From assembly GCA_031280915.1 (NCBI GenBank), contig JAITGC010000014.1, forward strand, positions 1-54,526: 54,526 nucleotides of DNA, in the 5' to 3' direction. Both the position numbers and the translations under genes were made by a program. The stretch is from Desulfovibrio sp. (GTDB lineage Bacteria > Desulfobacterota > Desulfovibrionia > Desulfovibrionales > Desulfovibrionaceae). The notes below the pieces were generated by a model. The model ran no database searches. It saw only the letters and a list, made by a program, of their open reading frames with translations, and was not told the DNA's origin. How positions within the stretch are numbered: the first letter of the stretch is position 1; every line of letters starts with the position of its first letter. Shown one piece after another: positions 1 to 54,526 of the stretch.

Positions 1-1364
1 CCGGAGGCAACCTGGGCAACCATATCGGGATTGAAGCCGGAACCTTGGAATATCTTGACCAAGGCCACTGAGGCGCACAAAGAAATGGTGGCCGCCTTCA
101 TTTTGACGGCGGTTTCCGTCCAAGCCTTGACAGCCTTTTCAGTCGGCATCTTGTGCATGACGATAGCCAGAAGCGCCACCAACATAAAAGGAATTGTGCC
201 CGGCAGGTAGAGCAGCTTCAGACTTTCATTGACAGCCCCCAATTTTTTCCCGGCCACGTCAACGGCCGAAAAGCCCAAAATGCTGTTGAAGGACACAACG
301 GCGTTGGCGTTCAGCCAGCCCTTGAGGCCCCAACTGTCAACGCGCGTCACTACCAGGATAAGTCCAATGAGGATATAGGGCAGCCAAGCCATGAACTGGC
401 TCATGTGCGGCTTGAGTTCCGTCGTTCCGCTGAAAGAGATGTCGCCGGTCCAGTCCTTTTCCCACTTACTGGCTTCACCAAAGGTCCAGACGTCCTTGGG
501 CACGCAAAAGCCCTTCTTGGCGCCGGTGACGATGATGCCGAGACCGATGAGCCCGCCCACCAGAGAAGGAATTTCCGGCCCAATGACCCAAGCCAGAATA
601 ATGTAAGGAATTATAAAGGAGGTGGCCGCGAAAATGCAGAATTTCCAAGCCGCAAAACCGTCCGACCAGCGCCGGTTCGGGCCGAAGTAGCGGGTTATGA
701 AGCCCAAGGTGAAGATGGGCAGGATAAAGACCATGGGGCCGTGCATCAGCGTCACCAGTTCACCGATGATTTTGTAGAAATGCTCCACACTAGTCAGCGC
801 GGGCACCGTACCGCCGGCTATCAGGGCCTCGACGGTTCCCTTGAGGGACGCACCGTACCCCACGATAATGGGTGTGCCCACAGCGCCGAAACTCACGGGA
901 AAAGAATTGAAGATCAGGCAGAGTACCGCCGAGGCAAGCGGCGGAAAACCGAGGGAAAGCAACAGTGGAGCGGCAAGGGCCGCAGGAGTGCCGAAACCGG
1001 CCGCGCCTTCAATAAAAGCGGCGAACATGTAACCGATGATGATGGCCTGAATGCGCATGTCCCTGCTCACGGTTTGCATGCCGTACTGAATGGTTTCCAT
1101 GCCTCCGGAATACTGGAGCGTGTGCAGGATGAGCAACGCGCCGAACACGATTATCAGCACGCCCACGGCGCTGATAACGCCTTGGATACTGAGTGCGGCA
1201 ATATAGCCGACAGGCAGTTTCCAGACAAAAAATGCTCCCATGGCGCAGACAAGCCAGGAAATGGGCATGGCCCTCATGGCCCCCATTCGACAGTAAACCA
1301 TGAGGACAAGCGCGACCAGAATCGGCAGAAATGCAACTATGGCCAAAAATGAAGTGTTTTCCAT
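1..1364 (-). CDS. lctP: L-lactate permease, C-terminal part outside the window
   Basis: Lactate/proton symporter of the LctP (LldP) family, inner membrane. The minus-strand frame starts with ATG at 1364 and is still open at base 1, so about 454 N-terminal residues are visible of a family usually about 550 long. Long hydrophobic segments alternate with short loops, and [17 protein letters not shown] near residue 117 is the family-typical stretch. A strong Shine-Dalgarno (AGGAGGAG) lies about 8 bases before the ATG. It follows lutB after 75 bases, a spacer that contains a bulged inverted repeat (CCGG-CGCG / CGCG-CCGG), perhaps a processing or partial termination hairpin. Its position as the last visible gene of the lactate operon supports lactate as substrate, although LctP proteins can also carry glycolate. 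Confidence 0.93.
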
Positions 1365-1439
1365 AATCCCAGCTCCTCCTGTTAAGTTATTATATGCCCT
1401 TTCACCACCGGAACGCGTATATACCGCGCCCGGAAGCTT

Positions 1440-3593
1440 TCAGCGTTTCAGGTTTTCGGCCAGCAGGTCGGCCACATGGTCAACCCTGATATTGATTCCC
1501 TGTTTTTCAGCGCCGCCGCGCAACTGCATGACGCAACCGGGGCAGTCCACCACCAGACGGGTCGCGCCGGTCTTGCGCACGTTGTCAAGTTTTTTCTCCA
1601 GCAGGCCGGCCGAGATTTCGGGGAATTTCATGGAGTAGGTTCCACCGAAACCGCAGCAGACTTCCTCTTCTTCGCAGGGCTCGTAAATGGCCGCGGCTCC
1701 GATAAGCTCGCGCGGCGCACCCTTCACGCCCAGCCCCCGGCAAAGGTGGCAGGATGCGTGGTAAGCCACCTTCTGCCCGGAATTGCTGAAATCCTCCGCC
1801 TTCAGACCCAGCGAGTCATGCGCGAAGGAGCTGAAATCGGTGATTTTATCCGCAAACTCCTTTGTCTTGGCGGACAGCGCGGCATTTCCCGACAGCATGG
1901 TCTGGTAATTGTGCTTCAGGTGCGAGGCACAGCTCGCGCACAGAGTAATGATGGCGTCATAGGTTTTGTCCGAAAAGGCGCGCACGTTCTGTTCCGCCAC
2001 ATCAATGGAGGTTTTGCGCTGCCCCATCATTTCCAGCGGCAGGCCGCAGCAGCTCTGCTCGAAGGGAAAATGCGTCTCGACACCCTTGGAGGCCAGCACC
2101 TTGACGGCGTCCTCAAGCTGCTCGGGGTAGATGAAGTCTTGGGCGCAACCGCCGAAAAGGGCCACGCGGAATTTCGGGTTGGGCACCCTCGGGGCGATTT
2201 CGGGCCAACGATCGCGAAAAGATTTGGAAGCGATGGCCGGCAGAGCTTTGTAACCGTGCCTGCCGAGAAACATGGCCGGCAGATGACGTTGAAACTGCGT
2301 GCCGCCTGTAAAAGGCTTCTGAGCGTACTTGGCAAACTTGAGCAGATTGTGAAAGAGTTTGCGGTTTTTCATCACCGAAGCCAGCAGGGCCGCCTGGACG
2401 TCGCTGCCCTGCTCATCCGTCAGGCGACTGCGGATTTCGCGGATAAGACGCGGCAAATCAATGCCCCCGGCGCAAACGCTTTTACATGCCTCACAGCCGA
2501 CGCAATTCTGACAAAGCACCTTGGCCTTGGCCTTGCCGTGGAAAAAATAGGTGAGAATAAGACCGATGGCGCCAATGTAGATATATCCCATCTTGTGCCC
2601 CCCCACCAGACGGAAGACAGGACATACATTGGCGCATGCGCCACAGCGCACGCAACGGAAAATCTGGGAAAAAAGAGGGTCTTTGGCGATTTCCGTGCGG
2701 CCGTTGTCCACAAAGACCACATGCAGAATTTTTTTGTCGTCCGGGTTGGCGGCACAGGGGCCTGCGCCGCATATCCAACTTACATAGGTCGTCAGGCGCT
2801 GGGCCGTGGCGTTGCGCGGCAAGACCAGGAGCGCCGTGAGCGCCTCGTCAATGGTCGGCGTCAACTTGTCAAGGCCGGCAATGGCCACATGCAGACGCGG
2901 CAGTGTGGTGACCATGCGGGCATTGCCCTCGTTGGTCACGGTGGTGACTGCTCCGTTTTCGGCTATGGCGAAATTGCAGCCGCTGACGCCCATGTCCGCC
3001 TGAATAAACTTGCGCCGAAGTTGCACACGGGCAACCTTGACAAGCTTCTGAACGTCGCTGTCCTGTTTGACGCCGGTAACTTTGGAGAAATCGTCGGCCA
3101 CCTGATAACGCGAAAGATGAATGGCGGGCATAACCATGTGGGAGGGCCCTTCATGGCGCAACTGAATGATCCATTCGCCGAGGTCCGTTTCATCCACAAT
3201 CAGGTTGTCGGCGAGGAGACGGTCATTGAGTTGCGTCTCCTCGGCGGTCATGGATTTGGATTTGACGATTCGTTTGACGTTGTTCTCCCTGGCTATACGG
3301 GCAATGATTTCGTTGGCCTCCGCCGCGTCTTTGGCGCGGTGCACACGCACGCCACGCTTTTCCGCCTGCTCCTTGAACTGCGCGTAAAGCTCTTCCATAC
3401 GCTTGCAGGCATTGTCCCTGGCCTCGGCGATTTTGTTGATAAGAACGTGCTCGTCCACTTCCTTGAAGACGGTTTCGCGGTTGGCGCGGTAAGCCACGGC
3501 AAAGGTGTCCAGCGTGCGGCGCAAAAATTCGTCCTGCAAAGCGGCATCAATATCCTTGCGATATTCGGAGAGTGTGGTCGGGGCTTGATGCAT
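1440..3593 (-). CDS. lutB: Lactate utilization iron-sulfur protein, LutB fused to LutA-type CCG domains
   Basis: 717 residues, subunit of a cytoplasmic or membrane-associated L-lactate oxidising complex. Domains in order: LUD domain (about 65-300), a two-cluster ferredoxin region (CVRCGACANVCP, then CQNCVGCEACKSVC), then two cysteine-rich CCG repeats (SCCGLPLE and VCCGFGGTYS). In Bacillus the LUD/ferredoxin part (LutB) and the CCG part (LutA) are separate proteins; here they are one chain, an arrangement known in Desulfovibrio. Start ATG at 3593 is 3 bases after the lutC stop, with GGAGG about 9 bases upstream inside the end of lutC, so the two are probably translationally coupled. It is followed by lctP. 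Oxidation of L-lactate by this unit is inferred from the family and the operon. Confidence 0.9.
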   Translation of the reverse strand: MHQAPTTLSEYRKDIDAALQDEFLRRTLDTFAVAYRANRETVFKEVDEHVLINKIAEARDNACKRMEELYAQFKEQAEKRGVRVHRAKDAAEANEIIARIARENNVKRIVKSKSMTAEETQLNDRLLADNLIVDETDLGEWIIQLRHEGPSHMVMPAIHLSRYQVADDFSKVTGVKQDSDVQKLVKVARVQLRRKFIQADMGVSGCNFAIAENGAVTTVTNEGNARMVTTLPRLHVAIAGLDKLTPTIDEALTALLVLPRNATAQRLTTYVSWICGAGPCAANPDDKKILHVVFVDNGRTEIAKDPLFSQIFRCVRCGACANVCPVFRLVGGHKMGYIYIGAIGLILTYFFHGKAKAKVLCQNCVGCEACKSVCAGGIDLPRLIREIRSRLTDEQGSDVQAALLASVMKNRKLFHNLLKFAKYAQKPFTGGTQFQRHLPAMFLGRHGYKALPAIASKSFRDRWPEIAPRVPNPKFRVALFGGCAQDFIYPEQLEDAVKVLASKGVETHFPFEQSCCGLPLEMMGQRKTSIDVAEQNVRAFSDKTYDAIITLCASCASHLKHNYQTMLSGNAALSAKTKEFADKITDFSSFAHDSLGLKAEDFSNSGQKVAYHASCHLCRGLGVKGAPRELIGAAAIYEPCEEEEVCCGFGGTYSMKFPEISAGLLEKKLDNVRKTGATRLVVDCPGCVMQLRGGAEKQGINIRVDHVADLLAENLKR

Positions 3594-3596
3594 GCC

Positions 3597-4238
3597 TTAA
3601 TCCTCCAAAAGAATGATGTGCAGTTCCAGCGGACCGTGCACGCCTACAGCGGCCACGCGTTCTATATCGGCCGTGCGGCTCGGGCCGGAAATCAACGTGG
3701 TGTACGTGGATGGCGCTTCATTCATGCGCTCTCGCAAAAATTGGGCGATGGAAGGCAAATCAGGATAAATATCGGATTTACGCAGAAAAATGACATGTAT
3801 TTCCGATACCATCCCCGAAAGACGCACGTCCTCCCGGTCGGTATTCATCATACATGTGCCACTGGCGGCGACACCGAGCAGGGCTTTGGAGACGCCCACA
3901 TCAAACCCGGCGACATAATTGCGCAACCCCTCACGGATGCAGGAAAAACCCTTTTCTTCACAGATTTTGGAAAGCACGGCGAATTCACCGTCGCTCAAAT
4001 CCGGGGCCGCCACAACGCGTTTGACACGCGTGGGCTGATTGTTGGGGCCGGGGGGGCCCTGTTCCGTGCCGTGCTCGTCGGCCAGAAGCTCGGCGGGCGT
4101 TTTGCTGGCACAGACGTCCACCACATATTGCAGGGCGGCTGCAATCGTCGGTAATTCCTGCACCACGGCATTGACCGCCGTGGCTTTGGCGATGAACGTT
4201 TCCACCGTTTGCTGATTGACGGAATCCTTTTGGGGCAT
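3597..4238 (-). CDS. lutC: LUD domain protein, LutC/YkgG type
   Basis: 213 residues, single LUD domain, third component of the LutABC-type lactate oxidation system. I chose ATG at 4238 because AAGGAG lies six bases upstream; an in-frame TTG at 4244 would sit inside that spacer. The C-terminal half carries the family-like stretch ISGPSRTADIERVAAVGVHGP. It lies between glcF (53-base gap) and lutB (3-base gap) in the lactate operon. No membrane segment or cysteine cluster is present, in line with LutC being the cofactor-poor subunit. Confidence 0.85.
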   Translation of the reverse strand: MPQKDSVNQQTVETFIAKATAVNAVVQELPTIAAALQYVVDVCASKTPAELLADEHGTEQGPPGPNNQPTRVKRVVAAPDLSDGEFAVLSKICEEKGFSCIREGLRNYVAGFDVGVSKALLGVAASGTCMMNTDREDVRLSGMVSEIHVIFLRKSDIYPDLPSIAQFLRERMNEAPSTYTTLISGPSRTADIERVAAVGVHGPLELHIILLED

Positions 4239-4291
4239 AGACAACTCCTTTCCCGCGCCGTCAGACGGCCGCGCGGTTGTTTACGGACGGT

Positions 4292-5584
4292 TTATCCCAG
4301 ACTTTCCGCGTACAACTCCACCGTATGCTTTACCCGCACAGGGTCATGGTTGTGGGAGAGAACATCCTCAAGCTGCATCATGCAGGCGGGGCAGCTCGCC
4401 GCCACAATTCGCGCGCCGGAGGCGATCACGTTATCGCGTTTGCGTTGGCCGATTTTACGCGACCAATCATAATGAAAAAGATTAAATGAACCGCCGCAGC
4501 CGCAGCACCGGTCAGCCTCCGCCATTTCCGTCAGCGTGCAGGCCGGATTTGCGGCAATGAGCGTCCGCGGCTGGCTGGACACACCGAGAGATTTTTTGAG
4601 ATGGCAGGAATCGTGATAGGTGACGGTCTGAGCATCGGCATTGCTTGAAACGGCCTCCACTTTGAGCACATCCACGAGGAAAGCGTTGACGTCGATGGCC
4701 TTGCCGGCTATTTCCCGGGCTGCCTCGCGCTCCCGGCTCCCCAGACGCGCGGCATAGTGCGGCCAATGCTCTCCGATACAGGAAGTACAGGAGGCACAGG
4801 GGCTCATGATATAATCGAAATCGCCCTTGGAGAACGCATCGAGATTTGTTTGCAACTGATTAAGCATACCCTGCGCGTCGCCCGATGAAAGGGCGGGCAG
4901 GCCGCAACAGGCCAGCTTGTCGGGCATGTAGACGGCAACCTTGTGATGCCGCAGAACTTTCAGGCAGGCTTTGGCCATCTCCGTGTACATTTTGTCGCCC
5001 ATGCAGCCCGGGAAAAAAGCTACCTTCCGCCCTCCAGCCGGACGCGGCTCATCCACAAAGTCATATTCGGCATGGAGGGGATTCGCGGCCAGCGGACGAA
5101 TATGTCTGTCGCCCAACACAAAGTTGAGCATGGGAGCGCAGGCCGTGCCCTGAACCTCGCCTGTCTTGCGGAAGATCAGATTCTGCACAGGCGCGCCCAC
5201 ACGCATGGCAAAGTTGAAAAGAGCCGGTTTTGCCAGCAGGGTACGGAATATCATCTTTTTGACCGGGCTGAGGCCAAGATAGCCGTAAACCAGCTCCCGC
5301 GCTTCCAGAAATATGTCCATGATTTTGACGCCTGGGGGGCAGGCGGCCTGGCAAGAGCCGCACAAAAGGCATCTGCCCAATTTATCGGCCACGGCTGCGG
5401 GGTCCTGGATTATCTCATGGGCGAGATTGTTAATAAGGGCGAGCTTGCCGCGGGTGACATCAGCCTCCATGCCGGAAGCGCCGAACATGGGACAAACCCC
5501 CTGGCAGAAGCCGCACTTCATGCAATAGATAATTCTGTCGTCCAGCGCCATAAGGCGCTTGGCAAGATCATGCAGGGCATTCAT
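4292..5584 (-). CDS. glcF: Glycolate/D-lactate oxidase iron-sulfur subunit, GlcF type
   Basis: 430 residues. Two N-terminal [4Fe-4S] motifs (CMKCGFCQGVCP near residue 21 and CLLCGSCQAACPPG near 92) are followed by two CCG domains (ACCGLPAL near 225 and RCCGCGGSFN near 355), the layout of GlcF and of the iron-sulfur partner of D-lactate dehydrogenase in Desulfovibrio. It should pass electrons from the flavin of the neighbouring GlcD-type subunit toward the membrane quinone pool. The ATG at 5584 follows the glcD stop by 2 bases, so expression is coupled. The substrate is inferred from the operon; glycolate remains possible. Confidence 0.9.
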   Translation of the reverse strand: MNALHDLAKRLMALDDRIIYCMKCGFCQGVCPMFGASGMEADVTRGKLALINNLAHEIIQDPAAVADKLGRCLLCGSCQAACPPGVKIMDIFLEARELVYGYLGLSPVKKMIFRTLLAKPALFNFAMRVGAPVQNLIFRKTGEVQGTACAPMLNFVLGDRHIRPLAANPLHAEYDFVDEPRPAGGRKVAFFPGCMGDKMYTEMAKACLKVLRHHKVAVYMPDKLACCGLPALSSGDAQGMLNQLQTNLDAFSKGDFDYIMSPCASCTSCIGEHWPHYAARLGSREREAAREIAGKAIDVNAFLVDVLKVEAVSSNADAQTVTYHDSCHLKKSLGVSSQPRTLIAANPACTLTEMAEADRCCGCGGSFNLFHYDWSRKIGQRKRDNVIASGARIVAASCPACMMQLEDVLSHNHDPVRVKHTVELYAESLG

Positions 5585-5586
5585 GC

Positions 5587-6972
5587 TTAAATCCCCACCA
5601 ACTTTGTAGGATTGAGCAACCCCCTGGGGTCAAGGGCCCGCCTCAGCCGCTGCGAGAACAAAATCGTGCCGCGCGACGTCTCTTTTTCCATCCATTTGGC
5701 TTTGGCCGTGCCTATGCCGTGTTCTCCGGAAAGAGTTCCCTGGAGCTTGAGCGCCGTGTCGAACATTTCGTCGATGGCCTCCTCCACCCTGTGAAACTCG
5801 TCAGCATCGCGTTTGTCGCACAAAAATGTGGGATGCAGATTGCCGTCTCCGGCATGGCCGAAGGTGCCCACTTCAAGGCGATATTTGGCGGCAATGTCGT
5901 TGACGGCCTTCATCATGGCGGGAATTTGGGAACGGGGCACCGTGGCGTCTTCCAGCACGGTTGTCGGACGGCAACGGGCAAGCACCGGCAAGGCCATGCG
6001 GCGAGCTTCCCACAATTTGAGCTTTTCCGCCGCATCCTTGGGCACTTTTACATCTGTGGCATTGTTGGCTTTGATCACCTTTTCCACGACCTCGGCCTCT
6101 TCAGCGACTTGGGCCGGGTGCCCGTCCACCTCGATGAGCAGAATGGCCCCCGCATCACGCGGCAACCCGGCCTTGGTGAAGTCGTCCACGCGCACAATGG
6201 TGTTGTTGTCGAGGAATTCCAAGGTACAGGGCACAACGTGAGCGGCGATAATGCCCGCCACCGCCTCGGCGGCGTCCTGTACGTTGGCGAAAACCGCCAT
6301 CAGCGCCTTGGACGCCTTGGGTGGGGGCACAAGTTTGAGCACAGCCTGGGAAATAATGCCCAAAGTGCCCTCGGACTGCACCATCAGGCCGGCCAGATTA
6401 TAGCCGGTGACGCATTTGACCGTGCGCGAACCGGATTTGACCAAAGCCCCTGTGGCGTCAAAAAATTCGATACCCATGACGTAATCTTTGGTGCAGCCAT
6501 ATTTGAGACCGCGCAGGCCACCGGCGTTTTCCGCTATGTTGCCGGCAATGGTGGAGACGGACTGGGAACCGGGATCCGGCGGATAAAAAAGATTCTTTCT
6601 GGCCACCTCCGCCGCGAGAGTGGCGGTGATGACGCCGGGTTCAACCACCGCGTAGAGATCGTTGACGTTGATTTCCAGAATACGCGTCAGCGCGGTCGTC
6701 AAAACCACCACAGTGTCGGAATTGTCGGGGATGGTGCCGCCGGAGAGATTGGTTCCCGCGCCGCGGACGGTCATGGGTATCCCGTTGTCATAGAGCTTCT
6801 GGACACATTGCCCCAATCGCTCAACACTTGTCGGCCGCACGACCAGAGCGGGAACAACTGGGGTCAACACCGCAGAATCATAGGAATACGTCTGCCTGTC
6901 CGCTTCAGAAGAGAAGACATTCTCCTTGCCGAGCATGTCCTCAAAAGTTTTGACTAGCGCCTGATCAGCCAT
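5587..6972 (-). CDS. glcD: FAD-linked D-lactate/glycolate dehydrogenase, GlcD type
   Basis: 461 residues, flavoprotein oxidising D-lactate to pyruvate (or glycolate to glyoxylate). The N-terminal FAD-binding-4 domain includes VRGAGTNLSGG (about 100) and NAGGLRGLKYGCT (about 155); the C-terminal FAD-oxidase domain ends with SGEHGIGTAKAKWM (about 425), a hallmark of the GlcD/Dld2 group. First gene of the operon: ATG at 6972 has an excellent Shine-Dalgarno, AAGGAGG, and about 140 bases of leader from the promoter at 7121-7148. In Desulfovibrio vulgaris the homologous genes sit with lctP, pta and ackA; here glcD-glcF are directly followed by lutC-lutB and no pta/ackA is seen between them. Confidence 0.92.
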   Translation of the reverse strand: MADQALVKTFEDMLGKENVFSSEADRQTYSYDSAVLTPVVPALVVRPTSVERLGQCVQKLYDNGIPMTVRGAGTNLSGGTIPDNSDTVVVLTTALTRILEINVNDLYAVVEPGVITATLAAEVARKNLFYPPDPGSQSVSTIAGNIAENAGGLRGLKYGCTKDYVMGIEFFDATGALVKSGSRTVKCVTGYNLAGLMVQSEGTLGIISQAVLKLVPPPKASKALMAVFANVQDAAEAVAGIIAAHVVPCTLEFLDNNTIVRVDDFTKAGLPRDAGAILLIEVDGHPAQVAEEAEVVEKVIKANNATDVKVPKDAAEKLKLWEARRMALPVLARCRPTTVLEDATVPRSQIPAMMKAVNDIAAKYRLEVGTFGHAGDGNLHPTFLCDKRDADEFHRVEEAIDEMFDTALKLQGTLSGEHGIGTAKAKWMEKETSRGTILFSQRLRRALDPRGLLNPTKLVGI

Positions 6973-7120
6973 GATGCCTCCTTAAGTCGATGGCTTGAAG
7001 ATGAACGGGTAACAACATTGTGGACACAATGCATCTTCGCAGAGAAACAGCTGCGGCGCAGTTCGGCACGCTGGGGACAAAACTCAAAAGCAAAAGGGAG
7101 ACCGCAAATGAGACAGTCCA

Positions 7121-7148
7121 AGTATACCTGTCATCTTAGAAAAGTCAA
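7121..7148 (-). promoter_or_regulatory. Sigma70-type promoter of the lactate operon
   Basis: On the minus strand, -35 TTGACT (7143-7148) and -10 TATACT (7121-7126) are separated by 16 bases, giving a start near 7114 and a leader of about 140 bases before glcD. A short inverted repeat, GACAG / CTGTC (7112-7133 region), brackets the -10 and could be an operator. No GG-N10-GC sigma54 element is visible before glcD. Confidence 0.65.
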
Positions 7149-7483
7149 ATAACTGCCTGCCCCGATTTATGATTTTTTCAATTGTTTTTACAATATTTTC
7201 GTCGCCGCGCACAGTTTTTCCAGCCATTGCCCGGCAAAAATTTCCTGCGGGATATAGGCCATATTAACGTTAACACTTGCTGCGGCGCTTAACGGCGAAA
7301 CCGAAACGCGGTTTTGCTTTCCAGTGGACTGCGGCTCGCGCGTCAACGGCAGGAGAAGGGCGCAAACAGCGGCCCGGAGACCGCCGGGAAGGCGCTTTCG
7401 GGAAAAACGTTGCCAAGGGCGGGAGAAATTGCTAGGTAATCAGCACCGGGAGCAGCGTCCGTCGCGTCGGACGGGACAAAATG

Positions 7484-7510
7484 AAAAAGGCATGTGATTT
7501 CTCACACGCC
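7484..7510 (-). terminator. Rho-independent terminator of tRNA-Lys
   Basis: Minus strand: a 9-bp stem (GGCGTGTGA / TCACATGCC, one G-U pair) with a GAAA tetraloop is followed directly by TTTTT. It lies 12 bases after the tRNA 3' end. Confidence 0.9.
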
Positions 7511-7522
7511 CGTTTCAGCCGA

Positions 7523-7598
<76 letters not shown>

Positions 7599-7615
7599 GC
7601 AGAACATAAAGAAAT

Positions 7616-7643
7616 AGTCTACACTCATCCTTTGTTTTGTCAA
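7616..7643 (-). promoter_or_regulatory. Promoter of tRNA-Lys
   Basis: Minus strand: perfect -35 TTGACA (7638-7643), 16-base spacer, -10 TAGACT (7616-7621). It predicts a start about 10 bases before the mature tRNA 5' end at 7598. Confidence 0.7.
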
Positions 7644-7689
7644 CATATTTTGCGGCGTCCGTCAAAGTGCAATCCCAGTCGGTGAGGCA

Positions 7690-9552
7690 GTGAACCTGAA
7701 AAAAAATCATCCGCTTTTTTTTTCCGCTTCCCCCACGCACGGCCTGCTCTGCCTTCTGACGGCCCTTACGCTCTTTTTTTCGCTCGTCGGGCCGGCTGAC
7801 GCTCTGGAGCTTGCTCCCGTCCGGATAGAGTTCGCCCGCGACGGGGGGCGCATTATCGCCGTTGTGCTTACTGACATCCCTTCGGGCTATCACGCCTATG
7901 CCCATGAACCGGAGAATTCCGGGCGCGCGGCTCTGGTTGATTTCTCACGCGCCGACGGACGCTCTCTGCCGGTTTTTTACCCTGCCGGCATGGCGCGACG
8001 CGACTATTATGCCCCCAAGACCATCGTTTCTGTTTATGAAGGGCCGACGGCATTTTTCATCGCGTTGCCGGACGCCGAGACAGGGATGCCCTATTCGCTC
8101 GAACTGAGCCTTCTTCTCTGCTCGGCCAAAAACTGTCTGCCCGTCAGACAGCATCATACCGGTCTCGTTCCCGACGCGTTGCCGGACATTGAAAATGTTC
8201 CCTGGTACGGACAATGGAACGCCATTGAATCCGCCGCGAGGATTCCGGCCCGTGAAGGCGGACGCGCAACGCCCCCTTCCCTTACTCCCGCAGCAGACAA
8301 CAACCCCTCTGAAGAAAAGCCCGTCTTCCAATTCACGCCCCAATACGCAGACATGGCCTTGGAAATATCCGGTTTGGGCAAGGCTCTTCTGGTGGGAATC
8401 GTGGCCGGCCTTTTGCTGAACGCCATGCCCTGCGTACTGCCTGTGCTGGTTTTAAAAATGAGCGGTTTTTTCATGCTGGCCGGCGCCAACGACAAAGAGA
8501 ACTTGCGGCGTCTGCGTGAGCACAACCTCTGCTTCGCAGCCGGCGTTATGAGCCTTTTCACAGTTCTCGCGCTGTTCCTCGGCCTTGCCGACATGATATG
8601 GGGGCAGTTGTTTCAGAATCAGACAATTCTTCTCTTTCTGATTATCATTGTATTTTTGCTGGGCCTCTCCATGCTCGGGGTTTTTACCCTCCCTGTCCTT
8701 GATTTCAAATTCGCGGCAAAAACGCGTAATCCCCGCCTGCGCTTCTATCTGACCGGATTTCTTTCCACCTTGCTTGCCACGCCGTGCAGCGGGCCACTGC
8801 TCGGCGGCGTTCTGGGCTGGGCCTTTACCCAGGCCCTGCCGGTGCTGGTGATTGTTTTCTGGGCTGTGGGGTTGGGCATGGCCTTGCCCTATCTGCTTTT
8901 GTGCATCCGGCCCGACATAATACGAATCATGCCGAAACCCGGCCCCTGGATGCTCCATTTTGAACATATTGTCGGCTTTCTGCTTTTGGGCACAGCACTG
9001 TATCTTTTTTCCATCCTGCCGCCGGGCAAATATGTGCAAGTGCTGAGCGCGCTTCTACTGACAGCGTTTTGCGCCTGGCTGTGGGGGCAAAACAGCGGGG
9101 CGGCCCCTTTGCGGCGGCGCGCGGCCGGAGCAGTCTGCCTCGCCATTCTGGCGCTTTCGGCCTTTCTCGCCTTGCGGCCGGAACCACCTTTGCCGCAGTG
9201 GCAGCCGTTCAGCCCTGAATATTTTTCCTCAAAGCTGGGAGAAAAAAATATTTTGCTGGAATTTACCGCCGACTGGTGCCCGAACTGCAAATTTCTGGAA
9301 ACCGCCGTCCTCACGGATGAAAGGTTGCGGACATGGCGAAAACGTTTCAACCTGGAACTTATCCGCGTTGACATGACGCACGACAACGCCTTTGCGGGCG
9401 AGCTCCTGGAAAAACTGGGGGGCAAGAGCCTCCCTTTGACGGCGCTGTTTCCCGCCGGGGATAAGGCGTCTTCTCCTCTGGTGCTGCGTGATGTATATTC
9501 CGCGCGGTATATTGAAGAAAGCATACGCCGGGTTTTCGCCGAAACACCCTGA
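7690..9552 (+). CDS. dsbD: Thiol:disulfide interchange protein DsbD
   Basis: 620 residues, full length for DsbD. It carries electrons from cytoplasmic thioredoxin across the inner membrane to periplasmic thiol proteins. Order: signal/anchor segment (about 18-38); periplasmic alpha-like domain with CSAKNC (about 147-152); CcdA-like membrane core of about eight helices with NAMPCVLPV (about 245) and LLATPCSGPL (about 360), the two membrane cysteines; C-terminal thioredoxin domain with the CxxC motif DWCPNCK (about 538). The start is GTG at 7690 with GGTGAGG just upstream. It stands alone between tRNA-Lys (divergent) and cheW, 138 bases downstream. It probably supports periplasmic cytochrome c maturation or disulfide isomerisation; that role is inferred from the family. 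Confidence 0.93.
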   Translation: MNLKKNHPLFFSASPTHGLLCLLTALTLFFSLVGPADALELAPVRIEFARDGGRIIAVVLTDIPSGYHAYAHEPENSGRAALVDFSRADGRSLPVFYPAGMARRDYYAPKTIVSVYEGPTAFFIALPDAETGMPYSLELSLLLCSAKNCLPVRQHHTGLVPDALPDIENVPWYGQWNAIESAARIPAREGGRATPPSLTPAADNNPSEEKPVFQFTPQYADMALEISGLGKALLVGIVAGLLLNAMPCVLPVLVLKMSGFFMLAGANDKENLRRLREHNLCFAAGVMSLFTVLALFLGLADMIWGQLFQNQTILLFLIIIVFLLGLSMLGVFTLPVLDFKFAAKTRNPRLRFYLTGFLSTLLATPCSGPLLGGVLGWAFTQALPVLVIVFWAVGLGMALPYLLLCIRPDIIRIMPKPGPWMLHFEHIVGFLLLGTALYLFSILPPGKYVQVLSALLLTAFCAWLWGQNSGAAPLRRRAAGAVCLAILALSAFLALRPEPPLPQWQPFSPEYFSSKLGEKNILLEFTADWCPNCKFLETAVLTDERLRTWRKRFNLELIRVDMTHDNAFAGELLEKLGGKSLPLTALFPAGDKASSPLVLRDVYSARYIEESIRRVFAETP

Positions 9553-9690
9553 ACCTTCGCCGCGATTTTTCGGGCCGCGCCTATGGAACTTTACGGATTG
9601 GCCGATAGAGCGTATGAAGACTCAGGACATTTTTGAATACGGCGGAATTTTTGAGAACCGCTGAAAACGATTTGTCACAATGGAGCGCCT

Positions 9691-10167
9691 ATGGATCCGA
9701 CTCAGAAAAAACAGGACGACGAACTCCTTCAACTGGTCACCTTCAGTATCGGAGAAGAAGAATTTGGGGTCAACATTCTCAAGGTGCAGGAAATCATCCG
9801 CACCATGGAGATTACCAGAGTTCCCCGCGCGCCGGAATTTGTCGAGGGCGTCATCAACCTTCGCGGCAAGGTGATACCCATTATTGACCTGCGCCGCCGT
9901 TTCGGGCTAACTCCAAAACCGCATGATAAAAACACCCGGATCATCGTAATTGAAATTAACAATATCATTGTCGGCTTTGTGGTGGACGCGGTCTCCGAGG
10001 TGCTTCGCATTCCAACCAGCACGGTGGAGCCGCCGCCGCCTGTCGTCGCCGGCATGGATTCGGACTACATCAGCGGAGTCGGTAAATTGCAGAACCGTTT
10101 GCTGATTATGCTTGATCTGGACAAACTCCTTTCCAATGACGATATGGAATTGCTGAGCACAATGTGA
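9691..10167 (+). CDS. cheW: CheW-type chemotaxis coupling protein
   Basis: 158 residues, one CheW domain. It bridges chemoreceptors and CheA in the cytoplasmic signalling array. Typical stretches are TFSIGEEEFGVNILKVQEI near residue 12, RGKVIPIIDLRRRFGL near 60 and DAVSEVLRIP near 95. ATG at 9691 is preceded by GGAG. Acidic, Q/D-rich first ten residues. No cheA or receptor gene is adjacent; the next gene is a YcaO protein after a strong hairpin (10174-10224). A second coupler, cheV, is at 27477. Confidence 0.92.
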   Translation: MDPTQKKQDDELLQLVTFSIGEEEFGVNILKVQEIIRTMEITRVPRAPEFVEGVINLRGKVIPIIDLRRRFGLTPKPHDKNTRIIVIEINNIIVGFVVDAVSEVLRIPTSTVEPPPPVVAGMDSDYISGVGKLQNRLLIMLDLDKLLSNDDMELLSTM

Positions 10168-10173
10168 CTCTTT

Positions 10174-10224
10174 CGGCCTTGTTTCCGGAATCCGCGACCC
10201 GTGCCGATTTCGGAAACAAGGCCG
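10174..10224 (+). other. Long perfect hairpin between cheW and ycaO
   Basis: The arms 10174-10192 and 10206-10224 pair over 19 bp (outer 14 bp perfect, CGGCCTTGTTTCCG / CGGAAACAAGGCCG, then one G-U and four Watson-Crick pairs) around a 13-base loop. No T-run follows on either strand, so it is not a classical terminator. Its position 7 bases after the cheW stop and 11 before the chosen ycaO ATG suggests an mRNA-stability or attenuation element. Confidence 0.7.
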
Positions 10225-10235
10225 CAAAAACGCCG

Positions 10236-11978
10236 ATGCACAGTCAAAACATTCCTCTCATCCGCCTTTCCTCCTGCAAAAAGGGTTATACGCGCGATCT
10301 CGACAAGGCCGTGGCCCCCGCCGACACCATAGGCCGCGTCCGGGAGAGACTTGCCGCCAGCGGGCTGGATATCCTCGCCGAGACCAGACGCGTCGATGTC
10401 GGCCGTCTCGGCATACCCGTCTATCTGAGCGTTTGCGGCGCTGATGCGCGCAAAATTATGCCCACACGCAAACAAATGGGTAAAGGCGCCTCACCGGAAC
10501 AGGCAATGGCCTCCGCGCTCATGGAACTTATAGAACGCTACTCCTTTTTCAGCTTCTGGGAGCAAAAGCCGCACATGGCTAAACTGACCTGGAGCGAAGC
10601 TGAATCCCGTTTCGGGGACGACATGCTGCCCCTTCAAGCCATGCCGTTTTCGGTGGACGACACGCTGGACGCTGAACAGGCGCGCCGTGTACTCGACGTC
10701 ATACCCTGGCTGTTCTACCCGGCGACGCATCTACAAAGCGGCCGCGTCACCTGGCTGCCCCTTGACTGGTTCAAGCTGCTCGGTGAATTCAACGGCACCT
10801 CCGCCGGCAATACGCCGGAAGAATCCCTGTTGCAGGGAATAAGCGAGCTTGTGGAACGCCACGTCTGCTGCGTGATTGACCGCCGTCGCCCGCCGACGCC
10901 GACCATCGATGCGACGGACTGCAATGACCCTTCCCTCCGGGCGCTTTTGTCCGCATTTGAAAAAAACGGCGTGAAGCTGATCCTCAAAGATTTCTCCCTG
11001 GATATGCCTCTGCCCACTGTGGGCGCCGTCGCATGGGATCCCGCCACATTTCCGGAACGTTCGGAAATCGTTTTCACAGCCGGCACGGCCTCCACGCCGG
11101 CAAAAGCGGCCATACGGGCCGTCACTGAAGTGGCGCAACTCGCTGGCGACTTTTGCACCGGGGCCTGCTATGAAGCCTCCGGCCTGCCCAAATTTACCTC
11201 CCCCGAAGAAATCGAATGGCTTTTGCAAGGCCCTGTGGCGCGGCTTTCGCAACTGCCGAACGTGGAAAACAACGACATCCGCGAAGAACTCATGGCTGTT
11301 CTGCGCGGCCTCAGCCCCCTGGAGGCCTATGCAGCGGAAACAACGCACCCGCTGATTGGCATAGCCGCCCATTACTGCATGGTTCCTGGCCTTGCCTTCC
11401 GCGAGCGCGACCGCAATCAGAGCCTCGGCCTTTTTGTGGGACGCAAACTCATTGAGGAAGGCGAAGAAAATCAAGTCGCCGCCGGGCTCAAAACCCTTGC
11501 CAAATGTTATCCCGATGCGCATTTTCTGCCCTTTTTCAAAGGGATGCTGGCCATGCGCCTCCAAGATTTCACCACAGCGCACCGGCACTTTCTCAAGGCC
11601 CTCCCCGCGCAGCCCGATGCGGATTCAGCCGCCCTGACGGCTTTTTACGCGGGCTATGTGAAAACTCTGGAAAACCACTGGCAGGACGCCTTGCCCATGC
11701 TCGACAAAGCTTTCCAGCTTTGTCCCGAAATGAAAGAGTACGCGAATCTGCTCGGCGTAGCCCATTTCAGGGCGGGCAATTTTGAAGAAGCCGCGCGGGC
11801 GTTCACAGCGGCACTCAAAATCGACAAGGGTTCCGTCATGGATATAGCCAATCTTGGCCTATGCCGAAAATTTCTGGGAGAAAAAGAAGAAGCCGCCCGC
11901 CTGTTGCGCGCCGCCCTTGAAATTGACCCGTCCCTTGCCTTCGCGCGGGAACACCTTGAAAAACTGGAGAAGGAATAA
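10236..11978 (+). CDS. YcaO-domain protein with C-terminal TPR repeats
   Basis: About 580 residues. The N-terminal two thirds is a YcaO domain, an ATP-using fold that activates amide bonds; the glutamate/arginine ATP-site motifs are visible as ALMELIERY (about 90) and GISELVERH (about 205). The last 150 residues form tetratricopeptide helices (for example ALPMLDKAFQLCPEMKEYANL). There is no PxPxP tail of the azoline-forming type. E. coli YcaO, tied to ribosomal protein S12 modification, also has a C-terminal helical repeat region, so a housekeeping role is possible. I prefer ATG at 10236: the upstream GTG at 10164 overlaps the cheW stop and would put the 19-bp hairpin inside the coding region. 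No precursor peptide, TfuA or dehydrogenase gene is nearby, so thiazoline-natural-product synthesis is not supported. Confidence 0.85.
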   Translation: MHSQNIPLIRLSSCKKGYTRDLDKAVAPADTIGRVRERLAASGLDILAETRRVDVGRLGIPVYLSVCGADARKIMPTRKQMGKGASPEQAMASALMELIERYSFFSFWEQKPHMAKLTWSEAESRFGDDMLPLQAMPFSVDDTLDAEQARRVLDVIPWLFYPATHLQSGRVTWLPLDWFKLLGEFNGTSAGNTPEESLLQGISELVERHVCCVIDRRRPPTPTIDATDCNDPSLRALLSAFEKNGVKLILKDFSLDMPLPTVGAVAWDPATFPERSEIVFTAGTASTPAKAAIRAVTEVAQLAGDFCTGACYEASGLPKFTSPEEIEWLLQGPVARLSQLPNVENNDIREELMAVLRGLSPLEAYAAETTHPLIGIAAHYCMVPGLAFRERDRNQSLGLFVGRKLIEEGEENQVAAGLKTLAKCYPDAHFLPFFKGMLAMRLQDFTTAHRHFLKALPAQPDADSAALTAFYAGYVKTLENHWQDALPMLDKAFQLCPEMKEYANLLGVAHFRAGNFEEAARAFTAALKIDKGSVMDIANLGLCRKFLGEKEEAARLLRAALEIDPSLAFAREHLEKLEKE

Positions 11979-11986
11979 CCCTTCTT

Positions 11987-12847
11987 TCAACTCCAGACAA
12001 GCGCAACCCATTCTCCGTCATGAAGGCGTCTCGCCTTCGGCATACCTTCCGCCGCATAGGCGGCTTCCACACTGTCAGCCTGTTTTTCGAGGATGCCGGA
12101 AAGCAACAGGCAGCCGTCTCCGGCGAGCGCCTGAGTAATCTCCGTCGCGAGTTCCCTCAAAGGCCCGGCCAGAATATTGGACAGTATCACGTCGTAAGGC
12201 TTGTCAGCGGCCTCTTCCGCCGCGCATTCCATGCCGCCTGTGACGATCTTGAAATCCCCGGCCTCGTTAAGCGCCCTGTTTTTCAAGGCATTATCCACCG
12301 CAACAGGGTCAATATCCAGCGCGAGGCCGGAAAGACCGCTTTTTGCGCAGGCTATGGCCAAAATGCCTGTGCCTGTGCCGATATCCAAAAACCTCTGCCC
12401 CGGACGTATGCGGCCCGAATCCAGCAGGTCACCCAAGGCGCTCAGGCACAGGGCCGTCGTGGCGTGATGCCCGGTGCCAAACGCGCTCCCAGGTTCAATG
12501 ACGACAGGCGTCCGGCCCGCGCAGTCATGCCGCCGCACCAACCAGGGCGGCAACACCACAAAACGTGAGCCGCATTCAACAGGAGTGAAGTATTCCCTCC
12601 AGGAGGCGAGCCAGTCGCGATCTTCCGTTTCCGTCAGACGGCAGACGGCTTCCGGCATGTTTTCCCGGACAGCGTCCCGCACTTTCAGAATATAGCCGAT
12701 ATGCCCGCTACCGACGCGAAAGAGCGTTTCGCCCTCGGAAATATCCCGCTCTTCCCATCCGCAGGAGGCATACATGGCAAGGATTCCGCCGAGCCTTTCG
12801 GCGTCGGCCGCACACACCGATATATCCAGATAAAAACAAGATTTCAT
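11987..12847 (-). CDS. prmA: Ribosomal protein L11 methyltransferase
   Basis: 286 residues. SAM-dependent enzyme that methylates ribosomal protein L11. The N-terminal substrate-binding part (about 1-105) is followed by the conserved FGTGHHATT (about 145), SAM motif I DIGTGTGILAIA (about 172) and motif IV SNILAGPL (about 236). ATG at 12847. It converges with the YcaO gene (8-base gap) and diverges from the small glycine-zipper gene. Length and motifs agree with PrmA throughout. Confidence 0.93.
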   Translation of the reverse strand: MKSCFYLDISVCAADAERLGGILAMYASCGWEERDISEGETLFRVGSGHIGYILKVRDAVRENMPEAVCRLTETEDRDWLASWREYFTPVECGSRFVVLPPWLVRRHDCAGRTPVVIEPGSAFGTGHHATTALCLSALGDLLDSGRIRPGQRFLDIGTGTGILAIACAKSGLSGLALDIDPVAVDNALKNRALNEAGDFKIVTGGMECAAEEAADKPYDVILSNILAGPLRELATEITQALAGDGCLLLSGILEKQADSVEAAYAAEGMPKARRLHDGEWVALVWS

Positions 12848-13032
12848 GTCCTTTGACTAGCTCCGGCGAACTTGTCTGTCAAGAAGGGCGCGGCTGCCCC
12901 CCACAAAACGGAATACGCCCGCCCAATGGCCGTGGTACAAGAGACTTTTCCCGATTCGTTGCGAAAATTCTTCTCCAGGGCATTATCACTTCATCAGAAA
13001 TGCCGATAAGCAGATATAGCAGAGGAGAAAAC

Positions 13033-13269
13033 ATGAAACGCATTCTGATGGCGGCCCTGCTGTTTACAACGCTTTTGGCGGGCGCGGGCTGCACCAACAT
13101 GAGCAGGACACAGCAGGCCATTGTGAGCGGCGCCCTGATCGGCGCGGCGGGCGGAGCCGGCATGGCCATGATCGCCGGAGGCGCTGCAACCACCAGCATT
13201 GTGGCGGGCGCCGTCATGGGTGGGCTTGGCGGCGGTATCCTGGCGAACCAAAATCCGGGCTATCAATAA
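13033..13269 (+). CDS. Small secreted glycine-zipper protein, probable lipoprotein
   Basis: 78 residues. ATG at 13033 has a clear GAGGAG seven bases upstream; the frame is open further upstream but with no other plausible start. Residues 1-19 form a signal peptide ending LLAGAGC; the residue three before the cysteine is glycine rather than the usual leucine, so lipidation is probable but not certain. The rest is a Gly/Ala-rich segment (SGALIGAAGGAGMAMIAGG) with GxxxG spacing, as in glycine-zipper outer-membrane lipoproteins. No specific function is claimed. Confidence 0.75.
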   Translation: MKRILMAALLFTTLLAGAGCTNMSRTQQAIVSGALIGAAGGAGMAMIAGGAATTSIVAGAVMGGLGGGILANQNPGYQ

Positions 13270-13276
13270 ACTACAT

Positions 13277-13308
13277 CTTTCATCCGCCGCTGAAAGCAGA
13301 AATTTTTT
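13277..13308 (+). terminator. Possible weak terminator after the glycine-zipper gene
   Basis: A six-bp stem CTTTCA / TGAAAG (loop of 8) starts 7 bases after the stop codon, and a T6 run follows after a 6-base gap. The short stem and displaced T-run make it weak. Confidence 0.35.
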
Positions 13309-13317
13309 AAAAGCTTC

Positions 13318-13352
13318 CCGGCCTTGCGGAAACCGCAGAACAAGAAGGCCGG
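13318..13352 (+). other. Compound hairpin upstream of neuB
   Basis: Outer arms CCGGCCTT (13318-13325) and AAGGCCGG (13345-13352) pair perfectly over 8 bp, enclosing a second small stem GCGG-AAA-CCGC (13326-13336). No T-run follows. It ends 62 bases before the neuB ATG and may be a leader or processing element. Confidence 0.55.
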
Positions 13353-13414
13353 CACTGCCCTTATTGACCCACAGCGGGCCTTGTTGTAAAAACATGCCAG
13401 CCGAGGTCAATCCC

Positions 13415-14476
13415 ATGAAACTTGCCGACATCTTCGCGTGCCCCAAACCGGAAAAGACCATTCCCATGCCCTGTGTCATCGCCGAGGCCGGGGTTAACCA
13501 TGAAGGGAACATGGACATCGCCAAGCGTCTTGTGGCCGAGGCGGCCGAAGGCGGAGCCGATGCCGTGAAATTTCAGACGTACAAGGCAGGCGCCCTTGCC
13601 TCCAAGGATTCCCCAGCATATTGGGATACGGACAAGGAACCCACCAAAAGCCAGTATGAACTTTTCAAAAAACATGACTCCTTTTGGAAAAAGGAATTCG
13701 AAGCCCTGAAAAAATGTTGCGAAGCCGAAGGAATCATTTTTCTTTCCACCCCCTTTGACGTGGAGAGTGCGCATTTTCTCAATGATCTCATGGATGTTTT
13801 TAAAATTTCGTCCTCGGACATCACCAACAAGCCCTTTATTCGCTTCCTGTGTGATTTCGGGAAACCCATACTGCTTTCCACCGGCGCGGCCCATTTGCAC
13901 GAAATCGCGGAAGCAGTGGAATGGATTGAGGAAAAAGGCAGTCCCCTGGCTTTGATGCACTGTGTTCTGAACTATCCCACAGCCGACGAAAACGCGGCCT
14001 TGGGGATGATTCCGGCTCTCAAACGGCATTTCCCGGAATATGTCATCGGTTACTCCGACCACACCCTGCCCAGGGACATGCACATTCTTGAGACCGCCGT
14101 GCTGCTGGGCGCGCGCGTGCTGGAAAAACATTTCACCCACGACAAAAATCTGCCCGGCAATGATCATTATCACGCTATGGACAAGAATGATTTGCGGCGT
14201 TTTTTGCAGCGACTTCAATTGACCTTGACCTCCATCGGCGAATTCAGTCTGCGTGCCCTGCCCCAAGAAGAGCCGGCCAGGGCGCACGCGCGCCGCTCTC
14301 TGGTAACGGCGCGCGCCGTCAACGCCGGGCGGCGACTCAGCCCGAAAGACCTGACCTGGAAACGGCCGGCCCACGGCATTTCACCACGCAACTACGACGA
14401 AGTGCTCACCATGTGTGCCCGGCGCGATCTGCCGGAAGACACGGTACTTGTCTGGGCTGACCTCGACAAACCGTAG
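13415..14476 (+). CDS. neuB: N-acetylneuraminate (nonulosonate) synthase family protein, NeuB
   Basis: 353 residues. NeuB-family enzymes condense phosphoenolpyruvate with an N-acetylated hexosamine derivative to give sialic, legionaminic or pseudaminic acid. Visible motifs: IAEAGVNHEGN near the N terminus, DAVKFQTYKA (about 50), STPFDVESA (about 115), IGYSDHTLP (about 210), EKHFTHDKNLPGNDHYHAM (about 245), and a C-terminal SAF-like domain (from about 285, RSLVTARAVNAGRRLSPKDL). ATG at 13415 chosen for GAGG upstream; ATG at 13394 lacks a ribosome site. It is 3 bases from the next gene, an LIC12162-type transferase. Which nonulosonate is made cannot be told, since no neuA/neuC, pseB or leg genes are visible. 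Confidence 0.88.
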   Translation: MKLADIFACPKPEKTIPMPCVIAEAGVNHEGNMDIAKRLVAEAAEGGADAVKFQTYKAGALASKDSPAYWDTDKEPTKSQYELFKKHDSFWKKEFEALKKCCEAEGIIFLSTPFDVESAHFLNDLMDVFKISSSDITNKPFIRFLCDFGKPILLSTGAAHLHEIAEAVEWIEEKGSPLALMHCVLNYPTADENAALGMIPALKRHFPEYVIGYSDHTLPRDMHILETAVLLGARVLEKHFTHDKNLPGNDHYHAMDKNDLRRFLQRLQLTLTSIGEFSLRALPQEEPARAHARRSLVTARAVNAGRRLSPKDLTWKRPAHGISPRNYDEVLTMCARRDLPEDTVLVWADLDKP

Positions 14477-14479
14477 CCT

Positions 14480-16177
14480 ATGACAAAAATTTTGGTGCTG
14501 GGAGCCATGCCCGAAGGGGCGGATCCACGGAATTGCCTTGCCGCCGGGCCTTGGTGTTTCGCCAACAGGGAGTATCTTTTTCCCGACTGGGAAAAACGCT
14601 TCACCTTTGGGCCAGACCCCCTGCGCGACCCGGATTGTCTGAAATTGTGCGCCAGACAGGCTTTGAGCATCTATGCCGAAGCGCTGCCCGCCTTGGCGGC
14701 CGAACTTTGTCCAGGCAACACCCTGCCCCGGAGTTATTGGGAAACCCTGCTCACGCCGTGGGGTACAAACATCGCTCAACAGATAGCTGAACGCTGGGCG
14801 CGCGTTACGGCCATGAATCGTCTTTGGGGCCATGAACCATTGCGTGTGCCCCTGCTGCCGCAGCAGTGCTCCTTCAGCTTTGCCGCTGAGCACGATTTTA
14901 CCCTCCACGGCGCGCTGAACGCTGCTTTCAACCACTGGCTCCTCTCCCGCCTGTTGGAAGCCGCCTGGCCCAAAGCCTGGCAAAAAGAAATTCTGTCTCC
15001 CGTCAACGAACGGTGTGACCCGCAAAAAAACCGCCCGACACTGAAGGCCTGCTTGCGGCAAGGCGCGCGTAGTCTTGCCTTGCGCTTACCCTGCCCTCCC
15101 CTCAAAGGGATAAGCTTGGCCCAGAGCCTGCGTTTTTCCCTGGCTTTATTACATACAAGCGGGGGGAAAGATCATTCCCTTTCCCCGGAAGCCGTTTTTG
15201 AAGAAGCAATGCCGCGAATCGCCCTGCCCTTGCCGGTTCTGCCCATTTTTCTCGCGACCTTGCCGCAAAGCCTGCGCGCATTGGAACACCCCAGGACTTT
15301 ACGCGCGACGCGCGCTCCCCGCCTGCGTATTGCGAGCATCCGCGCCTATGAGGATGCACAATATCGTCAACAGTTGGCTGTCTGGCGCGGGCAGGGCCAT
15401 CGCCTCATGTACGCGCAACACGGCGCCGGTTACGGCCAGACCGTGACAGGCTGCCAGACGGCCGCCGTGGAGTACAGCCAGCACGCCTTCATTACCTGGG
15501 GCTGGCGTCGGCACACCGGTCTGCGCGGCAACTTCATCCCCCTGCCCTATCCGCAACTCACCCGTATTGCCGACAAACATCACGGCGACACAGGCGATCT
15601 CATTTTTGTGGGCACGGAGATGCCGCTTTTCCCTTACAGACTGGATGGCTGGCCAACGCCTTTGCAGGTGCTCGACTATCGTCGGGACAAGGCGCGCTTC
15701 TTCACGGCTCTGGGCGATACTCTGCGCGACCGCAGTTTGTACCGTCCCTATTTCTCCGTGCCGGGTTCCCTCATGGACGCTGACTGGCTTTTGCCGCAAT
15801 TTTCCCAACTGCGCCTGTGCACAGGTCCCCTGACCGAACGGCTGCTTTCTTGCCGCCTTCTCGTTCTGGACCATCCGGGCACCACCATGCTGGAAGCCTT
15901 GGCCGCCAATGTGCCCATGCTGCTGTACTGGTCGCGCCAAGCATGGCCCCTTGCGCAGAAGAGTGAAATTATGCTTGACGAGCTTGCGGATGCCGGTATA
16001 TGGCATCCCACACCGGAGAAAGCCGCCACCGCCGCAAAACGCGTCTTTGACCATCCTTCGACCTGGTGGAAAAGCGTCACCGTACAGGCGACGCGCCGTC
16101 GCTATTGCGCCGAATACGCCCTGACGGCACGGAACGACGAAAACCGACAATGGATTGAGACACTCAGAAAATTGTGA
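14480..16177 (+). CDS. LIC12162-type putative surface-sugar transferase
   Basis: 565 residues. It resembles the LIC12162 family of putative transferases found in O-antigen or nonulosonate gene clusters. The C-terminal half looks like a GT-B glycosyltransferase donor domain: LLVLDHPGTTMLEALAANVP (about 456-475) has the D-x-x-G-T-T-x-x-E-A pattern. The middle has MYAQHGAGYGQ (about 309), which could be an acceptor or catalytic loop. No signal peptide or membrane helix. The start codon is 3 bases after the neuB stop, so the pair is co-translated. It may transfer the NeuB product or a related sugar onto a surface glycan or protein; that is inference from context. Confidence 0.65.
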   Translation: MTKILVLGAMPEGADPRNCLAAGPWCFANREYLFPDWEKRFTFGPDPLRDPDCLKLCARQALSIYAEALPALAAELCPGNTLPRSYWETLLTPWGTNIAQQIAERWARVTAMNRLWGHEPLRVPLLPQQCSFSFAAEHDFTLHGALNAAFNHWLLSRLLEAAWPKAWQKEILSPVNERCDPQKNRPTLKACLRQGARSLALRLPCPPLKGISLAQSLRFSLALLHTSGGKDHSLSPEAVFEEAMPRIALPLPVLPIFLATLPQSLRALEHPRTLRATRAPRLRIASIRAYEDAQYRQQLAVWRGQGHRLMYAQHGAGYGQTVTGCQTAAVEYSQHAFITWGWRRHTGLRGNFIPLPYPQLTRIADKHHGDTGDLIFVGTEMPLFPYRLDGWPTPLQVLDYRRDKARFFTALGDTLRDRSLYRPYFSVPGSLMDADWLLPQFSQLRLCTGPLTERLLSCRLLVLDHPGTTMLEALAANVPMLLYWSRQAWPLAQKSEIMLDELADAGIWHPTPEKAATAAKRVFDHPSTWWKSVTVQATRRRYCAEYALTARNDENRQWIETLRKL

Positions 16178-16184
16178 AACAGAT

Positions 16185-17228
16185 ATGAAACTGACGATAG
16201 TACTGATCAGCACGTTTTTCTTCTTATCAGGCCTTCTTTTGCCCGCCTCATCCTGTTTTGCCGAAAAAGAAGAAGACGCCCTGCGCGAAGCCCAGGAGGC
16301 CATCGACAAGCAGGACTACAGCCGAGCGGCCGCCCTGCTTAATGCGGCTGCCGCCGCCGGCAGCGCCGAAGCGCTGTACGTGCAAGGCGTATTGCTGCTG
16401 GAAGGCAAGGGAGTCAAGGAAGACAAAACGCGCGCCGTCCAACTTTTCCGCCAAGCGGCGGAAAAGGGTGATATCAGCGCCCAGTACGCCTTCGGCGCGG
16501 CGCTGGCCTCGGGCACAGGCATACGCCGTAATTATAAAGAAGCTGCGCGCTGGCTGACCAAGGCTGCTGAACAGGGCGGCCATGCCCTGGCCCAGTACAG
16601 CCTCGGTTATCTCCACGCCCACGGCCGCGGCGTGACCAAAAACGAAGAAGCCGCCATAGACTGGTACAGCAGGGCCGCCAATCAGGGTCTCGCCCAAGCG
16701 CAATATTCCCTGGGCTGGGTATATCTGAACAGCGCCGGGGAAAACCAGAGCGACACCAAGGCCGCCCACTGGTTCAGCCGGGCTGCTGACCAAGACCATG
16801 TCAAGGCCCAAAACAATCTGGCCTATATGTATGCCGAAGGGCGCGGTTATGCGCAAGACCCCGCCAAGGCCGTGCAATGGTATGCCCGTGCAGCCGAACG
16901 CGGCTCTGCCGAAGCCCAGTACAATCTCGGCCTTATGTACGAGCAGGGGCGCGGCGTACCCCAGGATTACAGCAAGGCTGTGGAGTATTACCGCAGATCG
17001 GCGGAGCAGAATGAGCCAGCGGCCCAGTACAGCCTTGGCGTCATGTACGAACAGGGCACAGGAGTGGCACGCAATCTTGGCGAAGCCAACCGTTGGTACA
17101 AGCTGGCCGCTCAAAACGGCGACCCCAACGCCAAGGCTCTGCTGCGTGAGCAGCAAACGCCGCCCGGCAGCGGCGCAGCCCCAAAGAAAACCAAAAATAA
17201 AAATGAACAACAGCGCTCACGGGAGTGA
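16185..17228 (+). CDS. Secreted Sel1-like repeat protein
   Basis: 347 residues. ATG at 16185 opens a signal peptide (hydrophobic to about residue 24, SSCFA cleavage-like site), so the product is periplasmic. The rest consists of about seven 36-residue Sel1-like repeats (pattern AAEQG..AQYSLGYLYAHGRGV..), for example AQYNLGLMYEQGRGVPQDY. The C-terminal tail is low complexity and basic (KKTKNKNEQQRSRE). The start is 8 bases after the transferase stop, so it is in the same transcript as neuB. Such solenoids usually bind partner proteins or peptidoglycan-active complexes; no specific partner is claimed. Confidence 0.85.
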   Translation: MKLTIVLISTFFFLSGLLLPASSCFAEKEEDALREAQEAIDKQDYSRAAALLNAAAAAGSAEALYVQGVLLLEGKGVKEDKTRAVQLFRQAAEKGDISAQYAFGAALASGTGIRRNYKEAARWLTKAAEQGGHALAQYSLGYLHAHGRGVTKNEEAAIDWYSRAANQGLAQAQYSLGWVYLNSAGENQSDTKAAHWFSRAADQDHVKAQNNLAYMYAEGRGYAQDPAKAVQWYARAAERGSAEAQYNLGLMYEQGRGVPQDYSKAVEYYRRSAEQNEPAAQYSLGVMYEQGTGVARNLGEANRWYKLAAQNGDPNAKALLREQQTPPGSGAAPKKTKNKNEQQRSRE

Positions 17229-17258
17229 ACCTTCTTCAATGTTTTGCATCGCTATGCC

Positions 17259-18020
17259 CTACCCGTGAAGCGGTTGCCGGGCATTATCCGCCAAATGCCG
17301 CAGACATTGCCCGACGGAAGCAAAACCCGTCCGCGCTTTTCGCCAGTCAGGCACAGGTCGGGCGCGCCCCTCGTCGTATAAAATCAGTCCATCGGCAAAA
17401 ACGTCCACATCGTCGGGATCATGGGTAATGATGATCGCCGGAATGGTCAGTCCCGCCAGAATCTCCAGCAGCTCCCGGCGCAGTCGTTCACGCAGCAGCG
17501 TGTCCAGCGCGGAAAAAGGCTCATCAAGCAACAAGAGTTCCGGGTCGGCGTTGAGAGCGCGGGCCATTGCTACACGCTGGCGCTGGCCTCCCGAAAGCTC
17601 GTCCGGCCGTAGCCCTGCCAGATTTCCTATACCGAGGCGTTCCAGCACGGCCTGGGCCTTGTCCCGCTCCGCAATGCTGACAAAACGAGGAAAACAGCCC
17701 GTGCGGGCGTAGGCTGCGTTCTGCAAAACGCTCAAGTGCGGGAACAAGGCGTAATCCTGGAACATATAGCCGATACGACGGCGGCGGGCGGACACACTCA
17801 CGCCGGCGGCATCATCGTATAATACCCTGTCGCCAAGACATACGTGCCCGGAATCCGGCTTCACAAGCCCCGCCAGGCAGTGCAGGGTCAGGCTTTTGCC
17901 GGAGCCGGACGGCCCGAAAAAAGCCACGCGTCTCATCTGGGGGGCGATGACGTAATCCACATCCAGAATGAAAGGCGGATGAACTCCGCTGAAATGCTTG
18001 CGCAGCCGTATGGAAATCAT
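17259..18020 (-). CDS. modC: Molybdate ABC transporter ATP-binding protein
   Basis: 253 residues. ATPase of the molybdate importer. Walker A FFGPSGSGKSLTL (about 33), Q-loop in YMFQDYALFPHLS, signature LSGGQRQRVAMARAL (about 135), Walker B LLLLDEPFSALD (about 158), H-loop IITHDPDDV. ATG at 18020 overlaps the modB stop in the ATGA configuration; longer in-frame extensions lie inside modB and are rejected. It is about 100 residues shorter than E. coli ModC because the C-terminal TOBE/Mop molybdate-binding domain is missing. It converges with the Sel1-repeat gene. Confidence 0.9.
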   Translation of the reverse strand: MISIRLRKHFSGVHPPFILDVDYVIAPQMRRVAFFGPSGSGKSLTLHCLAGLVKPDSGHVCLGDRVLYDDAAGVSVSARRRRIGYMFQDYALFPHLSVLQNAAYARTGCFPRFVSIAERDKAQAVLERLGIGNLAGLRPDELSGGQRQRVAMARALNADPELLLLDEPFSALDTLLRERLRRELLEILAGLTIPAIIITHDPDDVDVFADGLILYDEGRARPVPDWRKARTGFASVGQCLRHLADNARQPLHG

Positions 18021-18697
18021 TTGTTTTTTCCGTAGCGCGAGGTCAGGCATTCCGCCGCTGTCAACAGAACGATGCATACCAAGGATGTGACAAGCACAAG
18101 ACGCGTGGCCCGCAAGTCGTTGCCGGACTGAAAAGCGTCGTAGATGGCCAAAGCCAGGGTTTGTGTTTTACCGGGGATATTGCCGGCGATCATGAGAGTT
18201 GCTCCAAATTCGCCCATGCCGCGCGCAAAGGCCAGCATAAGCCCGGCGAATACGCCTCTCCAGGCCAGCGGAAGTGAAACGCTTATAAAAATCCGCCATT
18301 CCGAAGCGCCCAAAGTCCGGGCGGCGTTTTCCAAATGCGGATTCACCTGCTCCAGGGCGGCCCGCGCCGATTTGTAAATCAGGGGAAAGACCACTACTGT
18401 CGCGGCCACAACAGCGCCCTGCCAGGAAAAAATCAGGTTAATGCCCACCTCGTTGAGCCACTGCCCGGCGACCCCGCGCCGGCCCACCAGCAAAATCAGA
18501 TAATAGCCCAGTACAGTGGGCGGCAGAACCAGAGGCAGGGTACAACAGGCATCCACAAAGGCGGGCAGGGCACTTCTTTTCCTTGCCAGCAGCCATGCCG
18601 CAAGCATGGCTGCCAGAAAGGAAATCAGCGTTGCCAGCCCCGCTACCCTGAGTGAAAGACCCAAGGGAGTCAGTACCGCATGCCAGTCAAAATCCAT
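18017..18697 (-). CDS. modB: Molybdate ABC transporter permease
   Basis: 226 residues with about five membrane helices. The cytoplasmic coupling loop RGMGEFGATLMIAGNIPGKT (about 150-169) is the near-invariant ModB/CysW-type signature and points to molybdate or tungstate. ATG at 18697 lies 6 bases after the modA stop; the stop overlaps the modC ATG. Confidence 0.93.
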   Translation of the reverse strand: MDFDWHAVLTPLGLSLRVAGLATLISFLAAMLAAWLLARKRSALPAFVDACCTLPLVLPPTVLGYYLILLVGRRGVAGQWLNEVGINLIFSWQGAVVAATVVVFPLIYKSARAALEQVNPHLENAARTLGASEWRIFISVSLPLAWRGVFAGLMLAFARGMGEFGATLMIAGNIPGKTQTLALAIYDAFQSGNDLRATRLVLVTSLVCIVLLTAAECLTSRYGKNK

Positions 18698-18703
18698 GAA
18701 GAG

Positions 18704-19489
18704 CTAAGGTTTTGAAAATCCGTACTTGCCCAGTATGGTCTGCCCTTCGGGCGACAGAACGTAACCAAGAAAGGCTTTGCCCATTTTGGGATTTTTGCCG
18801 GTCAGGGCAACGGCTATGGGATAGAGAACCGGTTGATGGCCGGAAACGGTCATGACCACATCCACCTTGCCGGCCTGCTTGAGAGCATCAGTGGCGTAAA
18901 CGAAACCCGCATCCACCTCTCCACGTGCCACATAATCCAGTACCTGGCGCACGCTCTCGCCCAGAATCAGCTTGGATTGCAATGTCTCCCAAAGTCCGGC
19001 CGAGGTCAGGGCATCGCGGGCATAACGCCCGGCAGGCACGGATTCGGGGTTGCCCACGGCGATACGGCTGAATTTGCCGAGCCCCGCCATATCCACCGGC
19101 TTTTTACCGTTGACAGGCACGATCAGCACAAGGGCATTGAGCGCGAAATCCTTGCGTGTGGCAGAATCAACAACCTTGGCGGCCACAGCTTTGTCCATGG
19201 TGGCTTGATCAGCGGAGGCAAAAACGTCCACCGGCGCTCCCTCCTGCATCTGTTTCAGCAGGGGATTGGAGGCCGCGAAATTGACATTGGCCGTAAGCCC
19301 AGGATGCGCTTTCTCAAACATGGTCTTCAGTTCCGTGAAGGCGTCGGTCAGACTGGCCGCACCGGAGATGGTCATTTCCGCGGCAGCGGCCTCTGCCTTT
19401 TGGACGGGCGCAAAGATAAAAGACAGGACAAAGCCGAGAGACAGGACGGACAATGTGCGGACACAGGCCACAAACTGTTTTTTCAACAT
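18704..19489 (-). CDS. modA: Periplasmic molybdate-binding protein
   Basis: 261 residues. Signal peptide over about 1-33, then a type-II periplasmic binding protein: ISGAASLTDAFTEL (about 40-53) carries the Ser residues that bind oxyanions in ModA, with FASADQATMD (about 95) and LDYVARGEVDAGFVYATD (about 185) also typical. ATG at 19489 has GGGGG five bases upstream. First gene of modABC, read from a promoter overlapped by a 9-bp inverted repeat (19569-19600). Confidence 0.92.
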   Translation of the reverse strand: MLKKQFVACVRTLSVLSLGFVLSFIFAPVQKAEAAAAEMTISGAASLTDAFTELKTMFEKAHPGLTANVNFAASNPLLKQMQEGAPVDVFASADQATMDKAVAAKVVDSATRKDFALNALVLIVPVNGKKPVDMAGLGKFSRIAVGNPESVPAGRYARDALTSAGLWETLQSKLILGESVRQVLDYVARGEVDAGFVYATDALKQAGKVDVVMTVSGHQPVLYPIAVALTGKNPKMGKAFLGYVLSPEGQTILGKYGFSKP

Positions 19490-19545
19490 ACGTACCCCCT
19501 CTGTTTCGGCCCGCATGAACGGGGCCAGATGTTTTATTTATGTTT

Positions 19546-19574
19546 AAATTAGCATATATTGAGTGTGAATGCAA
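19546..19574 (-). promoter_or_regulatory. Promoter of modABC
   Basis: Minus strand: -35 TTGCAT (19569-19574), 17-base spacer, -10 TAATTT (19546-19551). The -35 lies inside one arm of the inverted repeat 19569-19600, so a bound regulator would block RNA polymerase. Confidence 0.5.
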
Positions 19575-19600
19575 CATTATTCGAGGGCAATATGTTGCAT
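19569..19600. promoter_or_regulatory. Candidate oxyanion-regulator operator at modA
   Basis: Perfect 9-bp inverted repeat ATGCAACAT (19569-19577) / ATGTTGCAT (19592-19600) with a 14-base centre. One arm covers the predicted modA -35; the other falls in the last codons of the RluA-type gene. A ModE-like or TunR-like (tungstate-responsive, known from Desulfovibrio) repressor is a plausible ligand, inferred only from position. Confidence 0.5.
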
Positions 19601-20497
19601 AGGCCACGGCGGGGACAGAACGCAACGGCCGCCGGGGAAAAAAAGCGCGCCATGGTGCAGAAAAAAAGCCGACGCTGCCTGGTCAGCCAAGGCATCCTTT
19701 TGTGGCGGAGAGGAGATGCCATAGAGGGTGTCGCCCCAGAGAGGATGCCCCAAGGCTGCCGCATGGGCGCGGATTTGGTGGCGCGCGCCGCGCCGTATGC
19801 GGCAGGCGGCGAGGGTAAGCTCCCGCGCGGCGAAGGGCGGCGGCGCTCCCAGACAAGCAAGCAGACAAGCGGCCTGTTCCGGATCGAAATGCCGCAGGGG
19901 CCGAAAGTCCGTCCAACGCGTGGCATCTTCGACAGGCCCCCCCACGCGGCTTTTACGACGATCCTCCGTCTCCAGGCCAAAGCGGGCTGTAAGCGGACGG
20001 AGCAAACTACCTGTCAGCAAAGCCAGATAATGTTTGTCGCACAACCCTTCACGCTCGGCAACGCGAAAGGCTCTGACAGCCCTGTCGCCCAAGGCGGCGC
20101 AGACTATGCCCGACGTTTCCCGATCCAGCCGCTGCAACAGGCGCGCCTTGGCGCAATCAGCGGGAACGACCTCCGGCAGAAGCTCTTCAAGGCTTGGCCC
20201 GCCGCCGGCCAGATGCGCGCAATACAGGCCCGCCGGTTTGTCCACAAAGAGGTAGTCTCCCTGCCGGGCTATAAAACGGGGCAGTGCCGTTGCCTGAGTC
20301 GGTCGTGCCAGCACCTCCACATGGTCACCCACCCGCAGACGGCGGGCGGCCTTTTCCGGCCGGCCGTTGAGCAAGACAAGCCCGGCAGCGATGGCGCGCC
20401 TGCCGCCGCGCAGACCCATTTGCGGCAAAAGGCGCTTAAGGGCGACATCAAGCCGTTGCCCGTCCAGTTCCGAAGAGACGACAAACGCGGAACACAT
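19577..20497 (-). CDS. RluA-family pseudouridine synthase
   Basis: 306 residues. An N-terminal S4 RNA-binding domain (about 10-65) is followed by a pseudouridine synthase domain with the catalytic-aspartate motif LLQRLDRETSGIVCAA (about 118-133) and the late motif RRGARHQIRAHAAALGHPLWGD (broken here at 20: from about 255). It isomerises uridine in rRNA or tRNA; the target site cannot be assigned. ATG at 20497, 3 bases after the thrC stop, with a weak TAAGG site, so it is probably coupled to thrC. Confidence 0.88.
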   Translation of the reverse strand: MCSAFVVSSELDGQRLDVALKRLLPQMGLRGGRRAIAAGLVLLNGRPEKAARRLRVGDHVEVLARPTQATALPRFIARQGDYLFVDKPAGLYCAHLAGGGPSLEELLPEVVPADCAKARLLQRLDRETSGIVCAALGDRAVRAFRVAEREGLCDKHYLALLTGSLLRPLTARFGLETEDRRKSRVGGPVEDATRWTDFRPLRHFDPEQAACLLACLGAPPPFAARELTLAACRIRRGARHQIRAHAAALGHPLWGDTLYGISSPPQKDALADQAASAFFLHHGALFFPGGRCVLSPPWPMQHIALE

Positions 20498-20500
20498 GCC

Positions 20501-21946
20501 TTACTTGGGGCGCAGATGCAGCCGTTCGGCCAGAGCCAGAGCCGCGGCACGCGCGTATTCCCCGTCGCTTTTGCCGGCGCGGGTGCTCTCCGACAGAAGT
20601 TCACGCGGACTGTTGGCAAGGCTCTTGTCCGGCTTGACGCCGTATTCCGGCGGAAAGGAATCGTTGAAATACATATCCTGAAAACCGGAAAACTTCAGGC
20701 TGTGGGCCGTGGCATTCAACAAGGCACGTTCTCCCCCCCCCACAAGGCCGAGCGCCAAGGCATTCTCAAGCCCAGCCAGGCATTCACCCCCTTGTGTGCA
20801 AGCTATATGCCCATGACGGTTGGCCTTGATCATGGCGTCCATAATCTGCTGCTCGGCGACCTGGATTACCTGAAAAGCCTCCTCCCCCCCCTCAGCGATA
20901 AAACGTTCGGCCAAGATACGCACACGGGGAAAGGAAACAGGGTTGCCTATCATGGCCGCCTGGGCCACGCTGGCCCGAACGCTCACAGGCTCCCAGCGGC
21001 GCTGCTCCCGCGGGACGGCATAGTAGCGGTACACAGGATCCGCGTGCTCGGACTGTACGCCGAAGATGCGGGGCAGGGCCGTGATGACGCCAAGAGCTTT
21101 CAATTTCAGGAAACCGGCCATGATGGCCGTGATGTTGCCCGCATTGCCGATGGGCACAAAAACACAGAGTTCGTCCACATTCCAGCCATACCACTGGGCC
21201 GTTTCGTAGGCCCATGACTCCTGGCCCAGAATACGCCAGGCATTTTTTGAATTGAGCAGAGCCACATTGTAGTGTTCCGCCAAGTGTTCCACAACCTTCA
21301 TGCAGTCGTCAAAAACACCCGGCAGTTCCAACACGGCCGCCCCGCTGCCCAGAGGCTGGGATATCTGCTGCGGAGTCACCTTGCCCTTGGGCAACAGCAC
21401 AACGGATTTGAGCGGCGGCCCCACATAAGCCGCATACAGCGCCGCCGCCGCCGAGGTGTCTCCCGTGGAAGCGCAGATGGTGAGTACCTCATCCCACTTG
21501 TGATGTCGGCAGAGCCATTTCAGATAGCTGAAGGCACAGGCCATGCCGCGATCCTTAAAAGAAGCGCTTGGATTCTGGCCGTCGTTCTTATAGGCAAAGT
21601 CCAGGCCGACAGCCCCGCGCAGAGCCGGGGCAGCCTCCACAACCGGCGTGTGCCCTTCGCCCAGATAAACGATGTCCTTTTCTTCCAGCATGGGGGCCAG
21701 CAATTCGTAATAGCGGAAAACTCCCCGCAAGGCGGTATTGCGGCTTGCCGCGCGCGCATCGAAAAGCGCGCGCCAATACGCCCCGTCATACTCCCGCAGA
21801 CGGGGAAAAGCCAGGTTTTCCAGCAAGAAAACTTCACCACATTCCGGGCAGGCATAGAGCAGGTTATCATACGGATAGCGGGATCCGCAGCCCAGGCACA
21901 TATATTCCATGCGGCCGCGATAGACGGGAAAATCAGTCTTGTCCAT
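20501..21946 (-). CDS. thrC: Threonine synthase
   Basis: 481 residues. PLP enzyme converting O-phosphohomoserine to threonine. The N terminus has a zinc-ribbon-like motif (CLGCGSRYPYDNLLYACPEC), then SASFKDRGM (about 120) with the PLP lysine, and VPIGNAGNITA (about 270), the phosphate-cofactor loop. I chose ATG at 21946 for GGAG eight bases upstream; a longer frame to 22039 would cross the predicted promoter. First gene of a thrC-rluA unit. Confidence 0.93.
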   Translation of the reverse strand: MDKTDFPVYRGRMEYMCLGCGSRYPYDNLLYACPECGEVFLLENLAFPRLREYDGAYWRALFDARAASRNTALRGVFRYYELLAPMLEEKDIVYLGEGHTPVVEAAPALRGAVGLDFAYKNDGQNPSASFKDRGMACAFSYLKWLCRHHKWDEVLTICASTGDTSAAAALYAAYVGPPLKSVVLLPKGKVTPQQISQPLGSGAAVLELPGVFDDCMKVVEHLAEHYNVALLNSKNAWRILGQESWAYETAQWYGWNVDELCVFVPIGNAGNITAIMAGFLKLKALGVITALPRIFGVQSEHADPVYRYYAVPREQRRWEPVSVRASVAQAAMIGNPVSFPRVRILAERFIAEGGEEAFQVIQVAEQQIMDAMIKANRHGHIACTQGGECLAGLENALALGLVGGGERALLNATAHSLKFSGFQDMYFNDSFPPEYGVKPDKSLANSPRELLSESTRAGKSDGEYARAAALALAERLHLRPK

Positions 21947-21976
21947 AAAAGAATCTCCAGTTCGGGAAAAGCCTCC

Positions 21977-22005
21977 ACTGTACGAGAAAAAGAGGCTGTT
22001 GGCAA
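21977..22005 (-). promoter_or_regulatory. Promoter of thrC
   Basis: Minus strand: -35 TTGCCA (22000-22005), 17-base spacer, -10 TACAGT (21977-21982), about 25-30 bases before the chosen thrC ATG. Its placement supports the short start. Confidence 0.55.
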
Positions 22006-22203
22006 AGTCTTCCTTGACGACAGTCCGCCGCAAAGGCAAGGGCGCAAGTGCGGTTACGCCCGGTAAAGTCGGAGCGGATGTGTCTTTACAAAACCGCCAA
22101 AAGCGGGATTGTCCTCAATCTGAAAGAGAGTTTAGAACAGAAAAAATTTTTTCGCCATAATGTATTTGCCGTCCCTGTCCGTCGAAAAAGCCTTCCGTCG
22201 ACG

Positions 22204-23928
22204 CTATTCCGGAGACAGGCGGCCCGCAAGGCCAGGCGCGGCCTGACAGACGACCCTCATGTCCCTGGAGCCGTAACCGCTGTCGGAAAGCGTAGCAAAA
22301 AGCTCGGCCTCCAGAACTTCCACAAAAGTGTCCGACACGCCTTCTTTCGCCAGTTGACCCACCAGAAGTTCTTTGGCCCTGGCTGTCGCGGCATCAAGGG
22401 TAAAGCTCCTGCCTATGCGCTCCTCAAATCCCAAAGCCGGAGCGCGCAACATGCCCTGTCCGGTGTCGGCATAGACTTCCAGTGAGGCGGTAGGCAGGGT
22501 CAAGCCCGCGCCCACAGCATTGGCGACATCGGCGTGGAGCGGGCTTTCCAGCGGCAGGCCGAGACGTTTCTCCAGACGCCCGCCTACACAGGGGGCAGGG
22601 CCGCCCACCAGGACAATGCGCTCCGGCGCCGACCCGCGCGCCGACCTGAGGGCGGCAAGAGTATACACAGGCCGCGCGTTGACACGCTCAATCAAGATTC
22701 GCGCGGCCTCCTGAATGCGCTTCAGCCCGTCCTCCACCGCAGCTTCGGCCAAGACGGCACCTTGTCCCTCAAGGCCTGAAGCGGCCGACAAAGCGGCCAT
22801 CCCCTGGATTGAGGCCGCCGTATTCCCCGCCGTTGGCTCGCCACGGGGAGCATTGAGGGTATTGAAAGCATCCAGTAACGTCGGCCTGCCGCCGCCAAAA
22901 GCCATGGCCGGCCCTTCCCTCAGAGGCCCGGCACACACACCGGTTTCATCCGGTACAATCAGGGAATCCCCGCCGACGCCCACAGACACGGACGCCAGGG
23001 AGCGTACCAGTGTACGCCGACCGGCCAACAACATGCCGTCACGTTCAACCACCGGCGAGCCGTCCAGCGCCAAGGCAATATCCGTAGTGGTGCCGCCCAT
23101 ATCCAGCAGAAGAGAGCAGCCCCGCCGCACGGACGGGCAAAGAGCGAGGATGCCCATAACACTGGCCGCCGGCCCGGAAAGAATAGACTGCACCGGGCAG
23201 CGCCGGGAAAGAGCCAAAGGAACGGCCCCGCCGTCCGCCTTGAGCAGAAATACGGGAGCACGGACGCCAGCGCCGACCAGAGCTTTTTCCACAGCGTTCA
23301 GAAAGCTTAGATGCAGCCGCTCCACAGCGGCATTATAATAGGCTGTGGCGATGCGGCGCGGAAAATTGAGCGCTCCGGAAAGACGGCTCCCCTGCGTGAC
23401 GGAAAAACCAAGCCCGGCCGCCGTTTCGGCCATAAGCCGCTCATGGGCCGGGTTGCGGGGAGAAAACTTGCCCACGCAAGCGCAGGCCGACACCCCCTCC
23501 CTTTTCCAGACTGTCGCGGCCGCAGCCAGTTTCTGTATTTCAAGAGGACGCAATTCAAGTCCGCGATGATCAAGGCCGCCGGGAACAAGACAAACGTGGT
23601 TTCCGATGGCGGAATGCAGGGGGTTCAGACCCGGTCCGGCCGAAAGGACCAGGCCCACGGCGTCGGCTTTATTTTGCACAAGAGCGTTGACGGCCAAGGT
23701 CGTCCCAAGGGTAACGCAGCGCGTCCGCGCAAGAATGTTCGCGCCACCCATGCCGAGCGCCGCGATAAGCACGGCCAGCGCTTCACTTACCGAGGAAGGG
23801 ATATCTTCATGACAGGTTTTTACCTTGGCGCAGGCCAGAAGAATTTTTTCCGGTCCGCCGCCACGGAGCAAAACCGCGTCCGTGTGTGTACCGCCGGCGT
23901 CAATGCCCAGATAAAATTTTTCGTTCAT
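22204..23928 (-). CDS. Hydantoinase/oxoprolinase family protein, HyuA-like
   Basis: 574 residues. N-terminal ATPase-like signature LGIDAGGTHTDAVLL (about 7-21), then the hydantoinase-A core with LLLDMGGTTTDIALAL (about 272-287) and SILSGPAASVMG (about 245). The family hydrolyses 5-oxoproline, hydantoins or activates acetone-type ketones with ATP, usually with a HyuB partner. No hyuB is adjacent, and the protein is about 100 residues shorter than classical HyuA, so substrate is unknown. ATG at 23928 overlaps the panB stop (ATGA), with GAGGG upstream. Last gene of the speB-panB-hyuA unit. Confidence 0.8.
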   Translation of the reverse strand: MNEKFYLGIDAGGTHTDAVLLRGGGPEKILLACAKVKTCHEDIPSSVSEALAVLIAALGMGGANILARTRCVTLGTTLAVNALVQNKADAVGLVLSAGPGLNPLHSAIGNHVCLVPGGLDHRGLELRPLEIQKLAAAATVWKREGVSACACVGKFSPRNPAHERLMAETAAGLGFSVTQGSRLSGALNFPRRIATAYYNAAVERLHLSFLNAVEKALVGAGVRAPVFLLKADGGAVPLALSRRCPVQSILSGPAASVMGILALCPSVRRGCSLLLDMGGTTTDIALALDGSPVVERDGMLLAGRRTLVRSLASVSVGVGGDSLIVPDETGVCAGPLREGPAMAFGGGRPTLLDAFNTLNAPRGEPTAGNTAASIQGMAALSAASGLEGQGAVLAEAAVEDGLKRIQEAARILIERVNARPVYTLAALRSARGSAPERIVLVGGPAPCVGGRLEKRLGLPLESPLHADVANAVGAGLTLPTASLEVYADTGQGMLRAPALGFEERIGRSFTLDAATARAKELLVGQLAKEGVSDTFVEVLEAELFATLSDSGYGSRDMRVVCQAAPGLAGRLSPE

Positions 23929-24749
23929 CGCAAACCCTCGAAATCCGCCTCATCCAATGCGCCATAACTGTTTTCCATGCCGGGGAAGACGCCGGCACGT
24001 ACCTCGCCGGCATAGGCGGCAAAAGCCGCAGCCATTGCCTGACCCATCTCGCTGAAAACCTTGACGAACTTCGCCGGATTATCTGTCAGGCCCAGCATAT
24101 CCTGCCACACCAGCACCTGCCCGTCACAACCGGGACCCGCGCCGATGCCAATGACAGGGATGCCCACTTCCCGCGTGATGCGTTGACCAAGGACGGCAGG
24201 CACGCACTCCAGCACCAGGGCGAAAGCCCCGGCCTCTTCCAGCGCGCGGGCGTCATCCAGGATTATCTGCGCCTGGGTGAGGGTTTTGCCTTGCAGCCTG
24301 AATCCGCCCATGGCGTGCACGGATTGCGGAGTCAGGCCGATATGCCCCATTACCGGGATCGATGCCTTGGTCAGCTCGCGCACCACCGGGCAGAAATCAG
24401 CCCCGCCCTCCAGCTTGACAGCCTGCGCCATGCCTTCGGCCAGCAGGCGCATGCCGCTGCGCATGGCCTCTTCCCGGCTTACGCGATAGCTCATGAAGGG
24501 CAGGTCGCAGACCACCAGGGCGTTTTCGGACGCGCGGGCCACCGCCGCACAGTGGCGCAGCATGTCTTCAAGAGTGACGGAAAGGGTATTTTTATGGCCG
24601 AGCATGACGTTGCCCAGGGAATCCCCCACAAGCAGGGCATTGACGCCGGCTCTGTCCATAATTTTTGCCGTGCTGAAATCATAGGCTGTGAGCATGACGA
24701 GCTTTTCCCGCCCCTTGGCTTCCCGGAAGGTAAGCACAGTATTTTTCAT
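23925..24749 (-). CDS. panB: 3-methyl-2-oxobutanoate hydroxymethyltransferase
   Basis: 274 residues. First step of pantothenate synthesis: methylene-tetrahydrofolate plus ketoisovalerate to ketopantoate. Motifs: MLTAYDFSTAKI (about 19), LVGDSLGNVMLGH (about 40) with the metal-binding aspartate, VKLEGG (about 110), VMGHIGLTPQS (about 132), GIGAGPGCDGQVLVWQD (about 200). ATG at 24749 has GGAGG six bases upstream, 32 bases after the speB stop. Length and motifs are typical. Confidence 0.95.
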   Translation of the reverse strand: MKNTVLTFREAKGREKLVMLTAYDFSTAKIMDRAGVNALLVGDSLGNVMLGHKNTLSVTLEDMLRHCAAVARASENALVVCDLPFMSYRVSREEAMRSGMRLLAEGMAQAVKLEGGADFCPVVRELTKASIPVMGHIGLTPQSVHAMGGFRLQGKTLTQAQIILDDARALEEAGAFALVLECVPAVLGQRITREVGIPVIGIGAGPGCDGQVLVWQDMLGLTDNPAKFVKVFSEMGQAMAAAFAAYAGEVRAGVFPGMENSYGALDEADFEGLR

Positions 24750-24781
24750 ACGTTTCCTCCGCTATGTGGATATAAGCGGCT

Positions 24782-25642
24782 TTATGCCGTTGGAAACAGG
24801 GCCAGCGCCATAAGCGCATGAACCAGTTTCGCGGCTGTGAAATCGGCATGATGCAGGCCGGGCACAGGCGCGAGTTCCACAACGTCAAAACCGACGATTT
24901 CACGCCCGCGCGCGCAGCGCCTCAGCAATTCCACCGCATCATGCCAAAAAAGCCCGCCCGGCGATGGCGTGCCTGTGGCGGGCATGAGTGAGGCGTCCAG
25001 CCCGTCAACATCAAAACTTATGTAAATACGCCGGGGAAAATCCCCCGCCAGTGGTTCCGACGGAATTCCCTCACGCGCCAACGCCGCGGCGTCGTAATGG
25101 CGTATCCGCCGCTCCTCGCGAAAAGCGCTCTCTTCCCGGCTGATTTCCCGCACCGCGAACTGGGCCAGCGGCAAGCCGAGATCATTGACGGCGCGGTACA
25201 TGACGCAAGCGTGGGAGAGCGGATTTCCTTCATATTCCGCCCGCAGGTCCGCGTGGGCGTCTATGTGCACAATACCGAACTCTCCTTTGCGGGCAAGAGC
25301 GCGCAGAGCGCCAAGGCTCACCGTGTGCTCACCACCGAGCAACACAGGGCGTGCACGGCAGACAAGGGCATGCCTCACCAACTCTTCAACCCGGAAAAGC
25401 ACAGTTTCAGTTCCACCCGCACAGTTCACAAAAGGGGCGGTATAAAAACCTGACTCACCGGGCGCCAAACCGCCTTCCACAGCCTCCAACTGCCGGGAGG
25501 CCGCAAGCAGGCCCGCCGGCCCCCGGGCAGCGCCGCCGCCGTAAGAAACTCCGTGCTCCAGAGGAACGGGAATTATGTGAAAAGCCGCTTTCTCCGGCGG
25601 GCTCTGAGGGTATTCCGAATCGAGAAAATACGTTCGTTTCAT
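24782..25642 (-). CDS. speB: Agmatinase / arginase-family ureohydrolase
   Basis: 286 residues. Di-manganese hydrolase, most likely agmatine to putrescine plus urea. The metal-binding motifs are all present: GGEHTVSLG (about 100), HIDAHADLR (about 125) and SFDVDGLDASLMPATGTPSP (about 210). ATG at 25642 has no good Shine-Dalgarno and lies only 14 bases after an intrinsic terminator (25657-25687), so expression may be conditional. It is followed by panB and a hyuA-like gene. Substrate among guanidino compounds is inferred. Confidence 0.88.
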   Translation of the reverse strand: MKRTYFLDSEYPQSPPEKAAFHIIPVPLEHGVSYGGGAARGPAGLLAASRQLEAVEGGLAPGESGFYTAPFVNCAGGTETVLFRVEELVRHALVCRARPVLLGGEHTVSLGALRALARKGEFGIVHIDAHADLRAEYEGNPLSHACVMYRAVNDLGLPLAQFAVREISREESAFREERRIRHYDAAALAREGIPSEPLAGDFPRRIYISFDVDGLDASLMPATGTPSPGGLFWHDAVELLRRCARGREIVGFDVVELAPVPGLHHADFTAAKLVHALMALALFPTA

Positions 25643-25656
25643 TTTTTAAACCCAAC

Positions 25657-25687
25657 AAAAAACGGCCTGGATGGGGATTCCAGACCG
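25657..25687 (-). terminator. Intrinsic terminator immediately upstream of speB
   Basis: Minus strand: 9-bp stem CGGTCTGGA / TCCAGGCCG (one G-U) with a 7-base loop, followed by TTTTTT. The T-run ends 14 bases before the speB ATG, so transcripts initiating upstream must pass it to express speB. Confidence 0.85.
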
Positions 25688-25726
25688 CTTTTATGAAGGA
25701 GGCTGTCAGCAAAAGAAAGGAAGGTA
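25657..25726 (-). ncRNA. Candidate sigma54-dependent small RNA or attenuated speB leader
   Basis: Between a sigma54-type promoter (25736-25753) and the terminator 25657-25687 lies a predicted transcript of about 70 nt. Its unpaired 5' part is pyrimidine-rich with two anti-Shine-Dalgarno-like stretches (CCTTCC and GCCTCCTT), the usual seed type of regulatory RNAs. GCCTCCTT is exactly complementary to the AAGGAGGC ribosome site of glcD in this window. The alternative is a leader of speB that ends early unless antiterminated. Confidence 0.4.
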
Positions 25727-25735
25727 TATTGCTTT

Positions 25736-25753
25736 AAGCATATTTCGTGCCAA
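25736..25753 (-). promoter_or_regulatory. Sigma54 (RpoN) -24/-12 promoter
   Basis: Minus strand TTGGCACGAAATATGCTT: GG and GC are exactly 10 bases apart, and only the first base of the TTGC box differs from consensus. Upstream, AT-rich inverted repeats (ATTTTATT / AATAAAAT near 25775-25795) could bind an enhancer-binding protein. Start expected near 25726. Confidence 0.7.
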
Positions 25754-25873
25754 ACTGAAAAAATACATACCGTATTTATTTTATTAAATAAAATCTCTCC
25801 CCCCACTAAAAACACGGTTAAAAAATTTTTACTTCCCGGCAACGATTCCAAGGTATTCAGGAATATTTCAGGC

Positions 25874-25922
25874 AAAAAATTGAACCGCCGGCATTTCACT
25901 TCTCACTCCACAAGACCGGCGG
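25874..25922 (-). terminator. Probable terminator of queC
   Basis: Minus strand: CCGCCGG (25916-25922, in the last queC codons) pairs with CCGGCGG (25885-25891) around a 24-base loop, and TTTTTT (25874-25879) follows after 5 bases. Long loop, so moderate strength. Confidence 0.5.
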
Positions 25923-26589
25923 CGGCAAGGGCCTCCCCGCGTTCAACGCAGGTGCCGCACTTGCCGCAAGGATTTTCCTGATTTTTATAGCAGCTGCGCG
26001 TCAGGGCAAAAGGCACACCCAGGCTTTTGCCCAGCGCCGCGATTTCTTTTTTGCTCATGCCGATGAACGGGGCCTCAAGACGGACGCGCCCTTCCGTACT
26101 TTGAGCAACAGCCTCAGCCGCCGCCCCGATAAAGGCCTTGCGACAGTCGGGGTAGACATGGCTGTCTCCATGATGGGCGGCAATACAAATTTTTTCCGCG
26201 CCGATGGATTCCGCCAATCCGGCGGCGACGGCAAGAAAAATGAGATTTCTGCCCGGCACGACAGTCAGTTTCATATTACCGGCGGCATAATGCTCTTCGG
26301 GTATTTCCCCGCCGCCTTCGAGAAGATGACTTCTGAATCCCTTGAAACACAAGGCCATGTCAATACATTGATGCTGCGGCGCACGCGGGCCGAGGCGAGC
26401 CAGAATGCCCCGCGCGGCCTTGAGTTCATAAAAATTGTGCTTGGAAGGGTAACGGAAGCTGACGGCCAAAACCCCGTCCCGGCCGTATCGCTCAAGGCAA
26501 TGGAACAGGGCGACGGCGCTGTCCATGCCGCCGCTGAAAAGCGTCAAAACGCGCGGCGAGGCGTGAAGTATGCGTTTGCGGCTTGCCAT
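25903..26589 (-). CDS. queC: 7-cyano-7-deazaguanine synthase
   Basis: 228 residues. ATP-dependent formation of preQ0 for queuosine. N-terminal PP-loop LTLFSGGMDSAVAL (about 16), middle VPGRNLIFLAVAAG (about 110), and the C-terminal zinc site ENPCGKCGTCVERG with an upstream Cys in SCYKNQ (about 200), all typical of QueC. ATG at 26589, weak ribosome site. Divergent from nth with a shared 155-base upstream region. Confidence 0.93.
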   Translation of the reverse strand: MASRKRILHASPRVLTLFSGGMDSAVALFHCLERYGRDGVLAVSFRYPSKHNFYELKAARGILARLGPRAPQHQCIDMALCFKGFRSHLLEGGGEIPEEHYAAGNMKLTVVPGRNLIFLAVAAGLAESIGAEKICIAAHHGDSHVYPDCRKAFIGAAAEAVAQSTEGRVRLEAPFIGMSKKEIAALGKSLGVPFALTRSCYKNQENPCGKCGTCVERGEALAAAGLVE

Positions 26590-26689
26590 CGGCCCAATCT
26601 TGTTTTTATACTCTCGGTAACGGCACCGGACTCAGCCATCGCTGCCAGCCTTTTCGACATGCTGTTGACGATACCCGAAATCGTGCGGA

Positions 26690-26717
26690 TTGGCAAAACA
26701 GAGACGCCCCATATCAA
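26690..26717 (+). promoter_or_regulatory. Possible promoter of nth
   Basis: -35 TTGGCA (26690-26695), 16-base spacer, -10 TATCAA (26712-26717), about 20 bases before the nth ribosome site. Confidence 0.35.
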
Positions 26718-26744
26718 GGATATTCCCCAAACCAAGGAAGACTC

Positions 26745-27428
26745 ATGACTTCTCTCCGTGCCGGGTGCCGTATGCGCGCCCAGAAAACCCTCGCCGCCCT
26801 CAGGATGCGCTATCCCAATCCCGCCGGCCAGTTGGTCGCCGGGAACGCCTGGGAACTGCTGGTCGCCACAGTGCTGGCGGCCCAGTGTACGGATGCGCGC
26901 GTCAATACCGTCACCCCCTCGCTCTTTACCCGTTGGCCCAATCCCGAAGCTTTGGCTGAGGCGGGTCAGGCGGAACTCGAAGCTGTCATACGCCCCACCG
27001 GCTTTTACCGCAATAAAGCCAAGAATCTCATTGGCGCGGCCAAACGTCTGCGGGACGTCTTTGGCGGAGCCGTGCCCCGCAGCCTTAAAGAACTTATCAG
27101 CTTGCCGGGAGTTGCCCGCAAGACGGCCAATGTCGTCTTGTTCGGCGCTTTCGGCATCAACGAGGGCCTCGCGGTGGATACGCACGTCAAACGCATCGCC
27201 CATCGCCTCGGCTTGACGGAAGAAACAGCCCCCGATGCCGTGGAAAAAGATTTGACGGCTCTTTTTCCACATGAGGAATGGGGGAACATCAACCACAGCA
27301 TGGTACTTTTCGGACGCGATGTCTGCCGCGCCAGAGGCCCTCGTTGCCAAGAATGCGCCATGGCCTCCTTTTGCCCACGTCTTGAACCGCCGCGCAAAAA
27401 TTCCCGCGGGGCGCGTCTTAAGAAATAA
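26745..27428 (+). CDS. nth: Endonuclease III, base-excision DNA glycosylase/AP lyase
   Basis: 227 residues. Removes oxidised pyrimidines. Helix-hairpin-helix ISLPGVARKTANVVLFGA (about 115) carries the catalytic Lys, VDTHVKRIAHRLGL (about 145) the catalytic Asp, and the C-terminal [4Fe-4S] cysteines have the C-X6-C-X2-C-X5-C spacing (CRARGPRCQECAMASFC). ATG at 26745 with AAGGA upstream; the frame extends further upstream but without conserved residues. The basic tail (RKNSRGARLKK) is slightly longer than in E. coli. Confidence 0.95.
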   Translation: MTSLRAGCRMRAQKTLAALRMRYPNPAGQLVAGNAWELLVATVLAAQCTDARVNTVTPSLFTRWPNPEALAEAGQAELEAVIRPTGFYRNKAKNLIGAAKRLRDVFGGAVPRSLKELISLPGVARKTANVVLFGAFGINEGLAVDTHVKRIAHRLGLTEETAPDAVEKDLTALFPHEEWGNINHSMVLFGRDVCRARGPRCQECAMASFCPRLEPPRKNSRGARLKK

Positions 27429-27476
27429 CTGGCCGTGCCGATGTAACCTTGGGATGAACGCAACTTGGGGGCTGCA

Positions 27477-28421
27477 ATGACGCAACACAAGCAGGCCAAT
27501 AATGAACTCGAGATCATTGAATTTGTCATCAATGAAATCCAGTCTGACGGCATAGCCTACAGCGGGCATTATGGCATAAATGTGGCCAAGGTACTGGAGA
27601 TTATCCGCTTGCCGGCAATAACCAACGTGCCGAGCAAGCACGACCCCTCAGTACTGGGCACATTCAACCTGCGGGGCAAGGTGCTGCCTATTCTTGACCT
27701 GGCGGCCTGGCTCGGCAAAGAGATGGCCGCCACAGACAACGCCAAAGTCATTGTGACGGAATTCAGCGGAGTTCAGGCGGCTTTTCTGGTTTCCGCCGTA
27801 AGGAGCATTCACCGGCTGACTTGGGATCGCATCGAAGCGCCCAACAAATATGTGCAGGCCTATTCGCGCGACAGCATCACCGGTATTCTGCGCATTGACG
27901 AAAAGGTGCTCTTTATCCTGGATATGGAAAAAATTCTCAGCGGGATGGACAGCACTCTGGATATGTCCAAAATTGAAGTGGATTCCACCCCAGTGGAAGG
28001 CGCCGGGCAATTTCATTTGCTCGTGGCGGATGATTCAAATTCTCTGCGCTCCATTCTGCGCTCTTCTCTGGAGAAATCCGGCTTCCGCGTCACCACCGCC
28101 AAAAGCGGCCGCGATGCTTGGGAATTGCTGCTGAAAGCCCAGGACGAGGCTCAGGCGGAAGGTGTGCCCGTTACCGACAAGATACATCTGATCATTTCAG
28201 ACATTGAAATGCCGGAAATGGACGGCCATGAACTCACCGCAAGAGTACGCGGCAACCCGGCCACCAAGGACATGCCTCTTATCCTTTTCTCTTCCCTGAT
28301 TACCGAAGCTTTACGCGCCAAGGGCATCAAGGTGGGGGCCGACAGGCAGGTCTCCAAACCCGATCTGCCGGGCCTGAACAGCATTATCCGCGAGCTGATC
28401 GCCACCAAACTGCACAAATAG
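27477..28421 (+). CDS. cheV: CheV, CheW-receiver chemotaxis coupling protein
   Basis: 314 residues. N-terminal CheW domain (about 10-165; VLGTFNLRGKVLPILDLAAW near 60) and C-terminal receiver domain (about 178-305) with the acidic pair in LLVADDSNSLR, the phospho-acceptor in IISDIEMPEMDGHE and a conserved Lys in QVSKPD. This is the CheV layout, which couples receptors to CheA and tunes adaptation by phosphorylation. ATG at 27477 with GGGGG upstream. It stands 48 bases after nth, without other che genes nearby. Confidence 0.93.
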   Translation: MTQHKQANNELEIIEFVINEIQSDGIAYSGHYGINVAKVLEIIRLPAITNVPSKHDPSVLGTFNLRGKVLPILDLAAWLGKEMAATDNAKVIVTEFSGVQAAFLVSAVRSIHRLTWDRIEAPNKYVQAYSRDSITGILRIDEKVLFILDMEKILSGMDSTLDMSKIEVDSTPVEGAGQFHLLVADDSNSLRSILRSSLEKSGFRVTTAKSGRDAWELLLKAQDEAQAEGVPVTDKIHLIISDIEMPEMDGHELTARVRGNPATKDMPLILFSSLITEALRAKGIKVGADRQVSKPDLPGLNSIIRELIATKLHK

Positions 28422-28605
28422 ATTCGATTTCCCGGCAACTGCTTACTTTGAAATTTTCGGGTAGAGATTCGGTCTGTCCCCAACCAAAGAAGGCAAGTTC
28501 TTGGCGGCGGGAGCGTGCTCTCTCAATGGCAGATAGCCGGAGCAAAAAACAACGCCTGACGCGAAATCGCGGCAAACTGGGCCGCTATCCGATTTTCCAA
28601 CCACC

Positions 28606-28634
28606 TTGCGCAGGGAACCCCTTGGTGCTACATT
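28606..28634 (+). promoter_or_regulatory. Possible promoter of the polysaccharide deacetylase gene
   Basis: -35 TTGCGC (28606-28611), 17-base spacer, -10 TACATT (28629-28634), about 60 bases before the ATG. The rest of the 274-base gap after cheV shows no gene I can support. Confidence 0.35.
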
Positions 28635-28695
28635 CGAGAACGCGCGGTCTTCGCCGTGTTGAACTGTAATAAAGCGTAACGGATTCCCTCCCACC

Positions 28696-29532
28696 ATGAA
28701 CAAATTCGCCGCCTGCTTGTCCGCTGTCGTCTGTTGCCTTTTGCAACTCGTCCCTCTTCCCACTGCCGCCAACGTTGTGGATGCGGACAGCATTATGACC
28801 CGGCGCATGGACGAAAACCTTTGTGTTCTGAGCTTTGACGACGGCCCTTCGCGCTTTACGCCGCATTTGCTCGACATGCTCAACGATTACGGCATACCGG
28901 CCACATTTTTTCTGGTGGGCGGCATGGCGGAGAAATACCCCGACATTGTGCGCCGCATAGTGGAAGAAGGTCATGAAGTAGGCAATCACACCTGGAGCCA
29001 TCCCAATCTGCGCAAAATCTCCCGCGAGCAGGCGCGGGAGGAAGTCGCGCGCACCAATGATCTGCTGACAAGCCTCGGCGCGCGCCCTGCCCATCTGCGT
29101 CCGCCCTATGGGGTTTTTGACGAGCATACGGTGAGCGTGGCCGAATCGCTGGGCCTTACCGTGGTGCTCTGGTCCACGGACTCCAAGGACTGGCGGCGCT
29201 TGCCGGCCAGCTACGCCACACTGCGCAACGGACACGGCTCTGTGTATCCGCAAGGAAAAACACACGGCATTTTTCTCTTTCACGACACGCACAAGAGCAC
29301 GGTGAACGATCTGCCGAGAATCGTCAAAGAACTGTACGAGGCAGGATGCAGCCGTTTTGTCACAGTCGGTGAATATCTGGGCGGCCAGGCCGATCCTGAA
29401 CCCGGCATACTGATGACGCGCCGCCTCCCCACAGTACCGCTCTCCTCCGCCGCCCCGTCGCCGGACACACCGGTGGAGCTTCTGCAAATACAGCTTGTGG
29501 AACGCCCTGAAAAAACGCCGGAACAGCAGTGA
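28696..29532 (+). CDS. Secreted polysaccharide deacetylase, NodB/CE4 family
   Basis: 278 residues. Signal peptide over about 1-25, then a NodB domain with all five family motifs: LSFDDGPSRFT (about 49), GNHTWSHPNL (about 97, metal histidines), RPPYGVFDEH (about 136), STDSKDW (about 160) and FLFHDTHKST (about 196). Acts outside the inner membrane on peptidoglycan or N-acetylhexosamine polymers. The C-terminal 50 residues are Pro-rich and unconserved-looking. Metal-dependent de-N-acetylation follows from the motifs; the polymer is unknown. Confidence 0.9.
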   Translation: MNKFAACLSAVVCCLLQLVPLPTAANVVDADSIMTRRMDENLCVLSFDDGPSRFTPHLLDMLNDYGIPATFFLVGGMAEKYPDIVRRIVEEGHEVGNHTWSHPNLRKISREQAREEVARTNDLLTSLGARPAHLRPPYGVFDEHTVSVAESLGLTVVLWSTDSKDWRRLPASYATLRNGHGSVYPQGKTHGIFLFHDTHKSTVNDLPRIVKELYEAGCSRFVTVGEYLGGQADPEPGILMTRRLPTVPLSSAAPSPDTPVELLQIQLVERPEKTPEQQ

Positions 29533-29600
29533 GAATTCTCCGGGGGAGACCTTTGACGGAAAACCACAATTTTTTCGAGACAGGCTTGTGTTTAGTCCCA

Positions 29601-30656
29601 CTAATGTCGTTTTTCGGCAAGAAGACTTTCCAGGGCAATCCGCAAATGTAGAAGGTCAACTTCCATATCGGTGGAGAGGCCGCCCGAGAGAAATTCCGTC
29701 AGCCCCATGCCCGGCGTCGCGCAGGAGGCGTCCAGATCCTGCGTCATGGGCCAGTACTTCAGCCTGAGCAGACGTACCGCGTGCAGGTGGTTGTAGCTGA
29801 CATAACGGTTGCTGAAAAATTCCACAAAACCCGACTCCGGCTTTTGCAACAGGGTCAGCGCGCCGTTGGCCCCGTGGGGCATGACCGAGCATTCAACGTT
29901 GGTCATGTAGCGCCATTGTCTGGCCTGAGGCATGTCCTCCGGCGTCATCACCTCAAAATCGAACTCCTTCAGTAAAGCCAGAACTTCCGTTTCATTGACC
30001 GGCCTGCGTCGGCCGATACGGCGCACAAAACAGCACTTGCCGCCTGGGAGCGTCCCCGCAACGGCAAGCAACCGCTCACGCGTCAACTCCACAAGCGGCA
30101 GGTACAACGGCAGGTTAAAGCCGGAGAGGCGCGGCGGCAGCATAAGCCGGCGCACTCTGTAGGCGCCTTGAGCCGGCAGCATGCGTTCCGGCGCAAGGCT
30201 GAACATGGCGAGGGATTCGCGCACAACGGGATTGTGCGTCGGTACAATATAGCTCCCCGTATAGCCGATGGATTCCATGGCCAACAGTTTAGGCAGACTT
30301 TCCATGGTCCAGTGCCAGAAATTCGCGCTGCCCGGCAGGTAAAAGGGCGCGGCCTCCTCCACTTCCGCGATGCCGTCAGGCTCAAGCCCGGCCAGCGCGT
30401 CACCCGCCAGCGCGGCCAGATGCGCGTCACCCGCCGGATAATGGCAGGATTCCGTCAAAATGAAGGGCAGGTCGCCTTCTCCATGCAGGGGCAGTAAAGC
30501 CTGGGAGGAGGAGCAGAGGCAAAGACAATCTTTGAGAGCGTAAAAAGTGAGATTCAGATGAGGCAGAGGCAGGGCGCGGCCACGTTGTCTGAAGCGGACA
30601 AGATAGTCTTCGGCGGGGATCAGAAGGGCGGACGCCTTGTCAAAACGCAGAGGCAT
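29601..30656 (-). CDS. Glycosyltransferase family 61-like protein (DUF563)
   Basis: 351 residues, no signal or membrane segment. SANFWHWTMESLPKLLAME (about 109) and the late MPHGANGALTLLQKPESGFV (about 258) followed by EFFS are the typical marks of the GT61/DUF563 group, which transfers pentose or hexosamine residues to glycans. ATG at 30656, 15 bases after the thiL stop, so probably read with serS-thiL. The acceptor is unknown; other surface-glycan genes occur elsewhere in the window. Confidence 0.8.
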   Translation of the reverse strand: MPLRFDKASALLIPAEDYLVRFRQRGRALPLPHLNLTFYALKDCLCLCSSSQALLPLHGEGDLPFILTESCHYPAGDAHLAALAGDALAGLEPDGIAEVEEAAPFYLPGSANFWHWTMESLPKLLAMESIGYTGSYIVPTHNPVVRESLAMFSLAPERMLPAQGAYRVRRLMLPPRLSGFNLPLYLPLVELTRERLLAVAGTLPGGKCCFVRRIGRRRPVNETEVLALLKEFDFEVMTPEDMPQARQWRYMTNVECSVMPHGANGALTLLQKPESGFVEFFSNRYVSYNHLHAVRLLRLKYWPMTQDLDASCATPGMGLTEFLSGGLSTDMEVDLLHLRIALESLLAEKRH

Positions 30657-30671
30657 GCTTGTTTCCCGGAT

Positions 30672-31679
30672 TCAACCTGTTGTGAAATGATCAAAACCTT
30701 CGGCCTTGAGCGGTTTGCCGTTAGCAATGATATCCGGCTGTTCCGTCACGACGCCCAGAGGTCTGAGATCGGGAACGGCCCTTCGCAGTTTCGCCAAGAG
30801 ATCGGGCGCGCACGCGCCAAGCAGGGCATAGTCTTCTCCACCAAGCAAGGCCTCTGTAACGGGGTCCAGTTCTTGTTCCAAAGCGAAGCGTCGCACTTCG
30901 GGATGTATTGTCTCCGGCGGCAACCGCAGGCTTGCGCCGAACTGGCGTACAGGTTCCCCGCCTTGCCCTTCCCGGGTTTGGAGCAGACGCGGCAGGTCGC
31001 GCGCGATGCCGTCAGAGACATCCATAACAGATGGCGGGTTTTCAGCATCTGCAAAGCCGGAAATGACGAGACCGGCCTCGATTTGCGGCAGGGGGCGCAA
31101 GTGGGCCGCGCAGGCGGCCGGCCAGGCGGGGGCGGCTTCGCGTCCCCGTGCCTCAAGTATGCGCAGCCCCACACGCGCGAGGCCCAGCCTCCCGACCACA
31201 AAGAGAAAATCACCGGGTTTGCAGCCGCCGCGCCGCAGATCAAGGCTGTCCCCCACTGTTTCGCCCCATATGGTGACGGCAATGCAGAGATGCTCGCAAG
31301 CGGACAAATCTCCCCCCGCGAGAATCGTGTCGTATTGTCCGGCCAAGGCGGCCATGCCGCTGAAAAAATCCTCAAGCCACATCTGCTCGGTGCGCGGGGG
31401 CAGGCCGAGGCAGAGCGTGAAACCGAGCGGTTTCGCGCCGCAAGCGGCCATGTCGCTGAGGTTGACAGCCAAGGCCTTGTATCCGATTTCCTGTGGGGTA
31501 AAATAGCTGCGCCTGAAGTGCACGTCTTCCAGAAAAAGGTCGCTGCTCACACACAGGTGTTTATCGGCCTTGATAACGGCCGCGTCGTCGCCGCGTCCGA
31601 GAAGCAGGGAGGCGTGACTGTTGGGGAAATGCCGCGCGAGACGGGACAGGACGAAATCTTCGGAGAGGAGTGAATTCAC
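30672..31679 (-). CDS. thiL: Thiamine-monophosphate kinase
   Basis: 335 residues. Last step of thiamine diphosphate synthesis. GRGDDAAVI (about 28), [13 protein letters not shown] (about 44), [14 protein letters not shown] (about 70) and [11 protein letters not shown] (about 118) give the acidic metal/ATP sites; [14 protein letters not shown] lies about 218. The start is GTG at 31679, overlapping the serS stop (GTGA), implying translational coupling. Confidence 0.92.
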
Positions 31680-32956
31680 GGCTGTTGTCGCGCTTCAATG
31701 AACTCCAGGCCGTTCATGTAGGGGATAAGAACCTTCGGCAGACGCACACCGCCGTCCTTTTGCTGCCCGTTTTCCAGAATAGCGGCTATGGCGCGCCCTG
31801 TGGGCAGGCCGGAGCCGTTGAGCGTGTGGAGAAAAACGGCTTTGCCGCCCCTGGGCTTGAAGCGGATATTGGCCCGACGGGCCTGAAAATCCGTACAGTT
31901 GGAACAGGAGGAGATTTCACGGTAAATTTTTTGCGCGGGCAACCAGACTTCCACATCGTAGGTTTTGGCGCTGCTGAAACCCATGTCGCCGGTGCAGAGA
32001 GAAATGACCCTGTGGGGCAATTCCAGCAGTTCCAGCAGGCGGCAGGCATGGCCGCACATGATTTCAAGCTGATTGAAGCTGTCGTCCGGATGCGCGAAGC
32101 GCACCATCTCCACCTTGGTGAACTGGTGCATGCGGATGATGCCCCGAGTGTCTTTGCCGGCGGCGCCGGCTTCCGCCCGGAAACACGGTGTGGCGGCACA
32201 GCAGGCGTACGGCAGACTTTCCTCTTCCAACACTTCGCCGGCATACAGATTTGTCAGCGGTACCTCGGCGGTGGGAATCAAAAATTGATCCCTGCCGCGC
32301 AGAGCGAAAAGGTCGTCCTCAAACTTCGGAAGTTGGCCTGTACCTGTCATGGCGGCACGATTGACTATAAATGGGGGATTTATCTCAACATAACCGTTTG
32401 CAGCATGTTGATCCAGAAAAAAGTTGACCAGCGCCCGTTCCAGCCTGGCGGCCCACCCCCGGAAACAGACGAAACGGCTGCCCGACAGGCGGCTTGCTCG
32501 TTCAAAATCCAATCCGCCCAGGCGTGTGCCGATATCTCCGTGCTCGGCGGGCAAAAAATCAAAATTCCGCAGTTCGCCCCAACGCCTGGCCTCCACGTTT
32601 TCCGTCTCGTCTCTGCCCTTGGGCGCAGTGTCATCCGGTATATTGGGTACGCGCATCAGCCATGCTTCCACATCGCTTTTGGCCCGCTCCGTTTCCGCAT
32701 CCAGCGTCTTGATACGTTCGGAAAGCACGCCCAGTTCCGCCTGCATGGGCGCAATGTCCCCGCCTTCGCGTTTGAGAGCTGCCACTTGTCCGGATGCCGC
32801 GTTGCGGCGGCTTTTCATCTCTTCCACTTCGGCGAGCAGAGCGCGGCGGCGCTTGTCCAGGGCAAAGAATTCTTCAACGTCAATGTCCGAATGACGATCC
32901 GCCAAAGCCCTGGCAAGGATATCGGATTGTTTTTGCGCCAATTTGAGGTCAATCAT
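31676..32956 (-). CDS. serS: Seryl-tRNA synthetase
   Basis: 426 residues. Class II synthetase: N-terminal coiled-coil tRNA-binding arm (about 30-100), [16 protein letters not shown] (about 220), motif 2 in [20 protein letters not shown] (about 265) and motif 3 [17 protein letters not shown] (about 372). ATG at 32956 is preceded by GGAG at five bases; the frame extends 16 codons further without a ribosome site. Heads a serS-thiL-GT61 unit. Confidence 0.96.
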
Positions 32957-33037
32957 GCGGACTCCGAATGCAACAGTGTGGATTTGTTCATATCTGTCCG
33001 TCAAGCACCTGTCAACAGAGCTTTGGAAATTCCTTAT

Positions 33038-33379
33038 TCACAATCCCGCGTAATCCATCACACTGTTCAGTCCCGCGCTGCTTGAGCGCAGCCCGCCATC
33101 AAAGACGTGGCGGCTGAGCCGCCAGTTTTCAATGTCCAGCACATCCAGCTTCCCTCTGTGTTCCGGCCCGATATGCCGCGCCAGGAGATGGAGCGTCTCC
33201 TCCAAAGGGAAATACAGCCCTTCAAAGCTGATGCGCACTGTCTCTTCTTCGCGCCGGAGTATTGATCCGTCTTGTCCATCCGAAATCGCATCGGAGCAAA
33301 TCTTGACCAGGGCCGTAAAAAAATCGTCCGAAACCGGCTGGATATGGCCGTATACTTTGATGAGGACGCGGCCGCTCAC
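33038..33379 (-). CDS. Hypothetical protein of 113 residues
   Basis: Not recognised. Starts best at GTG 33379, overlapping the stop of the upstream TPR gene (GTGA); a TTG at 33403 is possible. The product is soluble with alternating hydrophobic and acidic segments (VLIKVYGHIQPVSDDFFTAL, then FEGLYFPLEETLHLLARHI) and a short basic middle. The coupling to the TPR protein and lipoprotein genes suggests a shared role. It ends 81 bases before the serS start region. Confidence 0.6.
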   Translation of the reverse strand: MSGRVLIKVYGHIQPVSDDFFTALVKICSDAISDGQDGSILRREEETVRISFEGLYFPLEETLHLLARHIGPEHRGKLDVLDIENWRLSRHVFDGGLRSSSAGLNSVMDYAGL

Positions 33380-34404
33380 GGAGATTCCGCCGACTTGAGG
33401 CAATGCCCCTTATCGCGGGCCTCCGCAAGCCCCTCACAGTCTCCCAGGGCGCAGGCTCCGGCAAAATCTTCACACATTCCCCCGTAGTTGCCGCGTAAAA
33501 AACGCACCGCTCCCCGCGTCCGCAAACGTCCGGCCGTCTCTTTCCCCGTCGCCGGCAGACCCGTGGTCATGAGGGCATTCAGGTCATCTTCGGCCAGGGC
33601 CAGCCGGCCCAGGCGCATGAGGGCCAGAGCGCGGATATAGCGGGCGCGGTACAAATCCGGCTTCAAGTTCAATGCTTCATCGCATGATTGTGCACATTGT
33701 TCCGGCAGGTTCCGCTGCAATTGAGCTTCGGCCAGCGCAAGGCGCACGGCGGGGCTTTGTGGAGCAAGCCGCGCCGCCTTTTCCAGCAGCGACAAGGCCT
33801 CGGCACTCACGAACATGCCTCCGGACGTCGGCCCAATGACCTCCTTGACCTGCCAAAGCCCTTCAAGGGTATCGGCCTGGCTGTCGGAGAGGCCCGCCGC
33901 ACCTTTGACCGGGCCGCCAAGGGAGCCGTTGGCCGTTGTTTCATTTGCCGGCGTTGTTTGCAGCGCAAGGCCGGTTTCCTCGATAATGGCCCTCCAGAAG
34001 CGCGAAAGCTCCGGATTATGGAGAGCAAGGATCGTGTCTTCCGACAGGCTTTGGCGCGGCTGAAGAATAACGACGGCATGGGGCAGGGTTGGCCGCGGCT
34101 CTGCCGGTTGAACCGCAACGGCGTATATTTGCGCAGCCAGGGCCCGCCTGTCGTTCCTGTCAAGTTCGAAGAGAAGCAGGTTATGCCGGACGGGCAAGCT
34201 CTCAGCCGCCTTGTCCAAGGCGTTGAGCCAAGCGGCGGCACGCGCCCTGGCGTACGAGGATTTGGCATCCGCGCGCGGCCCGCTCACCAAACGCTCGACG
34301 GCCGTAAAAACCGTGGAGTCCGCTTTCGCGTGACATGTGTGCCCGATGCCGGCAAAAAACGCCAGCAGGGTCAGGCAGCAAATGCCTTTATTTTTTGCCT
34401 TCAA
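33376..34404 (-). CDS. Secreted tetratricopeptide-repeat protein
   Basis: 342 residues. TTG start at 34404 (no ATG near) overlaps the end of the upstream lipoprotein gene by 17 bases. N-terminal signal peptide (GICCLTLLAFFAGIGHTCHA). The C-terminal half has TPR-like helices (LLEKAARLAPQSPAVRLALAE, shortened here; then DLYRARYIRALALMRLGRLA). The middle (about 60-175) is not recognised. Probably periplasmic, scaffold-like; role unknown. The tight overlap with both neighbours argues that the three work together. Confidence 0.75.
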   Translation of the reverse strand: MKAKNKGICCLTLLAFFAGIGHTCHAKADSTVFTAVERLVSGPRADAKSSYARARAAAWLNALDKAAESLPVRHNLLLFELDRNDRRALAAQIYAVAVQPAEPRPTLPHAVVILQPRQSLSEDTILALHNPELSRFWRAIIEETGLALQTTPANETTANGSLGGPVKGAAGLSDSQADTLEGLWQVKEVIGPTSGGMFVSAEALSLLEKAARLAPQSPAVRLALAEAQLQRNLPEQCAQSCDEALNLKPDLYRARYIRALALMRLGRLALAEDDLNALMTTGLPATGKETAGRLRTRGAVRFLRGNYGGMCEDFAGACALGDCEGLAEARDKGHCLKSAESP

Positions 34405-34978
34405 TGGTTTGCACGACTTTGTGCGCCACCGGTTTGGCGAGATCCCGCAAAGTGTCCAGCAGCAGGTTTTCCGCAGCCGAGCTTGTGGGCAAGCCCGTGC
34501 GCGACTGGGCCGAATTGAAGGAATCTTTCAGGAGGCGTTTCTGACGATTGGCCAAATAGTAGGTGACGCGCAATTCCGTTGAGAGTTCCGTGGCTGAAAT
34601 TTCCTTCAGCCAGAGGGAATTCAATTCGCCCGTGACCATGTAGTCCGGATTGCCGTTGCGGGCCTGCTTGAAGGTGGACGCATAGGAGACCTGCATGCCG
34701 TTGCGCGCGAGTTCATCCGCGAGGGCGCGGCTAACCCAGTCCGCCACGCTGTCGCTGGTGACAAAGGCACTGTTGTCACGGCGTACGCCAAGGCTTGTGC
34801 GGTCAGAACGGCTGTCGGAAAAGGTGACGACGGTGATGGTCGGAGCGTTGGGCGCGGGCAGAACGGCTGCATCCAATGGCGGTTGCGGCAGCAGGCGCAC
34901 ATTGTTGCTCGGGCCGCATGCCGCGAGAAGCAGGATAAAAAGCAGCGGCAGGTGCGGGACAAATCTGGTATGGTTCAT
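34388..34978 (-). CDS. Outer-membrane-type lipoprotein, YajG-like
   Basis: 196 residues. ATG at 34978 with GAGG upstream. Signal peptide ending in the lipobox LLLAAC (cysteine at about residue 21). The mature part begins VRLLPQPPLD and includes FSDSRSDRTSLGVRRD and a region rich in Ser/Ala/Leu, recalling YajG-type lipoproteins; that match is from memory of the pattern and is weak. A strong promoter lies upstream (35040-35068). First gene of the lipoprotein-TPR-hypothetical unit. Confidence 0.75.
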   Translation of the reverse strand: MNHTRFVPHLPLLFILLLAACGPSNNVRLLPQPPLDAAVLPAPNAPTITVVTFSDSRSDRTSLGVRRDNSAFVTSDSVADWVSRALADELARNGMQVSYASTFKQARNGNPDYMVTGELNSLWLKEISATELSTELRVTYYLANRQKRLLKDSFNSAQSRTGLPTSSAAENLLLDTLRDLAKPVAHKVVQTIEGKK

Positions 34979-35039
34979 GGCGACCTCATCGCTGGAGTTA
35001 ATGGCGACATTGTTGAGAATAAAACCTGACGATTTCTTG

Positions 35040-35068
35040 ATTATATCTAGATTGTGGTCTACTGGCAA
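35040..35068 (-). promoter_or_regulatory. Strong promoter of the lipoprotein gene
   Basis: Minus strand: -35 TTGCCA (35063-35068), 17-base spacer, perfect -10 TATAAT (35040-35045). Start near 35033, leader about 55 bases. Confidence 0.75.
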
Positions 35069-35112
35069 GAGTTTTCTGGCGGCGAGCCTCTGCCCTTAAT
35101 GCCAGGAGAAGC

Positions 35113-35141
35113 TTTACAATTCCCGTTTTGGCGACTAGAAT
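35113..35141 (+). promoter_or_regulatory. Promoter of the menaquinone-containing gene run
   Basis: -35 TTTACA (35113-35118), 17-base spacer, -10 TAGAAT (35136-35141). Start near 35148, leaving a leader of about 156 bases before the first gene at 35304. Confidence 0.55.
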
Positions 35142-35180
35142 GGCGAAAAAAGGGCGGGGGCCGGCAGTTTCCGTTCTTTT

Positions 35181-35233
35181 ACCCGTCCGGCTTGCCCGTT
35201 GTGGGTTTGGCCATTCCCCTACGGACGGGTTTT
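35181..35233 (+). promoter_or_regulatory. Leader hairpin with T-run, candidate attenuator
   Basis: ACCCGTCCG (35181-35189) pairs perfectly with CGGACGGGT (35222-35230) around a 32-base loop that can itself fold (CCCG-TTG-TGGG), and a TTTT tract ends the stem. It lies between the predicted promoter and the first gene, so it could terminate or regulate the transcript. No known riboswitch class is recognised. Confidence 0.45.
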
Positions 35234-35303
35234 AATCAGCAAGTTTATGGCGTTTCCCACGTCGCGCAGGCGCGAAAAACGCCGGAGTATGCCCGGAGTA
35301 CGC

Positions 35304-35489
35304 ATGGACAAGGCGCAAAAGGAAATTCTTCAGACCGCCAAGGAATTGACCGCCAAATTCATTGAAACCCGTACCATTTCACCCAATAATTTCGCTGAAA
35401 TTTTTCCTGTGATATACCGGGTTGTCAGAGAGACCGTTCCCCAAGGCGGAACCGACGAGGGGAAAACGCCAGGGCGTGGCCCGAGGTGA
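35304..35489 (+). CDS. Small conserved-looking hypothetical protein
   Basis: 61 residues, acidic-basic mixed, soluble and probably helical (MDKAQKEILQTAKELTAKFI). ATG at 35304 has GGAG five bases upstream. The stop overlaps the menG start (TGATG), so the two are co-translated. The tail (GTDEGKTPGRGPR) looks disordered. I do not recognise a family. It may be an accessory of the quinone methyltransferase; this rests only on the coupling. Confidence 0.65.
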   Translation: MDKAQKEILQTAKELTAKFIETRTISPNNFAEIFPVIYRVVRETVPQGGTDEGKTPGRGPR

Positions 35490-36187
35490 TGCCCCCGCAT
35501 GATGCCGCCGTGGCCGGCATGTTCGGCCGCATCGCGCGGTTTTATGATCTGCTGAACCGTCTTTTGAGTTTTGGGCTTGACAGGTTCTGGCGGGCCGTTC
35601 TGGCAAGAAAAGCCCTTGAAAACGGCGGGATGACGGCGCTGGATCTGGCTGCGGGCACTTTGGACGTCTCTCTGGCCCTGCGCCGCCTGCGGCCGAAAAT
35701 TATCGTCGCGGCTTTGGATTTCTGCCCGGCCATGCTGGCGCGCGGCCGCCGCAAACTTGAAGGGGAGAACTCCCTGCGGGTGTTGCCTGTTGTCGCCGAC
35801 GCCAAGTGCTTGCCTGTAAAAGCGGCTTCGACGGACTGCATCACCGTGGCTTTCGGCATACGCAATATCCTGCCGCGCCAAGCGGCCTATGCGGAAATGC
35901 TGCGTGTCCTCAGGCCGGGAGGGCGCGTTTGTATTCTGGAGTTCGGCTCAGGGCGTGAACGGATCTGGGGCGGGATATACAATTTTTATCTGAAGGCCAT
36001 CCTGCCCGGCATCGGACGCGTCATTTCACGCGACAAGACCGCCTACGGCTATCTTGCGGAGAGCATTCGCGCTTTCCCCACAGCGCGAGACCTGGAGGCG
36101 GAACTTCTGGAAGCGGGCTTTACCAGCGCTTGGCACCAGAAGCTCACTTCCGGCATTGTCTGTTTGCATGTGGCGGAAAAAGCATGA
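35489..36187 (+). CDS. ubiE: Demethylmenaquinone methyltransferase, UbiE/MenG
   Basis: 232 residues. SAM-dependent C-methylation of demethylmenaquinone, the last step of menaquinone synthesis. MFGRIARFYDLLNRLLSFGL (about 11-30) is the typical UbiE N-terminal box, LDLAAGTLDVSLAL (about 50) is SAM motif I and AFGIRNILPRQAAYAEMLRV (about 115) the characteristic middle; RVLRPGGRVCILEFG follows. ATG at 35489 overlaps the previous stop; GTG at 35486 is equally possible. Fits the anaerobic quinone pool and the mqnB gene downstream. Confidence 0.92.
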   Translation: MPPHDAAVAGMFGRIARFYDLLNRLLSFGLDRFWRAVLARKALENGGMTALDLAAGTLDVSLALRRLRPKIIVAALDFCPAMLARGRRKLEGENSLRVLPVVADAKCLPVKAASTDCITVAFGIRNILPRQAAYAEMLRVLRPGGRVCILEFGSGRERIWGGIYNFYLKAILPGIGRVISRDKTAYGYLAESIRAFPTARDLEAELLEAGFTSAWHQKLTSGIVCLHVAEKA

Positions 36188-36217
36188 TAGCCTGAGAACA
36201 GGCATCGGGATTCAATC

Positions 36218-37531
36218 ATGGTACGTTTTGAGTATCTGACAGAGCGCAGAACCCCGCTGGCCGTAGTGGGCCTCGGTTATGTCGGCCTGCCGCTGGCGGT
36301 GGCTTTTTCGCGGCATGTGGATGTCATCGGTTTTGACATCAACGAAAACCGTCTTGCGCAGCTGCGGCAAGGGCACGACAACACGCGTGAAGTCAGCCCG
36401 GAAGAACTCGCTTCAGCCGGAATAAACTATACGTCCGAGCCGGCGCGGCTCAAGGAGGCCGGCGTTATTATCGTTGCCGTGCCTACTCCCATTGACGAAC
36501 ACCGCTCACCGGATTTGCGGCCTGTGGTGAACGCGAGTCTGACTGTGGGGAAAAATCTCTCAAAGGACGCGGTCGTGGTGTATGAATCAACCGTGTACCC
36601 CGGCCTGACCGAAGAAGTATGCGTGCCGCTGCTGGAGCGCGAATCCGGCATGCGCCTGGGAGACGGCTTTACTGTGGGATATTCGCCGGAGCGCATAAAC
36701 CCCGGCGACAAGGTGCACACGTTGAGCACCATTACCAAGATTGTCTCAGGGTCGGACAAAGACACGGCGGACCTGCTGGAACGTCTTTACGGCACAGTGG
36801 TCACGGCGGGCATTTACCGGGCTTCTTCCATAAAAGTGGCCGAAGCCGCGAAAGTTATCGAGAACACCCAGCGTGATTTGAATATCGCATTGATGAACGA
36901 ATTGGCCGTACTTTTCGGCCGTATGGGCATCGACACCTCCGAAGTGCTGGAGGCCGCGGGGAGCAAGTGGAACTTTTTGCCCTTCCGGCCCGGTCTTGTC
37001 GGGGGGCACTGCATAGGCGTCGATCCTTATTATTTGACTTTCAAGGCGGGGGAATTGGGCCTGCATCCGGAGGTCATCCTGGCTGGACGGCGCATCAATG
37101 ACGGCATGGGCAAATATGTGGCCGAAGCCGCTGTCAAGCGCCTCATCAGGCGCGGTTGCATGGTGAGTGGAGCGCGGGTGGGGATTCTGGGCTTTACCTT
37201 CAAGGAAAACGTGCCCGATTTGCGGAACACGCGGGTGGTGGATGTGGCGCGCGAACTGGCGGACTACGGCATTACCGTGCTTGTGAGTGACGCCCTGGCC
37301 GATCCGCGGGAAGCCCTAGCCGAATACGGCCAGGAGATATTGCCTCTTGAGCAGTTGCGTGGACTTGACGCTTTGATTTTAGCCGTGCCGCATCGGGAAT
37401 ACACCCTCCTGCTCCCGGAGCAGATCAAGGATTGGTTCGCCCGGCCCGGCAAGGCGATCCTGCTGGATGTGAAGGCTTTTTTTGACCCCGCTGCCATGCG
37501 GGCCGCCGGTTTTGATTACTGGAGGCTTTGA
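36218..37531 (+). CDS. Nucleotide-sugar dehydrogenase (UDP-HexNAc 6-dehydrogenase type)
   Basis: 437 residues. NAD-dependent four-electron oxidation of a UDP-sugar to its uronate. Rossmann box VVGLGYVGLPLAVAFSR (about 16), VPTPIDEHRSPDL (about 90), YESTVYPG (about 126), and the catalytic-cysteine segment VGGHCIGVDPYYL (about 263). The GxCxGVDPYYL form is closer to the WbpO/TviB UDP-N-acetylhexosamine dehydrogenases than to UDP-glucose dehydrogenase. It is embedded between menG and mqnB with short gaps, an unusual neighbour set; the product may feed surface glycan synthesis. Confidence 0.88.
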   Translation: MVRFEYLTERRTPLAVVGLGYVGLPLAVAFSRHVDVIGFDINENRLAQLRQGHDNTREVSPEELASAGINYTSEPARLKEAGVIIVAVPTPIDEHRSPDLRPVVNASLTVGKNLSKDAVVVYESTVYPGLTEEVCVPLLERESGMRLGDGFTVGYSPERINPGDKVHTLSTITKIVSGSDKDTADLLERLYGTVVTAGIYRASSIKVAEAAKVIENTQRDLNIALMNELAVLFGRMGIDTSEVLEAAGSKWNFLPFRPGLVGGHCIGVDPYYLTFKAGELGLHPEVILAGRRINDGMGKYVAEAAVKRLIRRGCMVSGARVGILGFTFKENVPDLRNTRVVDVARELADYGITVLVSDALADPREALAEYGQEILPLEQLRGLDALILAVPHREYTLLLPEQIKDWFARPGKAILLDVKAFFDPAAMRAAGFDYWRL

Positions 37532-37532
37532 G

Positions 37533-38246
37533 GTGGCATTACTGATCTGCGCGCCTACTGCCGGAGAACTCGCGGCCCTGCTGCCGAATGCGGCCCTGGA
37601 AAGTGTGAAGGAAATGCGCCCTGCGCCCGCGCAGGTGAAACAGGGGCAAGCCTTGGCCTGTGTTATCGGAGTCGGCCCGGTCAATGCGGCCTTGGCAATG
37701 GGCGGCGCCCTTGCCGAAGCAAGGGCCGCCGGCACTCCCGTTACCGCTGTGGTGCTGGCCGGGCTTGCGGGGGCCTTTGATCTTGCGCGGCTGCCCCTGC
37801 TCAGTCTCTGCCTGGTGAAGGAGGAAATCTGGCCGGAATACGGCCTACATGACGGAACATGCGTGACGGCGCGAGCTTTCAGTTTTCCTCTTTGGCGGCG
37901 CGACCCGCATGACGGTGAGGATGTGTATGACCGCCTGTCTCTGGCTGAGCCGGGAGCCGCCGGTTTTTCCCTTCAAAACGGTCTTCTGGCGGAATGCCGT
38001 TCGTTGACAGTGGCGGGCGTGAGCGCTTCCCACGGGCGGGCGGGGGATATGGCGCGGCGTTATGGAGCGGATTTGGAAAATATGGAAGGCTTTGCCGTGG
38101 CGTATGCCTGCGCGCGCCACGGTATCCCGTGCATAGAGGCGCGTTCGGTATCCAACAAGGTTGGCCCGCGCGCCGGGGATGAAAAAGATTTTCCCGGAGC
38201 GTTGCGGCGTCTGTCGCTGGTTTTGCCGGCCCTTGGCGTGCTATGA
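37533..38246 (+). CDS. mqnB: Futalosine hydrolase
   Basis: 237 residues, nucleosidase fold. Cleaves futalosine to dehypoxanthinyl futalosine and hypoxanthine in the MqnABCD menaquinone pathway. Visible: CVIGVGPVNAALAMGGAL (about 46), VVLAGLAGAFDLARLPL (about 75), ADLENMEGFAVAYAC (about 182) with the purine/ribose-binding Glu pair, and ARSVSNKVGPR near the C terminus. GTG at 37533 has GGAGG at seven bases. Its stop overlaps the next start (ATGA). Confidence 0.9.
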   Translation: MALLICAPTAGELAALLPNAALESVKEMRPAPAQVKQGQALACVIGVGPVNAALAMGGALAEARAAGTPVTAVVLAGLAGAFDLARLPLLSLCLVKEEIWPEYGLHDGTCVTARAFSFPLWRRDPHDGEDVYDRLSLAEPGAAGFSLQNGLLAECRSLTVAGVSASHGRAGDMARRYGADLENMEGFAVAYACARHGIPCIEARSVSNKVGPRAGDEKDFPGALRRLSLVLPALGVL

Positions 38247-39208
38247 AGACATTCAAGACGACCCTCGCGGCGGAGTTGCCGCATATTGAAATGGCCCTGG
38301 CCGTTGCCGTGAAGGAACTGCCCGCGTCAGTCCAGCCGATAGCCAGGCATATCCTGGAGGCCGGCGGCAAGCGCTTGCGGCCTTTTCTCACGTTGCTCTT
38401 CGCGCGCCTGTTCGGCCTCGCGGACAGAGACTGCCATCGCCTCGCCATAACGCTGGAACTGCTGCACGCCGCCACGCTGCTCCACGACGATGTATTGGAT
38501 AAAGCCCTGCGCCGCCGCGGCAAACCGGCGGCACATACGATTTTTGACGTGTCCGCCGTCATTTTGGGCGGAGATGCGCTGCTTGCCCAAGCCAACGCCA
38601 TAGTAGCTTCCTATGGGGACACGCGCCTGACGCACTGCTTTTCAGAAGCCACCAGCAGGACGGCCGCCGGGGAGATCCTGGAAATCTCGGCCAAAGGCCG
38701 CACGGATATTTCCATGCAGGACTACGAAGACATGGTACGCGGCAAAACAGCCTGGCTTATCCGCGCCGCCTGCGAAATGGGCGCGCTTGCCGCCGGCGCG
38801 CGCGCAGAATGGACACGGGCTGCCGCCGGATATGGCGAAAATCTCGGCATGGCTTTTCAGATGGTGGACGACGCCCTTGATTTCGCGCCGGAGGAGATCA
38901 CCGGCAAACCCACGGGCGGCGACGTCCGCGAAGGCAAATTTACTCCGCCCCTGCGTTTGTACAGGCAATCCCTGGCAGATGAGGAGCGTACCGCCTTCGA
39001 TGCGGCCTTTGCCCGTGGTTTGGTGAACGAAAACAATGCCGCGGAAATTGCCGGCCGTATCAGGCAGGCTGGCTATGACGCGCAAACCCGGGAGGAGGCG
39101 CGGCGTTATCTGCATTCCGCCCTTGCGGAACTTAACGCCCTGCCCGATGCCCCTGAACGTCAATTATTGCGTGAAATATGCACCTATGTACGTGACAGAA
39201 AAAAATAA
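38243..39208 (+). CDS. Polyprenyl diphosphate synthase
   Basis: 321 residues. Makes the long isoprenoid chain, probably for menaquinone. First aspartate-rich motif ATLLHDDVLDKALRRRGKPA (about 75-94) and second MVDDALDFAPEE (about 210), with GGKRLRPFL near 40. The ATG overlaps the mqnB stop, so it is coupled to futalosine-pathway expression. Chain length (hexa-, hepta- or octaprenyl) cannot be read with certainty. Confidence 0.92.
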   Translation: MKTFKTTLAAELPHIEMALAVAVKELPASVQPIARHILEAGGKRLRPFLTLLFARLFGLADRDCHRLAITLELLHAATLLHDDVLDKALRRRGKPAAHTIFDVSAVILGGDALLAQANAIVASYGDTRLTHCFSEATSRTAAGEILEISAKGRTDISMQDYEDMVRGKTAWLIRAACEMGALAAGARAEWTRAAAGYGENLGMAFQMVDDALDFAPEEITGKPTGGDVREGKFTPPLRLYRQSLADEERTAFDAAFARGLVNENNAAEIAGRIRQAGYDAQTREEARRYLHSALAELNALPDAPERQLLREICTYVRDRKK

Positions 39209-39222
39209 CGGCGGGAGTTATC

Positions 39223-40374
39223 ATGATCGAAATGCACACTGCCTCCACTGCGGAAATTGATGAAGTCGACGACGCGGTAAAGGAAATCCTCAGTCAGCTT
39301 CCCCTTGATTCTTTGAAAAAACATTCCGTCGGCATCTTATATTGCTGCATAGATTTCATTGAGACAGGCGTTGTCAGCGCTCTGGACAAGGCTCTGCCTT
39401 TCAGTGTGCTCGGCATGACCACCATGGCCAGCGCTGATAAAAGCAACCTTGGCATGTACAATCTCAGCCTTACCGTGCTGACGAGCGACGATGTTCTTTT
39501 CGAGGCGGCTGTCACTGATCCCCTGGCTTCCTCCGACTACAGGGAAAAAATTGCCGCGACATACAAGCGGGCGCGTACCGCCTTGCCCGGCGAGCCGGCA
39601 TGTGTTTTTTCCTTCATGCCGTACACGCCTGACATCAGCGGTACGGATTTGGCATCCGCTTTGGACGCCATTGTCGGAGGCGCGCCTATTTGGGGAGGGG
39701 TGACGGTGAGCCTGGACATATACAGCGGCTCCTGCTGCACCATACTTGAAGGCCTGGCCCAGGAAAAGGTTCTGGGCGTGATTCTGCTGTACGGTCCTGT
39801 CGAACCGGAGTTTATTGTCGCTTCCATTCCCGAGGAGAATGTTTTTTATGAAAAAAGGGCGATCATCACCTCTTCGGACGGTTGTGTCTTGCGCGCCGTC
39901 AACGACATGCCTGTACTGCGTTTTTTTGAGCACCTCGGTATAAACGTAAGCGCCCAAGACAGCGCCACAGTGCCTCTTATGGTGGACTACAGGGACGGTT
40001 CCACGCCTGTGCTTCTGAGCATCGCCTCCATTCTGGAAGACGGCAGCGTCCTGTGCGGCGGCCCTGTGCCGGAGGGCGCTTACATCGCCATGTGTGAGCT
40101 TACCAGGGAGGGCATACTGACGACCACCCGGCGGAGCCTGGAAAAACTTCTGCAGCTCAAAAGAAATGCCGTGCTCATGATGCCCTGCGTTATTCGCTAC
40201 ATTGTCATGGGGCCTCAACATGAGGAGGAGATGCGGCTCATTTCCGGCATCGTCGGCGAGCAAGCGCCGTATATAATCGGTTATTGTGGCGGAGAGATAT
40301 GCCCCGTGCGGGATACGAGCGGCCGCTGGCGCAATCGTTTTCACCATTACACTTTTACCGCCTGCATTTTGTAG
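39223..40374 (+). CDS. Stand-alone FIST domain protein
   Basis: 383 residues made of FIST-N and FIST-C domains only, as judged by the N-terminal ILYCCIDFIETGVVSALDKA, the middle GAPIWGGVTVSLD and the C-terminal IVGEQAPYIIGYCGGEICPV. FIST domains are thought to sense small ligands and usually precede or partner with signalling outputs; none is fused or adjacent here. GGGAG lies five bases before the ATG. It is 14 bases after the polyprenyl synthase gene and 35 before purL. Confidence 0.8.
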   Translation: MIEMHTASTAEIDEVDDAVKEILSQLPLDSLKKHSVGILYCCIDFIETGVVSALDKALPFSVLGMTTMASADKSNLGMYNLSLTVLTSDDVLFEAAVTDPLASSDYREKIAATYKRARTALPGEPACVFSFMPYTPDISGTDLASALDAIVGGAPIWGGVTVSLDIYSGSCCTILEGLAQEKVLGVILLYGPVEPEFIVASIPEENVFYEKRAIITSSDGCVLRAVNDMPVLRFFEHLGINVSAQDSATVPLMVDYRDGSTPVLLSIASILEDGSVLCGGPVPEGAYIAMCELTREGILTTTRRSLEKLLQLKRNAVLMMPCVIRYIVMGPQHEEEMRLISGIVGEQAPYIIGYCGGEICPVRDTSGRWRNRFHHYTFTACIL

Positions 40375-40409
40375 CCGCAATGCCCGTGGTCAAAAAATTC
40401 GGGGAGAAT

Positions 40410-43409
40410 ATGCTTTATCGTATAGAAGCGGGTCCTCGCCAATGCCTGGATGATGCGCGGGGGCGCAGAACCGCCCTGAATCTGGAAAAATCTCTTAATC
40501 TGCGCGTGGCCTCTGTGCGCCATGTCAAGACATTCACTGTGGACGGCCTTGAGGAAAGCCAGGTGCGACGCCTGGTGGATGAGGGCATATTGCACGACCC
40601 AATCCTGCAGCGTGCGGCTGTCGGCGTTTTGCCGCCCTTTGCCCCCATGCCCGACTGGTTTGTGGAAGTCGCTTTCCGCCCAGGCGTAACGGATAATGAA
40701 GCGCGAACCGCCCGCGACACGGCGGCCATGGTTCTCGGTATTCCCCGGGAGAGCCTGGCCGTATATACGGCCCTGCAATACCATATCCGCAACGCGCCCG
40801 ACGCGCCTCTGACCCGCGCGGAAGTGGAGAGGGCGGGCAGGGATTTGCTCAGCAATGCCCTGATTCAGCGCCTGCGCATAAAAAGCCGTGAAGAATGGCA
40901 GGCCTCCCCAGGCTTTGAGCCGCTGGCCGCCAGGGTCACGGGCATGGCTGACGACACGGTTGCTGTTGTGCCCCTTTTTTCCATGAATGACGCTGATTTG
41001 TTGGTCGCAAGCCGTGAAAACACCTGGGCGCTCAACTTGGATGAATTACGCCGTATAAGGGACGCCTTTGAGGCCTCGACGGAAAAGGCCCGCCGTGCTG
41101 GCCTGGGTCTTGCCGGCGAGCCTGTGGATGTGGAAATGGAAGTACTGGCCCAGACATGGTCCGAGCACTGCAAGCACAAAATTTTCGCCGCGCGCATCGC
41201 TTATGAAAACACGGAGACCGGCCTCAGGGAAGAAGTTGATAGTCTTTATAAATCCTGCATACAAGACACAACGGCCCTTTTGCGCGAACGCATGGGCGAA
41301 AGGGATTACTGCAAGTCCGTTTTCAAGGACAATGCGGGCGTAATCGCCTTTATCGGCGGCTATGACGTCTGCATCAAGGTGGAAACCCACAACAGCCCTT
41401 CGGCTCTTGATCCTTACGGAGGCGCGCTCACGGGTATTGTGGGCGTGAACCGCGATCCCATGGGTACCGGCCTTGGCGCGGAACTTGTGTGCAATACCGA
41501 TGTATTCTGCTTCGCCTCGCCTTTTTACGACAAGCCCTTGCCGCCGCGCCTGCTGCATCCGCGCCGTGTGCTTGAGGGCGTACGCGAGGGCGTGGAGCAC
41601 GGGGGCAACAAGTCCGGCATACCCACAGTGAACGGCTCCCTTGTCTTCGATGAGCGTTTTCTGGGCAAACCTCTCGTCTATTGCGGGACTGTGGGCATTA
41701 TTCCCACAGAGGTCAATGGGCGTCCGGGGTGGAAGAAACAGGCCCGCACGGGTGATGTAATTGTAATGGTGGGCGGCCGCATCGGCAAGGATGGCATACA
41801 CGGGGCGACTTTCTCTTCTGAGGAACTGCACGAAAGCTCCCCGGCTACGGCCGTGCAGATAGGCGACCCCATCACTCAGCGCAAAATGTACGATTTTATC
41901 CTCATGGCGCGCGATCAGGGGCTTTACAATTCCATCACCGACAACGGCGCGGGCGGTCTTTCCTCTTCCGTTGGCGAAATGGCGGAGGATACGGGCGGCT
42001 GCGTACTTGACATAAGCCGCGCTCCCCTGAAGTACGATGGTCTCAGGCCGTGGGAAATCCTGCTCTCCGAAGCCCAGGAGCGTATGACCCTTGCTGTTCC
42101 GCCGGAAAAGCTGGAAGAATTTCTTGCCCTGGCCGCGCATCTGGATGTGGAAGCCACGCCTTTGGGCAATTTCACCGACTCCGGATTTTTTGAGGTGCGT
42201 TGCGAAGAAAGAATTGTCGCGTCCCTGCCCATGAATTTCATGCACAACGGCGTGCCGCAAATGCAACTGGAAGCCGTGTGGCGGCCCCCTTTCCGGCAAG
42301 ACATCCGGGTGGATGGCGGCGGCCTTGCCGAGGGGGATTTTCTCAAGCGCATGTTGGGGCGCTTGAATATCTGCTCCAAAGAATACATCGTCCGCCAATA
42401 TGACCACGAAGTGCGGGGCGGCAGTGTGATTAAGCCCTTTATGGGGATCATGCGTGACGGCCCTTCGGATGCGGGCGTGCTGCGCCCCCTGCTGGAGTCC
42501 GATGCCGGGCTCGTCATTTCCCACGGGATTTGTCCAAAATTCAGTGATTACGACACGTACTGGATGATGGCCAACGCCATGGACGAGGCCGTGCGCAACG
42601 CCGTGGCTGTGGGAGCCAATCCGGACGCCCTGGCGGGAGTGGACAATTTCTGCTGGTGCGACCCTGTGACAAGCGACAAAAATCCCGACGGACGTTACAA
42701 GCTGGCTCAGCTTGTGCGGGCCTGCAAGGCTCTGCGCCATTTTTCCCTTGCTTTCGGCTTGCCCTGCATTTCCGGCAAGGATTCCATGAAAAACGACTAT
42801 ACGGGCGGCGGAGAACGCATTTCCATTCCACCTACAGTGTTGTTTTCCGTACTGGGCGTCATGAACAACGTGACCCGCGCCCAGAGTTCAGACTTCAAGC
42901 GGGCGGGCGAGCACATATATATTCTCGGCGGCGTCTGGCGCGACATGGCGGGCAGCGAGGCGGCTTCGGAACTGGGCCTGGCCGGCGGCCGGCTGCCGCA
43001 TGTGGACGCGGCCGCAGCTCTGCTCCGCTACCGCACGGTACATGGGCTTATGCTGCAGCGCGTTCTGGCCTCCTGCCATGATTGTTCCGACGGCGGTTTT
43101 GCCGTGGCCTTGGCGGAAATGTGCATCGGCGGCCGTTTGGGCGCAAAAGTGGATATTGACGCTCTGCCCGCCATGGAAACCATGACCCGCACGGAACTGC
43201 TGTACAGCGAAAGCGCGAGCCGCCTGATTGTCAGCGTGCGGGCCGATCTCGCGCCGGTTCTGGACATGATTGGACACGGGCAGTTGTGCCGGCGCATAGG
43301 CGTCGTCACCGATGACGGACGCCTGACCCTCACCAGCGGCGGCAGCATCGTCCTGCAAGAGAGCATCGGAGAATTGACCCTGGCTTTCAAGGGCACGCTG
43401 GACTGGTAA
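40410..43409 (+). CDS. purL: Phosphoribosylformylglycinamidine synthase, PurS-PurL fusion without glutaminase
   Basis: 999 residues. ATP-dependent amidation of FGAR to FGAM in purine synthesis. The N-terminal about 80 residues resemble PurS (RVASVRHVKTFTVDGLEE), followed by two AIR-synthase-like halves: TWSEHCKHKIFAARI (about 247), KVETHNSPSALDPYGGALTG (about 320), NSITDNGAGGLSSSVGEMAE (about 510), and LPCISGKDSMKNDYTGGG (about 790). Unlike the large E. coli PurL there is no C-terminal glutaminase domain, so a separate PurQ must supply ammonia. I chose ATG at 40410 with GGGGAG close upstream; ATG at 40380 would add ten residues. Confidence 0.9.
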   Translation: MLYRIEAGPRQCLDDARGRRTALNLEKSLNLRVASVRHVKTFTVDGLEESQVRRLVDEGILHDPILQRAAVGVLPPFAPMPDWFVEVAFRPGVTDNEARTARDTAAMVLGIPRESLAVYTALQYHIRNAPDAPLTRAEVERAGRDLLSNALIQRLRIKSREEWQASPGFEPLAARVTGMADDTVAVVPLFSMNDADLLVASRENTWALNLDELRRIRDAFEASTEKARRAGLGLAGEPVDVEMEVLAQTWSEHCKHKIFAARIAYENTETGLREEVDSLYKSCIQDTTALLRERMGERDYCKSVFKDNAGVIAFIGGYDVCIKVETHNSPSALDPYGGALTGIVGVNRDPMGTGLGAELVCNTDVFCFASPFYDKPLPPRLLHPRRVLEGVREGVEHGGNKSGIPTVNGSLVFDERFLGKPLVYCGTVGIIPTEVNGRPGWKKQARTGDVIVMVGGRIGKDGIHGATFSSEELHESSPATAVQIGDPITQRKMYDFILMARDQGLYNSITDNGAGGLSSSVGEMAEDTGGCVLDISRAPLKYDGLRPWEILLSEAQERMTLAVPPEKLEEFLALAAHLDVEATPLGNFTDSGFFEVRCEERIVASLPMNFMHNGVPQMQLEAVWRPPFRQDIRVDGGGLAEGDFLKRMLGRLNICSKEYIVRQYDHEVRGGSVIKPFMGIMRDGPSDAGVLRPLLESDAGLVISHGICPKFSDYDTYWMMANAMDEAVRNAVAVGANPDALAGVDNFCWCDPVTSDKNPDGRYKLAQLVRACKALRHFSLAFGLPCISGKDSMKNDYTGGGERISIPPTVLFSVLGVMNNVTRAQSSDFKRAGEHIYILGGVWRDMAGSEAASELGLAGGRLPHVDAAAALLRYRTVHGLMLQRVLASCHDCSDGGFAVALAEMCIGGRLGAKVDIDALPAMETMTRTELLYSESASRLIVSVRADLAPVLDMIGHGQLCRRIGVVTDDGRLTLTSGGSIVLQESIGELTLAFKGTLDW

Positions 43410-43439
43410 ACCAACTCCTTACTCTGGCTGGGAACAACT

Positions 43440-45539
43440 ATGGCAGACGGCGTGCAGCATCCGGCACCGGGCTGTATTGTGGAATACATGGAGGGCAATG
43501 CCCCCCATATCGCCCTGGTTATGGAAGAAAGCGGCGGGCATTTGCGTCTTTTACTGTCCAACCGGCGCGAAACGCGGCTTGCCGCCGCGCGTCTGCTGCC
43601 TTGGCCCGGCCCGCTGTACGCGGCTGGTGTGGGTAAAGAGCAAGCCCTGCGTCTGCTGGACAAGCATGAAAAAAAGCGGAAAGAACTCGCGGCCGCCGTC
43701 GCGCCGCTGGAGGTGTGGGAAATCGCGCAGGGCGAAGTATCCCAGGCGCGGGCACACTGGTTCGCGGAATTATTTTGTGATTCGCCGGATGAAGACACGG
43801 TAGCCGCTTACGGCCGGGCCCTTTTGGCATGCAAGAGCCATTTCCGTTTTCAGCCGCCTGATTTTCTTGTCTATTCAGCGGAAATGGCGGAAAAACGCCT
43901 TGCCGAACAGCGTATCAGGGAAACGCGCGAATCCCTTGTCAGCGGAGGAGCGGCATTTTTTCGTTTGTTGTGGGATGTCGCTTGCAAAAAACGTGCTCTT
44001 CCGCCATGCGGGAGCGGGGCCGAATGGCCCTCTCCGGAAGCGGCGGAGCGTCTGAAAGCTGTTCTGCGCGACAAAATGCGGGATCCTGAAAATCAGGAGC
44101 ATGACGCGCTCTGGACGATGCTTTCCAAAGGTCTTCCGGATGTGCCGCATTTGCCGCTCCAATTGCTCACGGCCTGGGGCGAGGTGCCGGAACATCACAA
44201 TTTCTGGCTGGACAGAGCTGGTTATGCGCCAGGAGACGAGTGGTGGGCGCCTTTTGCGAACGAGATTCAAGGCATTGTCAGTGCCGCGCGTGACTGCTCC
44301 CTGCCGGAATGCGCCCTGCCCTTTGTGAGCATAGACAGTGCAAGCACCCGTGATGTGGACGACGCCTTTTTCGTGGAGCGGACGGAAACGGGTTTCGCAT
44401 TGACTCTGGCCCTGGCCGCGCCCGCTTTGTTCTGGGCTTTTGACGGCCCGTTCAACAAGGCGGTGCTGCACCGCGCCACGAGCCTTTATTTGCCGGAAGG
44501 CACATGCCATATGCTGCCGGAATTCCTGGGCACCGACGTTTTTTCCCTCGTCGCCGGGCAAAGGAGGCCGGCCTTGTGCGTACGCCTGACGGCGGACACG
44601 GCGGGCCTTACAGGCCCGTGTGAAATATTTGCCGCCAGAGTGCGGCTTGCCGCCAATTTGCATTATATTGATTGTCAGGCCGTGCTGGATGCCGCCCGGA
44701 ATGCCTCTCCGCTGCCGGATAATCCCGCCTCGCCCCATGCGGACATGCTTCAGGCGGGCTTTGAACTGGCCCATTCGCGGCGGCAGGCGCGCATAGCCGC
44801 CGGAGCCGTGATTATGAATCGGCCGGAGCCGACGTTATATCTGCACGGCCAAGGCGCAGACACCGCCGTAACCCTGGAGCCGGAAGTCCCGGCCCATGAT
44901 CCTCAGAACCTTGTGGCGGAGCTGATGATTCTGGCGAGCAGCGCTGTGGCGGACTGGGCGGCCGAACGCGGATGTCCCCTTTTGCACCGCATCCAGGACG
45001 TCACCTTGCCCAAAGAGTATGCCGGGGTGTGGACAAAACCGGAAGACATGGCACGCATCATGCGTTTTCTGACGCCTTCCTCCCTGGAAGTCCGCGCCCG
45101 GCGGCACGCCGGCCTCGCGGTAGCGCGCTATGCCCCTGTAACCTCACCCCTGCGGCGCTATACAGATCTTGTCAACGAAGCGCAAACGGCATATTTTTTA
45201 CACAATGGCAAGGCGTTGTGGGGAGAGGACGAGCTTGAACACATGCTTGGTCTTCTGTCTTCCGCATTGGAGGCCACGGGGCAGGCCCAACGCTTTCGCC
45301 CCCGCTACTGGAAGCTTTTGTATTTCCGTCAGCAGGGCGACAAAATATGGTGGCCAGGCGTCATTACGGAGGAAAACGAGGCCTTCGTCAGCGTCAGCCT
45401 GCCGGATCAGGGGCTTTTTGCGCGTGGCAGGCGGCAGCTTTTCGACGAACGGGCTTACCCCGGCATGCCTGTTTCCGTGCGCCTGGGGAAGATTAATCCG
45501 CTGTATAACGAAATACAGATACTGGAGACAGCCCCATGA
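43440..45539 (+). CDS. RNase II/RNB-family exoribonuclease
   Basis: 699 residues. 3'-5' exoribonuclease core: [19 protein letters not shown] (about 297-315) is the catalytic Asp-rich RNB signature and [18 protein letters not shown] (about 565) the late RNB motif. The first 280 residues do not show clear cold-shock domains, and the C-terminal S1-like region is poorly conserved. Starts 30 bases after purL; its stop overlaps the plsY start. Broad RNA-turnover role inferred. Confidence 0.88.
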
Positions 45540-46192
45540 CGACGCAAGCCCCTCCCATGCGGGATTTGTTGCTGTGCCTGTTGCCTCTCGCGGCGTATCT
45601 GCTGGGTTCCGTTCCCTGGGGACTGGCTATCGCCAAGATTTTTTGCGGCATTGATCCCCGTCTGGACGGGAGCCGAAATACCGGAGCCACCAACGTGGCC
45701 CGCTTGTGCGGATTCGGCTATGGCGCGGGCACGCTGCTCTGCGATCTGCTCAAAGGCGCGCTCCCGGTTTGGCTGGCCTTGTATTGGCGCCCTTCTTTCG
45801 CCTTCGTATCCCTGGTCGGGCTGGCGGCCATTACGGGCCATACGTGCTCCTGTTTTATGAAATTCAGGGGAGGCAAAGCCGTGGCCACCAGCATCGGCAT
45901 CTTCTTGCCGCTGGCTTTCACGCAGATACTAGTCGCAGCCCTGCTGTGCATTTTTGTCATCTGGCGTTCCGGCTATGTTTCCCTGGGGTCTCTGACGCTT
46001 GTCACAGCCCTGCCGCCGCTGCTTGCCGTTTCCGGCCTGTGGTCATGGCTGCCCCTGAGTTTGTGCGTGTTGGTTCTGGTCTTTTTCAAACACAGGGAAA
46101 ATATCCGCCGACTCAGGGCGGGGACGGAGAAAAGCTGGCTGAAATCACGGCACAAGGTGGCTGAAGCGGACGAAGAAGGGCGGGATATATGA
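45536..46192 (+). CDS. plsY: Glycerol-3-phosphate acyltransferase PlsY
   Basis: 218 residues, about five membrane helices. Uses acyl-phosphate to acylate glycerol-3-phosphate, the first phospholipid step. Conserved loops: [12 protein letters not shown] (about 22), [13 protein letters not shown] (about 43), [18 protein letters not shown] (about 100) and [17 protein letters not shown] near the C terminus, all PlsY hallmarks. ATG overlaps the RNase stop (ATGA). Followed after 4 bases by a glycosyltransferase. Confidence 0.95.
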
Positions 46193-46196
46193 TTTC

Positions 46197-47771
46197 ATGT
46201 GTACACCAGTGAACCGCCGCGTCCGGCTGCGCGATTTCGCCGATCGCCCGATCAGCCTGCCGGACGGCCCCGAGGCATGGGAACCTTGGCCCAGGCCGAC
46301 GCCGGGAGATGGAAAAGACGCCGAAGACATTCTCCTGCTGGGCCTTGGGCCGGGCAGGCCGGAAAGTCTCTCTTTCACAAAAGACAAAAACGTTTTCTGG
46401 CTGGAGGAGCCGCGTATCCTGCGTCTGCTGAATGTCGCGCGCCCTCCGGGGGATATCCCCGATCATTGGCGGCAAGTGAGCATCCGCCGCGCCTTGGAAC
46501 TGGTCCCGCAATGCCGCGTCCACATATACCGGCTTAACGGGCGCCTTGCGCCGCTGTTCTGGGGGCCTGTCATGGGGAGCATCGCGGCGGGCCGCGTTAA
46601 TCCCGGCCAGGCCGGCGCGATGCACGCAACCCGGCGGAACGCCGAAAAAGAAGGCAGGGGAATGGTTTTGCTGCCCGGCACGGCTGCGCGATTGCTCCAT
46701 CAGGAACTTGCCTCCGCTTTCCGCAATGCCGGCTTTACCGTGGCGGAAATGCCTCTGTGGAATGAAAGGCCCCGCCCCTTTGCCGTGTGGGAGACGGCTG
46801 TCGCCAGCCGCCCCGCCCTGGTGCTTTCCGTCAATCTGAGAGGGCTTGACCCTGATGGGGAAATTTTTTGGCTCTGCCGCGCCTTGCGTGTGCCTGTAGC
46901 CATTTGGTGCGTGGACAACCCCTGGCATTTGCTCTCTGCCCTGCCTCTGCCCTGGTGGAAAGAAGCCACGCTTTTTGTTACGGATGCGAGTTTCATCCCC
47001 GCCCTCCGCGAGGCTGGAGCCGGAAAAGCGCATTACCTGCCCTTGGCTGTCGCGCCGCACATGTGGCGCGGCCTGGCTCGGGAACAGCCTCTCCAGCCGG
47101 TTTTCGCGGGACATTCCGCCTTTCCTGACCGGGAACGTTTTTTCGCCGCCGCGCATCCGCCGGAAGAGACGCTTGAACACGCCGCGCAAGGCGCTCTCCC
47201 CGGCTGCCCGGACAGTCCCGCGGCCGGGCCGCACTTTCATTGGTGGATGGACAAACTGAAGCTTTGCCCCTGGCCGGGGCAGGCGGCGCGCCGGGCCGGC
47301 TTCGGAGCGGACACATGCTCCCGCCTGCGCCGCGCCCGCTGGATTGCCGCCGCGCTTGCGGCCGGCCTGCGGCTCATCGGTGATGACGGCTGGCGCGCGC
47401 TTCTTCCCGGCATTCCAGTTCTGCCGCCGGTGGATTATTACACCGCGCTGCCGGACTGCTACGCCCGCTCGGCGGTGCTCAACGTCACAAGTCTGCTTTT
47501 GCCCCATAGCCTGAGCCAGCGGCACTTTGACGTGTGGGCCGCCGGGGGCCTGCTTCTCACCGACGCCACGCCGGGCCTGGAAATTTTCCCGGCGGAACTG
47601 ACACGGCCCGTCGTGCTGGAGAAGCCGGAAGATTTCGCTCCGCGCCTTGCCCTTCTGCGAGCCAACTCCGTGGCCGTTTTCCGCTTGCGGGAGCAATGGC
47701 GGGAGGCCTTGCGCGAGGGGCATTGTTATGAGCACCGTGTTGCGCGGATTTGCGGGACGCTCGGCCTGTAA
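46197..47771 (+). CDS. CgeB-like glycosyltransferase family protein
   Basis: 524 residues, no signal peptide. Central VAIWCVDNPWHLLSALPLPW (about 240-259) and the C-terminal LNVTSLLLPHSLSQRHFDVW followed by AAGGLLLTD (about 420-450) match the CgeB/DUF3880-type glycosyltransferases, in which the acceptor is usually unknown. Starts 4 bases after the plsY stop, so it ends this transcript run. Together with the other glycan genes it may modify surface polymers or flagellin; inference only. Confidence 0.7.
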   Translation: MCTPVNRRVRLRDFADRPISLPDGPEAWEPWPRPTPGDGKDAEDILLLGLGPGRPESLSFTKDKNVFWLEEPRILRLLNVARPPGDIPDHWRQVSIRRALELVPQCRVHIYRLNGRLAPLFWGPVMGSIAAGRVNPGQAGAMHATRRNAEKEGRGMVLLPGTAARLLHQELASAFRNAGFTVAEMPLWNERPRPFAVWETAVASRPALVLSVNLRGLDPDGEIFWLCRALRVPVAIWCVDNPWHLLSALPLPWWKEATLFVTDASFIPALREAGAGKAHYLPLAVAPHMWRGLAREQPLQPVFAGHSAFPDRERFFAAAHPPEETLEHAAQGALPGCPDSPAAGPHFHWWMDKLKLCPWPGQAARRAGFGADTCSRLRRARWIAAALAAGLRLIGDDGWRALLPGIPVLPPVDYYTALPDCYARSAVLNVTSLLLPHSLSQRHFDVWAAGGLLLTDATPGLEIFPAELTRPVVLEKPEDFAPRLALLRANSVAVFRLREQWREALREGHCYEHRVARICGTLGL

Positions 47772-47783
47772 CCGTTTTTACCC

Positions 47784-47818
47784 GGAGCGGCTCATGAAGG
47801 AAATAAGTCAACCGCTCC
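47784..47818. other. Inverted repeat between convergent genes
   Basis: GGAGCGG (47784-47790) and CCGCTCC (47812-47818) pair over 7 bp with a 21-base loop, between the glycosyltransferase and the convergent ABC permease gene. It lacks a T-run on either strand; a weak bidirectional terminator is possible. Confidence 0.3.
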
Positions 47819-47889
47819 GCAAAAATGTGTTTGCCGGTCTTTACCGCGAGACGCTGGCGGGCGGGGAATGCGCGCCATGTTAAACCACT

Positions 47890-48558
47890 CTACCGGGGGC
47901 CGAAGCCGGGAATGTGAAAACGCTTCTCCAGGCGGCGGAGCAGAAAGCCGGCGATGGTGACAAGCGCGAGATAATAGACTCCCACTGCCAGAAAAACCTC
48001 GGTAAAACGAAAGGTATTGGAAGCCACAACCTTGCCTTCGCCCATCAGTTCCATGCAGGTGACCAGATAGGCCAGAGAGCTGTACTTGATGAGATAGATG
48101 ATTTCATTGCCGCAGCCGGGCAGGGCGCACCGGGCCGCCTGAGGCACAATAATCCAGAATACGGCTTCACGGAGGCTGAAGCCCAGGGCCAAAGCGGCCT
48201 GTACCTGCCCATGCCGTATGGACAGGATGGCCCCGCGCACATATTCCGACTGGTAGGCCGCCGTGCAGAGGATAAAACCCGTCAGGGCCGCGCCGTAAGG
48301 CTCGAAATAAATTCCCAGCTTGGGAAGAGCGTAGTAAATCATCATCAACTGTACGGCCAGGGGCACACCGCGCAGGAGAGCCGTATAGCCGTCTCCAAGG
48401 CGCCTGAGGAGGGGCGGGCCGAAAACGCGCACACAGCCGAGGGCCACGCCGCCCAGAAAACCCAGCGTGCCGGCCGGGATAATCAGCGCGAGGGAGACAA
48501 GAAGGCCGCGGTTGAGGGCCGGCAGCAGGGTTTCATTCCAAAAAGCGATATCCGGCAT
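47890..48558 (-). CDS. Polar amino-acid ABC transporter permease (second)
   Basis: 222 residues with about five membrane helices and the HisM/GlnP-type coupling loop HGQVQAALALGFSLREAVFW followed by IIVPQAAR (about 125-153). It forms the membrane pore together with the permease at 49334. ATG at 48558 is 20 bases after the ATPase stop. Last gene of the transporter operon. Confidence 0.9.
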   Translation of the reverse strand: MPDIAFWNETLLPALNRGLLVSLALIIPAGTLGFLGGVALGCVRVFGPPLLRRLGDGYTALLRGVPLAVQLMMIYYALPKLGIYFEPYGAALTGFILCTAAYQSEYVRGAILSIRHGQVQAALALGFSLREAVFWIIVPQAARCALPGCGNEIIYLIKYSSLAYLVTCMELMGEGKVVASNTFRFTEVFLAVGVYYLALVTIAGFLLRRLEKRFHIPGFGPR

Positions 48559-48578
48559 ACCTGATTATGTCGCTGAAA

Positions 48579-49337
48579 TCATCTGTTTGCCCTCAAGTCC
48601 GCGAGTTTCGCGCAGAAATCGCGTGTCCGGGTGGCGCGTCCTTCCAAAAGCAGGGCTGCGGGCGCGCCCTGTTCAACAATGACGCCTTTTTCCATAAAGA
48701 GTATTTCATGGGCCAGCGCCCGGGCAAAATCCATTTGATGTGTCGCCATGATCATGGTCATGCCGCCGCGCGCCAGAAGCTGTATCACCGACAGCACTTC
48801 TCCCGCCAGTTCAGGGTCTAGGGCCGAGGTCGGCTCATCCAGCAGAATAACGCGGGGATCCATGGCCAAGGCGCGGGCGATGGCCACGCGCTGCTTCTGG
48901 CCGCCCGACAGTTCCGCCGGATACAGATGCCTCCGGTTTGCCAGCCCTACACGCTCAAGTTCCTCTCCGGCTCGTTCTTCGGCCCTGGCGCGGGAAAATC
49001 CGCGCACCTTGCGCAGGGCGATGGTTACATTTTCCGCCGCCGTGAGGTGGTCAAATAAGTTGAAATCCTGAAAAATCATGCCGACTTGGGCGCGAAAGGC
49101 GCAAAGCGCGCCGTCATCGGTTCTGTCGAGAAGTTTTCCGTCCAGCCATATTTCGCCTTCGTCCGGCTGAATAAGACAATTGATGCACTGCAAGAGCGTG
49201 CTTTTACCCGCGCCGGAAGGGCCGATGAGCACCTTGAGTTCACCCCGGCATACGGTCAGGGAGCAGGCGTTGAGAATACGCTTGCCGCCGAGGCTTTTAC
49301 TGATGCCTTCAAGGCGTAAAACAGGCCGCGCGTTCAT
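48579..49337 (-). CDS. Polar amino-acid ABC transporter ATP-binding protein
   Basis: 252 residues. Walker A LIGPSGAGKSTLLQC (about 37), signature ELSGGQKQRVAIARALAMDP (about 140), Walker B VILLDEPTSALDPE (about 162), and H-loop MATHQMDFA. This is the GlnQ/HisP subtype. The ATG overlaps the stop of the upstream permease (ATGA). Substrate not determinable beyond polar amino acids. Confidence 0.93.
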   Translation of the reverse strand: MNARPVLRLEGISKSLGGKRILNACSLTVCRGELKVLIGPSGAGKSTLLQCINCLIQPDEGEIWLDGKLLDRTDDGALCAFRAQVGMIFQDFNLFDHLTAAENVTIALRKVRGFSRARAEERAGEELERVGLANRRHLYPAELSGGQKQRVAIARALAMDPRVILLDEPTSALDPELAGEVLSVIQLLARGGMTMIMATHQMDFARALAHEILFMEKGVIVEQGAPAALLLEGRATRTRDFCAKLADLRANR

Positions 49338-50032
49338 GTCTGCCCGCCTGAAAAAGCTCCGGCTTCCGCGCCGGCAGCATAGCCCGGAATGTGTACCCGC
49401 CGCTCAAGGAGATGGAGAAGTTTAAGCACAAGCCAGGTCAGCAGAAAATAGAGCAGGCCCGCGGCGGCGTATAAAGCCAGATGTTCGTGGGTACGCGCTG
49501 CGGCGAAACTTGTGCGCGCCATGATATCCTGAGTGCCCAGCACAAAGCAGATGGCCGAATCTTTCAGGAGAATGGAAAATTCATTGGCGAAGCCGGGGAT
49601 GGAAAGGCGCAGGGCCTGAGGTAAAATAACGCTGGCGACGGCCGTTCTGTCTTTCATGCCAAGGGCGCGGGCCGCGTTAAGCTGTCCCCTGGGCAGGCTG
49701 AGCATGGCCCCGCGAAAGATTTGCGACTGATAAGCCGCGCTGGTCAATCCAAGAACAACGCAGCAGATGGAAAATGGCTCTGCGGGCAGGCCCAGGAAGA
49801 TGAAAAGCCCGTAAAAAAGAAAAAGCAGCACCAGAATGGGTACGCCGCAAAAAAACCAGACATAGATATGAACCAGGCGACGCGCAAGGGCATCGCCGTA
49901 TATCTGCCCCACAGCGAGGGGTACTCCGAGACACAAACCAAGGCTGAGAGAAACGGCGACATTGCCCACAGTCACGAGACCGCCGGCCAACATGGCGGGC
50001 AGGGCGTCAATGACGACAGTCAACGAGTGCAT
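49334..50032 (-). CDS. Polar amino-acid ABC transporter permease (first)
   Basis: 232 residues with about five membrane helices. Coupling loop RGQLNAARALGMKDRTAVAS then VILPQALRLSIPG (about 118-150), FNEFSILLKDS-like segment in FANEFSILLKDSAICF. The start follows the binding-protein stop by 53 bases. With two different permease genes the transporter is probably a heterodimeric-pore type, as in HisQM. Confidence 0.92.
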   Translation of the reverse strand: MHSLTVVIDALPAMLAGGLVTVGNVAVSLSLGLCLGVPLAVGQIYGDALARRLVHIYVWFFCGVPILVLLFLFYGLFIFLGLPAEPFSICCVVLGLTSAAYQSQIFRGAMLSLPRGQLNAARALGMKDRTAVASVILPQALRLSIPGFANEFSILLKDSAICFVLGTQDIMARTSFAAARTHEHLALYAAAGLLYFLLTWLVLKLLHLLERRVHIPGYAAGAEAGAFSGGQT

Positions 50033-50085
50033 GGCGCGTCTTTATGCCATGAAGAGACGACAAAAATGACCAAATGGACAGACGT

Positions 50086-50832
50086 CTATTTACTCAGGTA
50101 CTTCACTTGCAATTCCTTCCAATAAGGGGAAGCTTTCAATCTGCGGTAGCCTTCGTTGATGAGCCTGTGCAATGCTTCGTCCTCTTTGCGCATCGCCACG
50201 CCAAAGTCGTCGGAATCACCATGCGCGCCGACAATTTTTACCGGGCGGCCTTTGGCAAGGGCGTCGCGGGCCGGCAGATCATCCATGAGGGCGGCTCCGA
50301 TTCTGCCGTTGATAAGGTCTTCTACGGCAAGGGGAGCGGAGTCATAGAAGCGTAAAGTGAATTCATACCCTTTTTCTTTTTTTTCCTGCATAATGTCATT
50401 GGCTTCGGATGTGCCGCGCTGGACGCCAATCTGCATTTCTTTGCCGTTCAGGATGCTCTGCGGCGAGAGGTTGGCATTGGCTCTGACCAGGAAAACACGG
50501 TACACCTGCCAATAAGACTCGGAGAAAGTCACTTGGCGGGCGCGTTGCGGCGTTATGCTCATGCCGGAGCAGACCATGTCGATCTGCTTTCCCAGCAGCG
50601 CGGGAATGATGCCGTCCCAGGCCATGGGCTTGTGTTCGACCTGAAAGCCCATGGTCTTGGCTATCCAGTCCATGGACTCCACGTCAAAGCCGGACGGCTT
50701 GCCGGTTTTTTCATCAACATAGGCGAAGGGAGGATAATTGGGGTCAATGCCGTTCACATAGATTTTTTGCGCCGTTGCGGGCAACGCTGTCAAGAGGGCC
50801 GCCATCAAAGCCAGAACAAAGAATTTTTTCAT
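50086..50832 (-). CDS. Periplasmic amino-acid-binding protein
   Basis: 248 residues. Signal peptide to about 21 (LTALPATAQ), then SBP family 3: IDPNYPPFAYVDEKTGKPSG (about 30), FDVESMDWIAK, GMSITPQRARQVTFSESYW (about 92), IGVQRGTSEAND (about 137), ALMDDLPA (about 180). ATG at 50832 has AGGAGG eight bases upstream, the strongest ribosome site in the operon, as expected for the most abundant subunit. Ligand unknown, polar amino acid likely. Confidence 0.92.
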   Translation of the reverse strand: MKKFFVLALMAALLTALPATAQKIYVNGIDPNYPPFAYVDEKTGKPSGFDVESMDWIAKTMGFQVEHKPMAWDGIIPALLGKQIDMVCSGMSITPQRARQVTFSESYWQVYRVFLVRANANLSPQSILNGKEMQIGVQRGTSEANDIMQEKKEKGYEFTLRFYDSAPLAVEDLINGRIGAALMDDLPARDALAKGRPVKIVGAHGDSDDFGVAMRKEDEALHRLINEGYRRLKASPYWKELQVKYLSK

Positions 50833-50919
50833 GCCCGGATTCCTCCTGGGACGGAATAAAGAGTTCAGCGTGGGATTTCCGCTGCCGGAACGCCCTGTAC
50901 GGTACCTTGTCTGCCTTCA

Positions 50920-50948
50920 AAATTATCAGCTCTTCCCGGATATGGCAA
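50920..50948 (-). promoter_or_regulatory. Promoter of the amino-acid ABC operon
   Basis: Minus strand: -35 TTGCCA (50943-50948), 17-base spacer, -10 TAATTT (50920-50925). Leader about 80 bases. The purU stop at 50966 is 17 bases upstream. Confidence 0.55.
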
Positions 50949-50965
50949 GGGCGGCCCATTGCCTT

Positions 50966-51835
50966 TCAACGCAAAACCACAGTTTTGCCGCCGTTAAGGA
51001 GAACGCGACGCTCCACATGATACCTGACCGCCCTGGCCAGGGTCAGCGCCTCGACGTCACGGCCGATGGCCGCGAGGTCATCCGGGCTGTGGGCATGATC
51101 CACCCTTTCCACCCCCTGCTCAATGATCGGCCCTTCGTCCAGTTGTTCGGTCACATAATGGGCGGTGGCGCCGATGAGCTTTACGCCCCGGGCGTAAGCC
51201 TGGGCGTAGGGCCTGGCTCCGGTGAAGCTGGGCAGAAAGGAATGGTGGATATTGATGCACCACCCGTACATATCCGCGCAAAGGCCCGGAGAAAGGATTT
51301 GCATGTAGCGGGCCAGGATCACCAACTCCACCTGTTCTTTCCGGACAATGTTCAACAGGGTTTGTTCCTGCTCTGCCCTGTTCTCCTGGCTGACCGGCAG
51401 GCAATGATAGGGCAGACCGCTCCATTCGGCCAGGTGGCGGAACCGCGTGTGGTTGGAGACAATGCCGGCGATATCCAGAGGCAGGTCGCCGACGCGGGTG
51501 CGGTAAAGCAGGTCATTCAAGCAATGGCCCTGACGGGAGACCAGAATCAGCGCGCGGGTCTTGGCCGATGCGTCATACATTCGCCAGCGCATCGCGAAAC
51601 GCGCCGCCACCGGCTCAAAAAGTCCGGCCAGGCGTTTTATGGACGGCGGGTCCGCCTGCGGATGCCCGTGAGCCTCAAAGCACACGCGCATGAAAAAGAG
51701 CCGGCTGTCCGGATCTCCGAACTGATGGCTGGTGCGGATATTACAGTGATTTTCAGCCAGATTGCTGCTGACCGCGCTGACAATGCCCACTTTGTCCGGG
51801 CAGGAAAGGGTGAGGATGTATTCATCGGGCGTCAT
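50966..51835 (-). CDS. purU: Formyltetrahydrofolate deformylase
   Basis: 289 residues. Hydrolyses 10-formyl-THF to formate and THF. N-terminal ACT domain (LTLSCPDKVGIVSAVSSNLA, about 8-27), then a formyltransferase-like domain with ILVSRQGHCLNDLLYR (about 92), the catalytic-Asn/His segment INIHHSFLPSFTGARPYAQA (about 222) and ATAHYVTEQLDEGPIIEQ (about 248) with the catalytic Asp. ATG at 51835 chosen by homology of the ACT domain; a much longer open frame upstream is antisense to the next gene. Formate release may matter to a formate-using anaerobe. Confidence 0.93.
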   Translation of the reverse strand: MTPDEYILTLSCPDKVGIVSAVSSNLAENHCNIRTSHQFGDPDSRLFFMRVCFEAHGHPQADPPSIKRLAGLFEPVAARFAMRWRMYDASAKTRALILVSRQGHCLNDLLYRTRVGDLPLDIAGIVSNHTRFRHLAEWSGLPYHCLPVSQENRAEQEQTLLNIVRKEQVELVILARYMQILSPGLCADMYGWCINIHHSFLPSFTGARPYAQAYARGVKLIGATAHYVTEQLDEGPIIEQGVERVDHAHSPDDLAAIGRDVEALTLARAVRYHVERRVLLNGGKTVVLR

Positions 51836-51962
51836 GAGGGCAATATGCCGTATCGGCATCCGCGTGTCGAGGGGGGCGGCTCTTCGTTTGCCGTCAGGCA
51901 AGGGAAACACGGCATGAGGCAGGATCCCGGCAAACCAACGCACTGCCGGGAACTCGGCGGGC

Positions 51963-51990
51963 TTGACTTGTCGCGCGGTATGGGTATGTT
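51963..51990 (+). promoter_or_regulatory. Promoter of the spermidine-synthase-like gene
   Basis: -35 TTGACT (51963-51968), 16-base spacer, -10 TATGTT (51985-51990). The start would be very near the GGGGGAG ribosome site at about 51997-52003, giving a short leader. Confidence 0.5.
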
Positions 51991-52012
51991 CTGGCCGGGG
52001 GAGTGCAACATA

Positions 52013-53575
52013 ATGAAAAAACGTAATAAACATGGCGTTCAGGCGGAAAAAAGCGGTCGTGTCCATTGTCCTCTGCCCGAATTTGTTGTCTTTGCCGCAG
52101 GGGCCGTCATCATGGTGCTGGAAATGGTGGGCGCGCGGCTGATGGCGCCGCATGTCGGCACGTCCGTCATTGTGTGGACAAGCCTTATCGGCGTTATGCT
52201 GGCCTTTTTGGCTCTGGGCGCCATGCTTGGCGGACGGACGGCCGACAGAACGCTTTCTCCGGAAACATTGGCTCTGATTCTGCTGGGGGCTGGCCTTGGG
52301 GCGGGGTTGATCCCCCTGGAGCACCGGTTTTTCGGCGCACGGCTGATGGAAGCCTGCCCCAATGTCTACGCGGGAGCCGTTGGTGGAGCTGTTTTGTATT
52401 TCGCCCTTCCCGCCACCCTGTTCGGCATGGTCACGCCTTATATTGTACGCCTGCGCCTCAGTGACATCACGTCTTCCGGCGGCACTGTGGGCCGTCTGTA
52501 CGCGCTTTCCACCATGGGCAGCATTGTGGGCACTTTTCTGGGCGGCTTCGTACTGATTTCTTTTTTCAGTTGTACGCAGATACTTCTGGGTGTGGCGGCA
52601 TCCGGCGGCCTTCTCGCATTTTTTGTCCGTCGCGGGAGAAATGCGCCGGCTTTGGCCCTTGCCATCCTCGCCTTGGGAGGCGCTTTGGGCAACGCCTCTT
52701 ATACGGCCTGGCTGACCGGCCAAGGGGAACTGCCCACTGTGGAAACCCCTTACAACCACATCCGCCTGTATGAAGGTCTCACCCAGGATTCCCGCCGGGT
52801 ACGGGTCATTCAGACGGATCCGGGGAAAATACAGTCGGCCATATACCTTGACGACCCTGAGGCCCTGTACTGCGAGTACACCCGTTATATTGCCCTGGCC
52901 AAACCCCTTGTGCCGGGATTCCGCCGCGTGCTGGCCTTGGGTGGCGGCGGTTATTCTGTCCCGCGCTGGCTGTTGGCCGAAAAAAACGCTCCCCAGACGC
53001 TTGAAGTGGACGTGGTGGAATTGGACCCGGGCATGACCCGCGTGGCACGCGAGTATTTTTCCCTGCCCGATGAGCCGCGCCTGCGCATCCATCATGAGGA
53101 CGCGCGCCGTTTTCTCAATAAAAACACGGGATCCTGGGATGTCATTTTTGTGGATGTGTTCAATTCCTGGTACAGTGTACCTTTTCAGATGGGCACAAAA
53201 GAGGCCGCATTGGCCCTGCGGCGGGCCACTGCGCCTCAGGGCGCGGTCATGATGAACGTTATTTCCGCTTTCAACGGAGAAAAGGCCGGGCTTTTCCAAG
53301 CTGTTTACGCCAATTTGAAAGAGGCATTCGCTGAAGTACATGTTTTTGCCGTTGATCCGCAAAGTCCGCCTGGCGCTGCCCAAAATCTGCTGCTGCTGGC
53401 GCTGCCCGAAGGACGGCCCGATCTGGAGGCGTTGCTGGTCGGAAAAGCCCCGGATATTCCGCCGGACGTCCGGCGTCTGCTGCATACGCGCATTACGCGG
53501 CCGGTGGAAGCCGTCGCGGCCCTGACAGACGATTTCGCCCCTGTGGAAAACTACGCGCAGAAATTATTGAACTGA
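52013..53575 (+). CDS. Membrane protein fused to a spermidine-synthase-like domain
   Basis: 520 residues. The N-terminal half (about 20-230) has about seven membrane helices (for example VVFAAGAVIMVLEMVGARLM and FGMVTPYIVRLRLSDI); the C-terminal half is a spermidine-synthase fold with RVLALGGGGYSVPRWLLAE (about 307), VDVVELDPGMTRVAREYFSL (about 332) and HHEDARRFL (about 358). Families of this layout are annotated as fused MFS/spermidine synthase; whether they make spermidine is uncertain. ATG at 52013 with GGGGGAG ten bases upstream; the frame is open much further upstream, but that part overlaps purU antisense. It could use putrescine from SpeB (24782). Confidence 0.85.
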   Translation: MKKRNKHGVQAEKSGRVHCPLPEFVVFAAGAVIMVLEMVGARLMAPHVGTSVIVWTSLIGVMLAFLALGAMLGGRTADRTLSPETLALILLGAGLGAGLIPLEHRFFGARLMEACPNVYAGAVGGAVLYFALPATLFGMVTPYIVRLRLSDITSSGGTVGRLYALSTMGSIVGTFLGGFVLISFFSCTQILLGVAASGGLLAFFVRRGRNAPALALAILALGGALGNASYTAWLTGQGELPTVETPYNHIRLYEGLTQDSRRVRVIQTDPGKIQSAIYLDDPEALYCEYTRYIALAKPLVPGFRRVLALGGGGYSVPRWLLAEKNAPQTLEVDVVELDPGMTRVAREYFSLPDEPRLRIHHEDARRFLNKNTGSWDVIFVDVFNSWYSVPFQMGTKEAALALRRATAPQGAVMMNVISAFNGEKAGLFQAVYANLKEAFAEVHVFAVDPQSPPGAAQNLLLLALPEGRPDLEALLVGKAPDIPPDVRRLLHTRITRPVEAVAALTDDFAPVENYAQKLLN

Positions 53576-53621
53576 CCGGCCGGCAGATCCTTCAGGCAAG
53601 CATTTTGCATAAGCTCCGGAC

Positions 53622-54413
53622 ATGGATGTTTACGCGCATGATGCTTCCCTTGTCCTGAGCTTTCTGCTCACCATCACGCGGGTGAGCATCGTCATGTTCA
53701 TGCTGCCCGTTTTTTCCACGCAGAATGTTCCCGTTGCCGTCAAGGCTGCGGCAAGCCTTGTTTTTTCGCTGGCCGTATGGCCGCACCTGGCCTTTCCCGA
53801 ACTGGCCATGCCCTTGCATCCCTTCAGCATGGGGCTGATGCTCCTTGGTGAAGCGGTGATGGGTCTTGTACTCGGCATGGCCGTCAATTTTTTGTTTATG
53901 GGAATACAGGCGGGGGGTGAATTGCTCGGCTTTCAGATGGGTTTCAGCATGATCAATTTTGTGGATCCCCTCACCGGCAATCAGACGGGCGCCACGGCAT
54001 TTTTTCTCTGGATGGTTTCCCTGCTCGTATTTTTGACGCTGGACGGGCATCTGTACATGCTCAGAGGCTTTGCCGCATCTTTCAAGCTGATCCCGCCGGG
54101 CGGGCTTTTCATCGGCGAAACGCTGCTCCGGCAAATATTGCATCTGGCGGCGCAGATTTTTGTGCTGGCCGTCAAAATAGCGGCTCCGGTCATGGTGGCC
54201 CTGTTCATGGTGGAAGTGGCGCTGGCCCTTGTGGCCCGCACCTCTCCACAGATTCACATCATGGAATTCGGATTTCCCGTTAAAATAGGCGTGGGTTTCC
54301 TGTTTGTGGGACTTTTGCTCGTCATCATGGCCGACAACATCGAGAACTTCGTTGCCGGCCTGGACGGCCTGTTTATCAATCTGCTGCGTTCCATGAGTCC
54401 TCTGTACAATTAG
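53622..54413 (+). CDS. fliR: Flagellar biosynthesis protein FliR
   Basis: 263 residues, six hydrophobic segments. Part of the flagellar type III export gate with FliP and FliQ. VSIVMFMLPVFSTQNVPVAV (about 22-41), GEAVMGLVLGMAVNFLFMGI (about 76-95), GGELLGFQMGFSMINFVDP (about 98-116) with the following G-N-Q, and the C-terminal FPVKIGVGFLFVGL are typical. In Desulfovibrio flhB usually follows; here the stop is at once followed by IS DNA, so a coupled flhB is interrupted or lies beyond the IS. Confidence 0.95.
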   Translation: MDVYAHDASLVLSFLLTITRVSIVMFMLPVFSTQNVPVAVKAAASLVFSLAVWPHLAFPELAMPLHPFSMGLMLLGEAVMGLVLGMAVNFLFMGIQAGGELLGFQMGFSMINFVDPLTGNQTGATAFFLWMVSLLVFLTLDGHLYMLRGFAASFKLIPPGGLFIGETLLRQILHLAAQIFVLAVKIAAPVMVALFMVEVALALVARTSPQIHIMEFGFPVKIGVGFLFVGLLLVIMADNIENFVAGLDGLFINLLRSMSPLYN

Positions 54414-54526
54414 AATGTGTTCACACTACTTGACAAACGGTGGCAATTATGTTTTTGTTTGAAAATGGAACTGACACTGGAACAATTTGAGCGTATAGCG
54501 GCCCGGTTGCCGCGACAGCGTGGCAA
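54414..54526 (+). mobile_element. Left end of an insertion sequence, truncated by the window edge
   Basis: Directly after the fliR stop comes AATGTGTTCACACTACTTGAC, likely the terminal inverted repeat of an IS, followed by the first codons of a transposase. The right end and target-site duplication are outside the window, so the exact left boundary is a guess. Confidence 0.6.
54465..54526 (+). CDS. IS5-type transposase, N-terminal fragment
   Basis: Only 20 codons are in the window: MELTLEQFERIAARLPRQRG. This start matches the N termini of IS5-family/DUF4096-type transposases (MELT.EQ..RI...LP.QRG). The frame is open to the last base. No Shine-Dalgarno of note, as is common for IS. Confidence rests on pattern memory and position. 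Confidence 0.6.
   Translation, partial: MELTLEQFERIAARLPRQRG

Follow-up and report, generated by a model that had tools for sequence, protein, structure and literature searches.

A predicted sigma54-dependent small RNA family of Desulfovibrionaceae with conserved upstream palindromes and porin mRNAs as a candidate target class

The Qrr small RNAs (sRNAs) of the Vibrionaceae are controlled by LuxO and sigma54 through upstream activator sites, occur as sibling copies, act by base pairing, and have a multi-hairpin fold with a conserved core. The MicF/MicC class of enteric sRNAs, which is not known to be sigma54-driven, base-pairs with porin mRNAs around the Shine-Dalgarno (SD) sequence, while AbcR and NfeR1 of alphaproteobacteria carry C-rich unpaired anti-SD stretches, AbcR again with sibling copies. 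In sulfate reducers, sRNA control appears to us, judging from literature listings, to be little explored. Four sigma54-dependent noncoding RNAs, named by position only, are described for D. vulgaris Hildenborough in the parts of two papers on which we draw (Kazakov 2015, PMC4641369; Rajeev 2011, PMC3333781).

The locus described here lies on the minus strand of a 54.5-kb stretch of Desulfovibrio sp. DNA, which was analysed as a whole and is called the window below. In the direction of transcription it consists of a sigma54 promoter, TGGCACGAAATATGCT (25737–25752), followed by TAAAGCAATA, a predicted start at 25726, a C-rich stretch, a GC-rich hairpin, and six T ending at 25657, after which the arginase/agmatinase-family gene speB (24782–25642, PF00491) begins at 25642. 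The gene on the other side is queC (25903–26589, minus strand, PF06508). The near-consensus −24/−12 promoter of the original prediction was found at 25752–25737: it has the GG-N10-GC arrangement, is conserved in homologues, and is the sole match to the strict pattern TGGCA[CT]N7GC[AT] on either strand of the window. The related pattern TGGCACGN5TGCW matches six times in the window's own genome, against once for its reversed control. The start is placed at 25726 because the C of the −12 element is at 25738. One exact copy of the promoter, at G000:C19:16108, was considered as a second RNA gene and rejected, as the RNA core and terminator are absent downstream and it precedes an amidase-like gene (by eye).

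The predicted RNA is about 73 nt long (25654–25726) and matches our covariance model R1 from 25726 to 25654 with 83.7 bits, the window being itself one of the training rows of R1. As had been proposed for an RNA of roughly 70 nt, it contains C-rich anti-SD segments. The first, ACCTTCCTTTCTTTT (25725–25711), contains the putative seed CCTTCCTTTCT and pairs with some porin leaders; it is followed by GCTGACAG and the second anti-SD segment CCTCCTTC (together 25695–25710, with the C-rich part at 25703–25695). The intrinsic terminator occupies 25657–25692, with a stem at 25692–25658 and a T run at 25662–25657. There are 14 bases between the T run and the ATG of speB, and no good SD is seen by eye before that ATG, both as originally described.

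Conservation was analysed at speB loci. A search with SpeB covered 61 genomes (the window's own and 60 relatives), 51 of which gave a match, and the upstream DNA was read for the best 30 loci. Conservation of promoter, seed, and terminator across Desulfovibrionaceae had been proposed as a check, and the complete set of promoter, RNA, and terminator is present at 26 of these 30 loci, within 330 bp at 25 and about 330 bp upstream at the other (L009, genome G002). At L013 the promoter falls outside the 330-bp slice and is present in a longer one. The remaining four speB loci (L026, L027, L029, and L030) have no such set, and R1 finds no copy in their genomes (G031, G030, G033, and G016). The conservation profile was taken from 22 of the 25 loci, namely those whose slice reaches 160 bp or more upstream of the core. 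Mean pairwise identity is 0.92 in the 5′ part of the RNA, 0.77 in the hairpin, 0.72 in the promoter, and 0.67 in the upstream site, but falls to 0.43 in the DNA that separates this site from the promoter and to 0.34 beyond the terminator (spacers and post-terminator sequence together range from 0.34 to 0.45). The 25 loci were chosen by the string CCTTCCTTTCT, which makes those 11 columns invariant by selection; without them, the identity of the 5′ part is 0.88. Some members found with R1 depart from this string, with CCTTCCTTATCT in G137 and CCTTCCTTTTTT in G122, and a further departure in G112. The second segment is conserved in most of the 25 rows; its GCCTCC core is not a fixed element, being changed or lost in L011, L013, L024, and others. 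In two loci of group g17 (L143 and L144), the sRNA variants carry repeated CTTCC blocks (CCTTCCTTCC...ATCCTTCCTCCTTCTCC), which form an enlarged anti-SD array.

The terminator stem has 14 pairs, followed directly by the six T, and the folding z score of the RNA is −3.4. Terminator-like sites are common in this DNA: there are three in 3.5 kb, compared with 5.6 expected from shuffled sequence. Since this count falls below the shuffle expectation, a terminator match is by itself no evidence, and it is the covariation that provides it. In the alignment of homologues, 98.5% of the stem cells are paired and both sides have changed in 7 of 11 pairs; none of 500 shuffles scored as high on any of five measures, and versions with the stem slid along the alignment did not come close either. 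The intrinsic terminator originally placed at 25657–25687 is therefore borne out by a covarying stem, and the RNA has a terminator of its own by both sequence and covariation. The conservation profile and the stem covariation together are, at the level of sequence, the pattern of a gene and not of drift. The consensus fold shows the terminator hairpin only, and the C-rich 5′ part is conserved and unpaired. We found nothing in favour of reading the transcript as the mRNA of a small peptide instead of a base-pairing RNA, and inspection of the alignment, in which the conserved segment has no ATG and homologues differ by indels of one to several nucleotides, makes that reading extremely improbable.

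The original prediction offered as an alternative that the element is a speB leader controlled by antitermination. On this reading the terminator would limit transcription from the sigma54 promoter into speB until antitermination relieves it. In the window, as in G001, speB does start directly after the terminator, so that read-through into speB is possible there, and in the window its SD is weak. The arrangement does not hold across the family, however. The gap from the RNA core to the speB match varies from 82 to 319 nt among 25 loci and, with other DNA in between, is about 330 nt in G002; post-terminator sequence is unconserved (identity 0.34), leaving no fixed linkage to speB with a conserved intervening leader; the consensus fold offers the terminator hairpin and no other structure; and sibling RNAs occur without speB, no homologue of which is found in 12 named Nitratidesulfovibrio-type loci (4–8 kb each) or in three loci of group g24. 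Because the gap varies and speB is missing at the Nitratidesulfovibrio-type loci, the leader idea fails for the family, and we consider it very unlikely. We judge speB to lie outside the sRNA unit; the locus is, as far as can be read from the DNA, very probably a stand-alone sigma54 sRNA gene.

R1 was built from the 25 loci selected by CCTTCCTTTCT, and a match of at least 49 bits was called strong. Strong matches occur in 62 of 288 genomes of the family, comprising 54 of the 79 in the window's genus and 8 Nitratidesulfovibrio (group g24); 25 of the 62 are training rows. G310 has a weaker match, of 39.6 bits, with a promoter. A sample of 395 genomes from the phylum gave 11 strong matches, all within the window's genus and none outside the family, together with 28 further genomes with weak matches, the best of which (E = 2.8e-5, G369) has no promoter. 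Among weak matches with E from 1e-5 to 0.01, three were inspected (G240, G138, and G369), and all were rejected as members for want of a promoter. Scanning genomes from 84,980 species with a pattern returned 57 stretches, which by eye are 44 RNA-like stretches and 13 chance matches elsewhere. The 44 come from records named Desulfovibrio, Nitratidesulfovibrio, Desulfovibrionaceae, or, for L098, Deltaproteobacteria; one of them (L090) is cut short by the end of its contig. The RNA is present in records named Desulfovibrio piger and D. desulfuricans, as well as in those of Nitratidesulfovibrio. A looser pattern matches 106 of the 288 family genomes, many clearly by chance, and beyond groups g1 and g24 the RNA could be read only in g14, g17, and g56.

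Some genomes contain more than one copy. Places where a sigma54 promoter is followed by CCTTCCTT number three in five of the eight g24 genomes and two in the other three (75–93% complete). Nitratidesulfovibrio and Desulfovibrio sp. A2 have three RNA types, which share the promoter, CCTTCCTTTCTTT, and similar upstream sites, and differ in their second halves and terminators, while one g14 genome carries a pair of copies separated by about 370 bp. This multi-copy layout, with up to three copies in Nitratidesulfovibrio, is on sequence grounds that of sibling sRNAs. In Desulfovibrio sp. A2, a ZTP riboswitch (L118 130–214; RF01750, 62 bits) was also observed about 3.2 kb from a sibling sRNA.

Upstream of the promoter there are two putative activator sites: a proximal one, GTAAAAATTTTTTAAC (25817–25832, minus strand, score 21.1), and a weaker distal one, GTTCAATTTTTTGCCT (25870–25885, minus strand, score 13.0), 53 bp away. 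The site matrix was trained on 73 of 86 loci; of the 13 dropped, 12 were chance matches by eye and one (L144) looked genuine. The motif is a 16-bp palindrome, approximately GT(T/A)(A/C)AA-N4-TT(T/G)(A/T)AC, and its sites are better conserved than the DNA nearby (0.67 compared with 0.43). Two or more sites with a score of at least 9 occur in 59 of the 73 loci, and 48 of the 73 have a pair 51–53 bp apart, these being the loci that trained the matrix. The spacing is commonly about 53 bp, or five helical turns. Strong sites (score of at least 16) are infrequent, with eight in 904 kb of the window's own genome, including that of the window, and four in 400 kb of G137. Among the others in the own genome (L318, L322, L348, L357, L367, and L388), L318 and L322 were checked for a sigma54 promoter and none was found. 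An identical 16-mer matching the motif, GTTCAAAATCTTTTAC, lies upstream of an mreB-like gene both in G000:C3 (L230 1501–1516) and in G137 (L237 1501–1516), with no evident sigma54 promoter at either place. The original proposal of a new sigma54-dependent sRNA has good support at the sequence level: the element is conserved, its stem covaries, it has sibling copies, and the paired sites upstream of it are conserved as well.

An enhancer-binding protein at the paired upstream sites would be expected to drive sigma54 RNA polymerase. Two reduced genomes that carry the RNA were used to narrow the candidates: full enhancer-binding proteins number two in G137 (1.4 Mb, one contig) and three in G036, and only one, a response regulator that is 84.5% identical between them, is common to both. 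It is the likeliest activator, because it is the only enhancer-binding protein that these genomes share. In g24 its homologue combines receiver, AAA+, and Fis domains and contains the GSFTGA motif, and matches to the regulator at E ≤ 1e-60 occur in 286 of the 288 family genomes (paralogues included). Its gene follows a histidine kinase gene in G087, G006, and G061, preceded in turn by a phosphoglucose isomerase gene in G087; no adjacent kinase gene is found in G137 or in the window's own genome. Among the D. vulgaris regulators, those with GSFTGA are DVU2394 and DVU3220 according to Table 1 of PMC4641369, and the portion of PMC3333781 used here gives DVU3220 as one of two regulators whose conservation extends to every Desulfovibrio examined. 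We therefore call the regulator DVU3220-like, from its GSFTGA class and near-universal occurrence; the name denotes resemblance only.

This elimination has exceptions, and the DVU3220-like regulator has about an even chance of being the activator. RNA-less genomes such as G016, G030, G031, G117, and G115 hold a regulator that is 70–76% identical, which counts against it. It is also quite possible that another enhancer-binding protein, or several, fills this role. G009 (98% complete) carries the RNA without the regulator, as does G007 (93% complete) without a close copy of it (best E 3.6e-92), and a large one-component protein is common to G137 and G009 (L188 and L239, 93% identical). However, L188 is without a close counterpart in G036 (99% complete), leaving the response regulator as the only protein of this kind shared with G137, and G009 misses the whole 6-kb neighbourhood of the regulator. 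Autoregulation of the DVU3220-like regulator was considered and rejected: no motif with a score of at least 12 is present in 32 of 34 regulator loci (some of which overlap), and the other two have scores of 12.9 (L251) and 15.6 (L202).

The 5′ segment CCUUCCUUUCU(UUUGC) would pair with purine-rich ribosome-binding sites and so block translation, and pairing of this anti-SD kind is the likely mode of action judging from the sequence. The original prediction pointed to glcD, and to a possible link with lactate oxidation, from the match of GCCTCCTT in the RNA to AAGGAGGC before that gene. The match is unspecific: AAGGAGGC is an ordinary SD that occurs at four places besides the RNA locus, and the link to lactate oxidation finds no support. 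Nor is the exact complement of the 11-nt seed usable as a target finder, since it shows no enrichment, with 14 places in nine genomes, seven of them the RNA genes, compared with 23 for the reversed control. The seven outside RNA genes comprise two before porin genes of G028, one before another gene (L271, G001), and four not before a start. The complement of the second segment, AGGAGGCTGTCA, gives many single-mismatch matches, with no gene shared among the few viewed, and was likewise set aside. At L301 1501 in G137, the SD of an rpmI-like gene (by eye), AAGGAGGCTGTCATG, matches 12 nt of the second segment perfectly. A regular-expression search of sampled DNA for the motif of AmtB found no shared target in amtB, and one for Hfq, a search of little weight, found nothing.

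The best-supported target class, seen in relatives only, would be the mRNAs of outer-membrane homotrimeric porins; NF033939, the model for Desulfovibrio homotrimeric porins, scores far above its cut-off in two related full-length porins. Nine porin genes were compared (porin L023, being the start of L128, was not counted separately; L128 and L255 come from one genome, G007), and 579 gene starts called mechanically in the own genome and in G137 served as reference. In two porin genes of G028, GCAAAAGAAAGGAAGGT lies over the SD before the ATG and gives 17 nt of perfect complement to the RNA, whereas the longest perfect run among the 579 starts is 11 nt; the duplex energies of these two leaders, which are paralogues and not independent, are reached by 2 and 1 of the 579. 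Four further leaders have moderate complements that include G-U pairs. Those of L084, L128, and L087 have 14-nt runs with G-U (reached by 1 of 579), their perfect runs being only 8 nt (23 of 579), and that of L255 has 12 nt with G-U (9 of 579) and a perfect run of 7 nt (77 of 579). The duplex energies of these four leaders are reached by 148 (L084), 25 (L128), 93 (L087), and 8 (L255) of the 579 starts, which makes L084 and L087 ordinary and L128 and L255 better. Complementarity to the porin SD is thus strong in two of the nine, both in G028, and moderate in four. Of the two intact porins seen in the 39% of the own genome sampled (L309), one reaches a perfect run of 9 nt (5 of 579) and the other shows nothing of note, as is also the case for the porin leader of G137. 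The own genome also has a contig that starts inside a porin-like gene and holds its C-terminal part (L353 3–182, C12), so that at least one own porin leader is unseen. The G137 porin (L341 5768–4254, minus strand) has an apparently broken frame, its pieces matching porin in more than one frame.

The upstream palindrome also occurs before porin genes. At least two motifs with a score of at least 15 precede five of the nine, namely the first G028 copy, L128, L255, L084, and L087, which carry two to four motifs each, some of them flanking an apparent sigma70 promoter (by eye). For comparison, the strong sites counted above (score of at least 16) number only eight in 904 kb of own DNA and four in 400 kb of G137. 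No sigma54 promoter was found before any of these five porin genes. The motif is absent before the other four: the second G028 copy (241 bp upstream seen), both own porins (L309), and that of G137. One regulator could thereby lower porin both at the promoter, through the same palindromes, and via the RNA. In three related genomes (L084, L087, and L128), the sRNA, speB, and porin genes lie in that order on one strand within about 2.5 kb.

From these comparisons, the porin link looks good in G028 and is suggestive in one further clade; for the genome of the window it is unproven. Whether one or more species truly have porin as a target we regard as evenly balanced on the pairing and motif data, and the RNA may act as a porin shut-off switch. 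A different possibility is that the sRNA has broad anti-SD pairing and no dominant target, and acts as a general translation damper under one signal. The RNA has two anti-SD segments; AGGAGGCTGTCA with at most one mismatch beats its reversed control in nine of nine genomes, although in G003 only by five to four, with the RNA gene counted; and no convincing target start was found in 904 kb (39%) of own DNA. Set against this, the first segment exceeds a generic anti-SD in length, its exact complement occurs less often than the reversed control, and the porin matches in G028 extend over 17 nt, and we think such a damper rather unlikely. Taking the locus as a whole, the best explanation is probably a free-standing, trans-acting sigma54 sRNA of about 73 nt that would work by anti-SD pairing, with porin as the best-supported target class. 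A fuller model, which we put forward tentatively and with more doubt than belief, is a two-tier envelope circuit. The near-universal and so far motif-less DVU3220-type regulator would bind GTWMAANWWNTTKWAC-like palindromes, activate one to three sibling sRNAs, and repress the major porin at its promoter, and the sRNAs would silence porin mRNA at the SD.

This work provides a sequence-defined sRNA family with its promoter, putative activator sites, and a testable target. It also points to a candidate control of DVU0799-type porin, which the part of PMC5686591 consulted places among the most abundant proteins in the outer membrane of D. vulgaris. The family is real in sequence, of a known kind, and absent from Rfam 15, whose sRNA models give no match at the gathering score (the best below threshold is Aar, E = 0.2). 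No report of this RNA was found among the literature matches listed (titles and beginnings of abstracts, a scope that excludes subscription journals and supplements), and the main text of PMC11124144 does not mention sigma54, RpoN, agmatinase, or porin.

Compared with AbcR and NfeR1, the RNA has similar C-rich anti-SD stretches and, like AbcR, sibling copies, but differs in its bacteria and its sequence. The porin-repressing NcS25 of Burkholderia likewise pairs at or near the porin SD, as far as the consulted part of PMC10117139 describes it, whereas no sigma54-like motif was found upstream of NcS25. The noncoding RNAs of D. vulgaris come from related bacteria and have sigma54 promoters with upstream sites, according to the sections of PMC4641369 and PMC3333781 used. 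By the same sections three of the four adjoin their own activator gene, whereas here a motif search of the loci up to L138 found an activator gene only in L101. This comparison is by position and description only, and the present RNA may be identical with one of the four, above all with that upstream of DVU3282. The original parallel with Qrr holds for the mode of control and not for membership: the RNA described here has one consensus hairpin in place of a multi-hairpin fold, belongs to another phylum, and likely has other targets, but it shares with Qrr a sigma54 promoter with upstream sites, a likely response-regulator activator, sibling copies, and a proposed action by base pairing.
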